From Streptomyces sp. TS71-3 (GTDB lineage: Bacteria; Actinomycetota; Actinomycetes; Streptomycetales; Streptomycetaceae): 64,000 bases of DNA. Below the pieces are notes generated by a model. That model ran no database searches and was not told the origin of the DNA. It saw only the letters and a program-made list of their open reading frames with translations. Below, one piece after another: positions 1 through 64,000 of this stretch; positions within the stretch are counted from its first letter, which is position 1; each line of letters opens with the position of its first letter. The position numbers were made by a program, and so were the translations under genes. The DNA is taken from the NCBI RefSeq assembly GCF_018327685.1, contig NZ_BNEL01000003.1:310001-374000 (forward strand), in the 5' to 3' direction.

Positions 1-1727
1 GCGCCGACGCCCACGAGGACCGGCTCCTTCTCGGAGCGCGGCGCGGGACCCGCCGCCTCGGCGGCACGCGCCTCCAGGGCGGAGATCTTCCGGAGCGGCA
101 CCTCCTTGATGAACAGGATCACCACGAAGGCGACGGCCATCACGATCGCGGCGAGCAGGAACACCGAGTGCATGGCGTCCGCGAAGCCCGCCTTGAAGGG
201 CACGGCCAGGCGCGGGTCCAGCTTCTGGATGAAGGAGGAATCGCTGAGGACGCTGCTGGAACCGCCGTTGGAGCCGCCCTTGAGCATGCTCAGCACCGGC
301 TTGTTCTCCGGGTCCGCCAGCACGGCCGGGTCCCTCAGCGCGGCCTTGAAACTCGCGCTCGACGCGGCCTCGGTGAACGCCGACGCGATCTTGCCGCTGA
401 GCGTGCTGAAGAGCACCGAGAGGAAGATCGCCGTGCCGGCCGTGCCGCCCATCTGCCGGAAGAAGGTGGACGACGAGGTCGCGACACCCATGTCCTTGAT
501 CGGCACCGCGTTCTGCACCGCCAGGACCAGTGTCTGCATGCAGCCGCCCAGGCCCAGGCCGAAGACCGCCATGAAGACCATCGTCTGCCACAGCGGCGTG
601 TCCCAGTCGACCCTGAAGTAGAAGAGCCCCATCGCGACGACCATCAGGGCGCTGCCGATGATCGGGAAGATCTTGTACCGGCCGGTCTTGGAGGTGACCT
701 GGCCGGAGGCGATCGAGGCGGCCATCATGCCGGCCATCAGCGGCAGCATCTCCAGGCCCGACTTGGTGGCGCTGGCGCCCTTGACGATCTGGAGGTACTG
801 CGGGATCACCAGCATGCCGCCGAACATGCCCATACCGATCAGCACCCCGACCAGGCTGGTCAGGCTGAAGACCGGGATGCGGAACAGGCGCATCGGGATC
901 AGTGCGGCATCGCCCATGGCGCGCTCGACGAAGATCCAGACGACGATTCCGACGGCACCGATCGCGTAGCAGGTGAGGGACCGCGGCGAGCCCCAGCCCC
1001 AGCCGCGGCCCTGCTCGGCGACGAGCAGCAGCGGCACCACACCGATGATGAGGGTGAGCGCGCCCCACCAGTCGATGCGGGACGGCCGGCGGGTGTGCGG
1101 GATGTTGAGCACCTTGGCGACGACGAACAGCGCGACGATGCCGATCGGCACGTTGACCAGGAAGACCCAGCGCCAGCCGGTGACGCCCAGGATGCTGCTC
1201 GTGCCCGCGAGGAAGCCGCCGATCAGCGGTCCGCCCACGCTGGAGATGCCGAAGGTCGCGAGCATGTAGCCCTGGTATCGGGCGCGCTCGCGGGGCGGGA
1301 CGATGTCACCGATGATCGCCAGCGCGAGCGACATCAGACCACCGGCACCGATGCCCTGGAGGGCCCGGAACACGGCCAGCTCGGTCATCGAGTTGGAGAA
1401 GGTGCACAGCACGGAGCCGACGATGAAGATGCTGATCGCGGCCAGGAAGTAGGGCTTGCGGCCGTGCAGGTCGGACAGCTTGCCGTACAGCGGCGTCGAG
1501 ATCGTCGAGGTGATCAGGTACGCCGTGGTGGCCCAGGCCTGCTGGCTGAGGCCGTGCAGGTCGTCCGCGATGGTCCGGATGGACGTGCTGACGATGGTCT
1601 GGTCGAGCGCGGCCAGGAACATCCCCAGCAGCAGGCCGCTGAGGATGGTGAGGATCTGCCGGTGGTTGAGGCCGCCCGGCGAGGCTATCGGTGTCCCCGC
1701 GCTCTGCGCGGGGGCTGCTTGGCTCAT
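1..1727 (-). CDS. MFS multidrug efflux transporter, DHA2 (EmrB/QacA) type, partial
   Basis: Proton-coupled exporter of the cytoplasmic membrane, probably for drugs or toxic metabolites. The ATG at 1727 gives a protein beginning [11 protein letters not shown]; a GGGAG lies about 10 nt upstream. The first helix carries the DHA2 motif [12 protein letters not shown], followed by the loop-2 motif [10 protein letters not shown] typical of MFS motif A. The frame stays open for 575 codons to the window edge. The last visible part is a hydrophobic helix (about [18 protein letters not shown]) followed by a charged, Ala-rich tail, so only the cytoplasmic C-terminus is missing. The length fits a 14-helix DHA2 pump. 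No TetR or MarR repressor gene sits next to it, which is unusual; the roughly 1.3 kb upstream appears non-coding. The family is clear; the substrate cannot be inferred. Confidence 0.9.
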
Positions 1728-3015
1728 CGTGCTGTTTCTCCCTGTCCTCCGCCGACACCCGGAGCGGGCTCCTGGGCGGTGTCGCGCGTTGTGATGTGCC
1801 GGCAAGTCCTCATGGAGACGGGTGGGCGGCCGGACGAGCTCGAAGCGGTCCCCGGGCGGCCGCCCCTGGGGGTCGGCCGCGGCTTCGGGTCCCGCTCACT
1901 CCGGTACTGCTGAAGGGTGGCGCACCCGGCGCCGGTGTCGGTCGGCGGCATGCCCCGCCCGTGTTCCGGGCCTCGCCGGATACGAGGGTGGCGGCCGGGA
2001 TCGTCTGCTGCGGGCCCGGCTCGCGGTGGACGACCGGGTCTTCGGGCCGGCACCGGCCGCGCGGGCCGGATCGTCCCGCGTACCGCGCCGGGGGCGGCCC
2101 TCGGTCGCTGTCAGCCTGCGGGGGCTCGTGCCGGTGGCGGTGCCGGGGGCGGGAGCAGCTGTGTCACCGCTCGCACCGGCGGGGCGGGGCCTCTTCCCGC
2201 GGCCATGGGCCACTCCGTATCGATCGCCTGTTCCTACGAAACTTGCTTGGTCTCAACAAATATAAACCAAGTGCTTGCCTCGGGCAACTTGGTGGTCGAA
2301 ATGCACGGCTTGCACTGACCGCACCGGCTCTGGCGGCGGAGGCCGCTCCCACCGGCGCACCAGGGAGCGCGCGGAGCGCGAAACCGGCGCCCGATCCGGC
2401 CTCCACCACCGCACGGATCCGTAATGCCCCGCCCTCCGATGACCGCTCGACTCGGCCACGCCACCGCGCCCCCCGCAGGCGACCGGATTTCGCCTCCAGA
2501 CACAACGCCCCTGCATGACGAGCACGTCCCGGACGCGCCATCCGGGCGCCACGCATTCAGCGTGACCGGATTCGGTCATCACGTCGCTGTCGCACATTCT
2601 TCCGATCGGCATTCCCCGGGCGCTCGGGGCCTATCGCGGATCCTGACGGATGCCGGAGTTCTGGTGGCGACGGCGAGACTCTCACGCTTAGAATATCGCG
2701 CGCTGCTCGCGATGGCGGTCGGTGAGGTCGGCGGCGGGGGGCGAGGGTACCGTGTTCGAGCTGCGGAAACGCGCAATGGAGGGCGGTACCGCCCGAGGTT
2801 CTGAACATGCTTTCGCCTTTGCTGGCCCGCGGTGCTTACCACTCGCCCGCAATACCCTTCAAACGATCACCACAAAGCGGTCCACGCAACGGCGATGGGC
2901 CCTTTTTCTTTTCCTTGGCGTTCGCGACCGGCACCCCCGTCCGGGGCCATGGGGCGACGCCCGGCGAGAAGCGGGCGCTTCGTTTCACGACAAGAGAAGT
3001 GTGGAGTGTGATGCC
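1728..3015. other. Long non-coding interval between efflux pump and surface-protein gene
   Basis: About 1.3 kb separates two divergent genes. The open frames here have poor, Arg/Pro/Gly-dominated translations typical of GC-rich non-coding DNA, and none has a convincing start with a ribosome site. The frame of the downstream surface protein stays open back to 2722, but its signal peptide and ribosome site place the start at 3016. The interval holds an AT-rich block near 2225-2310 (listed separately) and a small palindrome, GGCGGTACCGCC, around 2780. It probably contains the promoters of both neighbours. Confidence 0.5.
2225..2305. promoter_or_regulatory. AT-rich block with overlapping inverted repeats
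   Basis: A short low-GC island inside very GC-rich DNA. CTTGGT (2246-2251) and ACCAAG (2266-2271) form a 6-bp inverted repeat around an A/T-rich spacer. The second arm can pair instead with a third copy (TTGGT near 2292) through a longer imperfect stem that also includes TTGCC/GGCAA. These are alternative pairings of one arm, as in an operator or a structured leader. It lies about 500 bp upstream of the efflux gene and about 700 bp upstream of the surface-protein gene. No regulator can be assigned. Confidence 0.35.
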
Positions 3016-5505
3016 ATGAACCGAGTCGGCAGAGATTCGCCCCGGTCGCCCTGGAGGCTTGCGGAGCCTCTGGGGCGCGTGGGGTTATCCGTTCTCCTCC
3101 TGGCGGGCGGCGCCATGGGAGCGACAGCCGGCTCCGCCGCCGCCGCGACCGACGACGGCACGCTGACGGTCGAGGTGCTGCGCGACTTCTTCGGCACGGG
3201 CGTGATCAACGCGACCATGGACGTGCCGCAGCGGGGCATGAAGGTGGAGATCTCCGACCCCGCCGGCCACGATGTCACCGGCGTCACGGATGCCACCGGA
3301 AAGGTCGTGGTGCCGCCGTCGGCGGAGCTGAGCGGCGGGCAGTACCGCGTCGACGTCAGCGTCCCGGCACCGTACAGCGACTACCTGCGGGCGGCCCCCG
3401 CGTCCACGGAGGAGAACCACTTCGACAGCTTCACGTCGTTCGTGGACGTGTCGGGCGGGAAGGACGCCTCCGTGGTGACGGGGGTGTGGGATCCGGCCGA
3501 CTACGCGCTGCCTGACTCGCGCTACTTCGTACCGGTCCAGAGCGGCGCCGACGGAACCGACAACCGGGCGCTGGTGGCGTTCGGGACGGACACCCGGGGC
3601 ACGTGTCCCACGGACGTGTCCTGTCCGGCCACGCTGGCCACGCAGGACCAGGTCGGCACGACGTTCGGGCTGGCGTACGACACGGACCGCAGCCGCCTGT
3701 TCCAGAGCGCGTTCGCCCGCCGGTACGCCCCGTACGGGCCCCAGGGCGCCGGCGCGATCTACACGGTGCCGGTCGGCGGCTCGGGTGCGCCCGAGCTGTT
3801 CGCCCAGGTCCCGGGCGCAGCGGTGACACAGCACGACACCGCCAACATGATCAAGGATCCCGGGTTCACCGAGGCACCGGGCAAGGAGAGCATCGGCGGC
3901 CTGGCCCTGTCGGAGGACGGCTCCACGCTGTACGCGGTGAACCTGCTGACCCGGAGTCTGGTGGCCTTCGATGCGACGGGGACCACCGCCTCGGAGCCCG
4001 AGGCGACGGTTCCGATCCCGGACCCGGGGTGCGCGAGCGCCGACGACTGGCGGCCGTTCGGTCTCCAGGCCCACAACAACACGCTGTACGTCGGCGGCGT
4101 GTGCAGCGCGGAGAGCACGCAGCAGCGCGCGGACCTCAAAGCCGTCGTCTACACCTACGACGGCAAGCGGTTCAGCACGGTGCTGACCCACCAGCTCACG
4201 GAGGAACGCGGCAGCGTCTACGGTTCCGGCGACAGGAACACCCACTGGAACCCGTGGAACACCAAGCTGGACACGTGGGACGACCGGAAGTCGGGCAGCA
4301 CCTTCATCGATCCGCAGCCGGAGCTGGCTTCCCTCGCCTTCGCCCGCGACGGCTCGATGATCCTGGGTTTCCGCGACCGGTTCATGGACGTGCTCAGTTG
4401 GGGAGGGCTGGACCCCCGCCCGGGGAACAACACGGCGGAGAACGGCATGTCCGGTGGTGACATCACCATGGTCTGTGCCACTCCCACCGGCGAGTACCAG
4501 TGGGAAGGCACCGGGAGCTGCCCCAACCACGCCACCCCCGCCAACAACGGCGGCCAGGCCGCCGATGTCGTCGAATACTTCCCGGGCGACTCTTACGCCA
4601 ACGCGCACCAGGAGACCGCGCTGGGGTCGGTGGCCTATATCCCGCAGCAGCAGTGGGTCGTCAGCACGGAGTTCGACCCGGTCGTCAACGTCGCCACCTC
4701 GGGGACCGGGTACCACAACATCACGACCGGTCAGGGCCCGGGCAACAACCCGACCGCCAACGGGTACCAGTTCGTCAACCAGCAGCAAGGCGGGTTCGGC
4801 AAGGCCGGCGGGCTCGGCGACGTCGCGTACGCGGCGGCGAACGCGCCCATCCAGATCGGCAACCTCGTGTGGTTCGACGGCGACCACAACGGCACGCAGG
4901 ACCCCGCGGAACCGCTGCTGCCGGAGGCCACGATCAACCTGCTGGACGCGGGCGGCAAGCAGGTCGCCACGACGAGGACCGATGCCGCCGGCGAGTACTA
5001 CTTCGGTGGTGTCGGTGCCGAGTACCAGCTCACGCCCGGCGCCAAGTACACCGTGCAGTTCGACGTGTGCACGGCCGACACCAGCAAGGTGGCCGACCAG
5101 CCCACGGCGGACGAGCTCCGGTTCACGCTCGCGCGGGCCGGTGCCAACCGTGCGCACGACTCCAATGTGACCCCGCCGACCACCGGGGAGTTGTGCAACG
5201 GCTCCGCGCCTGTCACGGCCCCGGACAAGCCGGGCGGTGTCGATCACACGATCGACGCCGGGGTGTACATCCCGAAGGAGACACCGACGCCGCCTCCGTC
5301 CTCACCGCCGGCGACGCCACCTGCCTCCACCCCGCCGACCGCGCCGCCCGCCAACAACCCGGCCCCGGCCGGTGGCGGCTCGGGTTCCCTGGCCGACACC
5401 GGTACGTCCGGGCTGCCTCAGATGATCACCCTCGCCGGCCTGCTGGTGGGCGCGGGTCTGGTCATCGCCTTCGTGAGCCGGAAGTACCTCGTCCAGAGAC
5501 ACTGA
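3016..5505 (+). CDS. Sortase-anchored surface protein with SdrD-B domain (LAxTG)
   Basis: Secreted protein probably attached to peptidoglycan by a class E sortase. The ATG at 3016 is preceded by GGAG 9 nt upstream and begins a signal peptide (basic N-terminus, then LSVLLLAGGAMGATAG, Ala-rich cleavage region). The 829-aa product has a large central region, an SdrD-B/Cna-B-like Ig domain at about residues 612-690 (GNLVWFDGDHNGTQD, then DAAGEYYF), and a Pro/Thr linker. It ends with LADTG at about 792-796, a hydrophobic helix and a basic tail (RKYLVQRH). LAxTG is the Streptomyces sortase-E signal; no sortase is in this window. Codon 24 (3085-3087) is TTA, within the signal peptide, so translation should need the bldA tRNA and rise late in development. 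A strong hairpin follows the stop. The function of the central region is unknown. Confidence 0.88.
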   Translation: MNRVGRDSPRSPWRLAEPLGRVGLSVLLLAGGAMGATAGSAAAATDDGTLTVEVLRDFFGTGVINATMDVPQRGMKVEISDPAGHDVTGVTDATGKVVVPPSAELSGGQYRVDVSVPAPYSDYLRAAPASTEENHFDSFTSFVDVSGGKDASVVTGVWDPADYALPDSRYFVPVQSGADGTDNRALVAFGTDTRGTCPTDVSCPATLATQDQVGTTFGLAYDTDRSRLFQSAFARRYAPYGPQGAGAIYTVPVGGSGAPELFAQVPGAAVTQHDTANMIKDPGFTEAPGKESIGGLALSEDGSTLYAVNLLTRSLVAFDATGTTASEPEATVPIPDPGCASADDWRPFGLQAHNNTLYVGGVCSAESTQQRADLKAVVYTYDGKRFSTVLTHQLTEERGSVYGSGDRNTHWNPWNTKLDTWDDRKSGSTFIDPQPELASLAFARDGSMILGFRDRFMDVLSWGGLDPRPGNNTAENGMSGGDITMVCATPTGEYQWEGTGSCPNHATPANNGGQAADVVEYFPGDSYANAHQETALGSVAYIPQQQWVVSTEFDPVVNVATSGTGYHNITTGQGPGNNPTANGYQFVNQQQGGFGKAGGLGDVAYAAANAPIQIGNLVWFDGDHNGTQDPAEPLLPEATINLLDAGGKQVATTRTDAAGEYYFGGVGAEYQLTPGAKYTVQFDVCTADTSKVADQPTADELRFTLARAGANRAHDSNVTPPTTGELCNGSAPVTAPDKPGGVDHTIDAGVYIPKETPTPPPSSPPATPPASTPPTAPPANNPAPAGGGSGSLADTGTSGLPQMITLAGLLVGAGLVIAFVSRKYLVQRH

Positions 5506-5533
5506 ACGAACGGAACAAACGGAACAACCAGTG

Positions 5534-5575
5534 ATCTGCCCGCCCGCGCTCCGGATGGCGCGCGGGCGGGCGGAT
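5534..5575 (+). terminator. Hairpin terminator after surface-protein gene
   Basis: Perfect 12-bp GC stem (5538-5549 with 5560-5571), extended by a few A/T and wobble pairs at its base, with a 10-nt loop. It begins 29 nt after the stop codon at 5505. There is no T-run, as is common for Streptomyces terminators. Confidence 0.7.
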
Positions 5576-5694
5576 CGCGTCTCGGGCCGGTCCACGAGGG
5601 CCGGCCCCGGCGTCGTCCGTCACCGGACCGCCGGGTGCCGTCGCGTCAGCACGGTGGCCGGGCGGTGCGGTGATCGAGAGGGTGAACCAGCAGA

Positions 5695-6510
5695 GTGCCA
5701 GCGTCGAGCCGCGTGCGCAGTGCGAGATCCCAGCAAGCTCAACCGGGGCGCCCGGCCGACCGGCGCAGGTGGCCGGGGCGGCGCTGGGCGGCAGTCGCCG
5801 TCGGCGCGGCGGCCGTCGCGGTGGCGGTGGTGGCCACGCTCCTCCTCACCGGCGGCGACCCCGAATCCAGAGTTCCGCGGGCACTGACGCCGGATGAGGC
5901 GAACCAGCTCGCGATCACGCGGTTCCGCAACTACGAGGCGCACGGCCGCGCGGTGACGATCACCGTGCCGGGCAGCGCCGGCGGGCTGGTCGTCACCGGG
6001 TCCGTCGACTACCGGCGCAAGCTCGGCTACGGCGTGGTGCACGGCACCGGGCGCGACACGTCCAGCGACGGGCTGATCGAGTGGACGGCCACCTCGGTCC
6101 TCGTCCACCCGATGGCCAACGCCCCCGCGCGCGCACCCGCGTCGCCGCCCGGTCCGGGCTGGTACACGCGTCCGTTGCAGTCGTCGGGCAGCTCGCTGGA
6201 CAGTTCGCTGGCCATCGCGCTCAGCCTCGGCAGCGACCGGCCGGACAACGCCCAGCTGCTGCCGCAGAACGGTGCCGCCTGGTGGGGGCGGGACCAGGTG
6301 GGCGGCCACCGGGTGGACGTCATGACCGGGCCGTCCTCCCGCGACCGCTCCGGCACGGCGGGCAACGTGCGCTACTGGATCGGCTCGGACGGCACCATGT
6401 ACCGGGCCCGCGCCGGCGTGAGTTCCGCGCCGCAGCCGGTGGTCATCGACTTCGACACCCAGAAGTACGTGCCGGTCGAGCCGGTACCCGGAGCCGCCCC
6501 GGCGCGGTAG
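5695..6510 (+). CDS. Membrane-anchored protein with extracytoplasmic domain, unknown function
   Basis: I do not recognise the family. The GTG at 5695 follows GAGAGGG at about 12 nt. The 271-aa product has a short basic cytoplasmic N-terminus, one transmembrane helix at about residues 32-52 (VAVGAAAVAVAVVATLLLTG), and an extracytoplasmic part of about 215 aa. That part begins with a region resembling a short helical segment (LTPDEANQLAITRFRNYEA) and continues with beta-type sequence rich in Trp and Tyr near the end (WWGRDQVGG, YWIGSDGTMYR). It lies between the TTA-containing surface-protein gene and the beta-helix lipoprotein gene, transcribed with the former but separated from it by the terminator. 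It has no TTA codon that I could find. A role in the cell envelope is inferred only from topology and neighbours. Confidence 0.75.
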   Translation: MPASSRVRSARSQQAQPGRPADRRRWPGRRWAAVAVGAAAVAVAVVATLLLTGGDPESRVPRALTPDEANQLAITRFRNYEAHGRAVTITVPGSAGGLVVTGSVDYRRKLGYGVVHGTGRDTSSDGLIEWTATSVLVHPMANAPARAPASPPGPGWYTRPLQSSGSSLDSSLAIALSLGSDRPDNAQLLPQNGAAWWGRDQVGGHRVDVMTGPSSRDRSGTAGNVRYWIGSDGTMYRARAGVSSAPQPVVIDFDTQKYVPVEPVPGAAPAR

Positions 6511-6630
6511 CCGCGGTAGCGGCCGTTCAGCAGGACGCACGGAAGCAGCCGCTCAGGACGCACGTAGGCGACCGTTCAGGACGCACGGAAGCGACCGTTC
6601 AGGACGGGCGGCAGCCGCGGTTGCCGCCGT

Positions 6631-7998
6631 TCAGGACGTCTTCGAACCGGCCCCCTGCACCCGCGCGTTCGCGACGAGCAGGGACGCCGACGGCAGCGGG
6701 ATGCCCGCCTCGTCCGGCATGCTCGGAACAGCCGGAACCGCGGTGGCGCCCTTCGTGCGGGCGCCGGGGAACTCCGGCTGCGGACCGGGCGCCGCGACCT
6801 CGGTGAACGGGATGCCACCGGGCGCCGCCGGCATCGTCCACGTGCCGGCCGGGGAGGACGACCCGGCCGGAAGCGGGCAGGACGCCGTTGCCGCGAGCCG
6901 GGCGGGCACCGTGGTGCGCAGAGCGTTGCCGCGCAGGCAGTTGCCCCGGCCGCGGGTGGCGGTGGGGAACGTCCAGCCGACGTCGACGCCGTTGCCCGTG
7001 AACGTGTTGTCCACGATCTGGTTGCCGTTCGGAGGCAGGTCGGCGGATGCGGTGATCACCAGCCCGGCGTTGCTGTTGCCGGCGACGCGGTTGCGGACGA
7101 ACCGGTTGTCGCTGCCGCCGTCGATGCCGATGCCGGTGCCCCACCCGCCGTCGGCCTGCTCCGGGGTGGCCTCCTGCTGGTTGGCGGCGATCAGATTGCC
7201 CGCGATGACGGCACCCCGCTGCGGGAGCAGCTTCTCCTGGTGGTCGGAGTTGGTGGTCAGGCCCACGCGGTTGCCCACCAGGCGGTTGCCGACCACGTAC
7301 ATGTCCCCGCCGGCGTTGGTGCCCTCGTAGCCGACCGCGTTGAGTTCGGCGACGTTGTCCCGCACCACGATGTGACACGGCTTGCACTGCCCGACGTAGA
7401 TCCCCGAGTCGGCCCCGCCCGAGGTGTACGAGTGCTCGATGACGCCGTTCTGCGCGGAGAACGCGTAGATGCCGTACAGGCCGTTGCGGGTCGCGGTCAC
7501 GTACGAGACCAGGAACGACTTCAGGAAGGTGACGGGCTCGTCGCCGGTGTCGTAGCCGCCGCTCTGGCCCGGCAGCCCGGCGGCGGCCGCCGCGGAACCG
7601 GTGACCAGGACGCCGTTCTGCGTGTTGTTCCGCACGGTCAGGTTCTCCACGGCCACCCCGGGCGCCGACACGAGGACGCCGTTGGGCTGCCGCAACCGCC
7701 CGTCGATGACGACCCTTTCCCGGGACTCGCCGCGCAGGGTGACGCGCGCCGTGTCGATCCTCACCGACTCGTGGTAGACGCCCGGCGCGACCAGCACCAC
7801 GTCACCCGGGTGAGCGAGGGACACCGCGTCCGAGATCGTCGGGGCGTCGGCAGGCACTCGGATCGTCACATGCGCGCCGCTCGGCCGCCGGCCCTTGGCC
7901 GATCCGGCGTCCGCGCCGTCGTCGCCGCCGCCGCAGCCGGCCACAAGTGCCAGCGTCCCCAGGACCGCCGCCACCACGCGAAGTGCTAATCGAGGCAT
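6631..7998 (-). CDS. Right-handed parallel beta-helix lipoprotein (pectate-lyase-like fold)
   Basis: Exported lipoprotein: signal peptide MPRLALRVVAAVLGTLALVAGC, with a lipobox-like ALVAGC ending at Cys 22. The mature part starts with the 'pervasive' segment of parallel beta-helix proteins (APTISDAVSLAHPGDVVLVAPGVYHES). Repeated coils follow, with N-ladder features (VENLTVRNNTQNGVLV, NRLVGNRVGLTTNS, NRFVRNRVAGNSNAGLVIT). Such proteins often bind or cut polysaccharide, but some are structural; no catalytic residue can be assigned here. Codon 4 is TTA (complement of 7987-7989), so synthesis is probably bldA-dependent. Divergent from the DyP peroxidase gene, sharing a 111-bp promoter region with an 18-bp direct repeat. 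Confidence 0.85.
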   Translation of the reverse strand: MPRLALRVVAAVLGTLALVAGCGGGDDGADAGSAKGRRPSGAHVTIRVPADAPTISDAVSLAHPGDVVLVAPGVYHESVRIDTARVTLRGESRERVVIDGRLRQPNGVLVSAPGVAVENLTVRNNTQNGVLVTGSAAAAAGLPGQSGGYDTGDEPVTFLKSFLVSYVTATRNGLYGIYAFSAQNGVIEHSYTSGGADSGIYVGQCKPCHIVVRDNVAELNAVGYEGTNAGGDMYVVGNRLVGNRVGLTTNSDHQEKLLPQRGAVIAGNLIAANQQEATPEQADGGWGTGIGIDGGSDNRFVRNRVAGNSNAGLVITASADLPPNGNQIVDNTFTGNGVDVGWTFPTATRGRGNCLRGNALRTTVPARLAATASCPLPAGSSSPAGTWTMPAAPGGIPFTEVAAPGPQPEFPGARTKGATAVPAVPSMPDEAGIPLPSASLLVANARVQGAGSKTS

Positions 7999-8009
7999 GA
8001 TCCCCAGTC

Positions 8010-8051
8010 TGGCATGACGCCCGATTCCGCGTATGGCGTGACGCCCAATTC
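8010..8051. promoter_or_regulatory. 18-bp direct repeat in divergent promoter region
   Basis: Two near-identical copies of TGGCrTGACGCCCrATTC start at 8010 and 8034, 24 bp apart, between the divergent beta-helix and DyP genes. The arrangement suggests a regulator binding site controlling both; the regulator is unknown. Confidence 0.45.
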
Positions 8052-8069
8052 AGGGCCGGAATCGCCAAG

Positions 8070-8099
8070 TTGACCGGCACCGCGATTGCGGTGTGGCAC
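8070..8099 (+). promoter_or_regulatory. Possible promoter for DyP gene, leaderless or nearly so
   Basis: TTGACC (8070-8075), an 18-bp spacer and TGGCAC (8094-8099) resemble a weak vegetative promoter. A start about 7 nt downstream would leave only a few bases before the ATG at 8110. No purine-rich ribosome site precedes that ATG, which agrees with a leaderless message. Confidence 0.35.
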
Positions 8100-8109
8100 T
8101 CTGCACACC

Positions 8110-9273
8110 ATGCCCCGAGCCGATCGCCGCCCGTCGCGCCGCACGTTTCTCGATGTCACCGGCACGATGGTGGCCGCCGGCCTGACCGCCGGGTGCACGT
8201 CGGACTCCGCGCAGCCGGGGCGAAACGCCCCTTCCGCAGCGGGCACGCCCACGCCCATGCCGGTTCCGGCGACGGGCCGCCATCAGGCGGGCATCACGCT
8301 CCCCCAGCCGCCGCAGCCCAACCTGCTCGCCGTGGTGGCCGACCTCGGCGCCACCGCGGACGCCGGCCCGTTGCTGGACGAACTCGGCCGGACCATCCGG
8401 GCGCTCACCGCGGGAGACGACCCGCGCCTGCTGGGCCTGCCGCCGGGCGACCTGACCGTGACCGTCGGCGTGGGCCCCCGGCTGGTGCGCACGGCCGGTG
8501 CCTCGCTGCCCGGCGCGACCGACCTCCCGCGGTTCTCCCGCGAGCGGATCGCCGCGGAGGCACGGGGCGGAGACCTGCTGTTACAGATCTGCGCCGGCAA
8601 CGCACTGCTGCTGTCGGTCGCCGCCGCGGCGCTCCTCGACCAGGCCGGCGACCGCGTCCGCGAACGCTGGCGCCAGTCCGCGCGCCGCGGTACGAACGTG
8701 CCCTTCGGGGGCGGCCTCGCCGCGCAACGCAACACGCTCGGCTTCATCGACGGCATCGTGGGCCCGCACACCACCGCCGAGCAGGAGCGCGACCTGTGGC
8801 TGGCCGGGCCCCCCGCGGTCGCCGGCGGCACCCTGGCCGTGCTGCGGCGCATGGAACTCGACCTGCCGCGGTTCGCCGCCCTGTCCGTGGCCGAGCAGGA
8901 AGCGGTCTTCGGGCGGCACCGGACCAGCGGCGTCCCCCTCTCCGGCGGCACCGTCGCCTCGACCCCGGAACTCGGCGCCAAGACAGCGGACGGGCGCTAC
9001 CTCGTCCCCGCGAAGGCCCACGTGCGCAGGGCGAACCCCACCGTGGTCGGCACCGGCCTCATGCTCCGCCGCTCCTACAACACCGACGAGCCCGCCCCCG
9101 GCCTGCTCTTCATCAGCTTCCAGAACGCCCTGCGGACCTTCACCGCCACCCTCACCCACATGGACGCCGCCGACGCGCTGCTGGAGTTCACCACCACGAC
9201 GGCCAGCGCGACGTTCCTGATCCTCCCGGGCTTCGACCGGCAGCACCCGCTCGGTTCAGGGCTGTTCGGCTGA
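8110..9273 (+). CDS. Tat-exported dye-decolorizing (DyP-type) haem peroxidase
   Basis: Haem peroxidase acting outside the membrane. The ATG at 8110 opens a Tat signal (RRPSRRTFLDV) with a Cys shortly after it (GLTAGC, possible lipobox). The 387-aa product shows the DyP hallmarks: GFIDG with the catalytic Asp in the GxxDG motif, a proximal His in KAHVRRANP, and the Arg-rich distal strand LRRSYNTDE. Length and order fit DyP family members such as EfeB, but no EfeU or EfeO partner is adjacent, so ferrous-iron uptake is not supported by context. A TTA codon at 8581-8583 (DLLLQIC) predicts bldA control; together with TTA in two neighbours this suggests a developmental role. A hairpin terminator follows. 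Confidence 0.92.
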   Translation: MPRADRRPSRRTFLDVTGTMVAAGLTAGCTSDSAQPGRNAPSAAGTPTPMPVPATGRHQAGITLPQPPQPNLLAVVADLGATADAGPLLDELGRTIRALTAGDDPRLLGLPPGDLTVTVGVGPRLVRTAGASLPGATDLPRFSRERIAAEARGGDLLLQICAGNALLLSVAAAALLDQAGDRVRERWRQSARRGTNVPFGGGLAAQRNTLGFIDGIVGPHTTAEQERDLWLAGPPAVAGGTLAVLRRMELDLPRFAALSVAEQEAVFGRHRTSGVPLSGGTVASTPELGAKTADGRYLVPAKAHVRRANPTVVGTGLMLRRSYNTDEPAPGLLFISFQNALRTFTATLTHMDAADALLEFTTTTASATFLILPGFDRQHPLGSGLFG

Positions 9274-9313
9274 TCACGGCACACGCCGGAGAACGCCGGA
9301 GAACGCACGCCAG

Positions 9314-9341
9314 CGGCGGTGGCGCGGAAGCGCCACCGCCG
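9314..9341 (+). terminator. Terminator hairpin after DyP gene
   Basis: Perfect 12-bp stem (9314-9325 with 9330-9341) closed by a GGAA tetraloop, 41 nt after the DyP stop codon. Confidence 0.75.
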
Positions 9342-9365
9342 TGGACGGGTGAGCGGTCCGTGATC

Positions 9366-9458
9366 CGTGGACCGGTGAGCAGTCCCCGGACGGGTAGGCA
9401 GTCCGTGGACCGGTCAGCAGTCCCCGGACGGGTAGGCAGTCCGTGGACCGGTCAGCGG
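9366..9458. repeat. 38-bp tandem repeat, about two copies plus degenerate flank
   Basis: The unit AGTCCCCGGACGGGTAGGCA, continuing through CCGTGGACCGG, starts at 9381 and again at 9419 (38 bp apart), with a degenerate related copy before 9381. It lies between the DyP terminator and the I36-like gene remnant. Confidence 0.6.
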
Positions 9459-9466
9459 GCGAGGGA

Positions 9467-9640
9467 TCAGGACCAGAGGATCGAGCCGGCCTTGTCGTCC
9501 AGGATGCCGAGGTCGGTGCGGTCGCCGGCGAAGGCGATCGAGCCGCCCGCCCAGCCGCGGTGCTCGAAGAGATTCACCAGGCAGTTCCGGAACGTGTGGT
9601 AGGAGCCGAGGAACTCCTGCGCCCGAGGGCGCCGAGTGCG
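9467..9640 (-). pseudogene. C-terminal remnant of an I36-type peptidase-inhibitor-like secreted protein
   Basis: Immediately after the stop of the upstream phytase-like gene and in the same frame, 57 sense codons read as good protein sequence: FLGSYHTFRNCLVNLFEH, then RGWAGGSIAFAGD, DLGILDDKAGSILWS, stop. This is the pattern of the C-terminal beta-gamma-crystallin-like half of I36 (SMI-type) inhibitor-family proteins: a Cys, 'LFEHxxxxGGS', and 'DDKAGSI' where the family usually has NDKASSI. There is no start codon, ribosome site or N-terminal half, so it is probably a gene truncated by deletion, with its 5' part replaced by the present upstream gene. Its TGA is at 9467-9469. The family assignment is from memory of the motif. 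Confidence 0.5.
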
Positions 9641-11314
9641 TCAGTGCACGTGGACCGTCACCGTGACGGTCTTGAGGACCGCCGGCAGCCTGGTGGTGTC
9701 GACCTTCAGGATCTCGCCGTTGTCGCTCTCGCCCGTGGGCGGCAGCACCTTCTGGTGGACCGTCCACGTGCCGTCGGGGTCGACAACGATGGTGTCGATG
9801 CCGAAATCGTCGTCGTTGGAGAGGTACAGCGTCTTCCCGGCGTTCGTGGTGGCGACGCCCTCGACCTTGTCGTGCGGGAAGAACGCGCCGCTGGGGTCGA
9901 GCTGGGTCACCAGCGTCCCGACGCCCAGGTACGACCGCTTCCGGGCCACGTGGACGCCGGCGCCGTCGAGCGCGGCGAAGGCGGCGTCGGTGCCGTCCTT
10001 CCCGACGAGCGCCTCGGGCGACTTGCCGCCGACCGTCAGGCCGCTGACGTCGGTCGCGCCGCGGATGTCGGCCTCGTAGAGGGTCTTCTGGGCGGACGGC
10101 TCGAAGGTGCCGTCACGCTCGTCGATGAGGAACCTCGTGTCGGACAGCGCGGTGATCTCGCTGTTGGCGTTGCCCGTGGTGCCGGGGTCGTCCAGCAGGT
10201 ACAGGTACTGCTTGGCCCGGTACGTGCGCAGGTTGATCGTGACGATCCGGGTGGGCGAGACGTTGGAGGCCTTCGTGCTGCCGAGGTCCGGCTGCTGCAG
10301 CGCGGACTGCATCACGCCCACCAGGGTCGAGCCGTCCGGCGTGACCGTCAGGCCCTCCATGCCCTTGTTCTTCAGGCGGTTGGCCAGCTCGGCCGGCAGG
10401 TGGCCGACGATCTTGTGATACTTGTTGTCCGGGCTGTCCTTGTACGGGGTCAGCCGGCCCAGTTCGTAGCCGTTCGCGTCGAAGTGCGTGATGTACGGGC
10501 CGTACTCGTCCGAGACCCAGAACGTGCCGTCCGGCAGGGCCACGAGGCCCTCGGAGTCGTAGCCGTACGGATCGTCGGCGACGGGCACGGGGGTGCCGCC
10601 GTTCGCGTTCGTCGCGGCGACGTCGTCGATCACCTCGCCCGTGTCGTGCGGGGGACGGCCGCTGTACTTGACCCCACCGAGGCTCCTCGGCCCCTTCAGG
10701 GTGACCTTCCTGACCAGCTTCGCCTTGCCGCCGACGAGCCTGAACTCGCCGACCTCGGGCGTGAAGTCGAGGACCATCTCGGACTTGTTGCCGTCCGGGG
10801 CGTCGGCGTTGGGGCCGCGGTCGGTGAGGCCGTAGAAGGAGCCCGGCCTGCCCGGCACGGGGGCGAGCGACGACCCGAAGCCCTCCCCCGAGATCTGGGT
10901 GGTGGTGCCGCCCGGGCCAGCGACCGTGCCGAGCGGAGGAAGGGGGGCACCGTTCGCCTGGGCGTCCTTGAACAGCTCCACGGCATCGGTCGCCGTGTAC
11001 GTGAAGGTGTCCGTACCCTTGAAGCCGGAGCTCGGTGTGTACGTGAACGTGCCGTCCGCGTTGACCGCCGCCGTCCCGTGGGACGGGTCGGTGTGCCGCA
11101 CGACGGCGGTCGCGCCGAAGTCGTTCCGCAGCACGTCGCCCTTCACACCGCCGTGGCCGGAGAAGGTGTCCGAGGCCGCGCCGAAGGCGTGCGTCGGGGT
11201 CGACATCCGGCCATGGGCCTGGGCTGCGACCGAGCCCGCGCCCGCCACGGTGACGGCGGCAACGATCGTGATGGCGATCCGGGTGCGCCTGCGAAAGCCG
11301 AATCTTGAAGTCAT
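9641..11314 (-). CDS. Secreted esterase-like-activity-of-phytase family protein with Ig/cadherin-like domain
   Basis: Secreted protein of about 557 aa. The ATG at 11314 starts a signal peptide (MTSRFGFRRRTRIAITIVA, then Ala-rich AGAGSVAAQAHG); the frame is open much further upstream, but that sequence is not protein-like. Residues about 45-100 resemble a bacterial Ig/cadherin-like repeat (GTAAVNADGTFTYTPSSGF, then DTFTYTATD). The rest matches the six-bladed 'esterase-like activity of phytase' domain: FYGLTDRGPNAD, DSEGLVALPDGTFWVSDEYG, then NKGMEGLTVTPDGSTLVGVM and KVEGVATTNAGKTLYLSNDD. These conserved Asp/Glu loops normally bind metal. The probable substrate is a phosphoester. A truncated I36-like reading frame follows its stop directly. 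No ribosome site is well spaced before the ATG, so the exact start is less certain. Confidence 0.85.
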   Translation of the reverse strand: MTSRFGFRRRTRIAITIVAAVTVAGAGSVAAQAHGRMSTPTHAFGAASDTFSGHGGVKGDVLRNDFGATAVVRHTDPSHGTAAVNADGTFTYTPSSGFKGTDTFTYTATDAVELFKDAQANGAPLPPLGTVAGPGGTTTQISGEGFGSSLAPVPGRPGSFYGLTDRGPNADAPDGNKSEMVLDFTPEVGEFRLVGGKAKLVRKVTLKGPRSLGGVKYSGRPPHDTGEVIDDVAATNANGGTPVPVADDPYGYDSEGLVALPDGTFWVSDEYGPYITHFDANGYELGRLTPYKDSPDNKYHKIVGHLPAELANRLKNKGMEGLTVTPDGSTLVGVMQSALQQPDLGSTKASNVSPTRIVTINLRTYRAKQYLYLLDDPGTTGNANSEITALSDTRFLIDERDGTFEPSAQKTLYEADIRGATDVSGLTVGGKSPEALVGKDGTDAAFAALDGAGVHVARKRSYLGVGTLVTQLDPSGAFFPHDKVEGVATTNAGKTLYLSNDDDFGIDTIVVDPDGTWTVHQKVLPPTGESDNGEILKVDTTRLPAVLKTVTVTVHVH

Positions 11315-11716
11315 GCCCTCGAACCTGTCGGTCCGGGATGAACTCTGAGCCGGGCTTCGGTGAACTGTTGCTGCGCAAGGGTGCGGTTCCATGTCCGCTC
11401 TTGACTTTTGACGTTCCTCATCGAGGTGCGGAGGCCGAGACCGTCCACGTTGCTCACCGACGGGTAGGCACGGAAACTGTCCGATATCGGACCCCGAACC
11501 CGTCCGGACCCGGTCCCGAACCCGGTCCCGAACCCGTCCGGACCCGCCCCCCCTCCGGACTCGGACCCGAACCCGTCCCGCCTCGGCCCCGGGACCGTCC
11601 GGTCGCAGCCGCAAGCAGGACCTCGGGTGCGTGCCGGAACGGTCTGTCGGACTCTGTCGTCTTTTCCTATGGTGTCGTGAGCCGGCCGGTTGTTCATCAC
11701 AGCGGGGGGAGGCCTG
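11315..11716. other. Promoter-bearing interval with degenerate CCCGAACC/GTCCGGACC repeats
   Basis: About 400 bp between the divergent phytase-like gene and the toxin operon. Bases about 11495-11590 consist of alternating copies of CCCGAACCCGTCCGGACC-like units, a pyrimidine-rich low-complexity stretch. No gene is seen. Confidence 0.5.
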
Positions 11717-12169
11717 GTGGGCGTGGATGCAGGCACAGGGCTCGTGGACCGGATCGCCCAGCGGCGGGCCGGGGTCGGGGACCCGGCGGAGCTGGTGGCC
11801 GCGGTGCGCGATGCGGTGCTGCTGGTGCCGCTGGAGGGTGGCGGGTTGTGGACGGCGCGCGCGGGTGGGGTGCGGTGGATCTGCGCGTTCACCGACGAGG
11901 CGGCGCTGGCGCGGTTCGCGTTGCACCACGGACCGGGTGACGCGTCGTGGGAGTTCGCGGCGCTGCTGGGCAGGCGGCTGCTGGACGAGATCGGGCCGGC
12001 CATGGACGAACCGGCCGGGCTTGCGGTGGACATCGCCACGGAGGGCGGTGCGATGTTCTTCCCGCCGGTGGAGGGCATCGTGCCCGATGAGGCGGCCGTG
12101 GACGCCGCACGGGGTGGCGCACGGCAGGGTGGCGTCGGGCGGGAGGGGGACGACCGTGGGCAGTGGTGA
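11717..12169 (+). CDS. SseB-like N-terminal-domain protein, first gene of RHS toxin operon
   Basis: About 150 aa. GGGGGAGG (11705-11712) precedes two in-frame GTG codons, at 11717 (spacer 4) and 11723 (spacer 10); either may be the start. The sequence has the SseB pattern: AVRDAVLLVPLEGGGLWTA, then GGVRWICAFTDEAALARFA, and PAGLAVDIATEGGAMFFPP. In Streptomyces such proteins often accompany type VII secretion or toxin genes, but their role is unknown; a chaperone or accessory role is inferred. Its 3' end overlaps the next gene by 14 nt, which implies translational coupling. Confidence 0.7.
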   Translation: MGVDAGTGLVDRIAQRRAGVGDPAELVAAVRDAVLLVPLEGGGLWTARAGGVRWICAFTDEAALARFALHHGPGDASWEFAALLGRRLLDEIGPAMDEPAGLAVDIATEGGAMFFPPVEGIVPDEAAVDAARGGARQGGVGREGDDRGQW

Positions 12170-12836
12170 CGGGATGGACCTGCATTTCGACAAGGCCAGC
12201 GTGGACAAGATCACGCAGGGCCTGCGCAGTGCCATCAGCGAGCTCGGTGAGATCGGCAGCGGCACCGGTTCCGTGATGGGCAAGGGCTTCTCCGATCTGG
12301 CGATCACCGGCATGGAGGCCGGGGACCACGGGCTGTCGGTGGATTTCGAGGACTTCTGCGAGCGGTGGGACTGGGGGGTTCGCTCGCTGATCCATGACGC
12401 GAGTGAGATCGCGAAGCGGCTGGGGCTGGCGGCGGGTACGCAGTGGGCGGAGGACCAGTACGTCCAGGGCTCGCTGAAGGTGATCGCCAGCTCGTTCGCG
12501 GGTGGGAGCCCGTATGCCTCGGAGGAGGACATCGAGAAGCAGAGCTGGGGGGATGTGTTCACTCCGGACTCCCTGCATCCCGACTACAGCGCCGATTCCT
12601 GGAAGAAGGCCGGCCACGAGATGGCGCAGACCTGGAAGGACACCGGGCGCTCGCTGCTGACCGAGGGCCAGGGCGGCGTGATGTCCGGCATCGGCAACCA
12701 GATCGCGGGCGTGGACGACCAGGAGTTCAACCGGGATCTGGATCGTGTCTTCGGCCCCTCGCCGGAAGAGCGCGCAGCCCAGCAGGACCAGCAGCCGGAG
12801 CAGGGGCAGGGGCAGGGGCAGGACGGGGGGAAGTGA
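12156..12836 (+). CDS. Helical WXG/ESX-like accessory protein in RHS toxin operon
   Basis: 226 aa from the GTG at 12156, preceded by GGGAGGGGG (12141-12149, spacer about 6). Sequence begins GSGDGMDLHFDKASVDK. The N-terminal 100 residues are predicted helical with heptad-like spacing and W residues (FCERWDWGVRSLIHDASEIA). This recalls the long-helix ESX or WXG proteins that pair with LXG/RHS toxins, but no clear WXG turn is visible. The C-terminus is a Gln/Gly repeat (QGQGQGQ) encoded by a GGGGCA hexamer repeat near 12800. It overlaps the SseB-like gene and ends 3 nt before the toxin start, so it is probably co-translated as an export partner. Function inferred from position only. Confidence 0.75.
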   Translation: MGSGDGMDLHFDKASVDKITQGLRSAISELGEIGSGTGSVMGKGFSDLAITGMEAGDHGLSVDFEDFCERWDWGVRSLIHDASEIAKRLGLAAGTQWAEDQYVQGSLKVIASSFAGGSPYASEEDIEKQSWGDVFTPDSLHPDYSADSWKKAGHEMAQTWKDTGRSLLTEGQGGVMSGIGNQIAGVDDQEFNRDLDRVFGPSPEERAAQQDQQPEQGQGQGQDGGK

Positions 12837-12839
12837 CGG

Positions 12840-15800
12840 GTGGGTATCGGTGATTTCATTCCCGATCCGATCGAGCATGCCGTCGAGAAGGGCACGGAGT
12901 GGGTCGGGGATCGTGTCGAGGACGCCGGTGACTGGACGGCCGATCGGCTGGACGATCTGGGCTGGGACTCCGGTGCGGACTGGGTGCGTGAGCAGTCGCG
13001 TTCGGTGGCCAACCGGATGGGTGCCCAGGTCGACGAGATGGACCTCGGCCAGAGTGACGACAAGACGAAGCTGGTCTACGGCAGCCCCGGCAAGCTCCGC
13101 GCCACGGCGGGTCACCTGCACACGTTCCAGAAGTCCTTCGACGACGTCGGCGACGGCCTGAAGGGTCTCAACTCCGATCATCTCAAGGGTGAGGCGGCGG
13201 AGGCGTTCCGCAAGAGCGTGCACATCCAGCCCCCCAAGTGGTTCACGGGGGCCGACGCGTTCGATGCGGCGGCCAAGGCGTTGGAGTCGTTCGCGGACAC
13301 GGTCTCCTGGGCGCAGGGGCAGGCGCAGACGGCGATCGACAAGTGGAAGGCCGGCACGAAGGCCTCCGAGGACGCGGCGGACGCGCACAAGAAGAAGGTC
13401 GACGCCTACAACAAGGCCGCCGACCACTACAACGCCCAGCCCGCGGACAAGCGCGACCCGTCCTCACTCCCGCCGAAGCCGGGCAGTTCCTTCCCCGATC
13501 CGGGCAAGAAGCTGATGCAGGACGCGCAGGACATCCTGTCCGAGGCCCGCAAGCAGCGGAATGCGGCCGCGGACACCGCGAGCGCCAAGATCCGCGCGGC
13601 GCGTGACAAGGCCCCGCCGAAACCGTCCTACACCGACCAGCTCACGTCGGGCCTGGACGAAGTGCCGATGATGATCGACCACTTCGAGGGCGGCCTGCTC
13701 AAGGGCACCGCGGGCCTGAACAACTTCGCGCGGGGCATCAACCCGCTGGACCCCTACAACATCACCCACCCCGCCGAGTACGTCACCAACCTCGACAGCC
13801 TCGCCGCGGGCCTGGTCACCGTCGCCAACGACCCCTGGGGCGCCGGCAAGCAGATGGTCACCGACTTCATGAAAGACCCGTCGGAAGGCCTCGGCCGGCT
13901 GGTACCGGACCTCGCACTGACCATCGCCACGGACGGCGCGGGCGCCGGGGTCAAGGCCGCACGCACCGCAGACGAACTCGCGGATGCGGCAGCGGCAGCA
14001 CGCCGTGCCCGCCCCCACGACGTCCGACCACCGGGCGACGACATCGGGACCGCCGGCCGCAAGGCCGAGGACACCCCGTGCGAGAACGAGCCGGTGGATG
14101 TGGTCACCGGCGCGATGCTCATGCAGCACACCGACCTCACCCTGCCCGCCGCCGGCCTCCCCCTGATCTTCCAGCGCACCCACCTGACCTCCTATCGCGC
14201 CGGAATCACCTTCGGACCCACCTGGATCTGCCCGCTGGACGAGTGCGTGCAGATCGACGGCGAAGGGGTGGTGTTCGCCGCCGCCGACGGCATGCGCCTG
14301 GTCTACCCGGTACCGCAACCCGGCGTGCCGGTGCTGCCGGCCAAGGGCGCCCGCTGGCCGCTGGAGTGGGACGGCCACCCGGACGGCGTCATGACCGTCA
14401 CCGACCCCGCCACCGGTGTCGTACGCACCTTCACCGGCCCCATGACCCCCTCCGACACACCCGGCACCTACCGCCTCCTCGTCGAGAGCTGGCACGACCG
14501 CAACGACACCCGCATCACCCTCGACCGCGACCACCAGGGCCTCCCCACCGCGCTGCGCCACTCCGGCGGCTACCACCTCGCCATCGACACCAGGGGCCAC
14601 CGCGTCACCGCCCTGCGCCTCCTCGACCACGCCCCCTCCGCGTACGAGCAACACGATCCCCACGCCACCGCGGGTACCGTCGTCGTCCGCTACGGCTATG
14701 ACGAAGCGGGCCGCCTCAGCGAGGTCATCAACTCCAGCGGCGAACCTCTGACGTTCGAGTACGACGACGAGGACCGGATCACAGCCTGGACCGACCGCAA
14801 CGACACCTCGTTCCAGTACTTCTACGACGACCGGGGCCGGGTGGTGCGCACGGAGGGTACCGGCGGATTCCTCTCCGGCACCTTCGCCTACGACGAGGAG
14901 CACCGCACCACCGCCTACACCGACTCCCTCGGCCACACCTCCCGGCACCGCTACAACGCCGAGGGCCAGGTCATCGAGGACACGGACGCCCTCGGCAACA
15001 CCACCCGTACCACCTGGGAGGCCCGTGGCGACAAGCCCCTCGAGCTGGCCGACGCGCTCGGCAACACCACCACCTGTGCCTACGATGCCGACGGCCACCT
15101 CACCACCCTGACGCTTCCGGACGGGTCCACCGCCCACGCCCGGCACAACGCCTTCGGACAGCCCGTCGAGGTGACGGAGCCCGGCGGCGCCCGCTGGAGG
15201 CGCCGCTACGACGACCGGGGCAATCTCCTCGCCACCATCGATCCACTGGGCGCCGAGACCCACTACACCTACGACCGGGCCGGCCACCTGACTGCCGTCA
15301 CGGACGCCCTCGGCCACGTCCACAGCTTCGTCACGGACAAGGCGGGCCTGCCCGTCGCGCTCACCGACGAGCTGGGGCGCACCACCACCGTGCGCCGTGA
15401 CATCTTCGGCAGGATCACCGAGGTGGCCGACCCGCTCGGACGCACCACCCGTACGACCTGGACCGTCGAGGGGAAGCCGAAGCGGCGTGCGTACCCGGAC
15501 GGCACGCAGGAGGCGTGGACGTGGGATGCCGAAGGCAACCTCCTCACGCACACCGACCGCGTCGGCGCTGTCACCCGGCATTCGGTGACCCACTTCGACG
15601 TTCCCGCCACCCGCAGCGATCCCGACGGCCGTACGTACACGTTCACCCACGACACCGAACTGCGCCTCACCGGGGTGACCAACCCGCAGGGACTGACCTG
15701 GAGTTACACCTATGACGCGGCCGGGCGGCTCACCTCAGAGACCGACTTCAACGGGCGCACCCTCGACTACGCCCACGACGCGGCCGGACATCTGATCCTG

Positions 15801-17636
15801 CGCGTCAACGGTGCCGGCGAGACGATCCGGTACCTCCGAGACGCCCTGTCCCGTGTGACCGAGCAGCGGGCCGAGACGGACTCCGGCACCTGGAACAGCA
15901 CGTTCACCTACGACGCGGCGGGCCACCTCATCCGGACGGCGAACGGCGACGCCGAGATCGGGTACGAACGGGACCCGCTGGGACGTGTCCTGAAGGAGAC
16001 GGTCAACAGGCGCACCACCGCCTACGTCTACGACGCCCTCGGCCGGCAGATCCGGCGCACGACACCTACCGGACTGCTCTCCCGGTGGACCTACGACCCC
16101 GCCGGCCAACCCGTCGAGCTCGAAGCGGACGCCGGATTCCTCAGGTTCGGATACGACGCCGCCGGCCGCGAGGTCGAGCGGAACATCGGGACCGAGGTGC
16201 TGCTCGCACACGCCTGGAACGAGGCGGACCGCGTCACGTCGCAGACGCTCACCAGACACCCGGAGCCAGCCCGTGTCGGGGCACGGGCGGCCGAGGCGCA
16301 ACGGCTCCTGCAGCACCGTGCCTACGCCTACCGGGCAGACGGCCGTCCCACCGAAATCCGCGACCTCACCTCCGGGACCCTCCGCTTCTCGTTGGACGAC
16401 GCCGGACGAGTGACCGAGGTGCGGGCCCACGGGTGGCGCGAGACCTACCGTTACGACACGGCGGGAAACGTGGCTCATGCCACCGCGCCCGACCACGCGA
16501 GCCCCGGTGAGCGTGACTTCGACGGGACGCTGATCCGCCGTGCGGGCAGGACACGGTACGAGCACGACTCGCAAGGGCGCCTGGTCCGCAAGACCCTCAA
16601 GCTGCTCGACGGTCGGCGAAAGGAATGGGCCTACGTCTGGAACCCGGAGGATCGGCTCGTCGAGGCGGTGACACCTGAAGGGGTCCGCTGGCGTTACGCC
16701 TACGATCCGCTGGGCCGCCGGATCGGCAAGTGGGTCGCCGCCGACGGGAGTCCCGTCCGGGCGCGAACGGAGTTCAGTTGGGACGACACGCGCCTCATCG
16801 AGCAGACCGGGCCCGACGGACAAGCCCTGACCTGGGACTACGCGCCCGGCACCCATCGTCCGGTGGCCCAGACCGACCACCGCCCCCTCCTCAAGGTGCC
16901 CGGCAAATCGGCGCTCGCCTCACTGGCCGAGGACACGGAAGGTGACCACCACACACGCTTCCAGGCGGTCGTCACCGACGCTGTAGGAGCCCCCGCGGAA
17001 CTGGTCACCGCCGACGGGAAGGTGGTGTGGCACCACCGCACCACGCTCTGGGGAACGGACGTCTCCGTGCCGGCGGCCGATTCCACGGCTCACTGCCCAC
17101 TTCGGTTCCCGGGCCAGTACGCCGACCGCGAGACAGGCCTGCACTACAACTACTTCCGCAATTACGATCCCGAGACCGCGCGCTACCTCAGCCCCGACCC
17201 CCTGGGCCTGGATCCCGCCCCCAACCACCACGGATACGTCGACAACCCGCTCAAGTACATCGACCCGCTCGGCCTGAAATGCAAGAACGGTCAACCAACG
17301 GATGATTCCGGAGGGCCCAAGGAAAAGGTCCTCCCCAAGTACGACAGCTTCGAACAAGCCCGGAACAAGGCGCTGGACCTGCTGGGTAGGATCGACCCCG
17401 CGACCCGGGAACCCTACGTCGGCCGGCTCGAATCGGCCGAGTCGACCTACGGAAAGGTAGTGGGTTTCACCACCAGGGTGGACGGCGAGTTCAAGAGGTT
17501 CCGGCTGGACTACGACCCGGAGAAGGGACCTCACATCAACGTGGAGGTCGGAAAGGGCGACTCCGCACGCAAGTGGGCCGTGCCTTGGAACGGCACGGAA
17601 GACGACTTCAAGAGGATCCTCGGCGGTAACACATGA
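12840..17636 (+). CDS. RHS/YD-repeat polymorphic toxin with putative T7SS-type N-terminus and C-terminal nuclease-like domain
   Basis: Contact or secreted toxin of 1598 aa; GTG start at 12840 after GGGGGGAAG. Residues about 80-180 resemble the putative type VII secretion signal domain (YGSPGKLRATAGHLHTFQ, then LKGEAAEAFRK, W near 135). Residues about 420-470 form a DUF6531-like junction (NEPVDVVTGAMLMQHTDL). Next come some 30 RHS/YD repeats of the YDxxGRL type and the core RYLSPDPLGLDP, ending at NPLKYIDPLGL. The variable toxin is the last 100-120 residues: FEQARNKALDLLGRID, GKVVGF, FRLDYDPEKGPHINVE, WAVPW. It resembles the C-terminal tRNase module of Bacillus WapA-type toxins as I remember it; an RNase activity is inference. 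The partner gene overlaps its stop by ATGA. Confidence 0.9.
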   Translation: MGIGDFIPDPIEHAVEKGTEWVGDRVEDAGDWTADRLDDLGWDSGADWVREQSRSVANRMGAQVDEMDLGQSDDKTKLVYGSPGKLRATAGHLHTFQKSFDDVGDGLKGLNSDHLKGEAAEAFRKSVHIQPPKWFTGADAFDAAAKALESFADTVSWAQGQAQTAIDKWKAGTKASEDAADAHKKKVDAYNKAADHYNAQPADKRDPSSLPPKPGSSFPDPGKKLMQDAQDILSEARKQRNAAADTASAKIRAARDKAPPKPSYTDQLTSGLDEVPMMIDHFEGGLLKGTAGLNNFARGINPLDPYNITHPAEYVTNLDSLAAGLVTVANDPWGAGKQMVTDFMKDPSEGLGRLVPDLALTIATDGAGAGVKAARTADELADAAAAARRARPHDVRPPGDDIGTAGRKAEDTPCENEPVDVVTGAMLMQHTDLTLPAAGLPLIFQRTHLTSYRAGITFGPTWICPLDECVQIDGEGVVFAAADGMRLVYPVPQPGVPVLPAKGARWPLEWDGHPDGVMTVTDPATGVVRTFTGPMTPSDTPGTYRLLVESWHDRNDTRITLDRDHQGLPTALRHSGGYHLAIDTRGHRVTALRLLDHAPSAYEQHDPHATAGTVVVRYGYDEAGRLSEVINSSGEPLTFEYDDEDRITAWTDRNDTSFQYFYDDRGRVVRTEGTGGFLSGTFAYDEEHRTTAYTDSLGHTSRHRYNAEGQVIEDTDALGNTTRTTWEARGDKPLELADALGNTTTCAYDADGHLTTLTLPDGSTAHARHNAFGQPVEVTEPGGARWRRRYDDRGNLLATIDPLGAETHYTYDRAGHLTAVTDALGHVHSFVTDKAGLPVALTDELGRTTTVRRDIFGRITEVADPLGRTTRTTWTVEGKPKRRAYPDGTQEAWTWDAEGNLLTHTDRVGAVTRHSVTHFDVPATRSDPDGRTYTFTHDTELRLTGVTNPQGLTWSYTYDAAGRLTSETDFNGRTLDYAHDAAGHLILRVNGAGETIRYLRDALSRVTEQRAETDSGTWNSTFTYDAAGHLIRTANGDAEIGYERDPLGRVLKETVNRRTTAYVYDALGRQIRRTTPTGLLSRWTYDPAGQPVELEADAGFLRFGYDAAGREVERNIGTEVLLAHAWNEADRVTSQTLTRHPEPARVGARAAEAQRLLQHRAYAYRADGRPTEIRDLTSGTLRFSLDDAGRVTEVRAHGWRETYRYDTAGNVAHATAPDHASPGERDFDGTLIRRAGRTRYEHDSQGRLVRKTLKLLDGRRKEWAYVWNPEDRLVEAVTPEGVRWRYAYDPLGRRIGKWVAADGSPVRARTEFSWDDTRLIEQTGPDGQALTWDYAPGTHRPVAQTDHRPLLKVPGKSALASLAEDTEGDHHTRFQAVVTDAVGAPAELVTADGKVVWHHRTTLWGTDVSVPAADSTAHCPLRFPGQYADRETGLHYNYFRNYDPETARYLSPDPLGLDPAPNHHGYVDNPLKYIDPLGLKCKNGQPTDDSGGPKEKVLPKYDSFEQARNKALDLLGRIDPATREPYVGRLESAESTYGKVVGFTTRVDGEFKRFRLDYDPEKGPHINVEVGKGDSARKWAVPWNGTEDDFKRILGGNT

Positions 17637-18130
17637 CTCTCGAAGAGACGTACGGCACCAGGCCGGACCTCCTGCCTCGGTCCATGGTCCGCCTGGCCCG
17701 TACGGAACAGCGGGAGGGACGGAAGCTGACCTGGGTCGGCCGTCCCGACGTACTGTTGCTGGACTTGGACCAGCACCTCCGGTACGAACACGAGAGCCTC
17801 GGCCGCTTTCCGCGCCATTCGGACGGCACGATCGCGTGGGCAGAGGTGTCCGCGGACCTGGTCCTCGTCTCCACGGACGAGGACACCGCCGACCTGGACG
17901 CTCTGATCAGGCAACACTGCGCCGGCGCGAAGGGCTTGGTGGTCTTCTGGGGAAGCCTTGCGCTGCCGAGCGCGCAGCTGCCGCTTGGTGCAGCCCTGAG
18001 CCACCTGTCGCAGATCACCGACTCGCACCCAGAGTTCTGGATCTACGATCCGGAGGACTCCGTGCTGATGGAGAACACCTTCGCCGGCAGAGTGACCGTG
18101 GCGCGGGTCCCCACCGATACGGAAAGCTGA
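17633..18130 (+). CDS. Putative immunity protein for the RHS toxin
   Basis: 165 aa; the ATG at 17633 overlaps the toxin stop (ATGA), which is the usual arrangement of a cognate immunity gene. The protein is acidic and cytosolic with no signal or membrane segment (DLVLVSTDEDTADLDAL, GLVVFWGSLALPS, HPEFWIYDPEDSVLMENTF). I do not recognise a named immunity family. The role is deduced from operon position, size and acidity against a basic nuclease-like toxin tip. A hairpin follows the stop. Confidence 0.75.
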   Translation: MTLEETYGTRPDLLPRSMVRLARTEQREGRKLTWVGRPDVLLLDLDQHLRYEHESLGRFPRHSDGTIAWAEVSADLVLVSTDEDTADLDALIRQHCAGAKGLVVFWGSLALPSAQLPLGAALSHLSQITDSHPEFWIYDPEDSVLMENTFAGRVTVARVPTDTES

Positions 18131-18131
18131 C

Positions 18132-18178
18132 GGCCCGCCTCCGAGAGCGGTCGACCGACCCTCGTCAGCCGGCGGGCC
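18132..18178 (+). terminator. Possible terminator after toxin-immunity operon
   Basis: GGCCCGCC (18132-18139) pairs with GGCGGGCC (18171-18178) around a 31-nt loop that itself contains the palindrome CGGTCGACCG. It starts right after the stop codon. Confidence 0.4.
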
Positions 18179-18354
18179 AGGGGAACGGCCCCGAGGCACC
18201 TCGGCCTCCCGGGTCGCTCGGCAGGCCCGGCGCATCTGGGCGCGTCACCTGGGCGTGTGGCCCGGCAAGCCCCCGCAGGTGTTTCCGTGCCACAGGCGGT
18301 CGACAGCGGCCACCCACCGAGCTGCATGGATCGCCCACCCGGGGGAAACCGACC

Positions 18355-19263
18355 TCAGCGCCCCCACCAGCTCAGCACCGCCGTCGCCAGGAACACCGCC
18401 ACCGCCGCAAGCCAGACCACCAGGCCGGACGGCCCCGACGACCTGGCCGGCGCCCACTCCCCCGCCCCCCGTGACCGCAGCGCGTCCGCGAACGCCTGCG
18501 CGGTTCCCGGTCGGTCGTCGGGATCCGCGGACAGCGCCGCATGGAGAAGCGTGTGGATGCCGCTCGGAACCTCCAGCTCCCCGGGGAGTGCCGGCGACGA
18601 AGACACCGATGGCTGCTCCGCCGTGAGAGTGGCGCGGCCGCCCGGACCGAACGGCTTGCGGCCGGTGAGCAGTTCGTACGCCACGACACCGAGGGCGTAC
18701 ACGTCGGCTCGGCCGTCGAACCCGCCGCTCCGGAAGGCCTGCTCGGGTGCCATGTACGCGGGAGTCCCCGTGGTCACGGTCAGCCCCGACGCGTCAGCGA
18801 GCTGCTTCGCGCTGCCGAGGTCCGCGACGAGTACGGCGGTGGGCGTGCGGCCCGCGTCGAGCAGGAGGTTCGACGGCTTGATGTCGCGGTGGACGACGCC
18901 TGCGGCATGAAGCACCTGGACGGCGTATCCGGCCTCGGCTGCCAGACGGAGTGCCTCCGCGGGCCGGCAGTGCCCGACCTTCTCGGCCAGGGTGCCGCCT
19001 CGTACGTAGTCCATGACGAAGTAGGGCCGGTCGTCCTGGACACCGACGTCGTGGACGCGTACGACACGCGGGCTGGAGATCCTGCGGAGCAGCCTGGCCT
19101 CCGCCAGGAACCGCTCTCGTACGTCGGCGTTCGACGCCCAGTTGTCGGCAAGCACCTTGACCGCGACGTCCGTGTCGAGCTCGGGATCGTATGCTTTCCA
19201 GACGGTGGCGAACGAGCCGGCTCCCAGCCTGTCCTCAAGGACGTAACGACCCAGCTTCTGCAT
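18355..19263 (-). CDS. Membrane-anchored Ser/Thr protein kinase (PknB-type)
   Basis: 302-aa Hanks-type kinase; the ATG at 19263 gives MQKLGRYVLEDRLGAG, with the kinase domain starting at once. Visible: Gly loop LGAGSFATVWKAYD, VAVK lysine (DVAVKVL), catalytic loop HRDIKPSNLLL, DLG in place of DFG (VADLGSAKQ), activation-segment TGTPAYMAPEQ, and DVYALGVVAYELLTG. A single helix at the end (VVWLAAVAVFLATAVLSWWG) anchors it with essentially no extracellular sensor, so sensing must come from elsewhere. It is divergent from the ECF sigma gene, start codons 69 bp apart, suggesting joint control. Two related secreted proteins lie past the sigma gene and could supply the missing outside domain; that is inference. 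Confidence 0.92.
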   Translation of the reverse strand: MQKLGRYVLEDRLGAGSFATVWKAYDPELDTDVAVKVLADNWASNADVRERFLAEARLLRRISSPRVVRVHDVGVQDDRPYFVMDYVRGGTLAEKVGHCRPAEALRLAAEAGYAVQVLHAAGVVHRDIKPSNLLLDAGRTPTAVLVADLGSAKQLADASGLTVTTGTPAYMAPEQAFRSGGFDGRADVYALGVVAYELLTGRKPFGPGGRATLTAEQPSVSSSPALPGELEVPSGIHTLLHAALSADPDDRPGTAQAFADALRSRGAGEWAPARSSGPSGLVVWLAAVAVFLATAVLSWWGR

Positions 19264-19332
19264 GTGGCGACATTCTGCCCGAGGGCTTGGGGCCGGGAAC
19301 TCCGGTGCGGCCAGTGGGATGCGGGTCGGACG

Positions 19333-19896
19333 ATGACTGGAGTCCGCGGGGTGATCGAAGAGGCCGAGCTGGCACGGCTCGTGGCGTCTGCCCGGGCAGG
19401 TGACCGAGCGTCCCTGGACCGCCTCCTTGTCAGGCTCCGCCCCATGGTCATGCGCCGCTGCTCCAGGTTCCTGCCGCACCACGCCGACGCCGAAGAGGCC
19501 GCGCAGGATGCGCTGTTGTCCATCAGCACGCATCTGCACGAGTACAGCGGGCGGGGCTCGTTCCTCGGGTGGGTGACGGTGATCGCGTCGAACGCCGCCA
19601 GGTCCACGTACCGCTCGATGCGCCGGCGCGCGGAGGACAGTCATGCGGTCGTTCCGGACGCCGCCGACCCTCGGACGACGAGCGTCATCGCGGGGACCCG
19701 CCTGGACCTGATGGAGTCGCTGGCCGCGCTGGAGGAGCGCCATCCGGCCCTGGTGGAGTCCTTCGTGCTCCGCGATCTCGGCGACCTGACCTATGCTCAG
19801 GTCGCCGAGATCACCGGTACCCCTCTGGGCACGGTCAAGGACCGCATCCATCAGGCTCGGCGCTTCATGCGGGACCGCCTCGGCGGCGACTTCTGA
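19333..19896 (+). CDS. ECF-type RNA polymerase sigma factor
   Basis: 187 aa. Region 2 is visible (LDRLLVRLRPMVMRRCSRF, DAEEAAQDALLSI, GWVTVIASNAARSTYR), followed by a linker and region 4 (VLRDLGDLTYAQVAEITGTP, then GTVKDRIHQARRFM). Start ATG at 19333 (a GTG at 19351 is an alternative). No anti-sigma gene follows; instead a divergent membrane kinase and two downstream secreted proteins are its neighbours, so regulation may be by phosphorylation or expression. Autoregulation is likely but no promoter pair could be picked out in the 69-bp gap. Confidence 0.92.
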   Translation: MTGVRGVIEEAELARLVASARAGDRASLDRLLVRLRPMVMRRCSRFLPHHADAEEAAQDALLSISTHLHEYSGRGSFLGWVTVIASNAARSTYRSMRRRAEDSHAVVPDAADPRTTSVIAGTRLDLMESLAALEERHPALVESFVLRDLGDLTYAQVAEITGTPLGTVKDRIHQARRFMRDRLGGDF

Positions 19897-19968
19897 AGCG
19901 TCCGGACAGCGTCCCGACTTCCGACTCCCGACCGGCATCAGATGGGGTAGGAGCAGGGAGGTGTCGCC

Positions 19969-20706
19969 GTGCGGGTTCGGACGATCGTCGTCATCCTGGC
20001 GGCAGCCGTCGGACTCGGCCTGCTGACCGGCCGGTTCGTCCTGCCCGCCCGCTCCACCACGACGGTGGCTCCGGGCGCCGCGCCGGCCCCGCCGGGTGAC
20101 GGTTCTGCGGCACCGAAGCCCGCCGGCGGGCCCATGACGGACCGGCACCTGCTGGCAGCGGCCGAGTTCGGGAAGGTGGGGTTCTCTAAGCACATCCACG
20201 TGCGGGACCGTGTCGGAGACGGCAGGTACGCCAACGCGGCCTGCGCCGGGGAGAAGACCCTCGGGGAGACCCTGGGAGGGCCGGGGGCACACTTCCGCGG
20301 GTTGCTGACGACCACGGACACGGACGACGGCGACCCCACGCTGGCGGTGAACATCGAGGACCAGGTCGCGCGCGAGGTAGCCGCCGACGCCGGGAGCCCG
20401 GCGCTGGCTCAGAACTACGCCCAGCGCCTCCTGCTGGAGGAGGTGCCGTGCCAGGAGGAGCCCGCCGCGCACTGGGTCTACGGACCCACGCACACGATCG
20501 ATGTCGCTCCGCGCATCACCGCGAGCTGGATGAGTTCCTACGACGGCGACCTGAACACCACGGGGACCGCACCGCGGGGCAAGGAGCCCTGCGGAGGCAT
20601 CGCCGTGCTCCGCAATGGCTCCCACTACGGGGTCCTGGAGGTCGACGCCTGCCTGGACACGGCCGCGATGACGCGCATCGTCCGTGCGGCCGTGACACGG
20701 CTCTGA
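19969..20706 (+). CDS. Membrane-anchored or secreted sensor-domain-like protein, paralogue A
   Basis: 245 aa; GTG at 19969 with GGGAGG 7 nt upstream. The N-terminus is an uncleaved or signal-type helix (VRTIVVILAAAVGLGLLTGRFVL), then a Pro/Ala-rich spacer and an extracytoplasmic domain of about 170 aa. It shares with the next gene the pattern C-x-GE-x-T, YxQRL, CQxEPxxHWxYGxxHxI, DGDxxTxG, GIAVLRNG. The conserved Cys residues could form a disulfide. The fold recalls PknH-type extracellular sensors, but I cannot confirm it. It lies 72 nt after the sigma factor gene and is probably in the same regulon. Confidence 0.75.
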   Translation: MRVRTIVVILAAAVGLGLLTGRFVLPARSTTTVAPGAAPAPPGDGSAAPKPAGGPMTDRHLLAAAEFGKVGFSKHIHVRDRVGDGRYANAACAGEKTLGETLGGPGAHFRGLLTTTDTDDGDPTLAVNIEDQVAREVAADAGSPALAQNYAQRLLLEEVPCQEEPAAHWVYGPTHTIDVAPRITASWMSSYDGDLNTTGTAPRGKEPCGGIAVLRNGSHYGVLEVDACLDTAAMTRIVRAAVTRL

Positions 20707-20714
20707 GACCATCT

Positions 20715-20788
20715 CGACCCCGCCGGCACCACCCCGACCCCGCCGGCACCACCCCGACTCTGCCGGCACCACCCCGACTCTGCCGGCA
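20715..20788. repeat. 20-bp minisatellite, 3.6 copies
   Basis: Unit CGACCCCGCCGGCACCACCC repeated head to tail, with the later copies reading CGACTCTGCC. It fills much of the gap between the two paralogous secreted-protein genes. Confidence 0.85.
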
Positions 20789-20902
20789 AATGCGAGATGG
20801 CTCACACCCGCCGGGGCCGACCGCTACCCAACATTTCCCGTAGCCCATGCATCTCCCTGTGTACGAGGACGCACACCGCGTCCCAGCACCCAGGGGGATG
20901 GG

Positions 20903-21604
20903 ATGTTCGACAACCAAGCAGCCGGCAGGAAGTTCCCGCGCCGCGGTCGTACCGCGGGGGTGGCAGCCTCCGTCGGTGCCGCCCTGATCGCGGTCGGCTT
21001 CGGCATGCAACCCGCTGCCGCCGGCGCGGGCACGATCGCCGCGCACCGGTCGGCAACGGCGGCTACCGCCACTCCTGCCGGGGCGCCCGGCCTCGGCTCC
21101 GACAACCTGATCCAGAGCGACGACTTCTTCCAGCAGGGCCTGCAACCGGTCAGCGCGACGGTGGGCACGACCGGGAACCAGGCCCTCTCGGCCTGCTCGG
21201 GCGAGGAGACGATGCGAGCGCTGACCAAAGGGAAGGCCGGTGCCTACGCCGAGGTCATCTGGACCTTCGACACCGACGACACCCTGCTGACCGAATCCGT
21301 CGCGGACGGTTCCACCCTCGCGTCGGCGACCTCTTACGAGCAGCGGCTCAACGCGCTGGTGAGCAGCTGCCAGGACGAGCCGGACGGCCACTGGTACTAC
21401 GGCGACGGGCACGCGATCACCGTCCAGGGCGGCGAGGGCACGTGGTACCCGTCCTTCAACGGCGACGGTGACACCGCCGGCGGTGTCGCGGTGATCCGCA
21501 GCGGCCACAGGTTCGGCATCGTCGAACTCGCCGGTCAGCCCAGCGACGACCCCGGCTACATGGAAGGCATCGCCGCCGGTGCCGTCAACCGGCTGGCTGA
21601 CTGA
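20903..21604 (+). CDS. Secreted sensor-domain-like protein, paralogue B
   Basis: 233 aa; ATG at 20903 after CAGGGGGATGGG. Signal peptide: FPRRGRTAGVAASVGA, then ALIAVGFGMQPAAAGAG; the twin Arg-like start is not a strict Tat motif. The mature domain is related to the upstream gene (SYEQRLNALVSSCQDEPDGHW, YGDGHAITVQ, DGDTAGGVAVIRSGHRFG). It lacks the final CxxT segment of paralogue A and has fewer Cys. The two genes arose by duplication and now differ in anchoring: A is membrane-tethered or signal-anchored, B looks fully secreted. Function unknown; proximity to the kinase and sigma factor suggests a signalling or stress-response role. Confidence 0.75.
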   Translation: MFDNQAAGRKFPRRGRTAGVAASVGAALIAVGFGMQPAAAGAGTIAAHRSATAATATPAGAPGLGSDNLIQSDDFFQQGLQPVSATVGTTGNQALSACSGEETMRALTKGKAGAYAEVIWTFDTDDTLLTESVADGSTLASATSYEQRLNALVSSCQDEPDGHWYYGDGHAITVQGGEGTWYPSFNGDGDTAGGVAVIRSGHRFGIVELAGQPSDDPGYMEGIAAGAVNRLAD

Positions 21605-21704
21605 TCCCGCTGCGCCACGGCCCACTTCGCGGTGCCCGGCCATTGCTCTTCCCGGCGGGAGAACAGGTGGCGGGGTCCACCGGTGGGCCGGTACAGGAGC
21701 GCCC

Positions 21705-21749
21705 GGGGCGGCCCGGTCACCCGCCGGACGCGGGTGACCGGGCCGCCCC
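21705..21749. terminator. Strong bidirectional terminator hairpin
   Basis: Perfect 18-bp stem (21705-21722 with 21732-21749) and a 9-nt loop, between convergent genes ending at 21604 (+) and 21761 (-). It can serve both transcripts. Confidence 0.85.
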
Positions 21750-21760
21750 GTCGCTCCACC

Positions 21761-22870
21761 TCAGAAGGGCCGCGTGACCGTCGCGGTCGTCCGCACCGGG
21801 CCGTCACCGACGAGGTAGACCCGGTCGAACTGGGCGAGCGTGGTGTCGACGTGGCGCGGCACCAGGAGGACGGGGTCGCCGTGCGCGGGGACCGGGCCGG
21901 ACTCCACGGTCACCTTGAGGTGCTCCTGGGAGGGTGCGCCGACCTGCGCCGGGACGCCGATCACCCGGGCGTGCGGCCGGCCGCCGTCGACCTGGATGGT
22001 CGTGAGCCCGGCATCGAGGGTCACCCCGTCCGGTCCCTGCGTGCTGACCACCCGGGACAGGACGAAGGCGGCGCTCCGGTAGCCCTTGTCGCCGAACCGG
22101 TCCAGGCTGCGCAGGTCGTTGTAGACCACCGTGCCGGGGCCGAAGGTGACCCGCTCGTTCCAGGGGGCGGGCAGGGGCGTGGCCGCGGCGGGGACGAAGG
22201 TGTGGCTGCCGCCGGTCACGATCTCGCCCACCGGGTGCCCCGCGGTTTCGAGCTGTTCGGCGAGCCGCACGAGGTCGTGCAGGTCCCCGGCGACCACGTC
22301 ACGCTGTTGGGCCTCCGGGAGGTCGGCCAGGTGGCCGTCATAGGAGTGCAGGCCGAGGAGTGCGAAGCCGGCCCCGAGCAGCTCCTCCGCGACGGCCTTG
22401 GCCCTGTCGGCGTCCTTCACCCCGAACCCGGTGCGGCCGCCGCCGTTGTCCACGTCCAGGAACGCCGCCACCGGGCCCGGCCGCCAGCCGCGCACCGCCT
22501 CGACGTGGTCGGCCAGCGTGGACACCCGTGCCCGGGGGTGGGCGGCGGCCAGTCCGGCCAGCCGCCACTGGGTCGGTCCGATCGCCGGGTAGGCCAGCAG
22601 CACGTCCCGTGCGCCCGCCTCCAGCAGCAGTTCCACCTCCGCCAGTGTGGACGCCTTGAAGCGCTCGACGCCCGCGTCCAGCAGGGCGTCGACGGTCCAG
22701 CGCAGTCGCGCGGTCTTCACGTGCGCCCGCCAGGCGCCTGGCGAGCGGATGTACCGCAGCGTGGTGGCGATGTTCTCCCGCACCCGCTCGGTGTCGATCA
22801 GCACGGCCGGGGTGAGAGCCGAGGCGAACGGCTCGCCCCGGACCAGCTCGTGCAGTTCCGGTTCCTCCAT
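21761..22870 (-). CDS. D-threonine-aldolase / D-serine-dehydratase-like PLP enzyme (fold III)
   Basis: 369-aa PLP enzyme of the alanine-racemase fold (fold type III). The Schiff-base Lys is in RAHVKTARLRW (about K52) and the beta-barrel signature is VAAFLDVDNGGGRTG. The C-terminal metal-binding motif HxD occurs as PRHVDTT (about H340, D342), as in D-threonine aldolases and DSD1-type D-serine dehydratases, after the usual SQEHLKV segment. It would cleave a D-beta-hydroxy amino acid or eliminate ammonia from it. It is the last gene of a five-gene unit with RidA, an AbgT-type permease and a deacetylase, so its substrate is probably released by the deacetylase. The precise substrate is unknown. 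Confidence 0.85.
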   Translation of the reverse strand: MEEPELHELVRGEPFASALTPAVLIDTERVRENIATTLRYIRSPGAWRAHVKTARLRWTVDALLDAGVERFKASTLAEVELLLEAGARDVLLAYPAIGPTQWRLAGLAAAHPRARVSTLADHVEAVRGWRPGPVAAFLDVDNGGGRTGFGVKDADRAKAVAEELLGAGFALLGLHSYDGHLADLPEAQQRDVVAGDLHDLVRLAEQLETAGHPVGEIVTGGSHTFVPAAATPLPAPWNERVTFGPGTVVYNDLRSLDRFGDKGYRSAAFVLSRVVSTQGPDGVTLDAGLTTIQVDGGRPHARVIGVPAQVGAPSQEHLKVTVESGPVPAHGDPVLLVPRHVDTTLAQFDRVYLVGDGPVRTTATVTRPF

Positions 22871-22887
22871 CGGACGGTTCTTCTCCT

Positions 22888-22990
22888 TACCTTCCCGTTG
22901 CCTTCCCGGCCTTCCCGTTGCCTTCCCGACTTTCCCGTTGCCTTCCCCGGCCTTCCCGTTGCCTTCCCGACCTTCCCGTTACCTTCCCGC
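22888..22990. repeat. 20-bp minisatellite, five copies, inside operon
   Basis: CTTCCCGTTGCCTTCCCGGC-like units start at 22891, 22911, 22931, 22952 and 22972. The array fills the spacer between the deacetylase and the PLP-enzyme genes, and the stop codon of the deacetylase gene lies inside the last copy. Confidence 0.85.
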
Positions 22991-24373
22991 TCCCGTGTAC
23001 AGGCCGCTTTCCGCCGGGTCGATCCTCAGGGCGTCCGCGAGCGGATCCGCCGTGGCACGCGCGGTGGTGAGCAGCCGCGGCCTGCGCGGGATCACCGTGC
23101 CGCGGTGGAAGACCACCTCCCCGGCGGCCACGGTGGAGACCACGGACTTCGAGGCGCGGTCGACGACCGCGACATCGGCGTCCGCGCCCACCGCGATCGT
23201 CCCCTTGTTCCGCAGTCCGAGGGTGCGCGCCGGAGTCCAGGACGACTTCTGGACGAACTCCTTGAGGCTCAGGGCACCCAGTTCCACCAGGGACAGGCCG
23301 GAGTGCACGGTGACGTTGCGCGGGATTCCGCCGCCGTCGGTGGCGATGGCCGCGACGTCGAAGGCTCCCTTGCCGTTCTTCGAGGCGACCAGCGGGACCC
23401 TCGACGCGGCCGGGTTGAGCGGCAGGCACAGGCCGATGTGCGTTCCGGCCTCCTCCCACGCCCTGACGCCGGCCGGGCCCGACAGCGGGACGGTGTGGTC
23501 GCCGTCGCGGTGCGGGATCGCCGCCCAGCCCTCCAGGATCGCGGCCCGCATGCCGTCCTGGGTGCCCGGGTAGCCGCCCTGAACCAGCCACTCGGCGACC
23601 CTGGGCACCGTGGGCAGCCCGTCGGCGCAGTCCGCGATGTTGCCGTTGATCTCGGCGAGGTAGGACTCCGCGAACAGGTGCGGTGAGCCGCGCAGGAGCT
23701 GGACGGCCTCCCGCGCCTCGTCCTCGGGTGCCGCGAGGTCGCCCCGGCAGTAGCTGTTCACGTGCGCGATCTGCGCCGGCCGCCCGTCGAGGTACTCGAC
23801 GGTCTGGCGCAGCCCCTCGATGTTGCTGCCCGCGCTGCTGGTGCCGCAGTGCACCGCCAGCCACACCCCCAGCTCGTGCGCGGTCTCGGCGATGGCCGCG
23901 GCGCTCTCCACCGACCAGCCGGAGTCGACGTGGATCTTCACCCCGAGCGCCCCGTCCGCCAGGATTTTCTCGAACGCGCCCCTGATATCGCCGCGGCTGG
24001 GCGAGGCGGACAGGTGGAGCCCCGGAACGAGGCGCACCACACATGCGATGTTCAGTCCGGTGCCGTAGCGCTCGGCCAGCTCGAACACGTCGGCGGCGGA
24101 CGGGGTTCCGAGATCCAGTGCGGTGGTCACCCCGGCGCGCGCCAGCATGGCGTGGCCGGCGTCGCCGCCGAAGCCGCTGTCGAGGTGGACGTGGAGATCG
24201 ACGAGGCCGGGGAGCACGTAGCAGCCGTCCGCGTCGATGACCGATCTCGTCGGCCCGGTGACGGAATCCTCGATCGCCGTGATCCGGCCGGCCTCCACCG
24301 CCACGTCGGCGAACCGGTCGGTGTCGCCGGCGAAGTCGACGAGACGACCGTTCTTGATCACCAGATCATGCAT
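22979..24373 (-). CDS. Metal-dependent amidohydrolase / deacetylase (Atu3266-like or D-aminoacylase-like)
   Basis: 464 aa; ATG at 24373. Amidohydrolase-superfamily enzyme with a binuclear metal site: GLVDLHVHLD (H61, H63), the Lys that is usually carboxylated in GALGVKIHVD (K146), His in LAVHCGT (H175), His in QIAHVNSY (H204), and the catalytic Asp in AIATDGGG. N-terminal beta-sandwich strands (VIKNGRLVDFAGD) and the C-terminal return (NKGTIAVGADADVAVVD) complete the fold. Best guess is removal of an N- or O-acyl group from an imported compound. It lies between an AbgT-type transporter and a D-threonine-aldolase-like gene, both separated from it by minisatellite spacers. Confidence 0.88.
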   Translation of the reverse strand: MHDLVIKNGRLVDFAGDTDRFADVAVEAGRITAIEDSVTGPTRSVIDADGCYVLPGLVDLHVHLDSGFGGDAGHAMLARAGVTTALDLGTPSAADVFELAERYGTGLNIACVVRLVPGLHLSASPSRGDIRGAFEKILADGALGVKIHVDSGWSVESAAAIAETAHELGVWLAVHCGTSSAGSNIEGLRQTVEYLDGRPAQIAHVNSYCRGDLAAPEDEAREAVQLLRGSPHLFAESYLAEINGNIADCADGLPTVPRVAEWLVQGGYPGTQDGMRAAILEGWAAIPHRDGDHTVPLSGPAGVRAWEEAGTHIGLCLPLNPAASRVPLVASKNGKGAFDVAAIATDGGGIPRNVTVHSGLSLVELGALSLKEFVQKSSWTPARTLGLRNKGTIAVGADADVAVVDRASKSVVSTVAAGEVVFHRGTVIPRRPRLLTTARATADPLADALRIDPAESGLYTGAGR

Positions 24374-24461
24374 GCTGGACTTTCCCTTCCTCGAAGCGGT
24401 CCGAGCCTTCCTCGACGCGGACCGAACGGTCGCTGACGCGGACCGGCCGGAGCGACCGGAC

Positions 24462-24532
24462 CGGCCGTGGTCGCCGACCGGCCGTGGTCCCCGAGCGGCC
24501 GTGGTCCCCGAGCGGCCGTGGTCCCCGAGCGG
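24462..24532. repeat. 17-bp minisatellite, four copies, inside operon
   Basis: Unit CGGCCGTGGTCCCCGAG starts at 24462 (variant), 24479, 24496 and 24513, directly after the stop of the transporter gene. On the sense (minus) strand it reads as alternating purine/pyrimidine GC repeats. Confidence 0.85.
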
Positions 24533-24541
24533 TCGGACCGC

Positions 24542-26065
24542 TCAGCCGAGCTTCAGCCCGACGCCGGGGCCGACCGGTATCCCCGCGAAGTAGAAGACCG
24601 CCAGCACCGCGAACCAGGTCACCGCGGCCGCGGGGACGAAGAAGCTGGTGCGCCTGATCAGCCAGCCGATGGTGATACTGGAATCGATCTTGCGTGCTTC
24701 GTTGTAGGTGAAGTAGATGAACACGTTGGCCGGCGAGACGACGGACCCCCACTGCACCGCCATCCGGAAGGCGATCTGAAGCCCGGCGGGAGCCAGGCCG
24801 TTCAGCATCAGGGCGGGCACCATCACCGGCGCCTCCAGTCCCCACAGGGCCGTGCCGCTGATGAACACGCTCATCACCGCGGTGAGGATCGCCACCGCGA
24901 GCAGCGCCAGGTAGCCGGTGATCCCGATGTGGTCGAGTCCCGAGGCGATCCCGACGGCGAAGAAGGACGACAGGTTGGACCAGGTGAGCACCGAGATCAC
25001 CTGCGCCAGCACGAAGACGATGACGATGAAGCCGGACATCTCCCTGATGGAGTTCGTCAGCAGCGGCAGGAGCTTGCGCTGCTCCTTGGGGATGCCCGCG
25101 ACGCGCCCGTAGATCATGCCGAAGATGACGAAGGCCAGCGCCAGGATCGGCACGAGGTTCTTGAGGAACGGGGACTGCACCAGCGCCCCGCCGTCGCCGC
25201 GCAGCGCGCTGCCCGGCCACAGCCACCAGGCGATGACGACCGCGATGTAGGCGGCGACCGCGGCAAGGCCGAGCGCCACCGCCCGGTACTGCGCGCGCGT
25301 GACGACGACGCCCCTGTCCGGGGTGCCGGAGCCGGCGGCGGCGATCGGCGCGATGCGGGGTTCCAGGATGTGGACGGTCACCCAGCCGAGCACGAGCGGC
25401 AGCACGATCCCGATCGTGGACGTGATGAACCAGTTCATCGTGACGCCGGTGTCGGAGACGTAGCCGGGCACGTGGGCGAGCTTCGCCGCGCTCTCGGTCA
25501 CCGCGGTGTAGCCCACGTCGGACGTACCGAAGACCAGACCGCCGCCGTAGCCGACGGCGACGCAGGCCAGTCCGGCCACGAGGCCGGCCAGCGGGTTGCG
25601 TCCCTTGGCCTTGAAGATCTGCATCGCCAGCGGCGGCAGCAGGACGAACGAGCCGTCGGAGAGCACGTGTCCCTGACAGCAGAGGAAGGCCACGCCGTAC
25701 GGCACGATCCGCGCCGGCACCCGGGCGAACGCGATCCGCACCGCCGTCTCCAGGGCGCCGGTTCCCTGGGCGACGCCGAGGCCGAGGACCATGGTGAGCG
25801 TCACCCCGAGGGCGGGGAAGTCCACGAAGTTGGTGATGGCGCCGGTCAGCAGGTTCAACAGGCCCTGGCCGGAGAAGAAGCCGAGGATCGGCGTGCTCTT
25901 TCCCCCAGCGGCGGTGAAGGAGACGCCGGCCGCCGAAAGGATCGACGAGGTGATCGCTATGGCGAGGAACAGTGCACCGAGGATCACCAGGGGACCCGGG
26001 ACCCTCCGGGTCGGCTTCTGACCGGTCGTTCCGGGCGAGCCGGTGGGCGTGGCGACGCTTACCAT
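24542..26065 (-). CDS. AbgT-family transporter
   Basis: 507-aa polytopic membrane protein with about 12 helices. It resembles the AbgT (p-aminobenzoyl-glutamate / MtrF) family: CCQGHVLSDGSFVLLPPL, SIREMSGFIVIVFVLAQ and the C-terminal AVQWGSVVSPANVFIYFTY. Known members import aminobenzoyl-glutamate or export sulfonamides; here, beside catabolic enzymes, import of an N-acylated amino acid is more likely (inference). Start ATG at 26065 overlaps the ridA stop by 7 nt (ATGGTAA), so the two are translationally coupled. Confidence 0.85.
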   Translation of the reverse strand: MVSVATPTGSPGTTGQKPTRRVPGPLVILGALFLAIAITSSILSAAGVSFTAAGGKSTPILGFFSGQGLLNLLTGAITNFVDFPALGVTLTMVLGLGVAQGTGALETAVRIAFARVPARIVPYGVAFLCCQGHVLSDGSFVLLPPLAMQIFKAKGRNPLAGLVAGLACVAVGYGGGLVFGTSDVGYTAVTESAAKLAHVPGYVSDTGVTMNWFITSTIGIVLPLVLGWVTVHILEPRIAPIAAAGSGTPDRGVVVTRAQYRAVALGLAAVAAYIAVVIAWWLWPGSALRGDGGALVQSPFLKNLVPILALAFVIFGMIYGRVAGIPKEQRKLLPLLTNSIREMSGFIVIVFVLAQVISVLTWSNLSSFFAVGIASGLDHIGITGYLALLAVAILTAVMSVFISGTALWGLEAPVMVPALMLNGLAPAGLQIAFRMAVQWGSVVSPANVFIYFTYNEARKIDSSITIGWLIRRTSFFVPAAAVTWFAVLAVFYFAGIPVGPGVGLKLG

Positions 26066-26469
26066 GTCACTCTTTCGCTAGAACCACGGGGAACGCCGGC
26101 CGAGGCGATGGCCTCCACCTCGACTCGCGCGCCGTAAGGGAGTGCGCCCGCCGCGTAGCAGGTCCGGGCGGGCCGGGGCTCGGTGAAGAACTCCGCGTAG
26201 ATCGCGTCGAATTCACCGCGCTCGGCGAGGTCCGCAAGGAGCACCGTGGTCTTCACGACGTCGGCCGGGCCGCGGCCGTGTTCGGCCAGGCACGCCTTGA
26301 GGTTCGCCAGTGCCTGGCGGGCCTCGGCGCCGATTCCACCGGGCACGATGTCGTCGTCGAGGACGCCGAGCTGCCCGGACACGAAGATCAGACCTGCTGC
26401 GGTACGGCTCGCCGAATAGGGGTGGTCCGCGTCGGAGAAGCGCTTGGGTGCGACCGGCCGGGAGTGCAT
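26059..26469 (-). CDS. RidA-family reactive-intermediate deaminase
   Basis: 136 aa. The ATG at 26469 is preferred over a TTG two codons upstream because AGGAT sits about 7 nt before it. RidA features: YSASRTAAGLIFVSGQLG, EARQALANLKACLAEHG, ADVVKTTVLLADL, and the active-site Arg in PARTCY. RidA proteins hydrolyse enamine/imine intermediates made by PLP enzymes, which fits the D-threonine-aldolase-like or dehydratase enzyme encoded in the same unit. First gene after the operator region; the following transporter gene overlaps its stop. Confidence 0.92.
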   Translation of the reverse strand: MHSRPVAPKRFSDADHPYSASRTAAGLIFVSGQLGVLDDDIVPGGIGAEARQALANLKACLAEHGRGPADVVKTTVLLADLAERGEFDAIYAEFFTEPRPARTCYAAGALPYGARVEVEAIASAGVPRGSSERVTW

Positions 26470-26728
26470 AATCAATCCTAAATATCCAGTTTTGGCGGTA
26501 TAAATCGAGCGCGACGGGTCGCGTGCCCGGCAACGCGCATCACGCGCTCACACGGGTTCCGTTGACCAGGGGGGTGTTGCGCAACGGGTGCGCGGCGCGC
26601 CGTGCGCCATCCGCCGGCGGACGCCTGCGAATTCCGCCGGGCGACGTCTGCGGTGACCCGCCGGCGGACACCGTGGAGTCGACGGCGATGCCCGGGATTT
26701 CCGGGCGACCCTCCGCCGACCCAGGATC

Positions 26729-26765
26729 GGCTAGACACACTGTCTAGCCGCTCAGACAAAATGTC
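26729..26765. promoter_or_regulatory. Tandem operator: two GACAnnnTGTC palindromes 21 bp apart
   Basis: Site 1 (26729-26749) is a perfect 9-bp inverted repeat, GGCTAGACA-CAC-TGTCTAGCC. Site 2 (26755-26765) keeps the core, GACA-AAA-TGTC. Their centres are 21 bp apart, two helical turns, so dimers would bind on one face. They lie just downstream of the regulator gene and about 260 bp upstream of ridA. The DauR-type regulator encoded next door is the natural candidate to bind. Confidence 0.6.
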
Positions 26766-26794
26766 AAGGAAAAGTATGGGGCGGATCGATCCCG

Positions 26795-27592
26795 CTACGC
26801 GCCGGTGTCGGTGCCGCGTGCCGCGTTGAGATCCGCGTAGACGGTCGCCCGCGAGACGTTGAGATACACGGCCACCTGCTGGGCCGCCCGCGGCAGCTTG
26901 AAGACGCCCTTGGAGTCCAGCGCGCCGATGATGGCGATCCTGCCCTTGCGGGTGTCCCTCGGGAGCACCCGGCCGAGCAGCGCCTCCTCCTGTGCGATCA
27001 CGGTCTCGATGACGTCGCCGATGTCGTCGGAGAAGACCGTCATCGACGTGGCCTCGGGCTCGGGCGTGCTGCCGATCAGCGCGGCGAGGGAGGTGGCGGC
27101 CACCTGCAGCCCCGTGATGTCGAGGTTGACGCACAGAGCCCCGACGACGCGTCCCGAGCCGGTGCGCAGCAGCATGGTCGAGGACTTCACCGTGCGGCCG
27201 TCGGCGATGCGGGTGGTGTAGTTGAGCTGGTCCTGGGCCTGGTCGCCCTGGGCCAGCAGCCCGAGGCCGATCTCGCTCATCGCGCCGCCGACGTGCCGGG
27301 AGGTCACCGAGCCGGACAGCGCGCGGATGCTGTTCTCGGGGTGGCGGAAGTCGTGCAGGACGACCTCGCAGGACGGCCCGAACGTCGCCGCCAGCCCGCT
27401 CACCAGTGGCTCGACGGCCAGCAGCAGCGCTTCCACCTCGTCGGACCCGTACTCGTCGGACCCGTACTCGTCGGATCCGCGCTCACCGGGCCCGTGCTCC
27501 TCGGGCCCGTGCTCACCGGGCCCGTGCTCACCGGGCCCGTGCTCATCGGGCCGGCGCTCATCGGCCGGGTCGACGCGCACCTCTGCAGCCAT
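26795..27592 (-). CDS. DauR/YheO-type transcriptional regulator (PAS-like + HTH)
   Basis: 265 aa; the ATG at 27592 is preceded by GAGGG 7 nt upstream. Residues about 12-50 are an acidic repeat (EHGPG and DEYGS units) encoded by 12-15-bp DNA repeats at about 27440-27560. Then a YheO-like PAS domain (FGPSCEVVLHDFRHPENSI, GRTVKSSTMLLR, VGALCVNLDITG) and a C-terminal helix-turn-helix (LDSKGVFKLPRAAQQVAVYL, then NVSRATVYADLNAAR). The only characterised homologue I recall, DauR, represses D-arginine use, which suits a D-amino-acid-type operon. Same strand as ridA and its followers, and directly upstream of the tandem palindromes. Confidence 0.88.
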   Translation of the reverse strand: MAAEVRVDPADERRPDEHGPGEHGPGEHGPEEHGPGERGSDEYGSDEYGSDEVEALLLAVEPLVSGLAATFGPSCEVVLHDFRHPENSIRALSGSVTSRHVGGAMSEIGLGLLAQGDQAQDQLNYTTRIADGRTVKSSTMLLRTGSGRVVGALCVNLDITGLQVAATSLAALIGSTPEPEATSMTVFSDDIGDVIETVIAQEEALLGRVLPRDTRKGRIAIIGALDSKGVFKLPRAAQQVAVYLNVSRATVYADLNAARGTDTGA

Positions 27593-27865
27593 TCTGACGC
27601 CCTCTTCCACGCATGACACCGAACTCAGCACGCCGGGTCCGGTCGGCTTCGGCCGGTACCGCCCCGTTCTGTCCCCTGCCCCCACGGAGTCTCCCACGGT
27701 GACACACTCCGCCGGATGGCACCCAAGAGACCGTGAGGCCGCGAGGCCGTGCAGAGCGCCACGGGGCCCGTCACGTCGAGCGACGGCAGGCACACCTCGT
27801 GTCAGCGCCGCCTGTTGCGTACGCACTCCTTGTCCCTGCCATGACACCGACCGGCCGGGCCCTCG

Positions 27866-30800
27866 TCACGACCCCGCGCACACCGGCTGCGCGGGCACGT
27901 GGACCGGAAGGCCCCGCCGTTCCTCGGCGGTGAACTCGCGGAAGCCGATGGCCCGGCACAGCGCCCGCTGCCAGAGTGCGGGATCGAGGGGGAGCGGCCC
28001 ACCGGCGCCGCCCGCCCCTGCGTAGATCACGCTCTTGCCGTTTCCCGACGCGCTCAGGAACGTGTAGCCGGGACCGTTGGGGGTGCCGGAGGAGGTACCG
28101 AACTCGTAGGAGTCCTCGTACGCGCCCTGGCCGACGCGGTAGATGCGGACTGCGTTCTGCGCGGCGAGCAGGAACCGGCCCTGGTCGTCGACGAAGTGTG
28201 CGACGTAGCTGTCGCTGTCGTCCTCGACGCTGGTCAGCGCCGGGAGTTCCCTGCGCAGGGGGTCTCGCCGCCACAGTTCGAGGGTGCCTCCGGAGCGGAG
28301 TACCACGAGGTGGTGTCCGCCGGGGTCGAACTGGACCCCGTGGGTGTCGGAGCCGAGTCGCATGCCTGCCGTGGTGTGTCCGCTGGTGAGGTCCAGGACG
28401 TGGACCACCGGATCCCCCCAGGCGACGACGGCCACCGAGTCGGGCGCGGGATAGCGGCCGACGAACAGTTCCAGCGTGCCGTTCTTCTCCGTCCGGGGGT
28501 GGAAGACGTTCGCGTCGAACTGCGCGAGCCGCCGTCCCGTGTGCGGGTCCCACTGCTGGATGAGCGTGCCGGAGACGGTCACCAGGCGCCCGGTCCGGTC
28601 GAAGAAGCAGGCGAAGTTGCCGTTCCCGGCGCTCCGGGGCCGCGGCTCGGCCGTGGTGACGCGGGTGATCCGCCGCAGGGTGGAGACATCGTGAACGGAG
28701 ACGGTGTTCTCGCCGTCCCGCACGGCCAGGAGCCGGCCGCCCGCGTCGAGTTGGAGCGAGTCGCCCTGCCCCAGGTCCCAGCACGGCTCGGGGCGCCGCG
28801 CCTGGGCGAGGAGTTCCGCTCCGCCTTGCGCCGACCGCAGTTGGAGGGCGCAGCCGCCCTTCAAACCCCCCTTCACACCGCCCTTCACGGCGACGATCAC
28901 GTTCCTGCCGTCGTCAGTGAGGACCTCCTTGGCGGCGTCGACGGTGCCGGGGGCGGCAGGCACCCGCGCGTAGCCGACCCGGGTCTCGTCGAACGTCACC
29001 AGCAGCGGCACTCCGTGGTCGGAGACCAGCCGCGCGGGCGCGCCCGCCGTGGAGAACCGCGAGACCACCGTGCCCTGGTCGAGGTCGAGCAGCCGCAGCG
29101 ACGCCGCGTCGGCGGCGCCGGCGTCGGGTCCGAGGACGATCCGGTGCCCAGCCTCGTCGGTCGCCTCCATGCCGCATTTCAGGTCGTGGCCGGTGTACAC
29201 CCTGCCCTGCCGCTTGCCGTCCCGCACGCGGGTGACATCGAGGGTGACGTGGCCGAGTCCGGACTCCCGGCACGCCGCGACCGCGCTTCCGTCGCCCGAG
29301 ACCAACTCCTGGTCGGCGCCCGGCGTCACCGGCCTGGTCCTGCCCGTCGTCCGGTCGACGGCGACGATCCGGCTCCGGCCGCCGGACGCGTCGACCGTCG
29401 CCAGCAGCGTCCGGTCGTCCGTTCCGAACCACACGTCGCCCCAGGCGTGCGGTGGCAGGGGCACGGTGCCGCCGGCACCGGTGTCCAGGCTCCGCCAGGC
29501 GAAGCCGCTCGACGTGGCGTACGCGAGCAGCCGGCCGTCGGGGGAGAGCGCGGCGAGGGAGGCGTGCGTCTCGGGCAGCAGCGTGGCGTTCACGTCGGAG
29601 TAGTGGGGGCGGGGCAGGCCGCGGGCCGGCGGCAGATGGTGGACGGGCCGGGTGATGCGGTCGGCGTCGGGCGTGACGGGGTACCAGTCCACGGAGCCGT
29701 CGGAGTTGACCGTCACGGCCCGGGTGCCGTCGGCCGCGACCAGCGGATACATCCTGTGGACCTCCGACGGCAGGCGCCACATGCGCATCCGCCCGGTCGC
29801 GGCGTGCACGAAGAGGGTCGCGCGGCCCGAGGAGGAGCCGACCAGCAGCACCTCGCCGTCCCTGCTCGTCCGGAAGTCCGCGGCGGGTCCCTGGAAACCG
29901 GAGTCGATCCGGCCGGACGGGATCTGCCGCAGGTACTGCTGGAGGAGCCGGTCCCGTGCCTCCTGCGTGGGTGAGGTGCGGTACGCGGCGATGGCCAGCA
30001 TGGCCGACAGGCCGGGGTCGGAGCCGGCCTCGTCCGCCGAAGCCGTGGCCAGGTGACGGGACTCGGCGTGCGCGGCGTTCTCCTCGCCGCGCTGGTGCTG
30101 GCCGTACAGGAGGGTGCCCAGCACCAGCGTGAGGACGACGGCCAGCGCGAGGCCGGAGACGAGTGATCGACGCCGCCGGGCCTGAGCCCTGCGATGGGCG
30201 CGCCCGCGTGCGAGGTAGTCGAGCTCGGTGACCGTCAGATCGGGGCCACGGGTGCGCTGCCACGGCCGGGCGGCGGTCAGCATGGCGGGCGTCGGCAGCA
30301 GGTCCGTGGCGCGCCCGCCGCTCTCCCAGCGCTCCATGTCGTGCCGCAGCGTCTCCCGCCAGGCCAGGAACGACCGGTCCCGCGCGACCCACTCCGCCGA
30401 CCTGGCCCAGCCCGTGATCAGCGCGTCATGGGAGAGTTCGACGGTCTCGGTGCCCTCGGCGCCGCGTGAGACGACCAGCAGCCGGGTGGCGGCCAGCCGC
30501 TGGGCGACCCGCCATTCGGCCTCGCCCAGCTCCGTGCGCGCCGCGACGCGGCGCGTCACGGGCGCCGATCCGAGCGGCACCCGGATCAACTGGGTGAACA
30601 GGCGGCGGGCGGCCGGCTCGTCATCCTCGGAGACGCTCTCGGCCCACGCGCGGTCCGCGTACTGCCCGAGCGCCCCGGGCACCCGGCCGAGCCGGTCGTA
30701 GGCGTCGTGGGTCAGGACGCCGTCCTGCCGGCGCCGCCACAACAGGTCGAGGGTGAGTCCCAGTAGCGGGAGCGCGCCTGGTGCGTGCCCGGTGTCGGCG

Positions 30801-32281
30801 AGGATCCGGTCGGGGAGGTTCTCCTCGTAGCCCGCACCGGGGATGGCGTCCACCGGCGCGGTGATGACCTCGCGTAGTCGTCCGGCGCTCATCGGACGAA
30901 GGACGTACACCTGTTGCCCGATGTGCGCTCCGATGCGCGGGTGGGCGAGCGCCGCCTCCAGGAAGTCGGCCCGCAGCGTGGTCAGGACCCGGACGGAGGG
31001 GGGCAGCGCGTCGGTGAACAGCACGTCGGCCAGCTTTTCGGCGGCTTCCGGCTCCGCGGCGAGCAGTTCCTCCAGCTGGTCGACCACGACCAGCAGCCGG
31101 ACCTCGTCGCTCGCAGCGCCGGGCTCCGGGCCCTCGTCGCTCCCAGCGGCGGGCTCCGGGCCCTCGTCGCTCCCAGCGCCCGCCAGCCTCCCGACGACCT
31201 GCGCGAACCCGCCCGGCCGGGTCAGCTCCGCCACCAGGGGGCGGATCCGCAGCAGCCGGGTGGTCTCGGGAAGATCCGGCTCCAGCAGCGGCAGCAGCGC
31301 GGCCGCGAGGGCGGACAGCGGGCTGGAGCCCGCGTCGGGCCGCATCACGACCGGTACGGTCCCCGCGGCCCGCAGGGACGGTGCGACTCCCGCCATGGCC
31401 AGGGACGACTTGCCCGAACCCGAGGGGCCGACGACCGTCACCCAGCGGTGGGCCGCCACCATCCGGGCCACCTCGCGGCCCTCCTCGCGCCGGCCGTGGA
31501 AGACGGGCGCGTCGTTCTCCCTGAACGCCGCCAGCCCGCGGAAGGGCGGGGCCGGCAGCAGGAGGCCGCGCAGCTCGGGCCAGGCATCCGCCAGCCGGCC
31601 GGTGGGCACCAGGTAGCTCGCCGAGGGCTTCCCGGCCTCCGCCACCGCCACCATGCCGACGACGCCCGCGAGATGCTCGTCCCACACCGGGGAGCCGCTG
31701 AAGCCTCCCGAGACCGGATAGCCCGCGCCGGCCAGATCGGCCTGCACCCATCCTGCCGCCTGCGATCCGCGCAGGACCCCGGCGTGCCAGACGCCGCCGG
31801 GGCGGCCCTCGGGAAGGCCGAAGACGCGGACGGGGTGCCCCCAGATGTCCTCGCCTCCGGCCGCGACCAGCCGCACGGGCCGCGCACCGGGCAGCGGTGC
31901 GGGCAGCCGCAGTACGGCCACGTCTCCGGCGCCGGAGGGGCCCGGCGCCGTCCACTGCTCGACCCGGGCGGTCACCCTCGTGCCGTCCGCACCGGAGGCC
32001 GGCAGCAGCGGCAGGTCGACCTGGACGCCGGCACCGGGCGGGGGCGGTTCGTCCCCGGAGCCGCCGAGCGCGGCGGACACGACGTGCGCGCACGTCAGGG
32101 CCACGTCGGCGGAGACCAGGAAGCCCATGCCGACGGCCTCGCCCCGGCCGTCGCGGATCCGCAGCACGGCGGCGCCCAGGGCGCCGGGTCCCGCCAGCGC
32201 GTCGGGTCCCGCCAGTGCGCGGGGCTCCGCCGGTGCGCCGGGTCCCGCCGGTGGGTCCGTGCCGGCGGGCGGCGGGGTCAT
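27866..32281 (-). CDS. Trypsin-like protease / STAND NTPase / TM / beta-propeller conflict protein 1
   Basis: 1471 aa. Residues 36-240: chymotrypsin-fold protease with an intact triad, His in LTCAHVV (H66), Asp in GDVAVLRL (D120), Ser in GGFSGSPVW (S195). Residues about 247-690: STAND-type NTPase, Walker A GPSGSGKSS (285-293), Walker B LLVVVDQLEELL (D401), with sensor and winged-helix-like parts (TLRADFLEAAL, ELSHDALITGW). One membrane helix at about 705-727. The remaining 740 residues are WD40/TolB-like propeller repeats. Such trypsin-STAND-propeller proteins belong to proposed prokaryotic immune/conflict systems. A 30-bp repeat codes AGSDEGPEP-type units at 369-393, between Walker A and B. 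Start overlaps the stop of the small trypsin-co-occurring gene (ATGA). Paralogue of the gene at 32860-37488. Confidence 0.9.
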   Translation of the reverse strand: MTPPPAGTDPPAGPGAPAEPRALAGPDALAGPGALGAAVLRIRDGRGEAVGMGFLVSADVALTCAHVVSAALGGSGDEPPPPGAGVQVDLPLLPASGADGTRVTARVEQWTAPGPSGAGDVAVLRLPAPLPGARPVRLVAAGGEDIWGHPVRVFGLPEGRPGGVWHAGVLRGSQAAGWVQADLAGAGYPVSGGFSGSPVWDEHLAGVVGMVAVAEAGKPSASYLVPTGRLADAWPELRGLLLPAPPFRGLAAFRENDAPVFHGRREEGREVARMVAAHRWVTVVGPSGSGKSSLAMAGVAPSLRAAGTVPVVMRPDAGSSPLSALAAALLPLLEPDLPETTRLLRIRPLVAELTRPGGFAQVVGRLAGAGSDEGPEPAAGSDEGPEPGAASDEVRLLVVVDQLEELLAAEPEAAEKLADVLFTDALPPSVRVLTTLRADFLEAALAHPRIGAHIGQQVYVLRPMSAGRLREVITAPVDAIPGAGYEENLPDRILADTGHAPGALPLLGLTLDLLWRRRQDGVLTHDAYDRLGRVPGALGQYADRAWAESVSEDDEPAARRLFTQLIRVPLGSAPVTRRVAARTELGEAEWRVAQRLAATRLLVVSRGAEGTETVELSHDALITGWARSAEWVARDRSFLAWRETLRHDMERWESGGRATDLLPTPAMLTAARPWQRTRGPDLTVTELDYLARGRAHRRAQARRRRSLVSGLALAVVLTLVLGTLLYGQHQRGEENAAHAESRHLATASADEAGSDPGLSAMLAIAAYRTSPTQEARDRLLQQYLRQIPSGRIDSGFQGPAADFRTSRDGEVLLVGSSSGRATLFVHAATGRMRMWRLPSEVHRMYPLVAADGTRAVTVNSDGSVDWYPVTPDADRITRPVHHLPPARGLPRPHYSDVNATLLPETHASLAALSPDGRLLAYATSSGFAWRSLDTGAGGTVPLPPHAWGDVWFGTDDRTLLATVDASGGRSRIVAVDRTTGRTRPVTPGADQELVSGDGSAVAACRESGLGHVTLDVTRVRDGKRQGRVYTGHDLKCGMEATDEAGHRIVLGPDAGAADAASLRLLDLDQGTVVSRFSTAGAPARLVSDHGVPLLVTFDETRVGYARVPAAPGTVDAAKEVLTDDGRNVIVAVKGGVKGGLKGGCALQLRSAQGGAELLAQARRPEPCWDLGQGDSLQLDAGGRLLAVRDGENTVSVHDVSTLRRITRVTTAEPRPRSAGNGNFACFFDRTGRLVTVSGTLIQQWDPHTGRRLAQFDANVFHPRTEKNGTLELFVGRYPAPDSVAVVAWGDPVVHVLDLTSGHTTAGMRLGSDTHGVQFDPGGHHLVVLRSGGTLELWRRDPLRRELPALTSVEDDSDSYVAHFVDDQGRFLLAAQNAVRIYRVGQGAYEDSYEFGTSSGTPNGPGYTFLSASGNGKSVIYAGAGGAGGPLPLDPALWQRALCRAIGFREFTAEERRGLPVHVPAQPVCAGS

Positions 32282-32655
32282 GGCGCGGGTGAGGACGCGG
32301 CGGTGCCGGCGCCCCCGGCGGACTCGCGGTTCCAGGTCAGGCAGACCTTGAAGTTGGCCTGAGCGGACGTGCTGGAGACCACCACGTCGGCCTGGGCCGA
32401 CAGCGAGAGACCGAACTCCACGGTGATCTCGTCCGGCGCGTGCGCCATCGTGCTGAAGCCCTCGACGAAGTGCTGCGCGACGGGACGTACACCCGCGAGC
32501 AGGTCGCCGAGGGAGCGCGTGGCGCGTGCCACCACCTGCCCCGGCCGGGCGACCTTGACCAGGCCGTCCTGCGGAGCCTCCTCGATCGCGACCTTGATGA
32601 CCCCGTCCGGTGCGCCCTCGTCCCCGGCGACCGGCACCTCCACCACGTACGCCAT
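32278..32655 (-). CDS. Trypsin-co-occurring domain 1 (CU044_2847-like) small protein
   Basis: 125 aa; the ATG at 32655 is preceded by GGGGG 9 nt upstream. It reads MAYVVEVPVAGDEG, then GVIKVAIEEAPQDGLVKVA, a helix RATRSLGDLLAGVRPVAQHF, and DEITVEFGLSLSAQADVV. This is the layout of the family seen beside trypsin-STAND effectors (Trypco1): a beta-strand, a helix, and a strand with the EFGLSL-type motif. Its stop overlaps the next gene start by 4 nt, so the pair is coupled. It probably acts as a partner or substrate/adaptor of the protease-NTPase; the mechanism is unknown. Confidence 0.8.
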   Translation of the reverse strand: MAYVVEVPVAGDEGAPDGVIKVAIEEAPQDGLVKVARPGQVVARATRSLGDLLAGVRPVAQHFVEGFSTMAHAPDEITVEFGLSLSAQADVVVSSTSAQANFKVCLTWNRESAGGAGTAASSPAP

Positions 32656-32730
32656 GCCGTCGATCCCCCTTCGACGTCCGTCCTGAGTCCGATGGCCCGT
32701 CACGCGTCCGGCGACCACGCTGGTGACCCG

Positions 32731-32785
32731 GACTCCCGGTGCGGGCCCTCGACTCCCGGTGCGGGACTCCGACTCCCGGTGCGCG
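32731..32785. repeat. 20-bp minisatellite, three copies
   Basis: GACTCCCGGTGCGGG-type units start at 32731, 32751 and 32771, in the 204-bp spacer between the second giant conflict gene and the Trypco1-like gene. Confidence 0.8.
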
Positions 32786-32859
32786 CCGCCTCGTTCACGA
32801 CAGGCAGGAGCGTGCGAGAAGAACGTACCGCAATCGCCCGCACGGCAACCCGGCGCCGG

Positions 32860-35800
32860 CTACCGCCCGTCGGGACACGCGGGCTTCGGCGGCAGATGCG
32901 TCGGCAGGCCGGCTCGTTCCCGGGCCGTGAAGTCCCGGGAGCCGATGACCGCGCACAGCCGGCGCGCCCAGAGAGCCGGGTCGAGCGGAAGCACACCGCC
33001 CTCGCCGCCGGGGCCGCCGTCCTCGTAGACCAGGGCCGTGCCGTCGCGTGCGGCGCCAGGGACGTCATACGGCGTGTCGATCAGGGCGTCCGCCGGGCTG
33101 TCGAGGTCGTAGGAGGAGCCGTAGGCGTGCGATCCGACCTGGTACACGCGCGCCTTGCCGGCGGCCGCCACGAGGTAGTGGCCCTGGTCGTCGACGAAGC
33201 GGGCGACATGGGCGTCGTTCCCCAGCGGTGGCAGCGGACCGACCTCCCTGGACTGCGGTCGGCGCCGCCACAGCTCGATCAGGCCGCCGCTGCGCTCCAC
33301 CGCCAGGAAACGCCCACCCGGGTCGAACTCGACGGCCGCGGTGTCCCTGCCGGTGGTCACGTGGGCGGTCTCGCGGCCCTCGGCCAGGTCGACCACGTGC
33401 ACCCGCGGATCGCCCGGCACGGCGACGGCGACCGTGTCGTCCGCGGGGTAGGCGGCGACGGACACCTCGGGCCTGCCGTCGCCGGCGGTCCCGGGGTGGT
33501 AGACGGACGTGTCGAACCGGGCGAGTTGCCGCCCCGTGTGCGGGTCCCACTCCTGGACGACGGTGCCGGAGACCGTCACCAGGTGCCCGGACCGGTCGAA
33601 GAAGCAGGTGAGCGTGGACTGCTCCCCCTTGCTCGGCGGCGGAGCGGCCGTGGTGATCCGAGCGGTGCGGCGCAGCGTCGTGGCCCGGCGCACGGAGATG
33701 GTGCCCGTGCCGTCCCGGTCAGCGACGAGTGTCCCGTCGTCGCTGACGACGACGTGGTCGCTCGTCAGGGAGGGATCACGGAACGGTGCGGGGCGGGCGG
33801 CGTCGGCGAGCACCTTGTCCGGGTCGTCCACCGAGCGCACCTGGATCCGGGCGCCGCCCTTGGCGATGCCCACCACGGTCCTGCCGCCGGGGGTGATGCC
33901 GGCGGTGTGGACGTCGAGCGGGACGGGACCTGGCAGCGCGGTGTAGGAGAGCCTGTTGCCGATCATCCCGATGAGCGTCGGAGCGCCCCGGACCGAGGCG
34001 TACGCGAGCCCTATCTCGCTACCGCCGGCACCCAGCCCGTCGGCCCGGGAGACCACCGTGCCGTGGACCAGGTCGACGAGGCGGACGTCGTTGCCGTCCT
34101 GAAGGACGGCCCGCCGCCCGGTGTCGTCCACGGCCTCCAGGTTGCAGATGTCCGCGCGCTCGGAGAAGCCGCGGAGCGGCGGGCCGCCGGCCACGGGCCG
34201 GCCGCCGTGGGTCGCCTGGCCCTCGTAGATCGCACGGCCGCCGTAGATCGCGCGGCCGTCATGCAGGCGGCAGGTCACGACTGCCGCGCCGTCGCCGGAG
34301 ACGATCAGCTCGTTGGTGGCCGCCGATGGCTCGTTGGTGGCCGTTGATGGCTTGTTCGTGGCCACCGCAGGCTCGTTCGTGGCCTTTGATGGCTCGTTGG
34401 TGCCCGCCGATGGCCCGTTCGTGGCCGCCGATGGCCCGTTGGTGGCCGCCGCAGGCTCGTTCGTGGCCGCCGCCGGCCCGCTGATGCCCGCCGCTGGCCC
34501 GCTCGTGTCCGCCGCCGAATCGCTCGCGTCCGCCACCGGCACCGGGTGCTCCGCACCCGTGATCCGGTCGACCGCGACGAGGCCCACGGACCGGTCGCCG
34601 GTTCCGCCGGTGTACCGCCTCGCCAGCACCGTGCGGTTGTCCGCACCGAAGAAGAGACTGTCGCTGGAGTCGATGCCGTCGGGCGCCCGGACCCTGCCGC
34701 CGAGGGTCCCCCGGTCCAGGTCCCACCACACGATGTGCGTGTCGGACGCCGCCGCGACCACGCGCCCGTCGGGCGAGAACACGGCCCGGTGGTCGTCGTA
34801 GAGCCCCTCCTCCACCTCCGGCGCGGCGGGCAGGCGGTGGGCGCGTCCGGCCACGGGGGCGCCGTCGTCGGACCTGTTCACGCGGTACCAGAAGAGGGAG
34901 CCGTCCTGGCCGACGTACCCCGCCCGGCTGCCGTCCCGGGAGACCAGGGGATAGAGCGCCGGCACGGGTTGCCGTAGCTGCTCGCTGCGGATCCTCCCGG
35001 TGGCGGCGTGCACGTAGAGAATCGCCTTGCCGCCCGTGGAGCGGGCCAGCACCACGTCGCCGTCGCCGCTCGCCTGGTAACCGCCGAGCGAGTCGGGCAG
35101 CCCGGACAGCTGCCGCGTGGTGCCCGCGTAGCGGACGTAGCTGCGCAACAGCGCGTCGGTGGCCTCCCCGGTGGACGAGGTCCGGTACGCGGCCAGGGCC
35201 AGCATGGTCGACTCGACCGGGTCCGCCTTCGCCCGGTCCGACGAGAGCTGCGCCAGCGCGAGGGAGTCGGCCCGCTCCTGCTGGGCGCGGCTCTCCCGGC
35301 GCTGGAAGGCGAGCAGGGTGCCCAGGACGACCGCAAGAGTGACCACCAGCGCGAGCCCCGAGAGGAAGAAGCGGCGCATGCGGGCGCGCAGTCGCCGGCG
35401 GGCCCGGCCCCGTTCCAGGTAGTCGTGTTCGGCGGCCGTCAGGTCGGCGGCGTGTTCCCGCAGCCACGGCTCCGCGCTCGCCAGGGTGGCCGGGGTCGGC
35501 AGCAGATCCGTCGTGCGTCCGCCGAGCTCCCAGCGCTCCCTGTCGTGCCGCAGCGCTTCGCGCCAGCCGAGGAACGAGCGGTTCTCCGCCACCCAGTCGG
35601 CCAGCCTCCCCCACCCGGTGATCAGCGCGTCGTGGGCGAGCTCGACGGTCTCGGTCCCCTCCGCCGTGCGGCCGGTGACCAGCAGCCGGGTGGCGGCCAG
35701 GCGCTGCGCCACGCGCCACGCGCCGTCGCCCAGATCCGAGCGCAGCGCGGTACGCCGGGTCACGGCGCTGGACCCCATCGGGAGCCGGATGAGCCCGGCG

Positions 35801-37488
35801 AGCAGGCGCCGGCCCGCGTCCTCGTCCTCCTCGTCCTCCTCGAAGACGCACTCGGACCACGCCTGGACGGCGTACTGCCCCAACGCCCCGGCGACTCCGC
35901 CAAGGTGCTCGTAGGCACGATGCGTCAGCAGGCCGTCCCGCTGGTGCTGCCACAGCAGGTCGAGGGTGAACCCGAGCAGCGGCAGGGCACCCGGCGTGTG
36001 CCCGGCGTCGGAGAGGATCCGCTCGGCCAGGCCGGCTTGGTAGGACACGGACGGCACGCCGGCGACGGCCGCCGTCACCACCTCGCGCAGTTGCCGGGCT
36101 CCCATGGGGCGCAGGACGTAGGGGTTGCGGGGCAGTACCGCCCCGATCCTGGGGTGGTCGAGCGCGGCCTGGAGGAAGTCGGCCCGCAGCGTGGTGAGTA
36201 CGTGCACGTCGGCCGGGAGCGAGCCGGCGTCGAACAGGACGCGGGCGAACCGGTCGAGTGCGGCCGGCTCCGCCGTGAGCAGTTCCTCGAACTGGTCGAC
36301 GACGATGAGGAGGCGGTCTGCGCCGGTGATCCGCAGGACGCCGGGGACGACGTCGGCCAGGGAGTGCGTTGCGAGGAGTGTGGTCAGGGCCTGGATGTGG
36401 GGGCGGGGTTCGCTCTCGGCGCGGGGGCCTTGCTCCCTGTCGATACGTGCGCGCCGCTCGCTCTCGATGCGAAGGCCCTGCTCGCTCCCGATACGAGAGC
36501 CCTCTTCGCCCTCGGCGGTGCCGGGTTCGAGCAGTGGCAGGAGCGCGGCGGCGAGCGCGGACAGCGGGTCGGGCCCGGTGCCCGGTCGCAGGACTGCCAC
36601 CGCGTACCCGTCGGATCGCAGTCCAGGTATGACCCCGGCCATCGCGAGTGAGGACTTGCCGGAGCCGGACGGTCCGACCAGGCAGGTCCAGGACCGGGTG
36701 GCCACCAGGCGGGCGAGTTCCCCGGTCTCCTCCGCCCTCCCGTGGAACACGGCCGCGTCGGTCTCCCGGAAGGCCGCCAGGCCACGGAACGGCGAGGGCG
36801 GAAGGGCGAGCTCGCGCAGCGGCGCCCAGGCGCTGGCCAGCGCACCGGTGGGTATCAGATAACTGGCGGGCGGCTCACCGGATTCGGCGACCACGACGAT
36901 GCCGACGACCCCGCAGAGCTCGTCGTCCCAGACAGGGCTGCCACTGAAGCCCCGGGAAACGCGGTAGCCGTTCGCGGCGAGGTCCAGTTGTACCCACCCG
37001 TCCGCCTGGCCGGCACGCAGCAGGCCAGCGTGCCACACCCCGGCCGGGCGCCCGTCCGGAAACCCGAACGCGCGCGCGGAATGGCTCCACAGATCCCGGC
37101 CCGTGACCAGCCGGACCGGTCGCCCCTCTGGCGGCGGGACCGAAAGCCGCAGGACGGCCATGTCCTCAGCACCGCGGCCCGCGTCGGGGCCCCACACCTC
37201 GACACGGGCGCTGGTCGTGCCCTGCGCCATGCCGTCACCCCGGCCGGGCACCAGCGGAAGGTCCACCTGGACTCGGGAAGCCTCGTCGGGCACCCGGCCG
37301 TCCGGGATGCCGAGTGCGGCCGAGACCACGTGGGCGCAGGTCAGTGCCTGATCCTCGGTGACGAGGAGCCCGACGCCCACCGGCTCGCCCTGAGCGTCGA
37401 AGATGCGCAGCACGGCCCGATCCAGGTCCGCGGGCCCGGGTCCCCCCGCCCCCGCTGCCTGGGCGGCGTCCTGCCCGGCCACCGTCAT
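32860..37488 (-). CDS. Trypsin-like protease / STAND NTPase / TM / beta-propeller conflict protein 2
   Basis: 1542 aa, same architecture as its downstream neighbour and clearly its paralogue. Triad: His in LTCAHVV (H53), Asp in AEDMAVLRL (D109), Ser in RGFSGSPVW (S182). Walker A GPSGSGKSS at 272-280, Walker B LLIVVDQFEELL (D398), a membrane helix near 755-778 (FFLSGLALVVTLAVVLGTLL), then the propeller. Two insertions are repeat-encoded: an Arg/Glu segment between Walker A and B (RIGSEQGLRIESERRARID) and nine heptads of xPSxATN type within the propeller (21-bp DNA units, about 34310-34510). Cysteine protease or nuclease domains are absent; the trypsin domain is the likely effector. A 308-bp promoter interval lies upstream. 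Confidence 0.9.
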   Translation of the reverse strand: MTVAGQDAAQAAGAGGPGPADLDRAVLRIFDAQGEPVGVGLLVTEDQALTCAHVVSAALGIPDGRVPDEASRVQVDLPLVPGRGDGMAQGTTSARVEVWGPDAGRGAEDMAVLRLSVPPPEGRPVRLVTGRDLWSHSARAFGFPDGRPAGVWHAGLLRAGQADGWVQLDLAANGYRVSRGFSGSPVWDDELCGVVGIVVVAESGEPPASYLIPTGALASAWAPLRELALPPSPFRGLAAFRETDAAVFHGRAEETGELARLVATRSWTCLVGPSGSGKSSLAMAGVIPGLRSDGYAVAVLRPGTGPDPLSALAAALLPLLEPGTAEGEEGSRIGSEQGLRIESERRARIDREQGPRAESEPRPHIQALTTLLATHSLADVVPGVLRITGADRLLIVVDQFEELLTAEPAALDRFARVLFDAGSLPADVHVLTTLRADFLQAALDHPRIGAVLPRNPYVLRPMGARQLREVVTAAVAGVPSVSYQAGLAERILSDAGHTPGALPLLGFTLDLLWQHQRDGLLTHRAYEHLGGVAGALGQYAVQAWSECVFEEDEEDEDAGRRLLAGLIRLPMGSSAVTRRTALRSDLGDGAWRVAQRLAATRLLVTGRTAEGTETVELAHDALITGWGRLADWVAENRSFLGWREALRHDRERWELGGRTTDLLPTPATLASAEPWLREHAADLTAAEHDYLERGRARRRLRARMRRFFLSGLALVVTLAVVLGTLLAFQRRESRAQQERADSLALAQLSSDRAKADPVESTMLALAAYRTSSTGEATDALLRSYVRYAGTTRQLSGLPDSLGGYQASGDGDVVLARSTGGKAILYVHAATGRIRSEQLRQPVPALYPLVSRDGSRAGYVGQDGSLFWYRVNRSDDGAPVAGRAHRLPAAPEVEEGLYDDHRAVFSPDGRVVAAASDTHIVWWDLDRGTLGGRVRAPDGIDSSDSLFFGADNRTVLARRYTGGTGDRSVGLVAVDRITGAEHPVPVADASDSAADTSGPAAGISGPAAATNEPAAATNGPSAATNGPSAGTNEPSKATNEPAVATNKPSTATNEPSAATNELIVSGDGAAVVTCRLHDGRAIYGGRAIYEGQATHGGRPVAGGPPLRGFSERADICNLEAVDDTGRRAVLQDGNDVRLVDLVHGTVVSRADGLGAGGSEIGLAYASVRGAPTLIGMIGNRLSYTALPGPVPLDVHTAGITPGGRTVVGIAKGGARIQVRSVDDPDKVLADAARPAPFRDPSLTSDHVVVSDDGTLVADRDGTGTISVRRATTLRRTARITTAAPPPSKGEQSTLTCFFDRSGHLVTVSGTVVQEWDPHTGRQLARFDTSVYHPGTAGDGRPEVSVAAYPADDTVAVAVPGDPRVHVVDLAEGRETAHVTTGRDTAAVEFDPGGRFLAVERSGGLIELWRRRPQSREVGPLPPLGNDAHVARFVDDQGHYLVAAAGKARVYQVGSHAYGSSYDLDSPADALIDTPYDVPGAARDGTALVYEDGGPGGEGGVLPLDPALWARRLCAVIGSRDFTARERAGLPTHLPPKPACPDGR
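34310..34510. repeat. 21-bp in-frame repeat encoding (A/S)xATN(E/G)P heptads
   Basis: About nine head-to-tail 21-bp units inside the propeller of conflict protein 2. The encoded heptads differ at two or three positions each (EPSAATN, KPSTATN, EPAVATN, EPSKATN, GPSAGTN). The array sits between two propeller strands, so it forms an exposed loop. Confidence 0.85.
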
Positions 37489-37796
37489 GCCCTGAGCGTT
37501 CCGTGCATACCGACCGCCGCCGCCTCTTCAGCGTGCCCGCACTCCGTCGGATCCACCACGCCTCCCCAACGTCCGTGTCCCCCTGGCGTCTACGTACGTT
37601 CTACCCTCTCGCGCGCCTGACGGGGTGCGAGTTGTCGGGCACGGGGGGCTCCGGGGCCGCCGGGCCCGGGCGGGCACAAGGGAGGCGGGAGGCGGGCGCT
37701 CACGGGTGGCGTCCCTCCGGTGCCGAACGACACGCGGGTGCGCCCGGTTCGAGGGACCGACACCCCACCGTCAAGGGAGGGTTCTGCCCAGGCGGC
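37489..37796. other. Promoter interval upstream of conflict operon
   Basis: 308 bp between the DUF4232 lipoprotein stop and the start of conflict protein 2, both on the minus strand. No gene is seen. A possible -10 (TAGAAC on the minus strand, near 37596) has no clear -35 partner. Confidence 0.35.
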
Positions 37797-38453
37797 TCAC
37801 TTGCCGCCGACAGGACCGACGAACGTACCCGGGTGCGTGGCACCGTCCTGGAGGAGCACCGGCTGGAAGTCCCATGCGACCTTCGCCGACGTGGTCTCGT
37901 TGGGCGGGGTGACGACGACGGTCTTCACGTCCAGCTTCTGACCGGAGCCCTCGGTGAACGGCAGGTAGGTGATGGTGAAGCTGGTGCTGCCGCCCGGCTT
38001 GACGGTGACGGCGTGCGGGGAGACGGACGTCTGACGGCTCAGCGACCACGTCTTGCCGCCCCCGACCAGGTCGACGCCCGGGTAGCCGTTCATCGTGCAG
38101 GCGCCGGAGCCGTTGTTGGTCATCTTTATGACCACTCCCCCCGCCGAACCGACCGACTGCGCACCGCTGCCGGGCGCGACGGCGAAGGAGAGGTCGCCGG
38201 TGTGGCAGCGATCGCTTGCGGCCGCTGCGCCGGACCCGGTGGAGGAGCCCTGGGACGAGTCGGAGGAACCGCCGGCCGAGGCCGAGTTGCCGGAGTCCGC
38301 GGTCGTGGACGATCCCGAGGAGGCACCGTCTCCGCTCGACGCGTTCGACACGCTCGATGCGTTGTCAGCACTCTCCCCGCCCCCACAGGCGGTGAGGAGA
38401 AGCCCGGCGCTCAGGGTGGCAACGGCAAGCGAAAGGGGCTGCAGACGACGCAT
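37797..38453 (-). CDS. DUF4232 lipoprotein
   Basis: 218 aa; the ATG at 38453 is preceded by GAGG 5 nt upstream. Lipoprotein signal with lipobox LLTAC (MRRLQPLSLAVATLSAGLLL, then TACGGG). A Ser/Gly/Ala-rich spacer of about 55 residues follows. Then a DUF4232 domain: CHTGDLSFAVAPGSGAQSVG, GVVIKMTNNGSGACTMNGYP, GVDLVGGG, two conserved Cys probably bonded. These are common extracytoplasmic lipoproteins of actinomycetes with unknown role. It precedes the conflict operon on the same strand, but the 308-bp gap suggests an independent unit. Confidence 0.9.
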   Translation of the reverse strand: MRRLQPLSLAVATLSAGLLLTACGGGESADNASSVSNASSGDGASSGSSTTADSGNSASAGGSSDSSQGSSTGSGAAAASDRCHTGDLSFAVAPGSGAQSVGSAGGVVIKMTNNGSGACTMNGYPGVDLVGGGKTWSLSRQTSVSPHAVTVKPGGSTSFTITYLPFTEGSGQKLDVKTVVVTPPNETTSAKVAWDFQPVLLQDGATHPGTFVGPVGGK

Positions 38454-38786
38454 CAAAACCTCACAGGGGAAAGTCACCGGACATTCCGAGGCCTCACGAC
38501 CCCGCTGGTGACGACTCTGCCCTACGGAGAACCGCAGGTGGCCGCCTGTGGGAAGCCCATTACCCCGCTGTCGACAGCTCGTGACACGGCAACACCTACG
38601 GCCGCACACGGCAACACCTGCGGGTTCCGCGGGCGCGCGTCCAGCCGGCGGTCCGGCGGGGTCCGTGGTTCCAGGAGACGGCAGGGCACAGGCGGGCGCG
38701 TGGCACAACGTCACCGCAGGGACCGCCTGTTGCGGACGACCCGCCACAACCAAGTAGGCGATAGGAATGGGAAGCTGGCCGGGGAA
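38454..38786. other. Intergenic region upstream of DUF4232 gene
   Basis: 333 bp containing the lipoprotein promoter and the 3' flank of the SRA-nuclease gene. A direct repeat, CGGCAACACCT, occurs twice near 38590 and 38610. No gene is seen. Confidence 0.35.
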
Positions 38787-39779
38787 CTAGGGCAGGGCCT
38801 CAGGGTTGGTGCTGGCGTATCCCTTGCCCTCCGGCCAGATCAGCGCGCATCCCTGGGATTGGGCAAGGGCCAGGAGGTCTTCGCGCGGCTTCGACGGAAG
38901 GAGAATGCCGCGCACTGAGTGCTCAACGAACCTCCCATAGTCGGCGAGCTGGCCGATGGCCATGCGCACGTTCTCCCGGGTGACGCTGCCCTTGGCTTCG
39001 GTCAGAAGACCAAGGTCCTGGCAGTGCAGATCGGTGAAGAGCGGACGCGTCTCGCCGGGCGGCAGGATCCTATGCCGACTGGCCGGGTGACCCTCTTGAG
39101 CGAGATGTTCGGCGAACGCCTTCACCAGACGGGCCTCCCTCCGGTCGGCTTCGTACACCTCGCGGTTGGGATTGACGAAGGTTGCCTCCGTCTCGTTCCG
39201 TTCCAACGGCATCTCGTCGACCTGGTTGGGCTGAGCGTTGAGCAGGCGGCCGAGCCTAGTGCTGGGTTGCTCCGGCTCGGTGTCAACCGGCCTGAGGCAG
39301 AAGACGATGACCTTCCGTGGGGGACCATCACTGGTCTCTGGTGCGTCGGCCGTGTACCAGGGGTTCTCTGAGTCAACGACGAACTCGCCGCGGTAGGTGA
39401 CGGTTCCGCGGGCGCCCTGGAAGACGCGAAGCGCCCGCCCCTCTGCCTTGTGGTTCAGGATGCTGGCGTTGCCGGACACCATTCGCTGATCGCCGTACTG
39501 CCCTTCGCCGCTGTAGTGGAAGCAGCCGTCCGGCATCCAGTCGTCGTAGTAGCCGTGCTTCTCGCCCGCGACGGGATCCGTGAAGACGAAGACATTGGGT
39601 GTCTTGGCGGACGGGCCGATCCCCCCTTGGGTCCGGCCCCCGAATCGATTGTGCAGTTCCTTACGTTCGATCCGATCACCGGGCTTGAGCGTCCACTCGA
39701 CCGAGCTGGGTGCCGTCTTCACCTGCTTCCTCCCGTCATCGCGGCCCTTACCGAACAACCTGACGAGAGCATGCCACAT
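38787..39779 (-). CDS. SRA-like (ScoMcrA-type) / PD-(D/E)XK candidate modification-dependent restriction enzyme
   Basis: 330 aa. Residues about 28-170 match the SRA-like domain seen in ScoMcrA-type proteins: LKPGDRIERKELHNRFGGR, QGGIGPS, KHGYYDDWMPDGCFHYSGEG, then QYGDQRMVSGNASILNH. SRA folds flip out modified cytosines. Residues about 245-285 carry a PD-(D/E)XK-type core, TDLHCQDLGLLTEAKGS: D250, then E261-A-K263, followed by a helix VRMAIGQLADYGRF. Together these suggest a single-chain type IV restriction enzyme attacking modified foreign DNA. ScoMcrA itself uses HNH, so this is a different nuclease partner. GC content looks lower than in neighbours, consistent with transfer. Catalysis is inferred from motifs. 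Confidence 0.75.
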   Translation of the reverse strand: MWHALVRLFGKGRDDGRKQVKTAPSSVEWTLKPGDRIERKELHNRFGGRTQGGIGPSAKTPNVFVFTDPVAGEKHGYYDDWMPDGCFHYSGEGQYGDQRMVSGNASILNHKAEGRALRVFQGARGTVTYRGEFVVDSENPWYTADAPETSDGPPRKVIVFCLRPVDTEPEQPSTRLGRLLNAQPNQVDEMPLERNETEATFVNPNREVYEADRREARLVKAFAEHLAQEGHPASRHRILPPGETRPLFTDLHCQDLGLLTEAKGSVTRENVRMAIGQLADYGRFVEHSVRGILLPSKPREDLLALAQSQGCALIWPEGKGYASTNPEALP

Positions 39780-39864
39780 CCCTTCGGATGCAGGATTCCG
39801 CTATCCGATTGAGCAGTTCGTAACCGGTGGACGTGTCGAGGTGGGCCCCTGGCGGTAACAGCAG

Positions 39865-39892
39865 GAGGCCACCGACATCAGCCGGTGGCCTC
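39865..39892. terminator. Hairpin between ABC operon and SRA-nuclease gene
   Basis: Perfect 10-bp stem (39865-39874 with 39883-39892), 8-nt loop. It lies 230 bp beyond the end of the ABC-transporter operon and 86 bp upstream of the SRA-nuclease start, so it may end the former's transcript. No T-run on either side. Confidence 0.5.
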
Positions 39893-40121
39893 TGGCTGGT
39901 GCGGCATCCGCCCCTCAACCGACCCCGACGAGAACAACGACAAGATCAACTGATCCGGCACGGATCCGGCACGACACCTCCGACGCCATGATCGGGCTCG
40001 CACGTTCCTGCGCCTACGATCCCGACCTACGCCACTTTCAGGAGCCATTGGACCCTCCCTATGGATCACGCAGGCAGTTGCGACGTGAGGCATCGTCTCC
40101 CGTATCCGGGTGGTCAGCCTG

Positions 40122-40865
40122 TCAGGCAGCGACGCCCCGGCTCCGGAGCAGTTCGGTGTAGGCCGCCTCGGCGGCACGTCCCGCGAGAGTGCCGGGTGGG
40201 GTGTGGGTCAGAAACGTGCTGGTGTTCCCGTGGTGGAGGACCGTCCCGGCGTACACGACGGTGACGTGGTCGGCCTCCTCGGCGAGGTCGGCGACGTCGT
40301 GCGTGGACAGCAGCACCCGCACGTCGCCGGTCAGGCCGCGCAGGATGTCGCGGAAGACGCGGCGCTGGTAGGGGTCCATGCCGGCGGTGGGCTCGTCCAG
40401 CAGGAGGATGCGCGCGCCGTGCACGAGTGCCCCGGCGACGCCGACGCGTCGCAGCTGGCCGCCGGAGAGCCGGCTCGTGCGGGTGTCGGTCTGCTCGGCC
40501 AGGTCCACGCGGGTGAGGGCTCTGCGGGCCTGTTTCCAGGCGTCGGTGCGGTTCATCCCCTTGAGCCAGCCGATGTAGGCGACGTACTCGCGCGCGGTGA
40601 GCGTGGGCATGGGCACGATGTCCTGCGGCATCCAGGCGACGGCCCGCCGATATGCCGCGGTGCCGGCCGGCGCGCCATCCAGGGTGACGCGTCCCTTCTG
40701 CGGCCGGGTCACCGAGGCGGCGAGCTTCAGCACGGTGGACTTGCCGGCGCCGTTGGGGCCGAGCAGGACGGTGAGGCCGTCCGGCAGGGTGTAGCAGAAG
40801 TCCCGCAGCACGGGGCTTCTCCAGCGCCGGTAGCCGTAGGTGCAGTTGCTGAGTTCGAGTGTCAC
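40122..40865 (-). CDS. ABC transporter ATP-binding protein
   Basis: 247 aa; the GTG at 40865 overlaps the preceding gene's stop (GTGA), with AGGA upstream. Walker A GPNGAGKST, signature SRLSGGQLRR, Walker B ILLLDEPTAGMD, H-loop STHD: a complete ATPase of the drug/lantibiotic-export or ABC-2 type (CcmA-like). It is the last gene of a minus-strand operon with two membrane proteins and a small secreted protein. It likely powers export or immunity towards a peptide, or transport of an unknown substrate. Confidence 0.92.
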   Translation of the reverse strand: MTLELSNCTYGYRRWRSPVLRDFCYTLPDGLTVLLGPNGAGKSTVLKLAASVTRPQKGRVTLDGAPAGTAAYRRAVAWMPQDIVPMPTLTAREYVAYIGWLKGMNRTDAWKQARRALTRVDLAEQTDTRTSRLSGGQLRRVGVAGALVHGARILLLDEPTAGMDPYQRRVFRDILRGLTGDVRVLLSTHDVADLAEEADHVTVVYAGTVLHHGNTSTFLTHTPPGTLAGRAAEAAYTELLRSRGVAA

Positions 40866-41440
40866 GCTGTCTTCCTCGACGTGCGGATCTGGGCGGCGAG
40901 GCCGACGGCGAGCGCCACCAGGGAGACGGTTGCCGCGAAGGAGTTGTCCGCGGGCAGGGCGACAATGGTCCAGGTGTGCGGCACGTTGGCGTGGAACCCG
41001 GTGAGCGAGACCAAGAACAGCCAGCCCACCGGAATCATGACCGCCGCCTGACCGGCCCACGCCCGCCCCAGCAGCATGAGCCCGGCCAGGAAGGCCGCGT
41101 TACGGCCGGCGCAGGCGGCCGTTGCCGTGCCCTGCACGGCTGAGACGAGAAAGCCGCACAGTACCCCCGCAGCCAGAACCGCGGTGATGAGTAGGCAGTC
41201 GAGCCGGTTCACGGACCGGACCGCGGAGGCCTCGGCGGCAGGAAGCCGGGATTCCAGGACCGTCATGAGGACGGCGAGCAGAGGGACGGGGACGAACACG
41301 GAGAGTGCGATCTGGGTGTTGCCGGCGAGCGCGGGCAGGATCACGGTGACGTCCTGCACCGCGAAGAGGGCGGCGGCGAAGACGACCAGGGCGAGCGGCA
41401 GCAGAACGTGCCCCCGTCGGGCCTTGAACCACCACCTCAC
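40862..41440 (-). CDS. ABC-associated membrane protein (permease-like)
   Basis: 192 aa from the GTG at 41440, chosen because it overlaps the upstream stop (GTGA); an ATG at 41458 and a further start at 41482 are alternatives. It is strongly hydrophobic with about six helices (VLLPLALVVFAAALFA, LLITAVLAAGVLCGFLVSAV, SLVALAVGLAAQI), typical of ABC-2-like permease halves. Its stop overlaps the ATPase start, so the genes are translationally coupled. Substrate unknown. Confidence 0.78.
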   Translation of the reverse strand: MRWWFKARRGHVLLPLALVVFAAALFAVQDVTVILPALAGNTQIALSVFVPVPLLAVLMTVLESRLPAAEASAVRSVNRLDCLLITAVLAAGVLCGFLVSAVQGTATAACAGRNAAFLAGLMLLGRAWAGQAAVMIPVGWLFLVSLTGFHANVPHTWTIVALPADNSFAATVSLVALAVGLAAQIRTSRKTA

Positions 41441-42717
41441 CGCGACTTCGCCCCGCATGTGTCGAGCGACCGTCTGACCCATGCGGCCTGTTCGGCTTTC
41501 GGCTGGCCCAGCACACGGGCCACGTCAGCGTGCACCTGCTCTTCCAGCTCCTGAGCTCGAAGGTCTTGGTCCTCTCGCTTCCGGTACTTTCGGTACTGCT
41601 GCTCCTGACCGGTTTTCATGGCTGCCCACAGCCAGACGGAGTGGGCGGTACGGGTGTCGACCTGGGCACAGCGGAAATGCAGGGAACGCACCACGATCTG
41701 GTATACGGCATCACCGCTCCGTACCGGGCCGGTGAGGATCATGCGCCAGCCGGTCGATGTCGAGGGTTTCCCTGTACGGGCGTAGGTGTAGCTGTCGGTG
41801 ATCAGCCGGGGCGGTGCCGGAACAGCCCCGGCGTCATACAGGACGCGTAGTGCGCTTGCGGTGTCGCGCTGGAGCTGCGGCAGATAGCGTGCGTTGTACT
41901 CCGGTACGCACATGCGCGGCGCGCTGCCCGCGCACGTCATGGTCACGTGCCCCCCGGTCATCGGTGGAGTGGCCCGCCAGCCCTCGGCCGTGTGGTAGGC
42001 CCCGAAGACACCACCCACGGCGACCGCGGCCGCAACCACGACTCGCAGCATCCGCCATCCGTATGGCAGCCAGAGGATCACAAGTCCGATGGCAAACCCA
42101 CCCGCGAACAGCACGGGCACCACAACGGTGACCAGTCTTGGCACCTCGCCGATGCCGAAGATGCCGAACTGCCCGGAGACATGCCGAGGCCAGTACGGCT
42201 GCACTGCCACGGTGAAGGCCACGATGATCCAGTCGGCCACAGCCACGATCGGTGTGGCGATGATCCGGGGGATCCTGCAGCCGACGGCGAATCCGACGAC
42301 GGCATGGACGACACAGAGCACCATGGCGGCGCAAGGTAGCCGCAGGCTGTCGAGGGTGGGCGTGGTCGCTGACCGTGCAAGTGAGATCGCTGGAGGAAGC
42401 AGCAGAACGAGCCAGGAGAGCGCAATCACAGGGGCCAGCACATTGGCCGCAATCCGGTAACGAGAACGCGCCGGAGCCAGCTCCCATATGCGTGCGTTCT
42501 TCAGGCCCCCGCTCTCCCAGCAGGCAAGAGCCGCTGCCACCGCATACGCCAACGCGTACAGCGAATCCAACGGTTGGGCGACGATGGTAGGCGCGTAATG
42601 GTAATAACTTGAGAGGGGGGCTGATTCTCCCACCACGTAGTAGAAAAGTGTGAGCAGGAGGACGATAGGCGCGGCCCACCGCATGCATCCGCCACGCAGG
42701 GCGGTAGTGAATTTCAC
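41437..42717 (-). CDS. Multi-helix membrane protein with extracytoplasmic C-terminal domain (DUF7224-like)
   Basis: 426 aa. About six helices in the first 245 residues (WAAPIVLLLTLFYYVVG, LAPVIALSWLVLLLPPAISL, LVTVVVPVLFAGGFAIGLVI), then about 180 residues with a Cys pair (MTCAGSAPRMCVPEY) and a helical tail (EQQYRKYRKREDQDLRAQEL). The layout is that of ABC-linked membrane proteins of the DUF7224 type, as far as I recall. Coupled by overlap to the permease-like gene and 66 nt downstream of the small secreted protein gene. It may act as the substrate-receiving subunit. Confidence 0.75.
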   Translation of the reverse strand: MKFTTALRGGCMRWAAPIVLLLTLFYYVVGESAPLSSYYHYAPTIVAQPLDSLYALAYAVAAALACWESGGLKNARIWELAPARSRYRIAANVLAPVIALSWLVLLLPPAISLARSATTPTLDSLRLPCAAMVLCVVHAVVGFAVGCRIPRIIATPIVAVADWIIVAFTVAVQPYWPRHVSGQFGIFGIGEVPRLVTVVVPVLFAGGFAIGLVILWLPYGWRMLRVVVAAAVAVGGVFGAYHTAEGWRATPPMTGGHVTMTCAGSAPRMCVPEYNARYLPQLQRDTASALRVLYDAGAVPAPPRLITDSYTYARTGKPSTSTGWRMILTGPVRSGDAVYQIVVRSLHFRCAQVDTRTAHSVWLWAAMKTGQEQQYRKYRKREDQDLRAQELEEQVHADVARVLGQPKAEQAAWVRRSLDTCGAKSR

Positions 42718-42783
42718 AGAATCTCACCGAACCAGTCGTCGACTGCGCAGGGCGCCCTGGCGGGGCACCCTCGAAGCTGAAGC

Positions 42784-43218
42784 TCAGCCAGTGCCGTCGA
42801 CCTTGGTGGTATCCACGGTGAGCGAACCCACGGTGAGCACAGGACCGGCCACACCCGATCCGCCGATCTTCATAATCTCAAAATAATAATCCTCTATGCC
42901 GGCTGGCAGGTCGGTCCACTCGCCGTTGCTGACGCTCCCGCTGAAACAGGCGGTGTACGTCTTGTTGTCGTAGGAGAGATCGGGCAAAGCGGTTCTGTCT
43001 CTCCAGATTTGCACGTCCGTGGAGTGCGTCGTGGCGTCCGTACGGCAGTCGTGGAACGTAATCTGCGAGTACAGCTCATCCTGCCAACGCCGGGACTCGA
43101 AGCCCGGGCTGGCAGCGGTAATGGAGCTGGTCCAATTGGCTTCGGCGGTGGGAGCCAGGGCGAGAGTGATCACCGCTGCCGTGCCGAGAACCATGGATAC
43201 GCGTCTACCGTGCTTCAT
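42784..43218 (-). CDS. Small secreted protein heading the ABC operon
   Basis: 144 aa; the ATG at 43218 is preceded by GGAGGG about 9 nt upstream. Signal peptide MKHGRRVSMVLGTAAVITLA, LAPTAEA, cleavage before NWTSS. The mature part is about 118 aa with two Cys (FHDCRTDATTHST, TACFSGSVSNGEW), probably disulfide-bonded, and many aromatic residues (YSQITF, IEDYYFEIMK). I do not recognise the family. As the first gene of a secreted-protein/membrane/ABC unit it could be the exported or sensed factor. GC content is lower than in the flanking genes. Confidence 0.8.
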   Translation of the reverse strand: MKHGRRVSMVLGTAAVITLALAPTAEANWTSSITAASPGFESRRWQDELYSQITFHDCRTDATTHSTDVQIWRDRTALPDLSYDNKTYTACFSGSVSNGEWTDLPAGIEDYYFEIMKIGGSGVAGPVLTVGSLTVDTTKVDGTG

Positions 43219-44206
43219 TTCTCTATTCCCTCCGGAAATCCTGGTAGAGCTCATGCGAAGGCAGTTCGAGAGCGATGAACCGGACACATGGCGCGGCCTC
43301 GCCATCTCCTCAATGCGCAGCACTGGCCTAGACCAGTCACGGTGCGTGAGCACTGTAGAGGAGAGGCGTACGCGATCGACAACCATTCATCAGGGCGCGA
43401 CGGAAAATCGATCTCACGTGCCCATGGGCGAGTCCACCTAGCAGCGGTACCTCCTCGCCCCCATGCCTGCGCGTTTGCTCTACATCGCAGCGTGACGAGA
43501 GAGTGAAGGAGGGGCCGTAAACTTGGCTGAATGTGAACGCGCGGAAACGTCGAGGTAAACGATGCGGGGTGCATCCGGGCCGGTCTTCGATGATGACCGA
43601 GAGGGAGCGCGGCAGGTGGGCCGTGGTGGGGATTGCCGTGCAGACCCCACCTGGTCCGTGGACTGGCGGTGGTAACGGCGCCGACCTCAGCACTCTTGCA
43701 CCTCACTTCCCGCCTCAGAGCTCGCTCCCACGAAGCGCGTCGCCCCGGACCGCCAGACGCACGCGGAGTCATGGCCATCCCGGAGCCTGAGCGCCCCCGC
43801 CGAGGGCATCCTGGGGTTCGCCGATCGCCTGCTCAACGCGGCACGGGCGCCGGCCGGACTGGAGCGGGGTGGGGACGGGGGCGCAGGCCCGGCCGGGGGC
43901 CCGGACCGCGCGCGGCGAGCAGAGCGAACCGCACTTGAAGCCGTAGAGAGACCTGCAACTCGGCACTCTCGGTCTCGGTGGTCCTGTCTCGGTCTCGACT
44001 GCCCCGCTCGGTCTCGGTTGCCCCGTCTCGGTTAATGATTGACACCGCGGCCTCACCTGATGCTTGACGCCGCTTGACTGGGCGTCTGGCCGGTGCGCGG
44101 GAGAGGGTCAGATCATGACCGTTTAGATCATGTCTACTGAAGGGACCGTAGACATGGCGCTCAGGCGGTAACTGGGGACCTTCCATCACATGTGCGGTAC
44201 CCGCTC
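43219..44206. other. About 1 kb without a confident gene; possible decayed frame
   Basis: No convincing start/ribosome-site pair. A plus-strand stretch around 43790-43965 reads like genuine protein (EGILGFADRLLNAARAP, then AERTALEAVERPATR) but has no start and runs into a repeat, so it may be the remnant of a lost gene. Bases about 43968-44035 contain repeated GTCTCGG units. GC content is lower than in the window at large, suggesting a patchwork of transferred DNA. Confidence 0.4.
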
Positions 44207-44692
44207 TCAACCTCGGCGGTTTGCCCCATCTGGCCAGACCACGTCAACTGGTATCCCTGCCTCGCGGGCGTCGACGACCGTGTCCGCCGTGCCGCCGCCT
44301 TTCCCCGTCGGGGGCTGGCCGTTCCAGACGGCGACGAGACGATCGGCACGCTGGAGAAGGGTGCGGTTGGCGTCTTCGTATGCCGATCGGCTCGCCATCT
44401 CGTGGTCCAGGACGACGACGTCGTCGGCGGACTCGATGAGCCGGTCGAAAGTCGCGGCATGGTCCGGCTTCACCTTGCTCTGCCGGTAGTCCTTCGAGGG
44501 GATGATCGCGACGAGACGTCCGCCGAGTTCCAAGACAACCTCGGCGAACAGGGAGTCGGCCCCCTTGGCGATACACGAGACACCGACCAGACCTTCGGCG
44601 TACGGCTTGAGCGTCTCGTGGAGGGCGCTGCGTACGAGGGCGGTACTGGCATCGGTGAGATCCATGTGCCCCGTTACGGCGATGGTGGTCAC
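44207..44692 (-). CDS. SLOG/LOG-like Rossmann-fold protein
   Basis: 161 aa; the GTG at 44692 follows GAGGGA with a 6-nt spacer. It begins TTIAVTGHMDLT, a first strand plus nucleotide-binding-type turn. Then GVSCIAKGADSLFAEVVLEL, LVAIIPSKDYRQS, a helix, DDVVVLDHEMA, and the last strand VDVVWPDG. The GADxLFAE and R-containing pattern places it near SLOG/DprA-LOG domains, which in many conflict systems bind nucleotide-derived ligands. A short membrane protein gene directly precedes it, 9 nt apart. A ligand-sensing role is inference. Confidence 0.7.
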   Translation of the reverse strand: MTTIAVTGHMDLTDASTALVRSALHETLKPYAEGLVGVSCIAKGADSLFAEVVLELGGRLVAIIPSKDYRQSKVKPDHAATFDRLIESADDVVVLDHEMASRSAYEDANRTLLQRADRLVAVWNGQPPTGKGGGTADTVVDAREAGIPVDVVWPDGANRRG

Positions 44693-44701
44693 GGTCTTCC
44701 C

Positions 44702-44968
44702 TCAGGTCGACTGCAGGTCGCGGTTCACGGCAGGAGCCTCGGTCACCGGCGACGAGGCAGCCTTCCCGACCGTATATGGATATAGCGGAGACATTTGGGC
44801 TCGCACACGGCTGGACTGGGTCCCGGACGCTGCCTCAACGGCGCGGAGGCCCCTTTTCAGCGCCTTGCCCCCGCCAGTTCTACCCCTCCACGACGCGGGC
44901 ACCGCCGACAGCCGGAGCGGCATGCCGACGACCAAGATAATGAGCCCGACGCAGGCGGGCAGGATCAC
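44702..44968 (-). CDS. Small membrane protein coupled to SLOG-like gene
   Basis: 88 aa from the GTG at 44968, chosen because GAGGAG lies 5 nt upstream. One strong helix (VILPACVGLIILVVGMPLRL) at the N-terminus, then a basic, Ala/Ser-rich tail (WRGRTGGGKALKRGLRA). It ends 9 nt before the SLOG-like start, and no other gene intervenes, so the two are probably co-transcribed. Could be a membrane effector or anchor for the SLOG protein. No family recognised. Confidence 0.6.
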   Translation of the reverse strand: MILPACVGLIILVVGMPLRLSAVPASWRGRTGGGKALKRGLRAVEAASGTQSSRVRAQMSPLYPYTVGKAASSPVTEAPAVNRDLQST

Positions 44969-45105
44969 GACGACTCCTCGTCCGGCAGCGAGCGACCGGC
45001 CCACTCAAGGCGCACTAGAGTGGAAGACGATCTGGGGGCGTGTTGACCTGGTGAAACACCGCTAGGGAAGTTGATCTCTCAATCCACTCCCAGTTGATCT
45101 TCAAA

Positions 45106-45135
45106 GGGCCCCGCTTCGGTCATGAAGCGGGGCCC
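45106..45135 (-). terminator. Terminator hairpin downstream of tRNA-Arg
   Basis: Perfect 12-bp stem (45106-45117 with 45124-45135) with a 6-nt loop, 19 nt beyond the 3' end of the tRNA gene on the minus strand. Confidence 0.8.
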
Positions 45136-45154
45136 GATGCCTGGTCAAACACGG

Positions 45155-45227
45155 TGCCCCCGGCAGGATTCGAACCTGCGACACCCGCTTTAGGAGAGCG
45201 GTGCTCTATCCCCTGAGCTACGAAGGC
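45155..45227 (-). tRNA. tRNA-Arg (anticodon CCU)
   Basis: 73-nt cloverleaf on the minus strand: acceptor GCCTTCG/CGGGGGC with two G-U pairs, D-arm GCTC...GAGC, anticodon arm CCGCT-CTCCTAA-AGCGG giving CCU (reads AGG), T-arm GCAGG-TTCGAAT-CCTGC, discriminator A. CCA is not encoded. A terminator hairpin follows. Confidence 0.97.
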
Positions 45228-45409
45228 AGGCCCTGCTTGGAGTGCGTTGAATACTTTGCGTGTGCATTCGGACGCGTCCAGCAAGGTCGTGACCGTCGCT
45301 GTCGACGGCCACTGACAGCGTAGCGGATGCGGGCGGGGCCCGAGGCGGTGGAGGACGGTGGCGAGGGGCTTCACGGCCGGCTGGAGCGGTCGGCGCCGGC
45401 CCTGGTCCC

Positions 45410-45451
45410 GGCACCGGCACCGGCACCGGCACCGGCACCGGCACCGGCACC
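45410..45451. repeat. GGCACC hexanucleotide repeat, seven copies
   Basis: Seven head-to-tail GGCACC units between the tRNA gene and the aldehyde dehydrogenase stop. Confidence 0.9.
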
Positions 45452-45483
45452 GAAGCTTCCCGCCCGCCCCAAGCCCCCGCCCT

Positions 45484-47088
45484 CTACAGGAAGCTCACGT
45501 TCTGGGCCAGGGAGAGTTCTGTGGAGTAGTTGATGGTGTTCGTCGCGCGGCGCATGTATGCCCGCCATGCGTCCGAGCCCGACTCTCGGCCGCCGCCCGT
45601 TTCCTTCTCGCCGCCGAATGCTCCGCCGATTTCCGCGCCCGAGGTGCCGATGTTGACGTTCGCGATGCCGCAGTCCGAGCCCTCGGTGGAGAGGAAGCGT
45701 TCTGCCTCCTGCTGGTCGCGGGTGAAGATGCTGGACGAGAGGCCCTGGGGGACCGCGTTGTGGAGCGCGATGGCCTCGTCCAGGGTGTCGTAGGTGAGGA
45801 CGTAGAGGATGGGGGCGAAGGTCTCCTCGCGGACCACCTCCGTCTGTTCGTCCACGCGGACGATGACCGGCTCCACGTAGGCCGCCGCGGGTGCCGGGTC
45901 CGTCAGGCGGCGGTTGCCGCCCGCCAGGATCTTGCCGCCCTGCGCCTGCACGCGCGCCAGCGCGTCCTGCATCTTCTCCAGTGCGCCTGCCGTGATCAGC
46001 GGGCCCACCAGCGTCTTCTCGTCGAACGGGTTGCCGATCGGCAGCTTGCCGTACGCCGCCGTCAGACGCTCGATCAACGGCTCCGCGATGTCCCTGTGCG
46101 CGATCACGCGCCGCAGCGTCGTGCAGCGCTGGCCCGCCGTGCCCGCCGCCGCGAAGACGATGCCCTGCACCGCCAGGTCCAGGTCCGCCGACGGTGCCAC
46201 CACCGCCGCGTTGTTCCCGCCCAGCTCCAGCAGGCTGCGACCGAACCTCGCCGCCACCCGCGGGCCCACCTCGCGTCCCATCCGCGTCGAGCCCGTCGCG
46301 CTGACCAGCGCCACCCTCGCGTCGTCCACCAGCGCCTCGCCAACCTCCCTGCCGCCCAGCAGCAGCCTGTGCACGTCGGCCGGCGCGCCCACCTCCTCCG
46401 CCGCCCTCGCCAGCAGGCGCGCGCTCCCCAGCGCGGTCAGCGGGGTCAGCTCCGACGGCTTCCAGACCACCGTGTCACCGCACACCAGCGCCACGGCCGT
46501 GTTCCACGACCAGACCGCCACCGGGAAGTTGAACGCCGAGATCACCCCGACCACGCCCAGCGGGTGCCAGGTCTCCGCCAGCCGGTGGCCCGGCCGCTCC
46601 GACGCCATCGTGCGGCCGTACAGCTGGCGCGACAGGCCCACCGCGAAGTCGCAGATGTCGATCATCTCCTGGACCTCGCCCAGCGCCTCCGAGCGGATCT
46701 TGCCCACCTCGATGGTGACGAGGTCCGCGAGGTCGTCCTTGTGGGCGCGCAGCAGTTCCCCGAAGCGGCGGACCAGCTCGCCTCGGCGCGGCGCCGGCGT
46801 GCTCCGCCACGTGAGGAACGCCTCCCGGGCCGCCTCCACCGCCTCCTCCGTGTCGGCGGGGGCGGCGGCGGCCAGGGGGAAGAGGTCCTCGCCGGTGAGG
46901 GGGGTTCGGGCGCTGAGCTTCCGCGGGGGCTGCTCCACGGTTGTTCCGTCCTTCCCCTCCGCCGCCCGGCCCGGGAGGGTCACCCCGATCCGCTCCAGGC
47001 TTGCGCGCGCCCGCTCCCGCAACTCCTCCGTGGTCGGCAGGGTCTCGGGGGCCTGCACGGTGCCGGTGCTTCCGGTGCTGCTGGTCAT
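45484..47088 (-). CDS. amaB: ALDH7-type aldehyde dehydrogenase (L-piperidine-6-carboxylate / aminoadipate semialdehyde dehydrogenase)
   Basis: 534-aa NAD(P)-dependent dehydrogenase. NAD-binding NFPVAVWSWNTAVALVCGD and VWKPSELTP, GSTRMGREV, catalytic Glu in LLELGGNNAAV, catalytic Cys in GQRCTTLRR, and the C-terminal INYSTELSLAQ, all as in ALDH7/AmaB enzymes. It oxidises aminoadipate semialdehyde (from piperidine-6-carboxylate) to 2-aminoadipate in lysine degradation. The adjacent gene encodes an HglS-type 2-oxoadipate dioxygenase, the step after transamination, which strongly supports this substrate. The first 60 residues are an extended, Pro-rich N-terminus. Confidence 0.9.
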   Translation of the reverse strand: MTSSTGSTGTVQAPETLPTTEELRERARASLERIGVTLPGRAAEGKDGTTVEQPPRKLSARTPLTGEDLFPLAAAAPADTEEAVEAAREAFLTWRSTPAPRRGELVRRFGELLRAHKDDLADLVTIEVGKIRSEALGEVQEMIDICDFAVGLSRQLYGRTMASERPGHRLAETWHPLGVVGVISAFNFPVAVWSWNTAVALVCGDTVVWKPSELTPLTALGSARLLARAAEEVGAPADVHRLLLGGREVGEALVDDARVALVSATGSTRMGREVGPRVAARFGRSLLELGGNNAAVVAPSADLDLAVQGIVFAAAGTAGQRCTTLRRVIAHRDIAEPLIERLTAAYGKLPIGNPFDEKTLVGPLITAGALEKMQDALARVQAQGGKILAGGNRRLTDPAPAAAYVEPVIVRVDEQTEVVREETFAPILYVLTYDTLDEAIALHNAVPQGLSSSIFTRDQQEAERFLSTEGSDCGIANVNIGTSGAEIGGAFGGEKETGGGRESGSDAWRAYMRRATNTINYSTELSLAQNVSFL

Positions 47089-47276
47089 GGGGGGCTCCTT
47101 CGGGTGCGGAGGGCGACGGGTACGGGGGTGTGTACGGGGCCGGGTTCTGCGGCGGCAAGTGTGCCCACCTGCACTGGAACGGTACGTGCTCGGGCCCCCT
47201 TGCGGCCTCTCGGCGGCCAGGGCGGATGTCCCCCGTCGGCAGGACCGTCAGCAGGACCCTGCCCCAGCGATCAGGA

Positions 47277-48755
47277 TCAGCCCGTCGTCCCCGGCGCCGG
47301 GACCGGAACCGGTGCTCCCAGTTCCTCCGCCGCCCGCTTCAGCGACCGGCCCTGCTGGTCCGCGTAGAGGGCGTAGGGGTCGAGGACGTCCCGGTCGAGG
47401 GCGGCGGAGAGCCAGGCGCTGTCGTAGGCGGCGCCCGTCTGGTCGTCGTCCCTGCGGCCCTTGCCGCTGAGGTTGGACTGGAAGATGCCCGCCGCCGAGC
47501 GCGGCAGGAAGTCCTCGTAGACGATCGGCTCGGCGCGCAGCCAGCCCGCCGCGAGCAGGTCGGCCATGGTCGCGGGCGGGCGGGTGCCGTCGCGGGGGCG
47601 GTCGGGGGCGGCCCGGTAGGTGAAGTACGCGAGGTCCTGTACGGCGAGTTCGTGTTCCGTGCCCGGCAGCAGGTCCGGCCACAGGGCGCGGGCCACCGCC
47701 GAACGGTCCGCCGACGGCTCCCGCGCGAGCCTCTCGTCGACCCGTGCGAGCAGCGTGTCGTAGCGCTCCCGGCCGGCCCGCGTGAGCGCGATGCCGCGCG
47801 CCTCGACCTCGCCGAAGCGCACCCGCAGCGCGCCCTCGCGCACCGTGCCGTCCGGCTCCCGCATCGTCCGGGGCTCGGCGAGGGCACGGAACGACGTCTG
47901 GCGGAGCAGGACGTCCGGCCAGAGCGCACCGGCGTCCGGGGCGCTCCCGGCCTGCGCACCCGCGCCGGACACACCCACGGCCCCCGGCAGCCCGCCGCCC
48001 GGCGGGCCCTGGATGGTGTCGATCATCTCGATGCCGCGGGCCGTCATCCGGCGGTACAGCTCGTCGATGTCGAGCACGCGCGGCGTGAGGTGGTTGATGT
48101 GGGTGCTGCGCACCCCGCCGATGTCCGCGGCGACCGCGGACACCTTCTCCAGCGTCTCGTACCAGACGCGGTCGATGGGTTCCCGCGACAGCTCGAACGC
48201 GGCCACGGCGAGTTCCAGGAAGCGCTCGGCCTCCGCGTCCGGCAGCTCGCCGGCGGCCTCGGCGCGGTCCGCGAGGGCGAGCAGCTCCGGCGGGAACAGC
48301 TCCCGTCCCGCGAGGAACGTCTCCAGGCGGGCCCGCAGCTCCTCGTCGAAGAAACGCGGATCGGCGGGGGTGAGGAGCGAGGTGAAGACGCGGAACGGGT
48401 TGCGGGCCAGCTCCTCGCCGTCCACCGGCCGGAACGCCGTCGACACCACCGGGACCGCGCTCGCGGCGGCCTCGCGCAGGTCGTAGAAGCCGACGGGGTG
48501 CATGCCGAGGGCGCCGAAGACGCGGGCGACCTGCTGGAGTTCGCGGGGGGTGCCGACGCGGATGGCGCCGTGCCGCTCGGCGGTCACCCGGCCGATGGAA
48601 CCGAGGCGCTCGGCGTCGGCGCCGCGGGCGCGCAGGACGTCCTCGTTGACCTCGCGGGAGACGTCCACGAGCGTGGTGTACGCGGGGACCTCCTGCCCGT
48701 ACATCTCCGAGAGCCGGCGGGCGAAGGCGGCACGCAGGCGCCACTGGTTGATCAT
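47277..48755 (-). CDS. hglS: 2-oxoadipate dioxygenase/decarboxylase (HglS/DUF1338 family)
   Basis: 492 aa; ATG at 48755 with AGGAGG about 12 nt upstream. Matches the HglS (DUF1338, VOC-related) Fe(II) enzyme that turns 2-oxoadipate into 2-hydroxyglutarate. Candidate metal ligands are in AERHGAIRVG, STHINHLTPRVLD and RFGEVEARG; also DLAYFTYRA and YEDFLPRSAAGIFQSNL. Placed just upstream of ALDH7 in the same direction, it forms a lysine-catabolism pair. Missing partners (lysine oxidase/aminotransferase, 2-hydroxyglutarate dehydrogenase) must be elsewhere. Confidence 0.88.
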   Translation of the reverse strand: MINQWRLRAAFARRLSEMYGQEVPAYTTLVDVSREVNEDVLRARGADAERLGSIGRVTAERHGAIRVGTPRELQQVARVFGALGMHPVGFYDLREAAASAVPVVSTAFRPVDGEELARNPFRVFTSLLTPADPRFFDEELRARLETFLAGRELFPPELLALADRAEAAGELPDAEAERFLELAVAAFELSREPIDRVWYETLEKVSAVAADIGGVRSTHINHLTPRVLDIDELYRRMTARGIEMIDTIQGPPGGGLPGAVGVSGAGAQAGSAPDAGALWPDVLLRQTSFRALAEPRTMREPDGTVREGALRVRFGEVEARGIALTRAGRERYDTLLARVDERLAREPSADRSAVARALWPDLLPGTEHELAVQDLAYFTYRAAPDRPRDGTRPPATMADLLAAGWLRAEPIVYEDFLPRSAAGIFQSNLSGKGRRDDDQTGAAYDSAWLSAALDRDVLDPYALYADQQGRSLKRAAEELGAPVPVPAPGTTG

Positions 48756-49028
48756 CTTGGCCGGCTCCCTCCTGTTCCTCCGGCATCGTGCAGCACGCCG
48801 GCCACCGGCGTCCAGGAGGCCCAGGTGCTCACGCGGGCGCGCCACGCACCCGGCCCCCGTTGGCCCAGTCGTACCCGCCCGGCGGAACTTCCGAATATGG
48901 TCTAGACCTCAGTCCGGCTCGGGCCTATTCTCACGGCTGCTCCCCTCCCCCACCGAACGCCCAACGGCCGCCGGCCACCGGCGCGCGTTCCGCCCGCGGC
49001 GGCCCCGATTCGAGGAGTGACGACGCGC

Positions 49029-50012
49029 GTGGTGCGACTACCTGTGAGACGGCCTGTGCGACAACCTGTCCGACAACCTGTGACAGGACATGGGACACGG
49101 CGACGGCAGGCGCGACGGGGGCAGGGGCGGGTGAGCAGGCTGTCCGTCCTGCTGGCGGCGCTCGCCTCGGCCCTGGTGCTCGCCGGGACCGGGACCGCGG
49201 CCGTAGCCGTGGCCGAGGACAGCGGGCCGCTCGGTGCGCACGATCCGTACCCCGCCGGAGCGCACGAGCCATACCCCACGGGCGCGCACGATCCGTACCC
49301 CACGGGCGCGCACGACCCCTACCCCACGGGCGCGCACGACCCGTACCCAGCAGGCGCGCACGAACCGTACGAGGCACAAGGCCCGCACGGAGCCGGCTTC
49401 GTCGTCAGCGAGGCGCAGTTCGACCGGATGTTCCCGGACCGGGACCCGTTCTTCACCTACGCGGGGCTGCTGGAGGCCACGCGCTCGTACCCGGCCTTCG
49501 CGCACACAGGTAACCTTCTGGTGCGCCGGCAGGAGGCCGCCGCCTTCCTCGCCAACGTCAGCCATGAGACCGGTGCGCTGGTCTACAAGGTCAACCAGAA
49601 CCCGGCCTCGTACCCGGTCTTCTGCGACGACACCCAGCCGTACGGCTGCCCGGCCGGCCACGACGCGTACTACGGGCGCGGCGCGATCATGCTGAGCTGG
49701 AACTTCAACTACAAGGCGGCCGGCGACGCCCTCGGGCTCGACCTGCTGAACGACCCCTGGCTGGTCGAGCGCGATCCGGCCGTGGCCTGGGCCACCGCCC
49801 TGTGGTACTGGAACACCCAGACCGGCCCCGGCACCATGACCGGCCACGACGCCATCGTCCACCACAAGGGCTTCGGCGAGGCCATCCGCAGCCTCAACGG
49901 CACCGCGGAGTGCGACGGCGGGAACGCCGAGCAGATGCGGCACCGCGTGAGCCTCTACCGGCAGTTCACCCGGCTCCTGGGCACCCTCCCGGGCCGCCAC
50001 CAGACCTGCTGA
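49029..50012 (+). CDS. Secreted GH19 chitinase with short repeat linker
   Basis: About 327 aa from the GTG at 49029, chosen because GAGGAG ends at 49017; a GTG at 49032 and a signal-adjacent GTG at 49131 are alternatives. Arg-rich start, then the signal peptide LSVLLAALASALVLAGTG. Residues after it form 8-aa repeats (DPYPTGAH and variants; 24-bp DNA repeat at about 49234-49372). The catalytic domain is GH19: FLANVSHETGALVY with the acid Glu, AYYGRGAIMLSWNFNY, ATALWYWNTQTG. It hydrolyses chitin outside the cell. The domain is at the short, bacterial end of the family. Confidence 0.92.
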   Translation: MVRLPVRRPVRQPVRQPVTGHGTRRRQARRGQGRVSRLSVLLAALASALVLAGTGTAAVAVAEDSGPLGAHDPYPAGAHEPYPTGAHDPYPTGAHDPYPTGAHDPYPAGAHEPYEAQGPHGAGFVVSEAQFDRMFPDRDPFFTYAGLLEATRSYPAFAHTGNLLVRRQEAAAFLANVSHETGALVYKVNQNPASYPVFCDDTQPYGCPAGHDAYYGRGAIMLSWNFNYKAAGDALGLDLLNDPWLVERDPAVAWATALWYWNTQTGPGTMTGHDAIVHHKGFGEAIRSLNGTAECDGGNAEQMRHRVSLYRQFTRLLGTLPGRHQTC

Positions 50013-50089
50013 CGACGGGCGCCGGGGGCCGGGCGGCGTCCTCGTCCCGGCCCTTCGGGGCGTTCCGGGGGCGCGCTAGCATCCGCGGT

Positions 50090-50611
50090 ATGAGTGACGA
50101 TGTGCAGAATGCGCAGGCAGAGCAGGACGTGTACGGCGTGCCGATCGGGGCGCTGCTGGGCGGGTCCGCGGAGCTGGAGCAGTTCCGCGGGAAGGTCGTG
50201 CTGGTCGTGAACGTGGCGTCCCGGTGCGGTCTGACCCCGCAGTACGAGGAGCTGGAGAAGCTGCACGAGCGGTTCGCGGGGCGCGGCTTCAGCGTGCTGG
50301 GGGTGCCCTGCAACCAGTTCAAGGGGCAGGAGCCGGGGACCGCGGAGGAGATCGCGGAGTTCTGCTCGGCGACGTACGGGGTGACGTTCCCGATGACGGA
50401 GAAGGTCGACGTCAACGGGGACGGGCGGCACCAGCTGTACGAGCGGCTGGTGGGGTTCGCGGACTCGGAGGGGTACACCGGGGATATCCAGTGGAACTTC
50501 GAGAAGTTTCTCGTCGGGGCGGACGGGGTGGTGCGGGGGCGGTTCGGGCCGCAGACGACGCCCGATGCGGGGGAGGTTGTCGCGGCGGTGGAGAAGGCTC
50601 TCGCCGAGTAA
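50090..50611 (+). CDS. Glutathione-peroxidase-type thiol peroxidase
   Basis: 173 aa. NVASRCGLTPQYEEL carries the peroxidatic Cys (not selenocysteine), then GVPCNQFKGQEPGTAEEI, and the Trp of the active site in GDIQWNFEKFLV. In actinomycetes these enzymes probably use thioredoxin rather than glutathione, detoxifying lipid or organic peroxides. A hairpin terminator follows 16 nt after the stop. Confidence 0.95.
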   Translation: MSDDVQNAQAEQDVYGVPIGALLGGSAELEQFRGKVVLVVNVASRCGLTPQYEELEKLHERFAGRGFSVLGVPCNQFKGQEPGTAEEIAEFCSATYGVTFPMTEKVDVNGDGRHQLYERLVGFADSEGYTGDIQWNFEKFLVGADGVVRGRFGPQTTPDAGEVVAAVEKALAE

Positions 50612-50627
50612 GCCGTGTGGGGGGTTT

Positions 50628-50649
50628 CCGGGGCGTTGGGGCGCCCCGG
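50628..50649 (+). terminator. Hairpin after peroxidase gene
   Basis: CCGGGGCG (50628-50635) pairs with CGCCCCGG (50642-50649), 6-nt loop. Confidence 0.6.
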
Positions 50650-50699
50650 GGCCCGGTCCTGCGGTGGTCCGTTCTGGGCCTTGCTGTCCCGCGTCCGGC

Positions 50700-51262
50700 T
50701 GACCGCCGGCGGGCTTTTTCTGCGCAGTTCCCCGCGCCCCTTATCGGGGCCCCTTCTCGGCCCTTGCTGTCTTGCGTCCGGCTGACCGTCGGCCGGGGTT
50801 TTCGCGCAGTTCCCCGCGCCCCTGATCAGCCAGCGGGCCAACCGCTTGCTGTCTCATCGCGGTCATCCGCCGCACCGGCCTCTCGCACAGTTCCCCACGC
50901 CCCCGATCAGCCACCCGACCAGCCCCTTGCTCTCTCGCCGCGGCCATCCGCCACACCGGCCTCTCGCACAGTTCCCCACGCCCCCGATCAGCCACCCGAC
51001 CAGCCCCTTGCTCTCTCGCCACGGCCATCCGCCACACCGGCCTCTCGCACAGTTCCCCACGCCCCCGATCAGCCACCCGACCAGCCCCTTGCTCTCTCGC
51101 CACGGCCATCCGCCACACCGGCCTCTCGCACAGTTCCCCACGCCCCCGATCAGCCACCCGACCAGCCCCTTGCTCTCTCGCCGCGGCCATCCGCCACACC
51201 GGCCTCTCGCACAGTTCCCCACGCCCCCGATCAGCCACCCGACCAACCCCTTACTGCCTCCC
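50700..51262. repeat. Tandem array, 81-bp period, about seven copies of a core also found elsewhere
   Basis: Cores begin at 50722, 50804, 50885, 50966, 51047, 51128 and 51209. The first two contain GCGCAGTTCCCCGCGCCCCT exactly; the last five read GCACAGTTCCCCACGCCCCC and are nearly identical to one another over the full 81 bp. 81 is a multiple of three, so both strands show long spurious repeats in translation, but no ribosome site precedes them. It is a non-coding minisatellite between convergently unrelated genes (peroxidase and MerR gene, same strand). Confidence 0.9.
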
Positions 51263-51434
51263 CCGGCGTGGTTCCCGCGGCCCCGGTCAACCTCCGCTCA
51301 CCCCCTCCCCCCTCCCCGCCAAGATCCGGTGTGGTGTTCGGTTGTGGGGTGGATTCGTCTTGTGGCGGTCCTTGGGGCAGAGTTCTTCGTCTCTGGTGCC
51401 GGGTGGCAGGTGGCCCGTGGCCGAGGATGGGGAC

Positions 51435-52367
51435 GTGGGCGTAGGCGTGAGTCTGGATGACAGGGACGGTGGCGTGGGCGGTGGCGTGGGTGAGCCGGGC
51501 GCGGGGGCGGTCGAGGGGGCCGGGGTGCTGCTCAGCGTCGGTGCCTTCGCCGCCCGTGCCCGCCTCTCCCGCAGAGCGCTGCGCCTCTACGACCGCACCG
51601 GGCTGCTCGCCCCCGCCCACGTCGACGAGGAGAGCGGCTACCGCTACTACCGCGCCGAACAGGTCGAGCACGCTCGCCTGGTCGCACTGCTGCGCCGGCT
51701 GGACATGCCGCTCGCCCTCATCGCCGAGGTGATGCGCGAGCCGGGCGACACCGCCGCACACCACCTCGCCCTGTACTGGCGCGGCGTCGAGGAACGCATC
51801 GCCGCCCAGCGCATCCTGGTCGAGTACCTCCGTGGACGCCTGTCGGGCAGGAGTTCCGAGTTGGACGAGAAGTTCCGGATCAGGACCCGCGACGTGCCGG
51901 CGCAGTACGTCATCAGCCAGTCGCGGCACACCCTCGCGAACGGGTTGCCCGCCTGGATCGGTTCCTCCATGACCCGGCTGACGGCCGCGGCCGAGGAGTG
52001 CGGCGGAGTGGCGGGACCGCCGTTCGTCGTCTACCACGCCGAGGTCACCGACGAGAGCGACGGCCCCGTCGAGACGTGCGTGCCCGTCAGGGATCGGGTG
52101 GCCGCCCGCGCCTGGGCGCTGGACCAGGGCCGTAGCTGGGGCTCCCGCGCCCGCGAGGAGGGCGCGCACCGGCTCGCGTACACCAGGATCACCAAGGCGC
52201 AGGTGGTGTATCCGGAGATCATCGCCGCGTTCGAGGCGGTGGAGGAGTGGATCGCCGGACAGCGCCTGCGCGTCGCCGGGCCGAGCCGCGAGGTCTACTT
52301 CACGGACTGGTCGTCGGCGGGTCCCGACGACGAGGTGTGCGACGTCGCCTTTCCGGTGACGGCCTAG
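51435..52367 (+). CDS. MerR-family regulator with GyrI-like effector domain
   Basis: MerR helix-turn-helix near the start: SVGAFAARARLSRRALRLYD, RTGLLAPAHVDEESGYRYY, EQVEHARLVALLRRLDM. A coiled-coil dimer helix follows (GVEERIAAQRILVEYLRGRL), then a GyrI/BmrR-like effector domain (CVPVRDRVAARAW, EVYFTDWSSAGPDD). The start is uncertain: the GTG at 51435 follows GAGGAT, but the region before VLLSVGAF is Gly/Val-rich and may not be translated; a GTG near 51526 would fit the domain better. The tail of the gene is duplicated as a 24-bp direct repeat past the stop. Confidence 0.85.
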   Translation: MGVGVSLDDRDGGVGGGVGEPGAGAVEGAGVLLSVGAFAARARLSRRALRLYDRTGLLAPAHVDEESGYRYYRAEQVEHARLVALLRRLDMPLALIAEVMREPGDTAAHHLALYWRGVEERIAAQRILVEYLRGRLSGRSSELDEKFRIRTRDVPAQYVISQSRHTLANGLPAWIGSSMTRLTAAAEECGGVAGPPFVVYHAEVTDESDGPVETCVPVRDRVAARAWALDQGRSWGSRAREEGAHRLAYTRITKAQVVYPEIIAAFEAVEEWIAGQRLRVAGPSREVYFTDWSSAGPDDEVCDVAFPVTA

Positions 52368-52393
52368 AGGTCGCCTTTCCGGTGACGGCCTAG
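52344..52393. repeat. 24-bp direct repeat spanning a stop codon
   Basis: GTCGCCTTTCCGGTGACGGC followed by CTAG occurs at 52344-52367 (end of the MerR-type gene) and again at 52370-52393, two bases later. A tandem duplication of the gene's last codons. Confidence 0.9.
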
Positions 52394-52401
52394 CCGTCGC
52401 C

Positions 52402-54537
52402 CTACCGCAGCTCCTTCGGACACGGCGTACCCCTGGGCAGCTGGTACGGCGCGCCCAGGCGGTAGACGCCGGCGTGTGGGGCGAGCAGTTCGGTCCAGCG
52501 GTCCCCGGACGCGTCCTCCCCGGTCTCCATCAGGCAGCCGTTGACGTTCTCGAACGACTTCAGCGAGCCGTCGGGGCGCTGCTTCGACTCCTCGGTCTCC
52601 CGGGGCGGCGCCACGCCCTTTCCGTGCTCGTCGATGAGGCTCAGCCAGGGTGAGTACGGGATCCGGATCAGCACCCGTCCGGCCCGCTTGACCTTGATCG
52701 TCAGCTCGCCCTCCTCCGCCCGGTCCACCACCGCGGGCGGCGTGGCGAGCGGCATGGGGTCGGTGACGGCGAAGAGCTGCCAGTTCGCGTCGCCCCAGAT
52801 CTGCTTGAGGTAGGGCTGGCCGCGCCGCAGCAGCTGCCGTTCCCGCTGCCCGCCGTCGCCGTCCGGCTGCTCCTTGGGCAGCACCACGTAGTGGACCGCC
52901 CAGCGCCGCAGCCATTCGTGGTAGTTCGCGGAGTTCAGGGTGTCGTCGTAGAAGAGCGGGTTGCGCTGCATGTCGGCCTGGCGGTTCCAGCCGCGGGCCA
53001 GGTTGACGTACGGCGCGAGCGCGGACGCCTCCCGGTGGCTGCTGGCGGGGACGACCTCGACCCTGCCCCGTTCCGCCTTGATCACCTGGAGCTGGTGCAC
53101 CAGCGGCGCCAGCTGGTGGGCCCAGGAGGCCGCGGGGCGAGTGCGCACGATGTCCCCGACGGTGTGGATCCCTATCCACGTCACGAAGCCCACCAGCGCC
53201 AGCACCATCGCGTACCACCTGCGGGTGCGCGGCCTGGTGAACGGCAGCGCCGCCAACAGCACCGCTCCGCTGAACAGCATCGCCAACCGCGTGATGTTCG
53301 AGCCGACCTGCGAGCTGACCAGCCAGGCGAGCACCACCGCGAGCGTGTACACGGCGCTGGTGATGCGGACCGTCACCCACCGCTCGGGCACCAGGAAGAA
53401 CGTGGCGAGGCCGGCCGCCGTGGGCCACAGCGCCGACAGGACCGTCATGGGCTGGGTGCCGGAGAACGGGAACAGCCAGGCCGACAGCGCCACCACCGCG
53501 AGCGGCGCGAGACCCAGCGCGTACGCCCCGGGGCGGCGCCGCTGGAGGAAGAGCGCGACCGCGATCAGGCCCACGAAGAGCCCGGCCACCGGCGAGGCTC
53601 CCGTGGCGAGGCCGGCCAGCGGCGCCGCGACGGCCGCCTTCGCCCACCGCTTGTGCCGCCAGCGGTACGGCCAGCAGAACACGGCGGCGACGGCGCCGAG
53701 CCCGAACATGGCGCCGAGCCCGAAGGTGACGCGTCCCGAGACGGCGTTGCACAGCAGCCCCAGGACGCCGATGAGCGCCGGCGGCAGCGGCCTGCGCACG
53801 GCGCGGCTGCGCGTCAGGATCATGGTGAGCAGCGCGGCCGAGACAGTGCCGGCGACCATCATCGTCGTCCGCACCCCGAGCACCGACATCAGGTACGGCG
53901 ACACCGCGCTGTACGAGACCGGGTGCATGCCGCCGTACCACGCGAGGTTGTACGCGGAGTCCGGGTGCCGTCCGACGAACTCGGCCCAGGCGTCCTGCGC
54001 CGCCAGGTCGCCACCGCCGTTCGCGAAGACGAAGAACCAGACGACGTGCGCGAGGGCCGCGAGGACGGTGGCCACGGTCACCGGGTGAAGGCGCGCGAAC
54101 ATCCGGATGCGGATCCGGATCCGGGTACGGCTCGGGTTCCGCTCGCGCACGGGCCCGGTCTCCGGTGCCTCCGGGCCCGCCGCTGCCGGCCGGGCCTCCG
54201 GTGCCCCCAGGGTTTCCGCCGTCGGCCGCTTCCGCGGTGCCTCGGCGGCCGGCCGCTCTTGCGTCACGTCCGGCACGGGCCGCGCACCCGCCGGGGCGGT
54301 GTCGGAACCGGTGTCGGTGGCGGCGCCAACGGCGGTGTCGGAACCGGGGTCAGGGTCGCGCGGGCGCGCCGGATCCGGGGCGCCCGGGGCTGCTGGCGCG
54401 CCACGGCCGTCCCGCTGGTCCTGTCCCGGGGACTGCGGTATTCGTGTGTCCGCACCCGCACCCGCACCCGCACCCACGCTCCCACCGGCGCCCGTCTCGT
54501 CGGCGCCGTCGGCCCGCGTCGGCTCCGCAGTGGCCAC
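52402..54537 (-). CDS. Large polytopic membrane protein, GT-C-like or unknown
   Basis: 711 aa; the GTG at 54537 has GGGAGAG 5 nt upstream. The first 140 residues are Pro/Ala/acidic and disordered, then about 12 helices (VTVATVLAALAHVVWFFVFA, SAYNLAWYGGMHPVSYSAVS, YLMSVLGVRTTMMVAGTVSA). An extracytoplasmic C-terminal domain of about 230 residues follows (VVPASSHREASALAPYVNL, RWAVHYVVLPKEQPDG, GDANWQLFAVTDPMPL). The HPVSYS loop after helix 1 and the C-terminal lumenal domain recall GT-C glycosyltransferases, but annotation pipelines often call such proteins 'MFS'. I cannot choose. Confidence 0.7.
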   Translation of the reverse strand: MATAEPTRADGADETGAGGSVGAGAGAGADTRIPQSPGQDQRDGRGAPAAPGAPDPARPRDPDPGSDTAVGAATDTGSDTAPAGARPVPDVTQERPAAEAPRKRPTAETLGAPEARPAAAGPEAPETGPVRERNPSRTRIRIRIRMFARLHPVTVATVLAALAHVVWFFVFANGGGDLAAQDAWAEFVGRHPDSAYNLAWYGGMHPVSYSAVSPYLMSVLGVRTTMMVAGTVSAALLTMILTRSRAVRRPLPPALIGVLGLLCNAVSGRVTFGLGAMFGLGAVAAVFCWPYRWRHKRWAKAAVAAPLAGLATGASPVAGLFVGLIAVALFLQRRRPGAYALGLAPLAVVALSAWLFPFSGTQPMTVLSALWPTAAGLATFFLVPERWVTVRITSAVYTLAVVLAWLVSSQVGSNITRLAMLFSGAVLLAALPFTRPRTRRWYAMVLALVGFVTWIGIHTVGDIVRTRPAASWAHQLAPLVHQLQVIKAERGRVEVVPASSHREASALAPYVNLARGWNRQADMQRNPLFYDDTLNSANYHEWLRRWAVHYVVLPKEQPDGDGGQRERQLLRRGQPYLKQIWGDANWQLFAVTDPMPLATPPAVVDRAEEGELTIKVKRAGRVLIRIPYSPWLSLIDEHGKGVAPPRETEESKQRPDGSLKSFENVNGCLMETGEDASGDRWTELLAPHAGVYRLGAPYQLPRGTPCPKELR

Positions 54538-54936
54538 TGAGGCTCTCCCTGTTTCTCCCGGCGGGTCCAATGGGTGGCGTCTCGGGAAACTCCCAGTGGT
54601 GGTCCGGTGACGTACCCCGATCTCGCGACGCTAGCACGCGCCCTCCCGGCGGGAACGCGGGTGGCGCCACGCCATTCGACATATGCCGCAGGCAGCCCCC
54701 AATGGGGCAACACAAGGGGCCCCGGATGGGGCCCGAAGGGGCCCGAAAGGGGCGCGGGGAACTGCGCGAGAAGCCACGACGAAACTCGCAGACCGCGACC
54801 GACCCCAGGGGGCAAACCCGCCCGTACGGAACCCGCCCGTACGGAACCCGCCCGCACGGGCCCCCCGAAGGGGCGCCCCCGGAGGACCGGCAGCCCAGAA
54901 GCCCGGAAGCCCGGCTACCCGGCGCCGGAGGCGCGC
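54538..54936. other. Intergenic region between two minus-strand genes, with repeat core
   Basis: 399 bp: upstream region of the polytopic membrane protein and 3' flank of the carboxypeptidase gene. It includes one exact reverse copy of the GCGCAGTTCCCC core (54748-54767) and a 15-bp tandem repeat, ACGGAACCCGCCCGT, near 54826-54860. No gene is seen. Confidence 0.5.
54748..54767 (-). repeat. Single exact copy of the intergenic 20-bp core
   Basis: Exact reverse complement of the core found in the arrays at 50.7 and 63.2 kb, here as a lone copy and in opposite orientation. Confidence 0.9.
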
Positions 54937-57900
54937 TTAGCCGAGGCGCGTGAACTTCGCCCCGTACCCCGGCTCGCTGAGGCCCCTCTGGAGCGCCACC
55001 GGCACCTTGATCGCGCTGCCCTTGCCGCCGCCGCTGCCACTGCCAGCCGCGGCTCCGCCGACGCTGAGCGAACCGACCTCCGTGCCCGCCTTCGCCTCGT
55101 GCGGCAGGGTCTTGCCCTGCGGGTCGTTCAGGCCGAGGTGCACCTTCAGGCCGGACCAGCCGACGGCGGTGACGTCCTTCGTGGCCACGACCGGGGTCTG
55201 CCCCCCGAGGCCGTCGTCCACGTACCCGACGACGTCGCCCTTCTTCAGGACCACCGCGGACTTCAGCGCGTCACGGGCGGCGAGCATGACCGGCTTGCTG
55301 ACGTTGTTGACCGTGTCGATGATCGACGGGCCCTGGTGCTGGCCGAGCACCGCGCCGACGACGGTGACGGTCTGCCCGTCGACCTCCTTGCGCGCCGCGA
55401 AGACCAGGTTGCCGCCCGCCTTGGTGGTGGAGCCGGTCTTGATGCCGATGGCGCCGTCGTACGGGACCAGGTTGTTGTAGTTCCGCCAGTTGTGGCCGGA
55501 GGGGTCCTTCCACTGGGGCAGCCTGGTGATGTCCATCAGCGCGGGGATCTTCACCAGCTCGTCCGCGAGCTTCACCTGGTCCTCGGCGGTGCTCACGGTG
55601 GTCGGGTTGAGGCCCGACGGGTCGGTGTACGTCGTGTGCTTCATGCCGAGGTCCTTGGCCGCGGCGTTCATCTTCGCGACGAAGGCATTCTGGGAGCCCG
55701 CGTCCCAGCGCCCGAGCAGCCGCGCCACGTTGTTCGCGGACGGGATCATGATGGCCGAGAGCGCCTGCTGGAGGGTCAGCATGTCGCCCTCGTGGATGGT
55801 GTCGACCACCGACTCGCCCTCGGACTTGAGGCCGCCCTCCTTCTCCGCGGTCGCGTCCACCCGGATCTTGGGTCCTGGCTCGCCGCTCTTCAGCGGATGG
55901 TCCTTGAGGACGAGGTAGGCGGTCATGGTCTTGGCCACCGAGCCGATCGGGACGGGCTTCTGGGCACCGAAGTGGTCCATCGTCCCGATGCCCGAGACGT
56001 CCATCCAGCCCTGTCCCTCGGTGGGCCAGGGCAGCGCCGCACCGCCGCCGTCGAAGGCGAAGGTGTCGTCGGCGGTGAGCGCGAGCGTCGGGTTCGGCAG
56101 CGGCCTGACCGCCTGTACGACCGCGAAGACGATCGCCAGCAGCACCACCAGCGGCGTCCAGATCTTGACCCGGCGCAGCGCGGAGCGGACCACGGTCTGC
56201 CGGGGCGGCGGGGTGTTCGTCAGCTCGGCGAGCAGATCGAGCGGCGGCCGCGGCGGTACCGGCATCTCGTTGGTGTTCCGCAGCCCCGGGGTGCCCTCGG
56301 GGTCCGCGCCGGTGCGGCCCGGGGCGGGCGCCGGCTCGTCCAGCGGCTTGAGCGCGACGAACTTGCTGGTCCGCTCGGCGGGGCGCTCGGGCACGTCCGT
56401 GCCGCGGGCGCCGGAGTCCGCGCCGGTGGGCCGGGCGGGCGGCAGGGGCACGGACAGAGGGGGCCGGGCGGCCTCCGTGGCGGGCTTGGACGGGGCGCTC
56501 GGGGCTTCCTTGCCGGTGTCCGGCGCCCCGGACGGGACGGAGGTACGGGAGGCCTTGGCGGCGGCGCCCCCGGCCCCGCCCCCGGCCCCGGTCTCGGCTC
56601 CGGTCTCGGCCCCGGTCTCGGCCCCGGTCTCGGCTCCGGTCTCGGCTCCGGTCTCCGCCTCGCCGCCGTCGGCATCCTCGGCCGCGGCGCCGCGGCCGCC
56701 GTTCCACTTCAGGGCGGTCGTCGGCCGGTCGACGGGCGGCGCCTTCGGGGCGCGGAAGACGGCGGTCTTCTGATCGACGCCCCCCGCACCGGGCCCGCTC
56801 GGGCCCTCACCGGGCGCCTCGGACTCTTCGGAGGGCTCAGGTCCCTCGGAGGTCTCAGGTCCGTCAGAGGCACCGGGCTTGTCGAGGGCCCGCGGCTCCT
56901 CCCCGGCCTCGGTCTCGTCGGAGGCCCCGGATCCGTCGGCCGGCTCAGGGGCGTCGGCTGCCTCGGGCTCATCGGAAGCTTGGAGGTGCTCGGTGGTACC
57001 GGACGTGCCAGACGTGCCGGACGTGCCAGACGTGCCGGTCGCTTCGGGCTCGTCGGAGGCGCGCGGCTCCTCCCCCGCCCCGCGCTCGTCGGCGGCCTCG
57101 GACCTGCCGGTTACCTCGGGAGCCCCGCTGTCCGCGGACCCCTTCGCGGCCGCAGACCCACCAGCGGCCTCGGGCTCGCTGCCGGCCGCGGCCGCAGGCT
57201 CGTCAGTGGCCGCGGGCTCTCGGGCCTCCCAGCCCTCGCCGCCCTCTTCGTCACCGTCATTGCCATCGTCGTCATCGTCGGCCGATCCGCTCCCGCCGTC
57301 CGGGCCGTCGCCCTCCTCGGCAGAAGCACCGGCACCCGCGCCGGAGTCCTCGTCCGCACCCGCGGCACCCTCGCCGCCGGACCGGCCATCCGCCTCACCG
57401 GAAACATCCGCAGGATCCGCACCACCGGGTACATCAGATCCATCCGCAGCACCGGACTCACCCGCATCCCGCGAAACATCCGCACCCTCGGAGGAGTCCG
57501 CACTCCCGAAGACGTCCGAACCCCCTGAGGCGTCGGCACCCCCAGGGACATCCGCACCCCCGGGGACATCCGCACCCCCGGGGCCATCCGCACCCCCTGA
57601 GGCATCCGCGTCAGCGGAGACATCCGCACCGCCGGAAGCGCCCCCACCACCGGAAACACCCTCACCACCGGAAACACCCACGTCACCCGACGCCCCCCGG
57701 TCGTCCGCCGCGGCTTCCGCCGCCGCCTCCGCGGTGCCGCTTTCGGGTTCCTTTCGCTGCGGGGCAACCGATCCGGCACCCTCCCGCGTCATTGTCTGCG
57801 CAGGGGACGCCGAGGGCTCAGCGCGCTCGGCCGGTGTCCGGAAGACCGCGGTCGGCTGGTCGACGCGTGCGCGGGCCACCGCGTGCCGGGGGTCGGATGC

Positions 57901-58008
57901 GTCGGGCGAGGGGGAAGGGCCGGGTTCGGGTTCCCCGGTCGGGCCCCCGGGCGACTCCTGCTGCTCCGACCTGTCGGGGGACTGACCCGCCACCGATGCC
58001 TCCTCCAT
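54937..58008 (-). CDS. D-alanyl-D-alanine carboxypeptidase (S11, PBP5/DacA-type) with giant disordered N-terminus
   Basis: 1023 aa, about twice the family norm. Residues 1-610: cytosolic, disordered, rich in Asp/Glu/Gly/Ala/Ser, with repeats (GGADVPGGADVPGGAD, GTSGTSGTSGTSG, ETGAETGAETGAETG) and two or three copies of a (V)DQPTAVFR-like motif near residues 50, 420 and 435. One helix at about 620-645 (IWTPLVVLLAIVFAVVQAV), then the extracytoplasmic S11 domain with SxxK (GSVAKTMTAY), SxN (SANNVARLL) and KTG (KTGSTTKAG). The enzyme trims peptidoglycan stem peptides. The TAVFR motifs and long acidic region may recruit divisome or phosphorylation partners; this is inference. Confidence 0.9.
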   Translation of the reverse strand: MEEASVAGQSPDRSEQQESPGGPTGEPEPGPSPSPDASDPRHAVARARVDQPTAVFRTPAERAEPSASPAQTMTREGAGSVAPQRKEPESGTAEAAAEAAADDRGASGDVGVSGGEGVSGGGGASGGADVSADADASGGADGPGGADVPGGADVPGGADASGGSDVFGSADSSEGADVSRDAGESGAADGSDVPGGADPADVSGEADGRSGGEGAAGADEDSGAGAGASAEEGDGPDGGSGSADDDDDGNDGDEEGGEGWEAREPAATDEPAAAAGSEPEAAGGSAAAKGSADSGAPEVTGRSEAADERGAGEEPRASDEPEATGTSGTSGTSGTSGTTEHLQASDEPEAADAPEPADGSGASDETEAGEEPRALDKPGASDGPETSEGPEPSEESEAPGEGPSGPGAGGVDQKTAVFRAPKAPPVDRPTTALKWNGGRGAAAEDADGGEAETGAETGAETGAETGAETGAETGAGGGAGGAAAKASRTSVPSGAPDTGKEAPSAPSKPATEAARPPLSVPLPPARPTGADSGARGTDVPERPAERTSKFVALKPLDEPAPAPGRTGADPEGTPGLRNTNEMPVPPRPPLDLLAELTNTPPPRQTVVRSALRRVKIWTPLVVLLAIVFAVVQAVRPLPNPTLALTADDTFAFDGGGAALPWPTEGQGWMDVSGIGTMDHFGAQKPVPIGSVAKTMTAYLVLKDHPLKSGEPGPKIRVDATAEKEGGLKSEGESVVDTIHEGDMLTLQQALSAIMIPSANNVARLLGRWDAGSQNAFVAKMNAAAKDLGMKHTTYTDPSGLNPTTVSTAEDQVKLADELVKIPALMDITRLPQWKDPSGHNWRNYNNLVPYDGAIGIKTGSTTKAGGNLVFAARKEVDGQTVTVVGAVLGQHQGPSIIDTVNNVSKPVMLAARDALKSAVVLKKGDVVGYVDDGLGGQTPVVATKDVTAVGWSGLKVHLGLNDPQGKTLPHEAKAGTEVGSLSVGGAAAGSGSGGGKGSAIKVPVALQRGLSEPGYGAKFTRLG

Positions 58009-58215
58009 AGCTCTGCGCTCATGACGTCCAACGCCAAGTCAACCCCACCCGGGAGCCGGTGTCCGAACCGTGTCCCAGTGTCCCGTGTGAGGGGTTGACC
58101 CCTGTGCAAGACGAGAACGACATACCTACCGGTTCCCTTACGAAGCGGTCACGCACTCTCGACAGACCAATGTGAGAGGGGTCACCCTGTCATTCATCCA
58201 CGCGGGGAGGCATGG

Positions 58216-58959
58216 ATGGGCAGGAGCCGCAGAACAATTCCGGAGGAGCTTCTGCTGCTCGCTCTGGACCCGACCACGGGTACCACAGCGCAGCCGCAGT
58301 CGCTCGACCTCGGTCTGGCCGGAGCGCAGCTAGTGGAGCTCGCGCTGGCCGGACGAATAGCCCCAGACGGGGATCGTATCGCCGTGGTGGTACCACGGCC
58401 GACAGGAGATCCAACACTGGACTGCGCACTGGAGTTGCTGCGAAGGCGCGGCGCCCCGGTCCGGGCGGTCCACTGGATCGGCGGGCCCCGGTTGGGGCTC
58501 CGCCAGACGTATCTCTCACACCTGGAGCGGTGCGGCATGGTGCACGCCGTCGCGGGCCAGATGTGCGGGGTGCTGCCGACCACTCGCTACCAGGCCACGG
58601 ACACGGCCATCAGCCGGGAGATCAGGTCCCGGCTGGACTCCGCGATCCGCACCGGCGTACCGCCGGACCCGCGGACCGCGGCGCTCGCCGCCCTGGCCCA
58701 CGCGGTGGGGCTCGGCAAGCACCTCTATCCCGGCAACGAGGGGCGTTCCTCACGCTCCCGGCTCCGGGACCTCATCAGGCACGACCCGATGGGCGGCCTC
58801 GTGGCGCACGCCGTCATGGACGTCCAGAACGGTGTCGCGGCACAGCCTCGGCGCGGTCCGGCCCCCACCGGGCCACAGTCCGGGCGGCCCGCAGCGGAGC
58901 CCGGCAGGGTTCCGACGCAGCCACGCCACGGGGCCATGGCACGCGCCGTGGTCCATTGA
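58216..58959 (+). CDS. GPP34 (GOLPH3/VPS74-like) family protein
   Basis: 247 aa; ATG at 58216. Starts RTIPEELLLLALDPTTGT with the family's GLAGAQLVELALAGRI segment, then IAVVVPRPTGDPTLD, and the helix-rich second half (RTAALAALAHAVGLGKHLY, then GLVAHAVMDVQNG). Eukaryotic homologues bind phosphoinositides at the Golgi; the role in actinomycetes is not established, though these genes are very common in Streptomyces. It diverges from the carboxypeptidase gene with a 207-bp promoter region. Confidence 0.9.
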   Translation: MGRSRRTIPEELLLLALDPTTGTTAQPQSLDLGLAGAQLVELALAGRIAPDGDRIAVVVPRPTGDPTLDCALELLRRRGAPVRAVHWIGGPRLGLRQTYLSHLERCGMVHAVAGQMCGVLPTTRYQATDTAISREIRSRLDSAIRTGVPPDPRTAALAALAHAVGLGKHLYPGNEGRSSRSRLRDLIRHDPMGGLVAHAVMDVQNGVAAQPRRGPAPTGPQSGRPAAEPGRVPTQPRHGAMARAVVH

Positions 58960-59563
58960 CACCAGGGCATCAGCGCCAGGGCGCAGCCGGTAACCAGGCA
59001 GCGCACAACCAGATAGAGCAACCCGGAGAAGGACCGCGCACGACCGCGCGAGATCGCGCAGGGCCTAGCGGGAACGAGTTGGACCTGCAAGATCAGCACG
59101 ATCGCGCGAGACGGATCCGGGCCGATCCGGCGGAAGCCGGCACCATCCCGACCAGATCCAGAACCGGCCGGGGCGGCCCCCGACGGACCGCGCACGACAG
59201 AAGTACCGCCTGACAACGATGTACCGGAACCACCGATCCAGCAGAGGCACGCGGCACGGACTCAGGAACCGCGCTGCGGCGGCCGAGCCGCAGTCCCAGG
59301 ACCCGGCCCGGGAGCCGCTGGGCCGCGCGGAGCGCCGGCCGCCGGACGTCACGGACGACGACTCCGGCCCGGCGCCCCGCGCGGCCCCATGTGCGGCGAC
59401 GGCAGGCCGGACGGGCGGGCGGACGCCGGCCGAGGCGGACCCGGGCCCGGCGACAGCGGCCCAGGCCCCGGCCCCGGCCCCGGCCCCGGCCCCGGCCCCG
59501 GCACACGGTTGCGCGCGGGGGCGTTCGGGCGACAAACTGTCCGTCAAGCCCTGGGTGCGCGCC
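58960..59563. other. Intergenic region, low-complexity, no gene
   Basis: About 600 bp downstream of GPP34. Open frames on both strands have Arg/Pro/Ala translations and no ribosome site. It includes a run of CCCCGG/GGCCCC hexamers near 59463-59505. Confidence 0.5.
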
Positions 59564-59607
59564 GTATATTTACGGCATATCTGCCGCATATCTCTTGCAT
59601 ATCCGCC
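59564..59607. promoter_or_regulatory. Four GyATAT repeats at exact 11-bp spacing
   Basis: GTATAT at 59564 and GCATAT at 59575, 59586 and 59597, each followed by variable bases (TTACG, CTGCC, CTCTT, CCGCC). The 11-bp period equals about one helical turn. The palindrome CGGCATATCTGCCG (59573-59586) overlaps the second and third copies. The block lies about 100-140 bp upstream of the XRE regulator start and is much more AT-rich than its surroundings. Likely autoregulatory operator or bent DNA. Confidence 0.6.
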
Positions 59608-59702
59608 GTTTCCCAGCGGTGGCGAGCCTCTTGGTGGCAATCTGCTCAACAGCAGATACGCAAAGTGCTGGCCCGGGGGCCGAAAGCCGGAGGTGCACGT
59701 CC

Positions 59703-60560
59703 GTGGCGTCCAATGTCAATCCCACCGTAAGACGACGCCGTCTCGGCCAGGAGCTGCGCAGACTGCGTGAGCTGAAGGGCATGACCGCCGAGGAGGTCGC
59801 CGAGCGGCTGCTGGTCTCGCAGTCGAAGATCAGCCGGCTGGAGAACGGCCGCCGCAGCATCAGCCAGCGCGACGTCCGCGACCTGTGCGGGGTCTACGAC
59901 GTCGAGGACCAGCGCGTGGTCGAATCGCTGATGCAGATGGCCAAGGACTCCCGCCAGCAGGGCTGGTGGCACTCCTTCGGCGACATCCCGTACAGCGTCT
60001 ACATCGGCCTGGAGACCGACGCCGCGTCGCTGCGCGTCTACGATCCGCAGGTCGTTCCGGGCCTGTTGCAGACCAGGAACTACGCCGAGGCGCTGATCAG
60101 GGGCGCGCTGCCCGAGACGCCGGCGGCCGACGTCGACAAGCGGGTGCAGGTCCGCATGCGCCGCCAGGACCGGGTCTACGCGTCGGAGACCCCGCTGCGG
60201 CTGTGGACGGTGATGGACGAGGCGGCGCTGCGCCGGGTCGTCGGCGGTCCGGGCCTGATGCGCGATCAGCTCGACCACCTCGTCGAGCAGTCCCAGCTCC
60301 CGCATGTGACCGTGCAGGTCATCCCGTTCGAGATGGGGGCGCATCCGGGAATCAACGGCCAGTACGCGATTCTGGAATTCCCGGACGCCAGCGATTCCAG
60401 CGTGGTCTATATCGAGGGTGTCACCAGCGACCTCTATCTGGAGAAGTCGGGTGACGTCCAGAAATACAGCGTGATGTACGAACACCTGCGGGCCCAGGCC
60501 CTGAACGTGGAACAGTCGCGCGATTTCATTTCGAAGATCGCCAAGGACTACGCACGTTGA
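59703..60560 (+). CDS. XRE-family regulator with DUF5753 (Scr1 type)
   Basis: 285 aa; the GTG at 59703 is preceded by GGAGG (59689-59693), 9-nt spacer. XRE helix-turn-helix (LGQELRRLRELKGMTAEEVA, LVSQSKISRLENGRRSI), then the DUF5753 effector domain (YDPQVVPGLLQTRNYAEALI, DRVYASETPLRLWTVMDEAA, then VTVQVIPFEMGAHPGINGQY). In Streptomyces these genes usually stand beside a DUF397 gene, as here, and some regulate development or antibiotics. The phased GyATAT block upstream is its likely autoregulatory site. Confidence 0.93.
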   Translation: MASNVNPTVRRRRLGQELRRLRELKGMTAEEVAERLLVSQSKISRLENGRRSISQRDVRDLCGVYDVEDQRVVESLMQMAKDSRQQGWWHSFGDIPYSVYIGLETDAASLRVYDPQVVPGLLQTRNYAEALIRGALPETPAADVDKRVQVRMRRQDRVYASETPLRLWTVMDEAALRRVVGGPGLMRDQLDHLVEQSQLPHVTVQVIPFEMGAHPGINGQYAILEFPDASDSSVVYIEGVTSDLYLEKSGDVQKYSVMYEHLRAQALNVEQSRDFISKIAKDYAR

Positions 60561-60864
60561 TGCCGGTTCAGGGACACCGATGACGCGCTGAAGGCACACC
60601 GATGAGGAACTACGCCTTCCGGAAATGCCGTGGTGATGGAGAAAGCCGGAAGGCCGCGTTCACTTCGCTGGAAGGTGCCGCACGGTACACCTGTATTGGT
60701 GGCGGCGGAAGCAGCGTTGGAATATGCCATCCGGTCGAGTGAACGCCTCGTTCAGCGCCCAAGCGGGACGAGTAGCGTCGATCACCGTCGACGCCCCGGC
60801 GCCGACGGGGCGCCGCCGAGCGCGGCGTGCCAGTTCCATCACGACTGGTTGAACCGGAGCAATC
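60561..60864. other. Spacer between XRE gene and DUF397 gene
   Basis: 304 bp with no convincing gene. ACACCGATGA occurs twice near 60575 and 60595. It likely holds the DUF397 promoter. Confidence 0.4.
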
Positions 60865-61074
60865 ATGGCAATCAAGCAGGGCGCTACGTCCACGTGGACC
60901 AAGTCCTCGTATTCCACGGGGAACGGCGCATGCGTCGAGGTCAAGTCGCCGGTTTCGCACGCGATCGCGGTGCGGGACTCCAAGGTGCCGGAAGGGCGTG
61001 CGCTCGCGTTCGCGCCGCTGTCCTGGACCGCCTTCGTATCTGAAGTGACCCGGGGCGCCTTCCACCTCGGCTGA
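60865..61074 (+). CDS. DUF397 small protein
   Basis: 69 aa; ATG at 60865 with GGAGC 7 nt upstream. Typical DUF397 pattern: TWTKSSYSTGNGACVEVKSP, AIAVRDSKVPEGRALAF, SWTAFVSEV. These proteins pair with Scr1/BldB-type XRE regulators and may work as a toxin-antitoxin-like or co-regulatory module. A palindromic hairpin follows at 61171. Confidence 0.93.
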   Translation: MAIKQGATSTWTKSSYSTGNGACVEVKSPVSHAIAVRDSKVPEGRALAFAPLSWTAFVSEVTRGAFHLG

Positions 61075-61170
61075 ACACCGCGGGCGGGCAGGCCCCGTCC
61101 GTGCACCACGCCATGAGCCCTCTCGACTGGTTCGCCGTCCCGGCCGAGGGGGCTCGGCCATGTCCCCATA

Positions 61171-61200
61171 CGTGCACACACCACCCCCCGGGTGTGCACG
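61171..61200 (+). terminator. Hairpin after DUF397 gene
   Basis: CGTGCACAC (61171-61179) pairs with GTGTGCACG (61192-61200), with a C-rich loop. Confidence 0.5.
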
Positions 61201-61555
61201 CCCGCCCGCACCACCGGCCGCCCGGGACCCGCATCCCTGGGCGGCCGTCTCGTTGGCGGGCAACTCTTGGGTATGTCTGACGAAGTGCTCGCTCATGGTG
61301 GATTCGCCGGAGCGGCCACGACAACCGGCGAATGGGTCAAGAGACGGTAAAATCGTTCTGCTTTCTGACCTCCGTTCATATCCGTGACCTCTACAGGTCT
61401 TGACCAGGGCCCGGATCCGACGGTTCAATCCCCGAAGTCCCCTCCCGCAACGGTTGTCCGACCTGGGGGCCCGGCCCACGCCCCGCACCGTGGGGAGTGC
61501 TGGCGAAGAGCGCACCGGTACGTGGAAGTTCACAAGGCGGACCCCAGGAGGGGGC
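61201..61555. other. Upstream region of sodium:solute symporter
   Basis: 355 bp with an AT-richer stretch near 61340-61385 (GGTAAAATCGTTC), the probable promoter. No gene. Confidence 0.4.
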
Positions 61556-63088
61556 ATGAACGGATTCGACTGGGCGGTGCTCATCGCCTACTTCGGCGTG
61601 ATGGCGGCCATCGGCTGGTGGTCGCACAAGCGCGTCAGCGACGTCAGCGACTTCTTCACCGCGGGCGGCAGGATGCCCTGGTGGATGTCCGGAATCTCGC
61701 ACCACATGTCCGGCTACAGCGCCGTCATGTTCACGGGATACGCGGGCATCGCCTACCAGTACGGCTTCACCTCCTTCGCCACGTGGTCGTTCCCGATCGC
61801 CGTCGGCGTCGCGATCGGCATCAAGACGTTCGCGCCGCGGCTCAACCGGCTGCGCTCCCGGCTCGGGGTCGCCTCGCCGCTGGAGTTCCTGAAGGACCGT
61901 TACAACGTGTCGACCCAGCAGGCGCTCGCGATATCCGGCGGCCTGCTGAAGATCGTCGACGTGGGCGCCAAGTGGGCCGCCATCGCGACGCTGCTCTCCG
62001 TCTTCACCGGGCTCACCCTCAACCAGGGCATCCTGATCACCGGCGTGGTCACCGCGATCTACTGCACGATCGGCGGGCTGTGGGCCGACGCGCTCACGGA
62101 GATGGGGCAGTTCATCATCCAGTTCATCGCCGGCATCACGATGCTGGTGGCCGTCATGTCCGAGCTGGGCGGCTTCTCCAGCCTCTGGACCATCTGGGAC
62201 AAGCTGCCCGCCAGCCACTCGCACCCCACCACGGGCCCCTACACCGTGACGTTCTTCCTCGCGTTCGTCTTCATCAAGACGTTCGAGTACAACGGCGGCA
62301 TGTGGAACCAGGCCCAGCGGTACATGGCCACCCGCAGCGCGGCCGCCGCCTCGCGGTCCGCGGCGCTGTCGGCGGCGCTGTGGCTGGTGTGGCCGGCGGT
62401 GCTGTTCTTCCCGATGTGGGCCTCGCCGCTGCTCGTCCACGCGAAGAAGCCGGACGCGTCCGACTCGTACGCGCTGCTCACCGAGCGCCTGCTGCCGCAC
62501 GGGCTGCTCGGCCTGGTCGTCGTCGGGTTCTTCTCGCACACCATGGCCATGTGCTCGTCCGACGCCAACGCCATCTCGGCCGTCTTCACCCGGGACATCC
62601 TCCCGGCGTTCAACGAGCGTGCCCGCAACTGGACCCACCGGGTCGGGCTGATCACCGCACGGTGGACCACGATCGCGTTCCTGGCGCTGTCCATGGCGGT
62701 CGCCACGCAGGTGTCCTCGCCGACGTTCGGCAGCATCATCGGCGTGGTGATCAAGTGGGTGGCCGGTCTGATGGGGCCGATCGCCATCCCGTTCATGCTC
62801 GGCATGCTGAGGCCCTGGCGGCGGTCCGGGCCGACGGCCGCGCTGGTGTCCTGGGCGCTCGGCCTGTTCGCGTTCTGGCTGACCAACTACGGGCTCGACG
62901 GGCTGAGCACGCAGATCCAGACGGCCACGCCGGTGGCTACGTCGCTGGTGCTGTACACGGTGATCGGGTGGATCAAGCCGGAGGTGACGGTCGAGCGGGA
63001 TGCGATTCTCGACCGGATCAATACGGACGGGCCCGATGTCGGGGGGCCCGGGGTTGCGGCGGCGGCTCCGGCTGGGGTTTCCGACTAG
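61556..63088 (+). CDS. Sodium:solute symporter family protein
   Basis: 510 aa; the ATG at 61556 is preceded by AGGAGGGGGC; the frame is open further upstream but the ribosome site fixes the start. About 13 helices; features: FFTAGGRMPWWMSGISHHMS, YSAVMFTGYAGIAYQYGF, KFxDRYN-type segment EFLKDRYN, AIYCTIGGLWADALTEMGQF, FNEWGM-like KTFEYNGGMWNQAQRYMA, then MCSSDANAISAVFTRDI. This is the SSS family (SGLT/PutP relatives), nearest in style to sugar-type or uncharacterised Streptomyces members. Na+ site residues cannot be assigned with confidence. A T-rich hairpin terminator follows. The next gene is a putative glycoside hydrolase, so a sugar substrate is plausible. Confidence 0.92.
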   Translation: MNGFDWAVLIAYFGVMAAIGWWSHKRVSDVSDFFTAGGRMPWWMSGISHHMSGYSAVMFTGYAGIAYQYGFTSFATWSFPIAVGVAIGIKTFAPRLNRLRSRLGVASPLEFLKDRYNVSTQQALAISGGLLKIVDVGAKWAAIATLLSVFTGLTLNQGILITGVVTAIYCTIGGLWADALTEMGQFIIQFIAGITMLVAVMSELGGFSSLWTIWDKLPASHSHPTTGPYTVTFFLAFVFIKTFEYNGGMWNQAQRYMATRSAAAASRSAALSAALWLVWPAVLFFPMWASPLLVHAKKPDASDSYALLTERLLPHGLLGLVVVGFFSHTMAMCSSDANAISAVFTRDILPAFNERARNWTHRVGLITARWTTIAFLALSMAVATQVSSPTFGSIIGVVIKWVAGLMGPIAIPFMLGMLRPWRRSGPTAALVSWALGLFAFWLTNYGLDGLSTQIQTATPVATSLVLYTVIGWIKPEVTVERDAILDRINTDGPDVGGPGVAAAAPAGVSD

Positions 63089-63128
63089 GGGTTTTGACTG
63101 AGGCGGGGCCTCGTCGCTCCACTTTCCC

Positions 63129-63168
63129 GCCCGCCCGCCCTTTTCCGGGGCGGGCGGGCTTCTTCGTT
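63129..63168 (+). terminator. Terminator after symporter gene
   Basis: Perfect 12-bp GCCC-repeat stem (63129-63140 with 63148-63159), 7-nt loop, followed by TTCTTCGTT. Confidence 0.85.
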
Positions 63169-63237
63169 CGCCCTGCCCCCGGGGCCCCTGGGTCTGGGGG
63201 GCCGTGGTGGTTGGGTGCGGGTGCGTCGTGGTTTTCT

Positions 63238-63600
63238 GCGCAGTTCCCCGCGCCCCTGGCCAGGTGGCCTTGCCTGCCATGACCATCTGCGGGCATCGTC
63301 GTGGTTTTTTGCGCAGTTCCCCGCGCCCCTAGCCAAGTACCCCTGAGCGCCCCGGTTCTCTGCGGCTGCCGTCCTGGTCGTTCGCGCAGTCCCCCGCACC
63401 CCTATCCAAGTACCCCTGAGCGCCCCGGTTCTCTGCGGCTGCCGTCCTGGTCGTTCGCGCAGTCCCCCGCACCCCTATCCAAGTACCCCTGAGCGCCCCG
63501 GTTCTCTGCGGCTGCCGTCCTGGTCGTTCGCGCAGTCCCCCGCGCCCCTATCCACGTGCCCCTGGGTGTCGTGGCTCTCTGCGGGGATTGTCATGGTTGG
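63238..63600. repeat. Tandem array, 73-bp period, five cores
   Basis: Cores at 63238, 63311, 63384, 63457 and 63530, exactly 73 bp apart. The first two contain GCGCAGTTCCCCGCGCCCCT exactly; later ones read GCGCAGTCCCCCGCACCCCT. Units 3-5 are nearly identical along their length. It shares only the core with the 81-bp array at 50.7 kb. Confidence 0.9.
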
Positions 63601-63684
63601 GCAGCGTTCTCGTTGTTCGCGCAGGTGGGTGATGCTTCTAGTGGTCCGATGACTTGGTTGCCGGATCACGGGTTGCGCTACTCA

Positions 63685-63713
63685 TTGACTTGCCCTACGG
63701 CCGGGTCTAGCGT
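63685..63713 (+). promoter_or_regulatory. Vegetative-type promoter of the glycoside hydrolase gene
   Basis: TTGACT (63685-63690), 17-bp spacer, TAGCGT (63708-63713), as in HrdB-type Streptomyces promoters, about 66 nt before the start codon. An AT-rich stretch (63722-63750) lies in the leader. Confidence 0.6.
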
Positions 63714-63779
63714 CCCCGGGGGTTATACATCGGATCTATATTCAGATACGCGAACGAACCTCAGGGGGCGTGAGGCGCC

Positions 63780-64000
63780 ATGGAGAGCAGACGAGATGTG
63801 TCGCGGCGTGCGGTTCTGGGCACCGCGGTGGCCGGTGCTGCCGTGGGGGCGTCGGCCGTTGGGACGGTGTCGGCCGCGGCGGCGACCGGGGGCGGGGGCG
63901 CGGCCGGGGGCGGTGGGGCGGGCTGGGCGCCGGAGGTGCGGACCGGGGGTGATCGGACCTGGGCGAGCATCCTCGCCGACTCGGACCTGGTGTGGCAGAA
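63780..64000 (+). CDS. Tat-exported protein, probable glycoside hydrolase (GH95-like), partial
   Basis: N-terminal 73 codons only. Tat signal: ESRRDVSRRAVLGTAVAGAA, Ala-rich, cleavage near SAAAATG. After a Gly-rich linker the mature part starts WAPEVRTGGDRTWASIL, ADSDLVWQ, and then leaves the window. That opening recalls the N-terminus of Streptomyces GH95-type (alpha-fucosidase-like) enzymes; with so little sequence the family is a guess. Start ATG at 63780 with GAGG close upstream (spacer 4) and AGGGGG a little further. Confidence 0.6.
   Translation, partial: MESRRDVSRRAVLGTAVAGAAVGASAVGTVSAAAATGGGGAAGGGGAGWAPEVRTGGDRTWASILADSDLVWQ

Follow-up and report, generated by a model that had tools for sequence, protein, structure and literature searches.

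Two large paralogous reading frames with a small gene between them, on the minus strand of Streptomyces sp. TS71-3, raise the questions of what kind of system these genes encode and whether the short tandem repeats inside the larger ones have any part in it. We looked at both in a 64,000-nucleotide stretch of DNA (the window) that lies on contig C3 of a 9.79-Mb genome in three contigs. The genes are transcribed in the order receptor B (37488 to 32860, 1542 aa), the small protein T (32655 to 32278, 125 aa) and receptor A (32281 to 27866, 1471 aa), with a gap of 204 bases between B and T and an overlap of 4 bases between the end of T and the start of A; the arrangement of two frames of this size around a small gene, reported in an earlier note on this DNA, is therefore present. 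The domain content of the three proteins exceeds chance expectation and they are real genes of a known kind, in the form of a membrane-receptor variant. A and B are 54% identical across approximately their first 1000 residues and 41% identical across a second aligned stretch of 515 columns.

Architecture of the two large proteins

Both proteins begin with a trypsin-like protease followed by an nSTAND1 NTPase. In A the protease was called by Pfam as Trypsin_2 with 49.2 bits (31652-32131, residues 51-210), and in B, where no Trypsin_2 call was obtained at E 1e-3, the sequence still aligns with A over this region (36814-37425, approximately residues 22-225) and keeps the triad as H53, D109 and S182. 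A putative trypsin-like triad is thus found in both proteins, and across the best 120 of 526 homologues the His is kept in 119, the Asp in 118 and the Ser in 120. The nSTAND1 domains (PF20703; A 30305-31546, residues 246-659; B 35512-36792, residues 233-659) score 314 and 308 bits in A and B against a curated cut-off of 27.1, and Walker A and Walker B are both present. The intact triads and Walker motifs that had been read from the sequence earlier are borne out by these residues.

A single membrane helix follows in each protein from about residue 707 (A 30104-30163, residues 707-726; B 35305-35370, residues 707-728), in both cases behind an Arg-rich flank. Among the best 120 of 526 homologues the positive-inside bias is strong in all 115 proteins that bear a helix, and four of the five conserved cysteines fall in the propeller half. 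Charge bias and cysteines, which are the whole basis of the topology, together suggest that the protease and NTPase are cytoplasmic and that the propeller sensor lies outside. A membrane-tethered, NTP-gated protease, as proposed in the earlier note, matches this anatomy and gains support from the topology evidence.

Behind the helix, the propeller half of B (32980-35127, residues 788-1503) was modelled confidently by AlphaFold2 (pLDDT 84.3, pTM 0.83) as two WD40-like propellers (model residues 43-441 and 444-758), and structure comparison matched the model to WD40 propellers over two stretches, which upholds the claim of a propeller. The solved WD40 proteins at the top of the structure lists are mostly intracellular and eukaryotic. 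The corresponding half of A (27962-29956, approximately residues 776-1440) was located by alignment to B, and a sequence search with A gave no solved relative at E up to 0.01. On aligned sequence, the propellers are the more divergent part of the protein throughout the family, with mean identities over 1500 pairs sampled among the best 120 of 526 homologues of 0.39 and 0.44 for the two propellers compared with 0.64 and 0.62 in the enzyme half. The six pairs with the most similar enzyme halves agree, with 92-97% identity in trypsin and STAND and 79-91% in the propellers, although a ranking by enzyme-half identity is biased toward that half, a bias from which the 1500 sampled pairs are free. Between A and B themselves, identity is 60% in the trypsin and 63% in the STAND domain versus 37% and 49% in the two propellers.

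The Trypco1 partner and the wider family

T belongs to the Trypco1 family (PF19493), with 84.8 bits against a curated cut-off of 24.6. No membrane helix was detected in it (top 19-aa hydropathy 1.08), its structure model is poor (pLDDT 51), no solved relative of Trypco1 was found at E up to 1, and Pfam hits of Trypco1 outside its own family were weak and uninformative. A Trypco1-like protein had been expected as partner and it is indeed a frequent one, as 31 of 47 related receptor genes have a Trypco1 gene within 700 bp on the same strand, upstream in 27 of these 31; the 47 are receptor frames of more than 1000 aa with estimated starts in 45 loci, of which L036 and L167 are one frame entered twice, L172 has a single Trypco1 gene counted for both neighbouring receptors, and L115 and L160 are left out as having shorter frames only. 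The other 16 receptor genes have no Trypco1 nearby and no remnant of one was found upstream of B (best E 8.3), so Trypco1 is not strictly required. In the tandem receptors of L034 and L114, each receptor has a Trypco1 gene of its own.

The genome has two more Trypco1 genes, each adjoining a trypsin-fusion gene. One (locus L236, 2127-7001) is upstream of the gene for a trypsin protein of 1493 aa, in which nSTAND5 matches below the cut-off, and the other (locus L237, 7112-14461) is followed by a trypsin-VMAP-C gene, a MoxR-like AAA gene and a gene for a 1207-aa TPR protein, a set that looks like a canonical ternary system. Trypco1 therefore accompanies trypsin fusions across different types of switch.

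With respect to which domain T may act on, we correlated Trypco1 distances with those of the receptor domains over 50 receptor-Trypco1 pairs, made up of 18 from the loci, the window's own and 31 without seen adjacency, with at least one receptor entered twice (L158 and P0028). The correlation was highest for STAND (r = 0.83), followed by trypsin (0.76) and propeller (0.69), and the partial correlations at equal column numbers, which control differences in domain rate and length only in part, were 0.40, 0.10 and 0.13 respectively. This pattern gives a hint, weak because domain rates differ and most pairs are without seen adjacency, that Trypco1 may act on the NTPase switch, and such tracking of STAND over trypsin would not favour direct contact with the protease.

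A protein search with B returned 526 homologues, none of them near-identical, the closest being P0002 from S. sediminimaris with 68% identity over 63% of B; an A-like protein, P0065, is recorded for the same species. In another member of the genus, the last 700 residues of the L158 receptor are identical to those of a receptor recorded for S. bambusae. A search with the 366-aa N-terminal part of B finds matches in 33 of 392 genus genomes at E 1e-60, whereas at E 0.001 there is a match in 98 of 121, many of them short or partial and distant, the own genome being included in both counts. Homologues were found on 34 plasmid records, of which 29 are from Streptomyces (E up to 1e-30), and phage records gave no match to the 366-aa part at E up to 1e-10.

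No genes other than the receptor and Trypco1 recur widely across the window and its 45 related loci. Nine more families of neighbours are each shared by 3 or 4 loci, and each is represented by a kinase, transporter, regulator or metabolic enzyme. In the window, the receptors are flanked by what looks like a small catabolic operon on one strand (22979-27847), with an amidohydrolase, an AbgT-type transporter and a RidA-like gene beside a YheO-like regulator. On the other side, a 330-aa gene (38787-39779) is matched in part by a model for type IV methyl-directed restriction enzymes (E 4e-7) and has no Pfam match at E 1e-3; its product is possibly a reader of modified DNA.

The tree of the enzyme half places A as sister to P0065 and B as sister to P0002, with support of 1.0 each, so the divergence of A from B predates the split from S. 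sediminimaris. A recent tandem duplication was rejected on the same tree, since the A-B distance is 0.95 compared with 0.49 for each orthologue pair. With midpoint rooting, 119 of the 125 tips descend from the A-B ancestor, and with this rooting and the low support (0.18) of the wider B clade the depth of the split is uncertain. Other receptor pairs have common-ancestor clades of 2 to 53 tips, and as their depths differ pairing looks recurrent rather than the result of one shared event. That duplication gave two specificities, as the earlier note suggested, is possible, yet A and B diverged long ago and differ most in ordinary propeller sequence; if two specificities exist, substitutions in the propellers rather than the repeats are the likely basis.

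Tandem-repeat insertions

Compared with a family alignment of the best 120 of 526 homologues, A carries insertions of at least 4 aa at residues 7-20 (14 aa, 32222-32263, overlapping an 18-bp array), 368-388 (21 aa, 31118-31180, on a 30-bp array immediately ahead of Walker B), 898-907 and 1132-1139 (8 aa, 28865-28888, on a 12-bp array in the propeller half). Those in B are at 333-364 (32 aa, 36397-36492, overlapping a 24-bp array), 987-1055 (69 aa, 34324-34530) and 1100-1106. Apart from A 898-907, all of these overlap an array called by Tandem Repeats Finder or, in the case of B 1100-1106, lie at most 8 bases from one, that is six of the seven. The nine heptads previously seen in the propeller of B (987-1055) are real, being encoded by a 21-bp array of 9.9 copies, and are modelled as a low-confidence loop between strands of propeller 1 (pLDDT approximately 31-37).

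Inserts between Walker A and Walker B had been described as occupying the same place in both proteins. Both inserts exist but they do not share a position: counted from the first residue of Walker A, that of A starts at a distance of 83 residues and stops 7 short of Walker B, while that of B starts at 61 and stops 28 short, a difference of approximately 20 residues which implies two separate insertion events. We rejected the repeats as a feature of the family, because none of the 116 other homologues has an enlarged Walker A-B spacing; in the 118 homologues of the best 120 that show both motif patterns (2 do not), the median spacing is 98 with a 5th-95th percentile range of 98 to 101, and the window's B (130) and A (120) are the sole outliers. 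In P0002 and P0065, the S. sediminimaris orthologues, the spacing is normal and the same test detects no tandem repeat.

The enrichment of arrays at the locus above background is not significant. Seven merged arrays were observed versus an expectation of 4.3 based on genome samples (P for at least 7, 0.15) or of 5.7 based on the remainder of the window (P 0.34), and for arrays scoring at least 80 there were 4 versus 1.85 (P 0.12) or 3.0 (P 0.35) respectively. The genome itself is rich in such arrays, with 19.2 scoring at least 80 per 100 kb (77 in 400 kb) compared with 9.0, 8.5, 4.0 and 6.5 in four congeneric genomes (18, 17, 8 and 13 in 200 kb from each), which were picked for sequence continuity and not for kinship. 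At a score of at least 50 the densities are 44.8 here and 28.0, 33.0, 30.0 and 28.0 in the other four, so that the excess is 2-5 times for strong arrays and 1.4-1.6 times with weak ones counted.

The earlier description of repeat-diversified loops does not hold up against these observations, as the inserts are missing in the nearest orthologues, occupy different sites and fit the genome-wide excess of arrays. In the simplest reading they are probably lineage-specific products of slippage, tolerated in the loops of proteins in a repeat-prone genome. Against a neutral reading count the density of arrays scoring at least 50 in the window, which at 60.9 per 100 kb is above the 44.8 of the genome samples, and the position of two of the inserts inside the NTPase core.

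Other repeats were seen in the same window. The YheO-like PAS/HTH regulator (26795-27847) has an N-terminal pentapeptide repeat encoded by 8.5 copies of a 15-bp unit (array 27437-27564), which is another example of a coding minisatellite in this genome. At 50679-51252 and 63297-63564 there are long tandem arrays, with units of 81 bp and 73 bp; their consensus units share a similar stretch (GCGCAGTTCCCCGCGCCCCT and GCGCAGTCCCCCGCACCCCT), and they are seemingly related elements.

Relation to known systems and possible function

Several described systems share parts of this architecture. The available passages of PMC7159879 name Trypco1 as a neighbour of trypsin-bearing VMAP systems, and its VMAP/MoxR-vWA ternary systems resemble the locus in having a trypsin fused to the switch protein and a neighbouring Trypco1 gene. 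They differ from it in that switch and sensor here are one polypeptide, of nSTAND1 plus propellers. Searches of the window and the 45 loci by phmmer with the genome's own VMAP-C, MoxR-like and 1207-aa proteins, run without a positive control, found no relative at E 1e-3; representatives of the nine shared neighbour families are other proteins and the locus was not placed among the ternary systems. The same passages propose membrane-associated conflict systems, one kind of which has an extracellular domain behind a membrane helix, and describe the two-gene EACC1 system, which likewise pairs a small gene on the 5' side with a large 3' gene encoding a peptidase fusion and is associated with the membrane. 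nSTAND1 is named in the available text of PMC8195603 and reported there in some EACC1 systems. The Pfam calls Trypco1 and Trypsin_2 set the locus apart from EACC1, with trypsin in place of a caspase, Trypco1 in place of EACC1 and the membrane helix in the large protein instead of the small one.

The order effector, NTPase, sensor and the nSTAND1 switch are shared with STAND proteins that have an N-terminal peptidase and a C-terminal lectin-like or FGS sensor (nSTAND1/NACHT; PMC8195603 and PMC10907252, in their available parts), whereas here a membrane helix precedes a sensor made of two WD40 propellers. PMC10907252 in these parts also describes STAND sensors diversified by DGRs and Trypco1 as an adapter in related ternary systems; the sole RVT_1 match in the whole genome lies on contig C1, while the window lies on C3, and the locus was not classed with DGRs. 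A trypsin-like protease fused to a defence protein, with a separate upstream partner gene, is also found in the AVAST/Avs fusion of PMC12799240, in which, according to the available text, the trypsin-like domain works by activating a nuclease proenzyme and the partner is an MBL nuclease rather than Trypco1. PADLOC gave no Avs model match and nothing convincing for A, B or T, only weak mad3 matches (E 0.002-0.005). A trypsin-like domain also works in LypABC-dependent lysis (PMC13236601, available text), a CARD-NLR system with a CARD-bearing trypsin protein and a separate NLR, from which the locus is set apart by having protease and STAND in one chain. The exact two-gene arrangement was not found in the literature searched as text, without figures and supplements, and may well be drawn somewhere.

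Taken as a whole, the scheme we prefer, to which we give about an even chance, makes A and B receptor-proteases of trypsin-nSTAND1-WD40 type that cross the membrane once. Most likely placed outside the membrane, the double propeller would bind a ligand, the signal would travel via the membrane helix to the nSTAND1 NTPase, which would switch and oligomerise, and the cytoplasmic trypsin-like domains would then become active and cleave a substrate, the probable result being that the cell is arrested or dies. Trypco1 would be a cytosolic adaptor or regulator co-produced with A, and the tandem-repeat insertions would not be a conserved part of the mechanism. The domains, the intact catalytic residues, the single helix, the double propeller of B, the recurring Trypco1 neighbour, the old split of the pair and the greater divergence of the propellers come from sequence or model, whereas topology, oligomerisation, substrate and a role in conflict are what we infer. 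An immune role for the locus is plausible.

Other readings depart from this scheme at different points. The same topology could serve a non-immune purpose, in a sensor of the envelope or of development with a protease directed at some regulator of the cell. Signals from the envelope or the hyphae would fit a sensor on the outside, and low-stringency matches are widespread in the genus (the 98 of 121 genomes, many partial or distant), but only 33 of 392 genomes match at the stricter threshold, and this sparse spread together with the 34 plasmid records and the divergent propellers suits an accessory conflict gene better, so that we regard such a sensor as possible and rather improbable. Placing the propeller inside, in a fully cytoplasmic STAND sensor that is only tethered to the membrane, would fit the mostly intracellular eukaryotic WD40 proteins that top the structure lists; the single helix in A and B, the positive-inside bias in 115 of 115 helix-bearing proteins and the four of five cysteines in the propeller half speak against it and make it unlikely. 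Least probable of all, and in our view doubtful in the extreme, are in-frame repeats as a diversity device that tunes sensing or gating of a conflict protein. In its favour, the arrays keep the reading frame, the heptads occupy a loop of a propeller and two inserts lie between Walker A and Walker B; on the other hand the sites differ between A and B, enlarged spacing is seen in 0 of 116 other homologues, the closest orthologues have no repeats, 7 arrays stand against 4.3-5.7 expected in a genome whose samples are repeat-rich, and the heptads are modelled at a pLDDT of 31-37.

A more specific version of the preferred receptor-protease scheme takes its lead from Apaf-1 and the apoptosome (3sfz, 5juy), in which a STAND-type ATPase is likewise followed by two WD40 propellers and to which the model aligned over both. 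Unlike in Apaf-1, the protease here is fused and a membrane helix is present. Apaf-1 is soluble and recruits its protease. We tentatively consider, at clearly less than an even chance, a membrane-spanning apoptosome-like receptor in which the outside double WD40 propeller would detect a signal at the surface, for example from a phage that adsorbs or from a rival cell, nSTAND1 would assemble and the fused protease would be switched on, with A and B as an old pair and Trypco1 acting on the NTPase switch and not on the protease.

Among bacterial STAND defence proteins, the well-studied ones, such as Avs, detect phage proteins within the cell. If true, a double-propeller sensor outside the cell combined with a fused protease inside would be a design closer to the surface immune receptors of animals, and the repeat controls warn against reading lineage-specific coding minisatellites as functional diversification.
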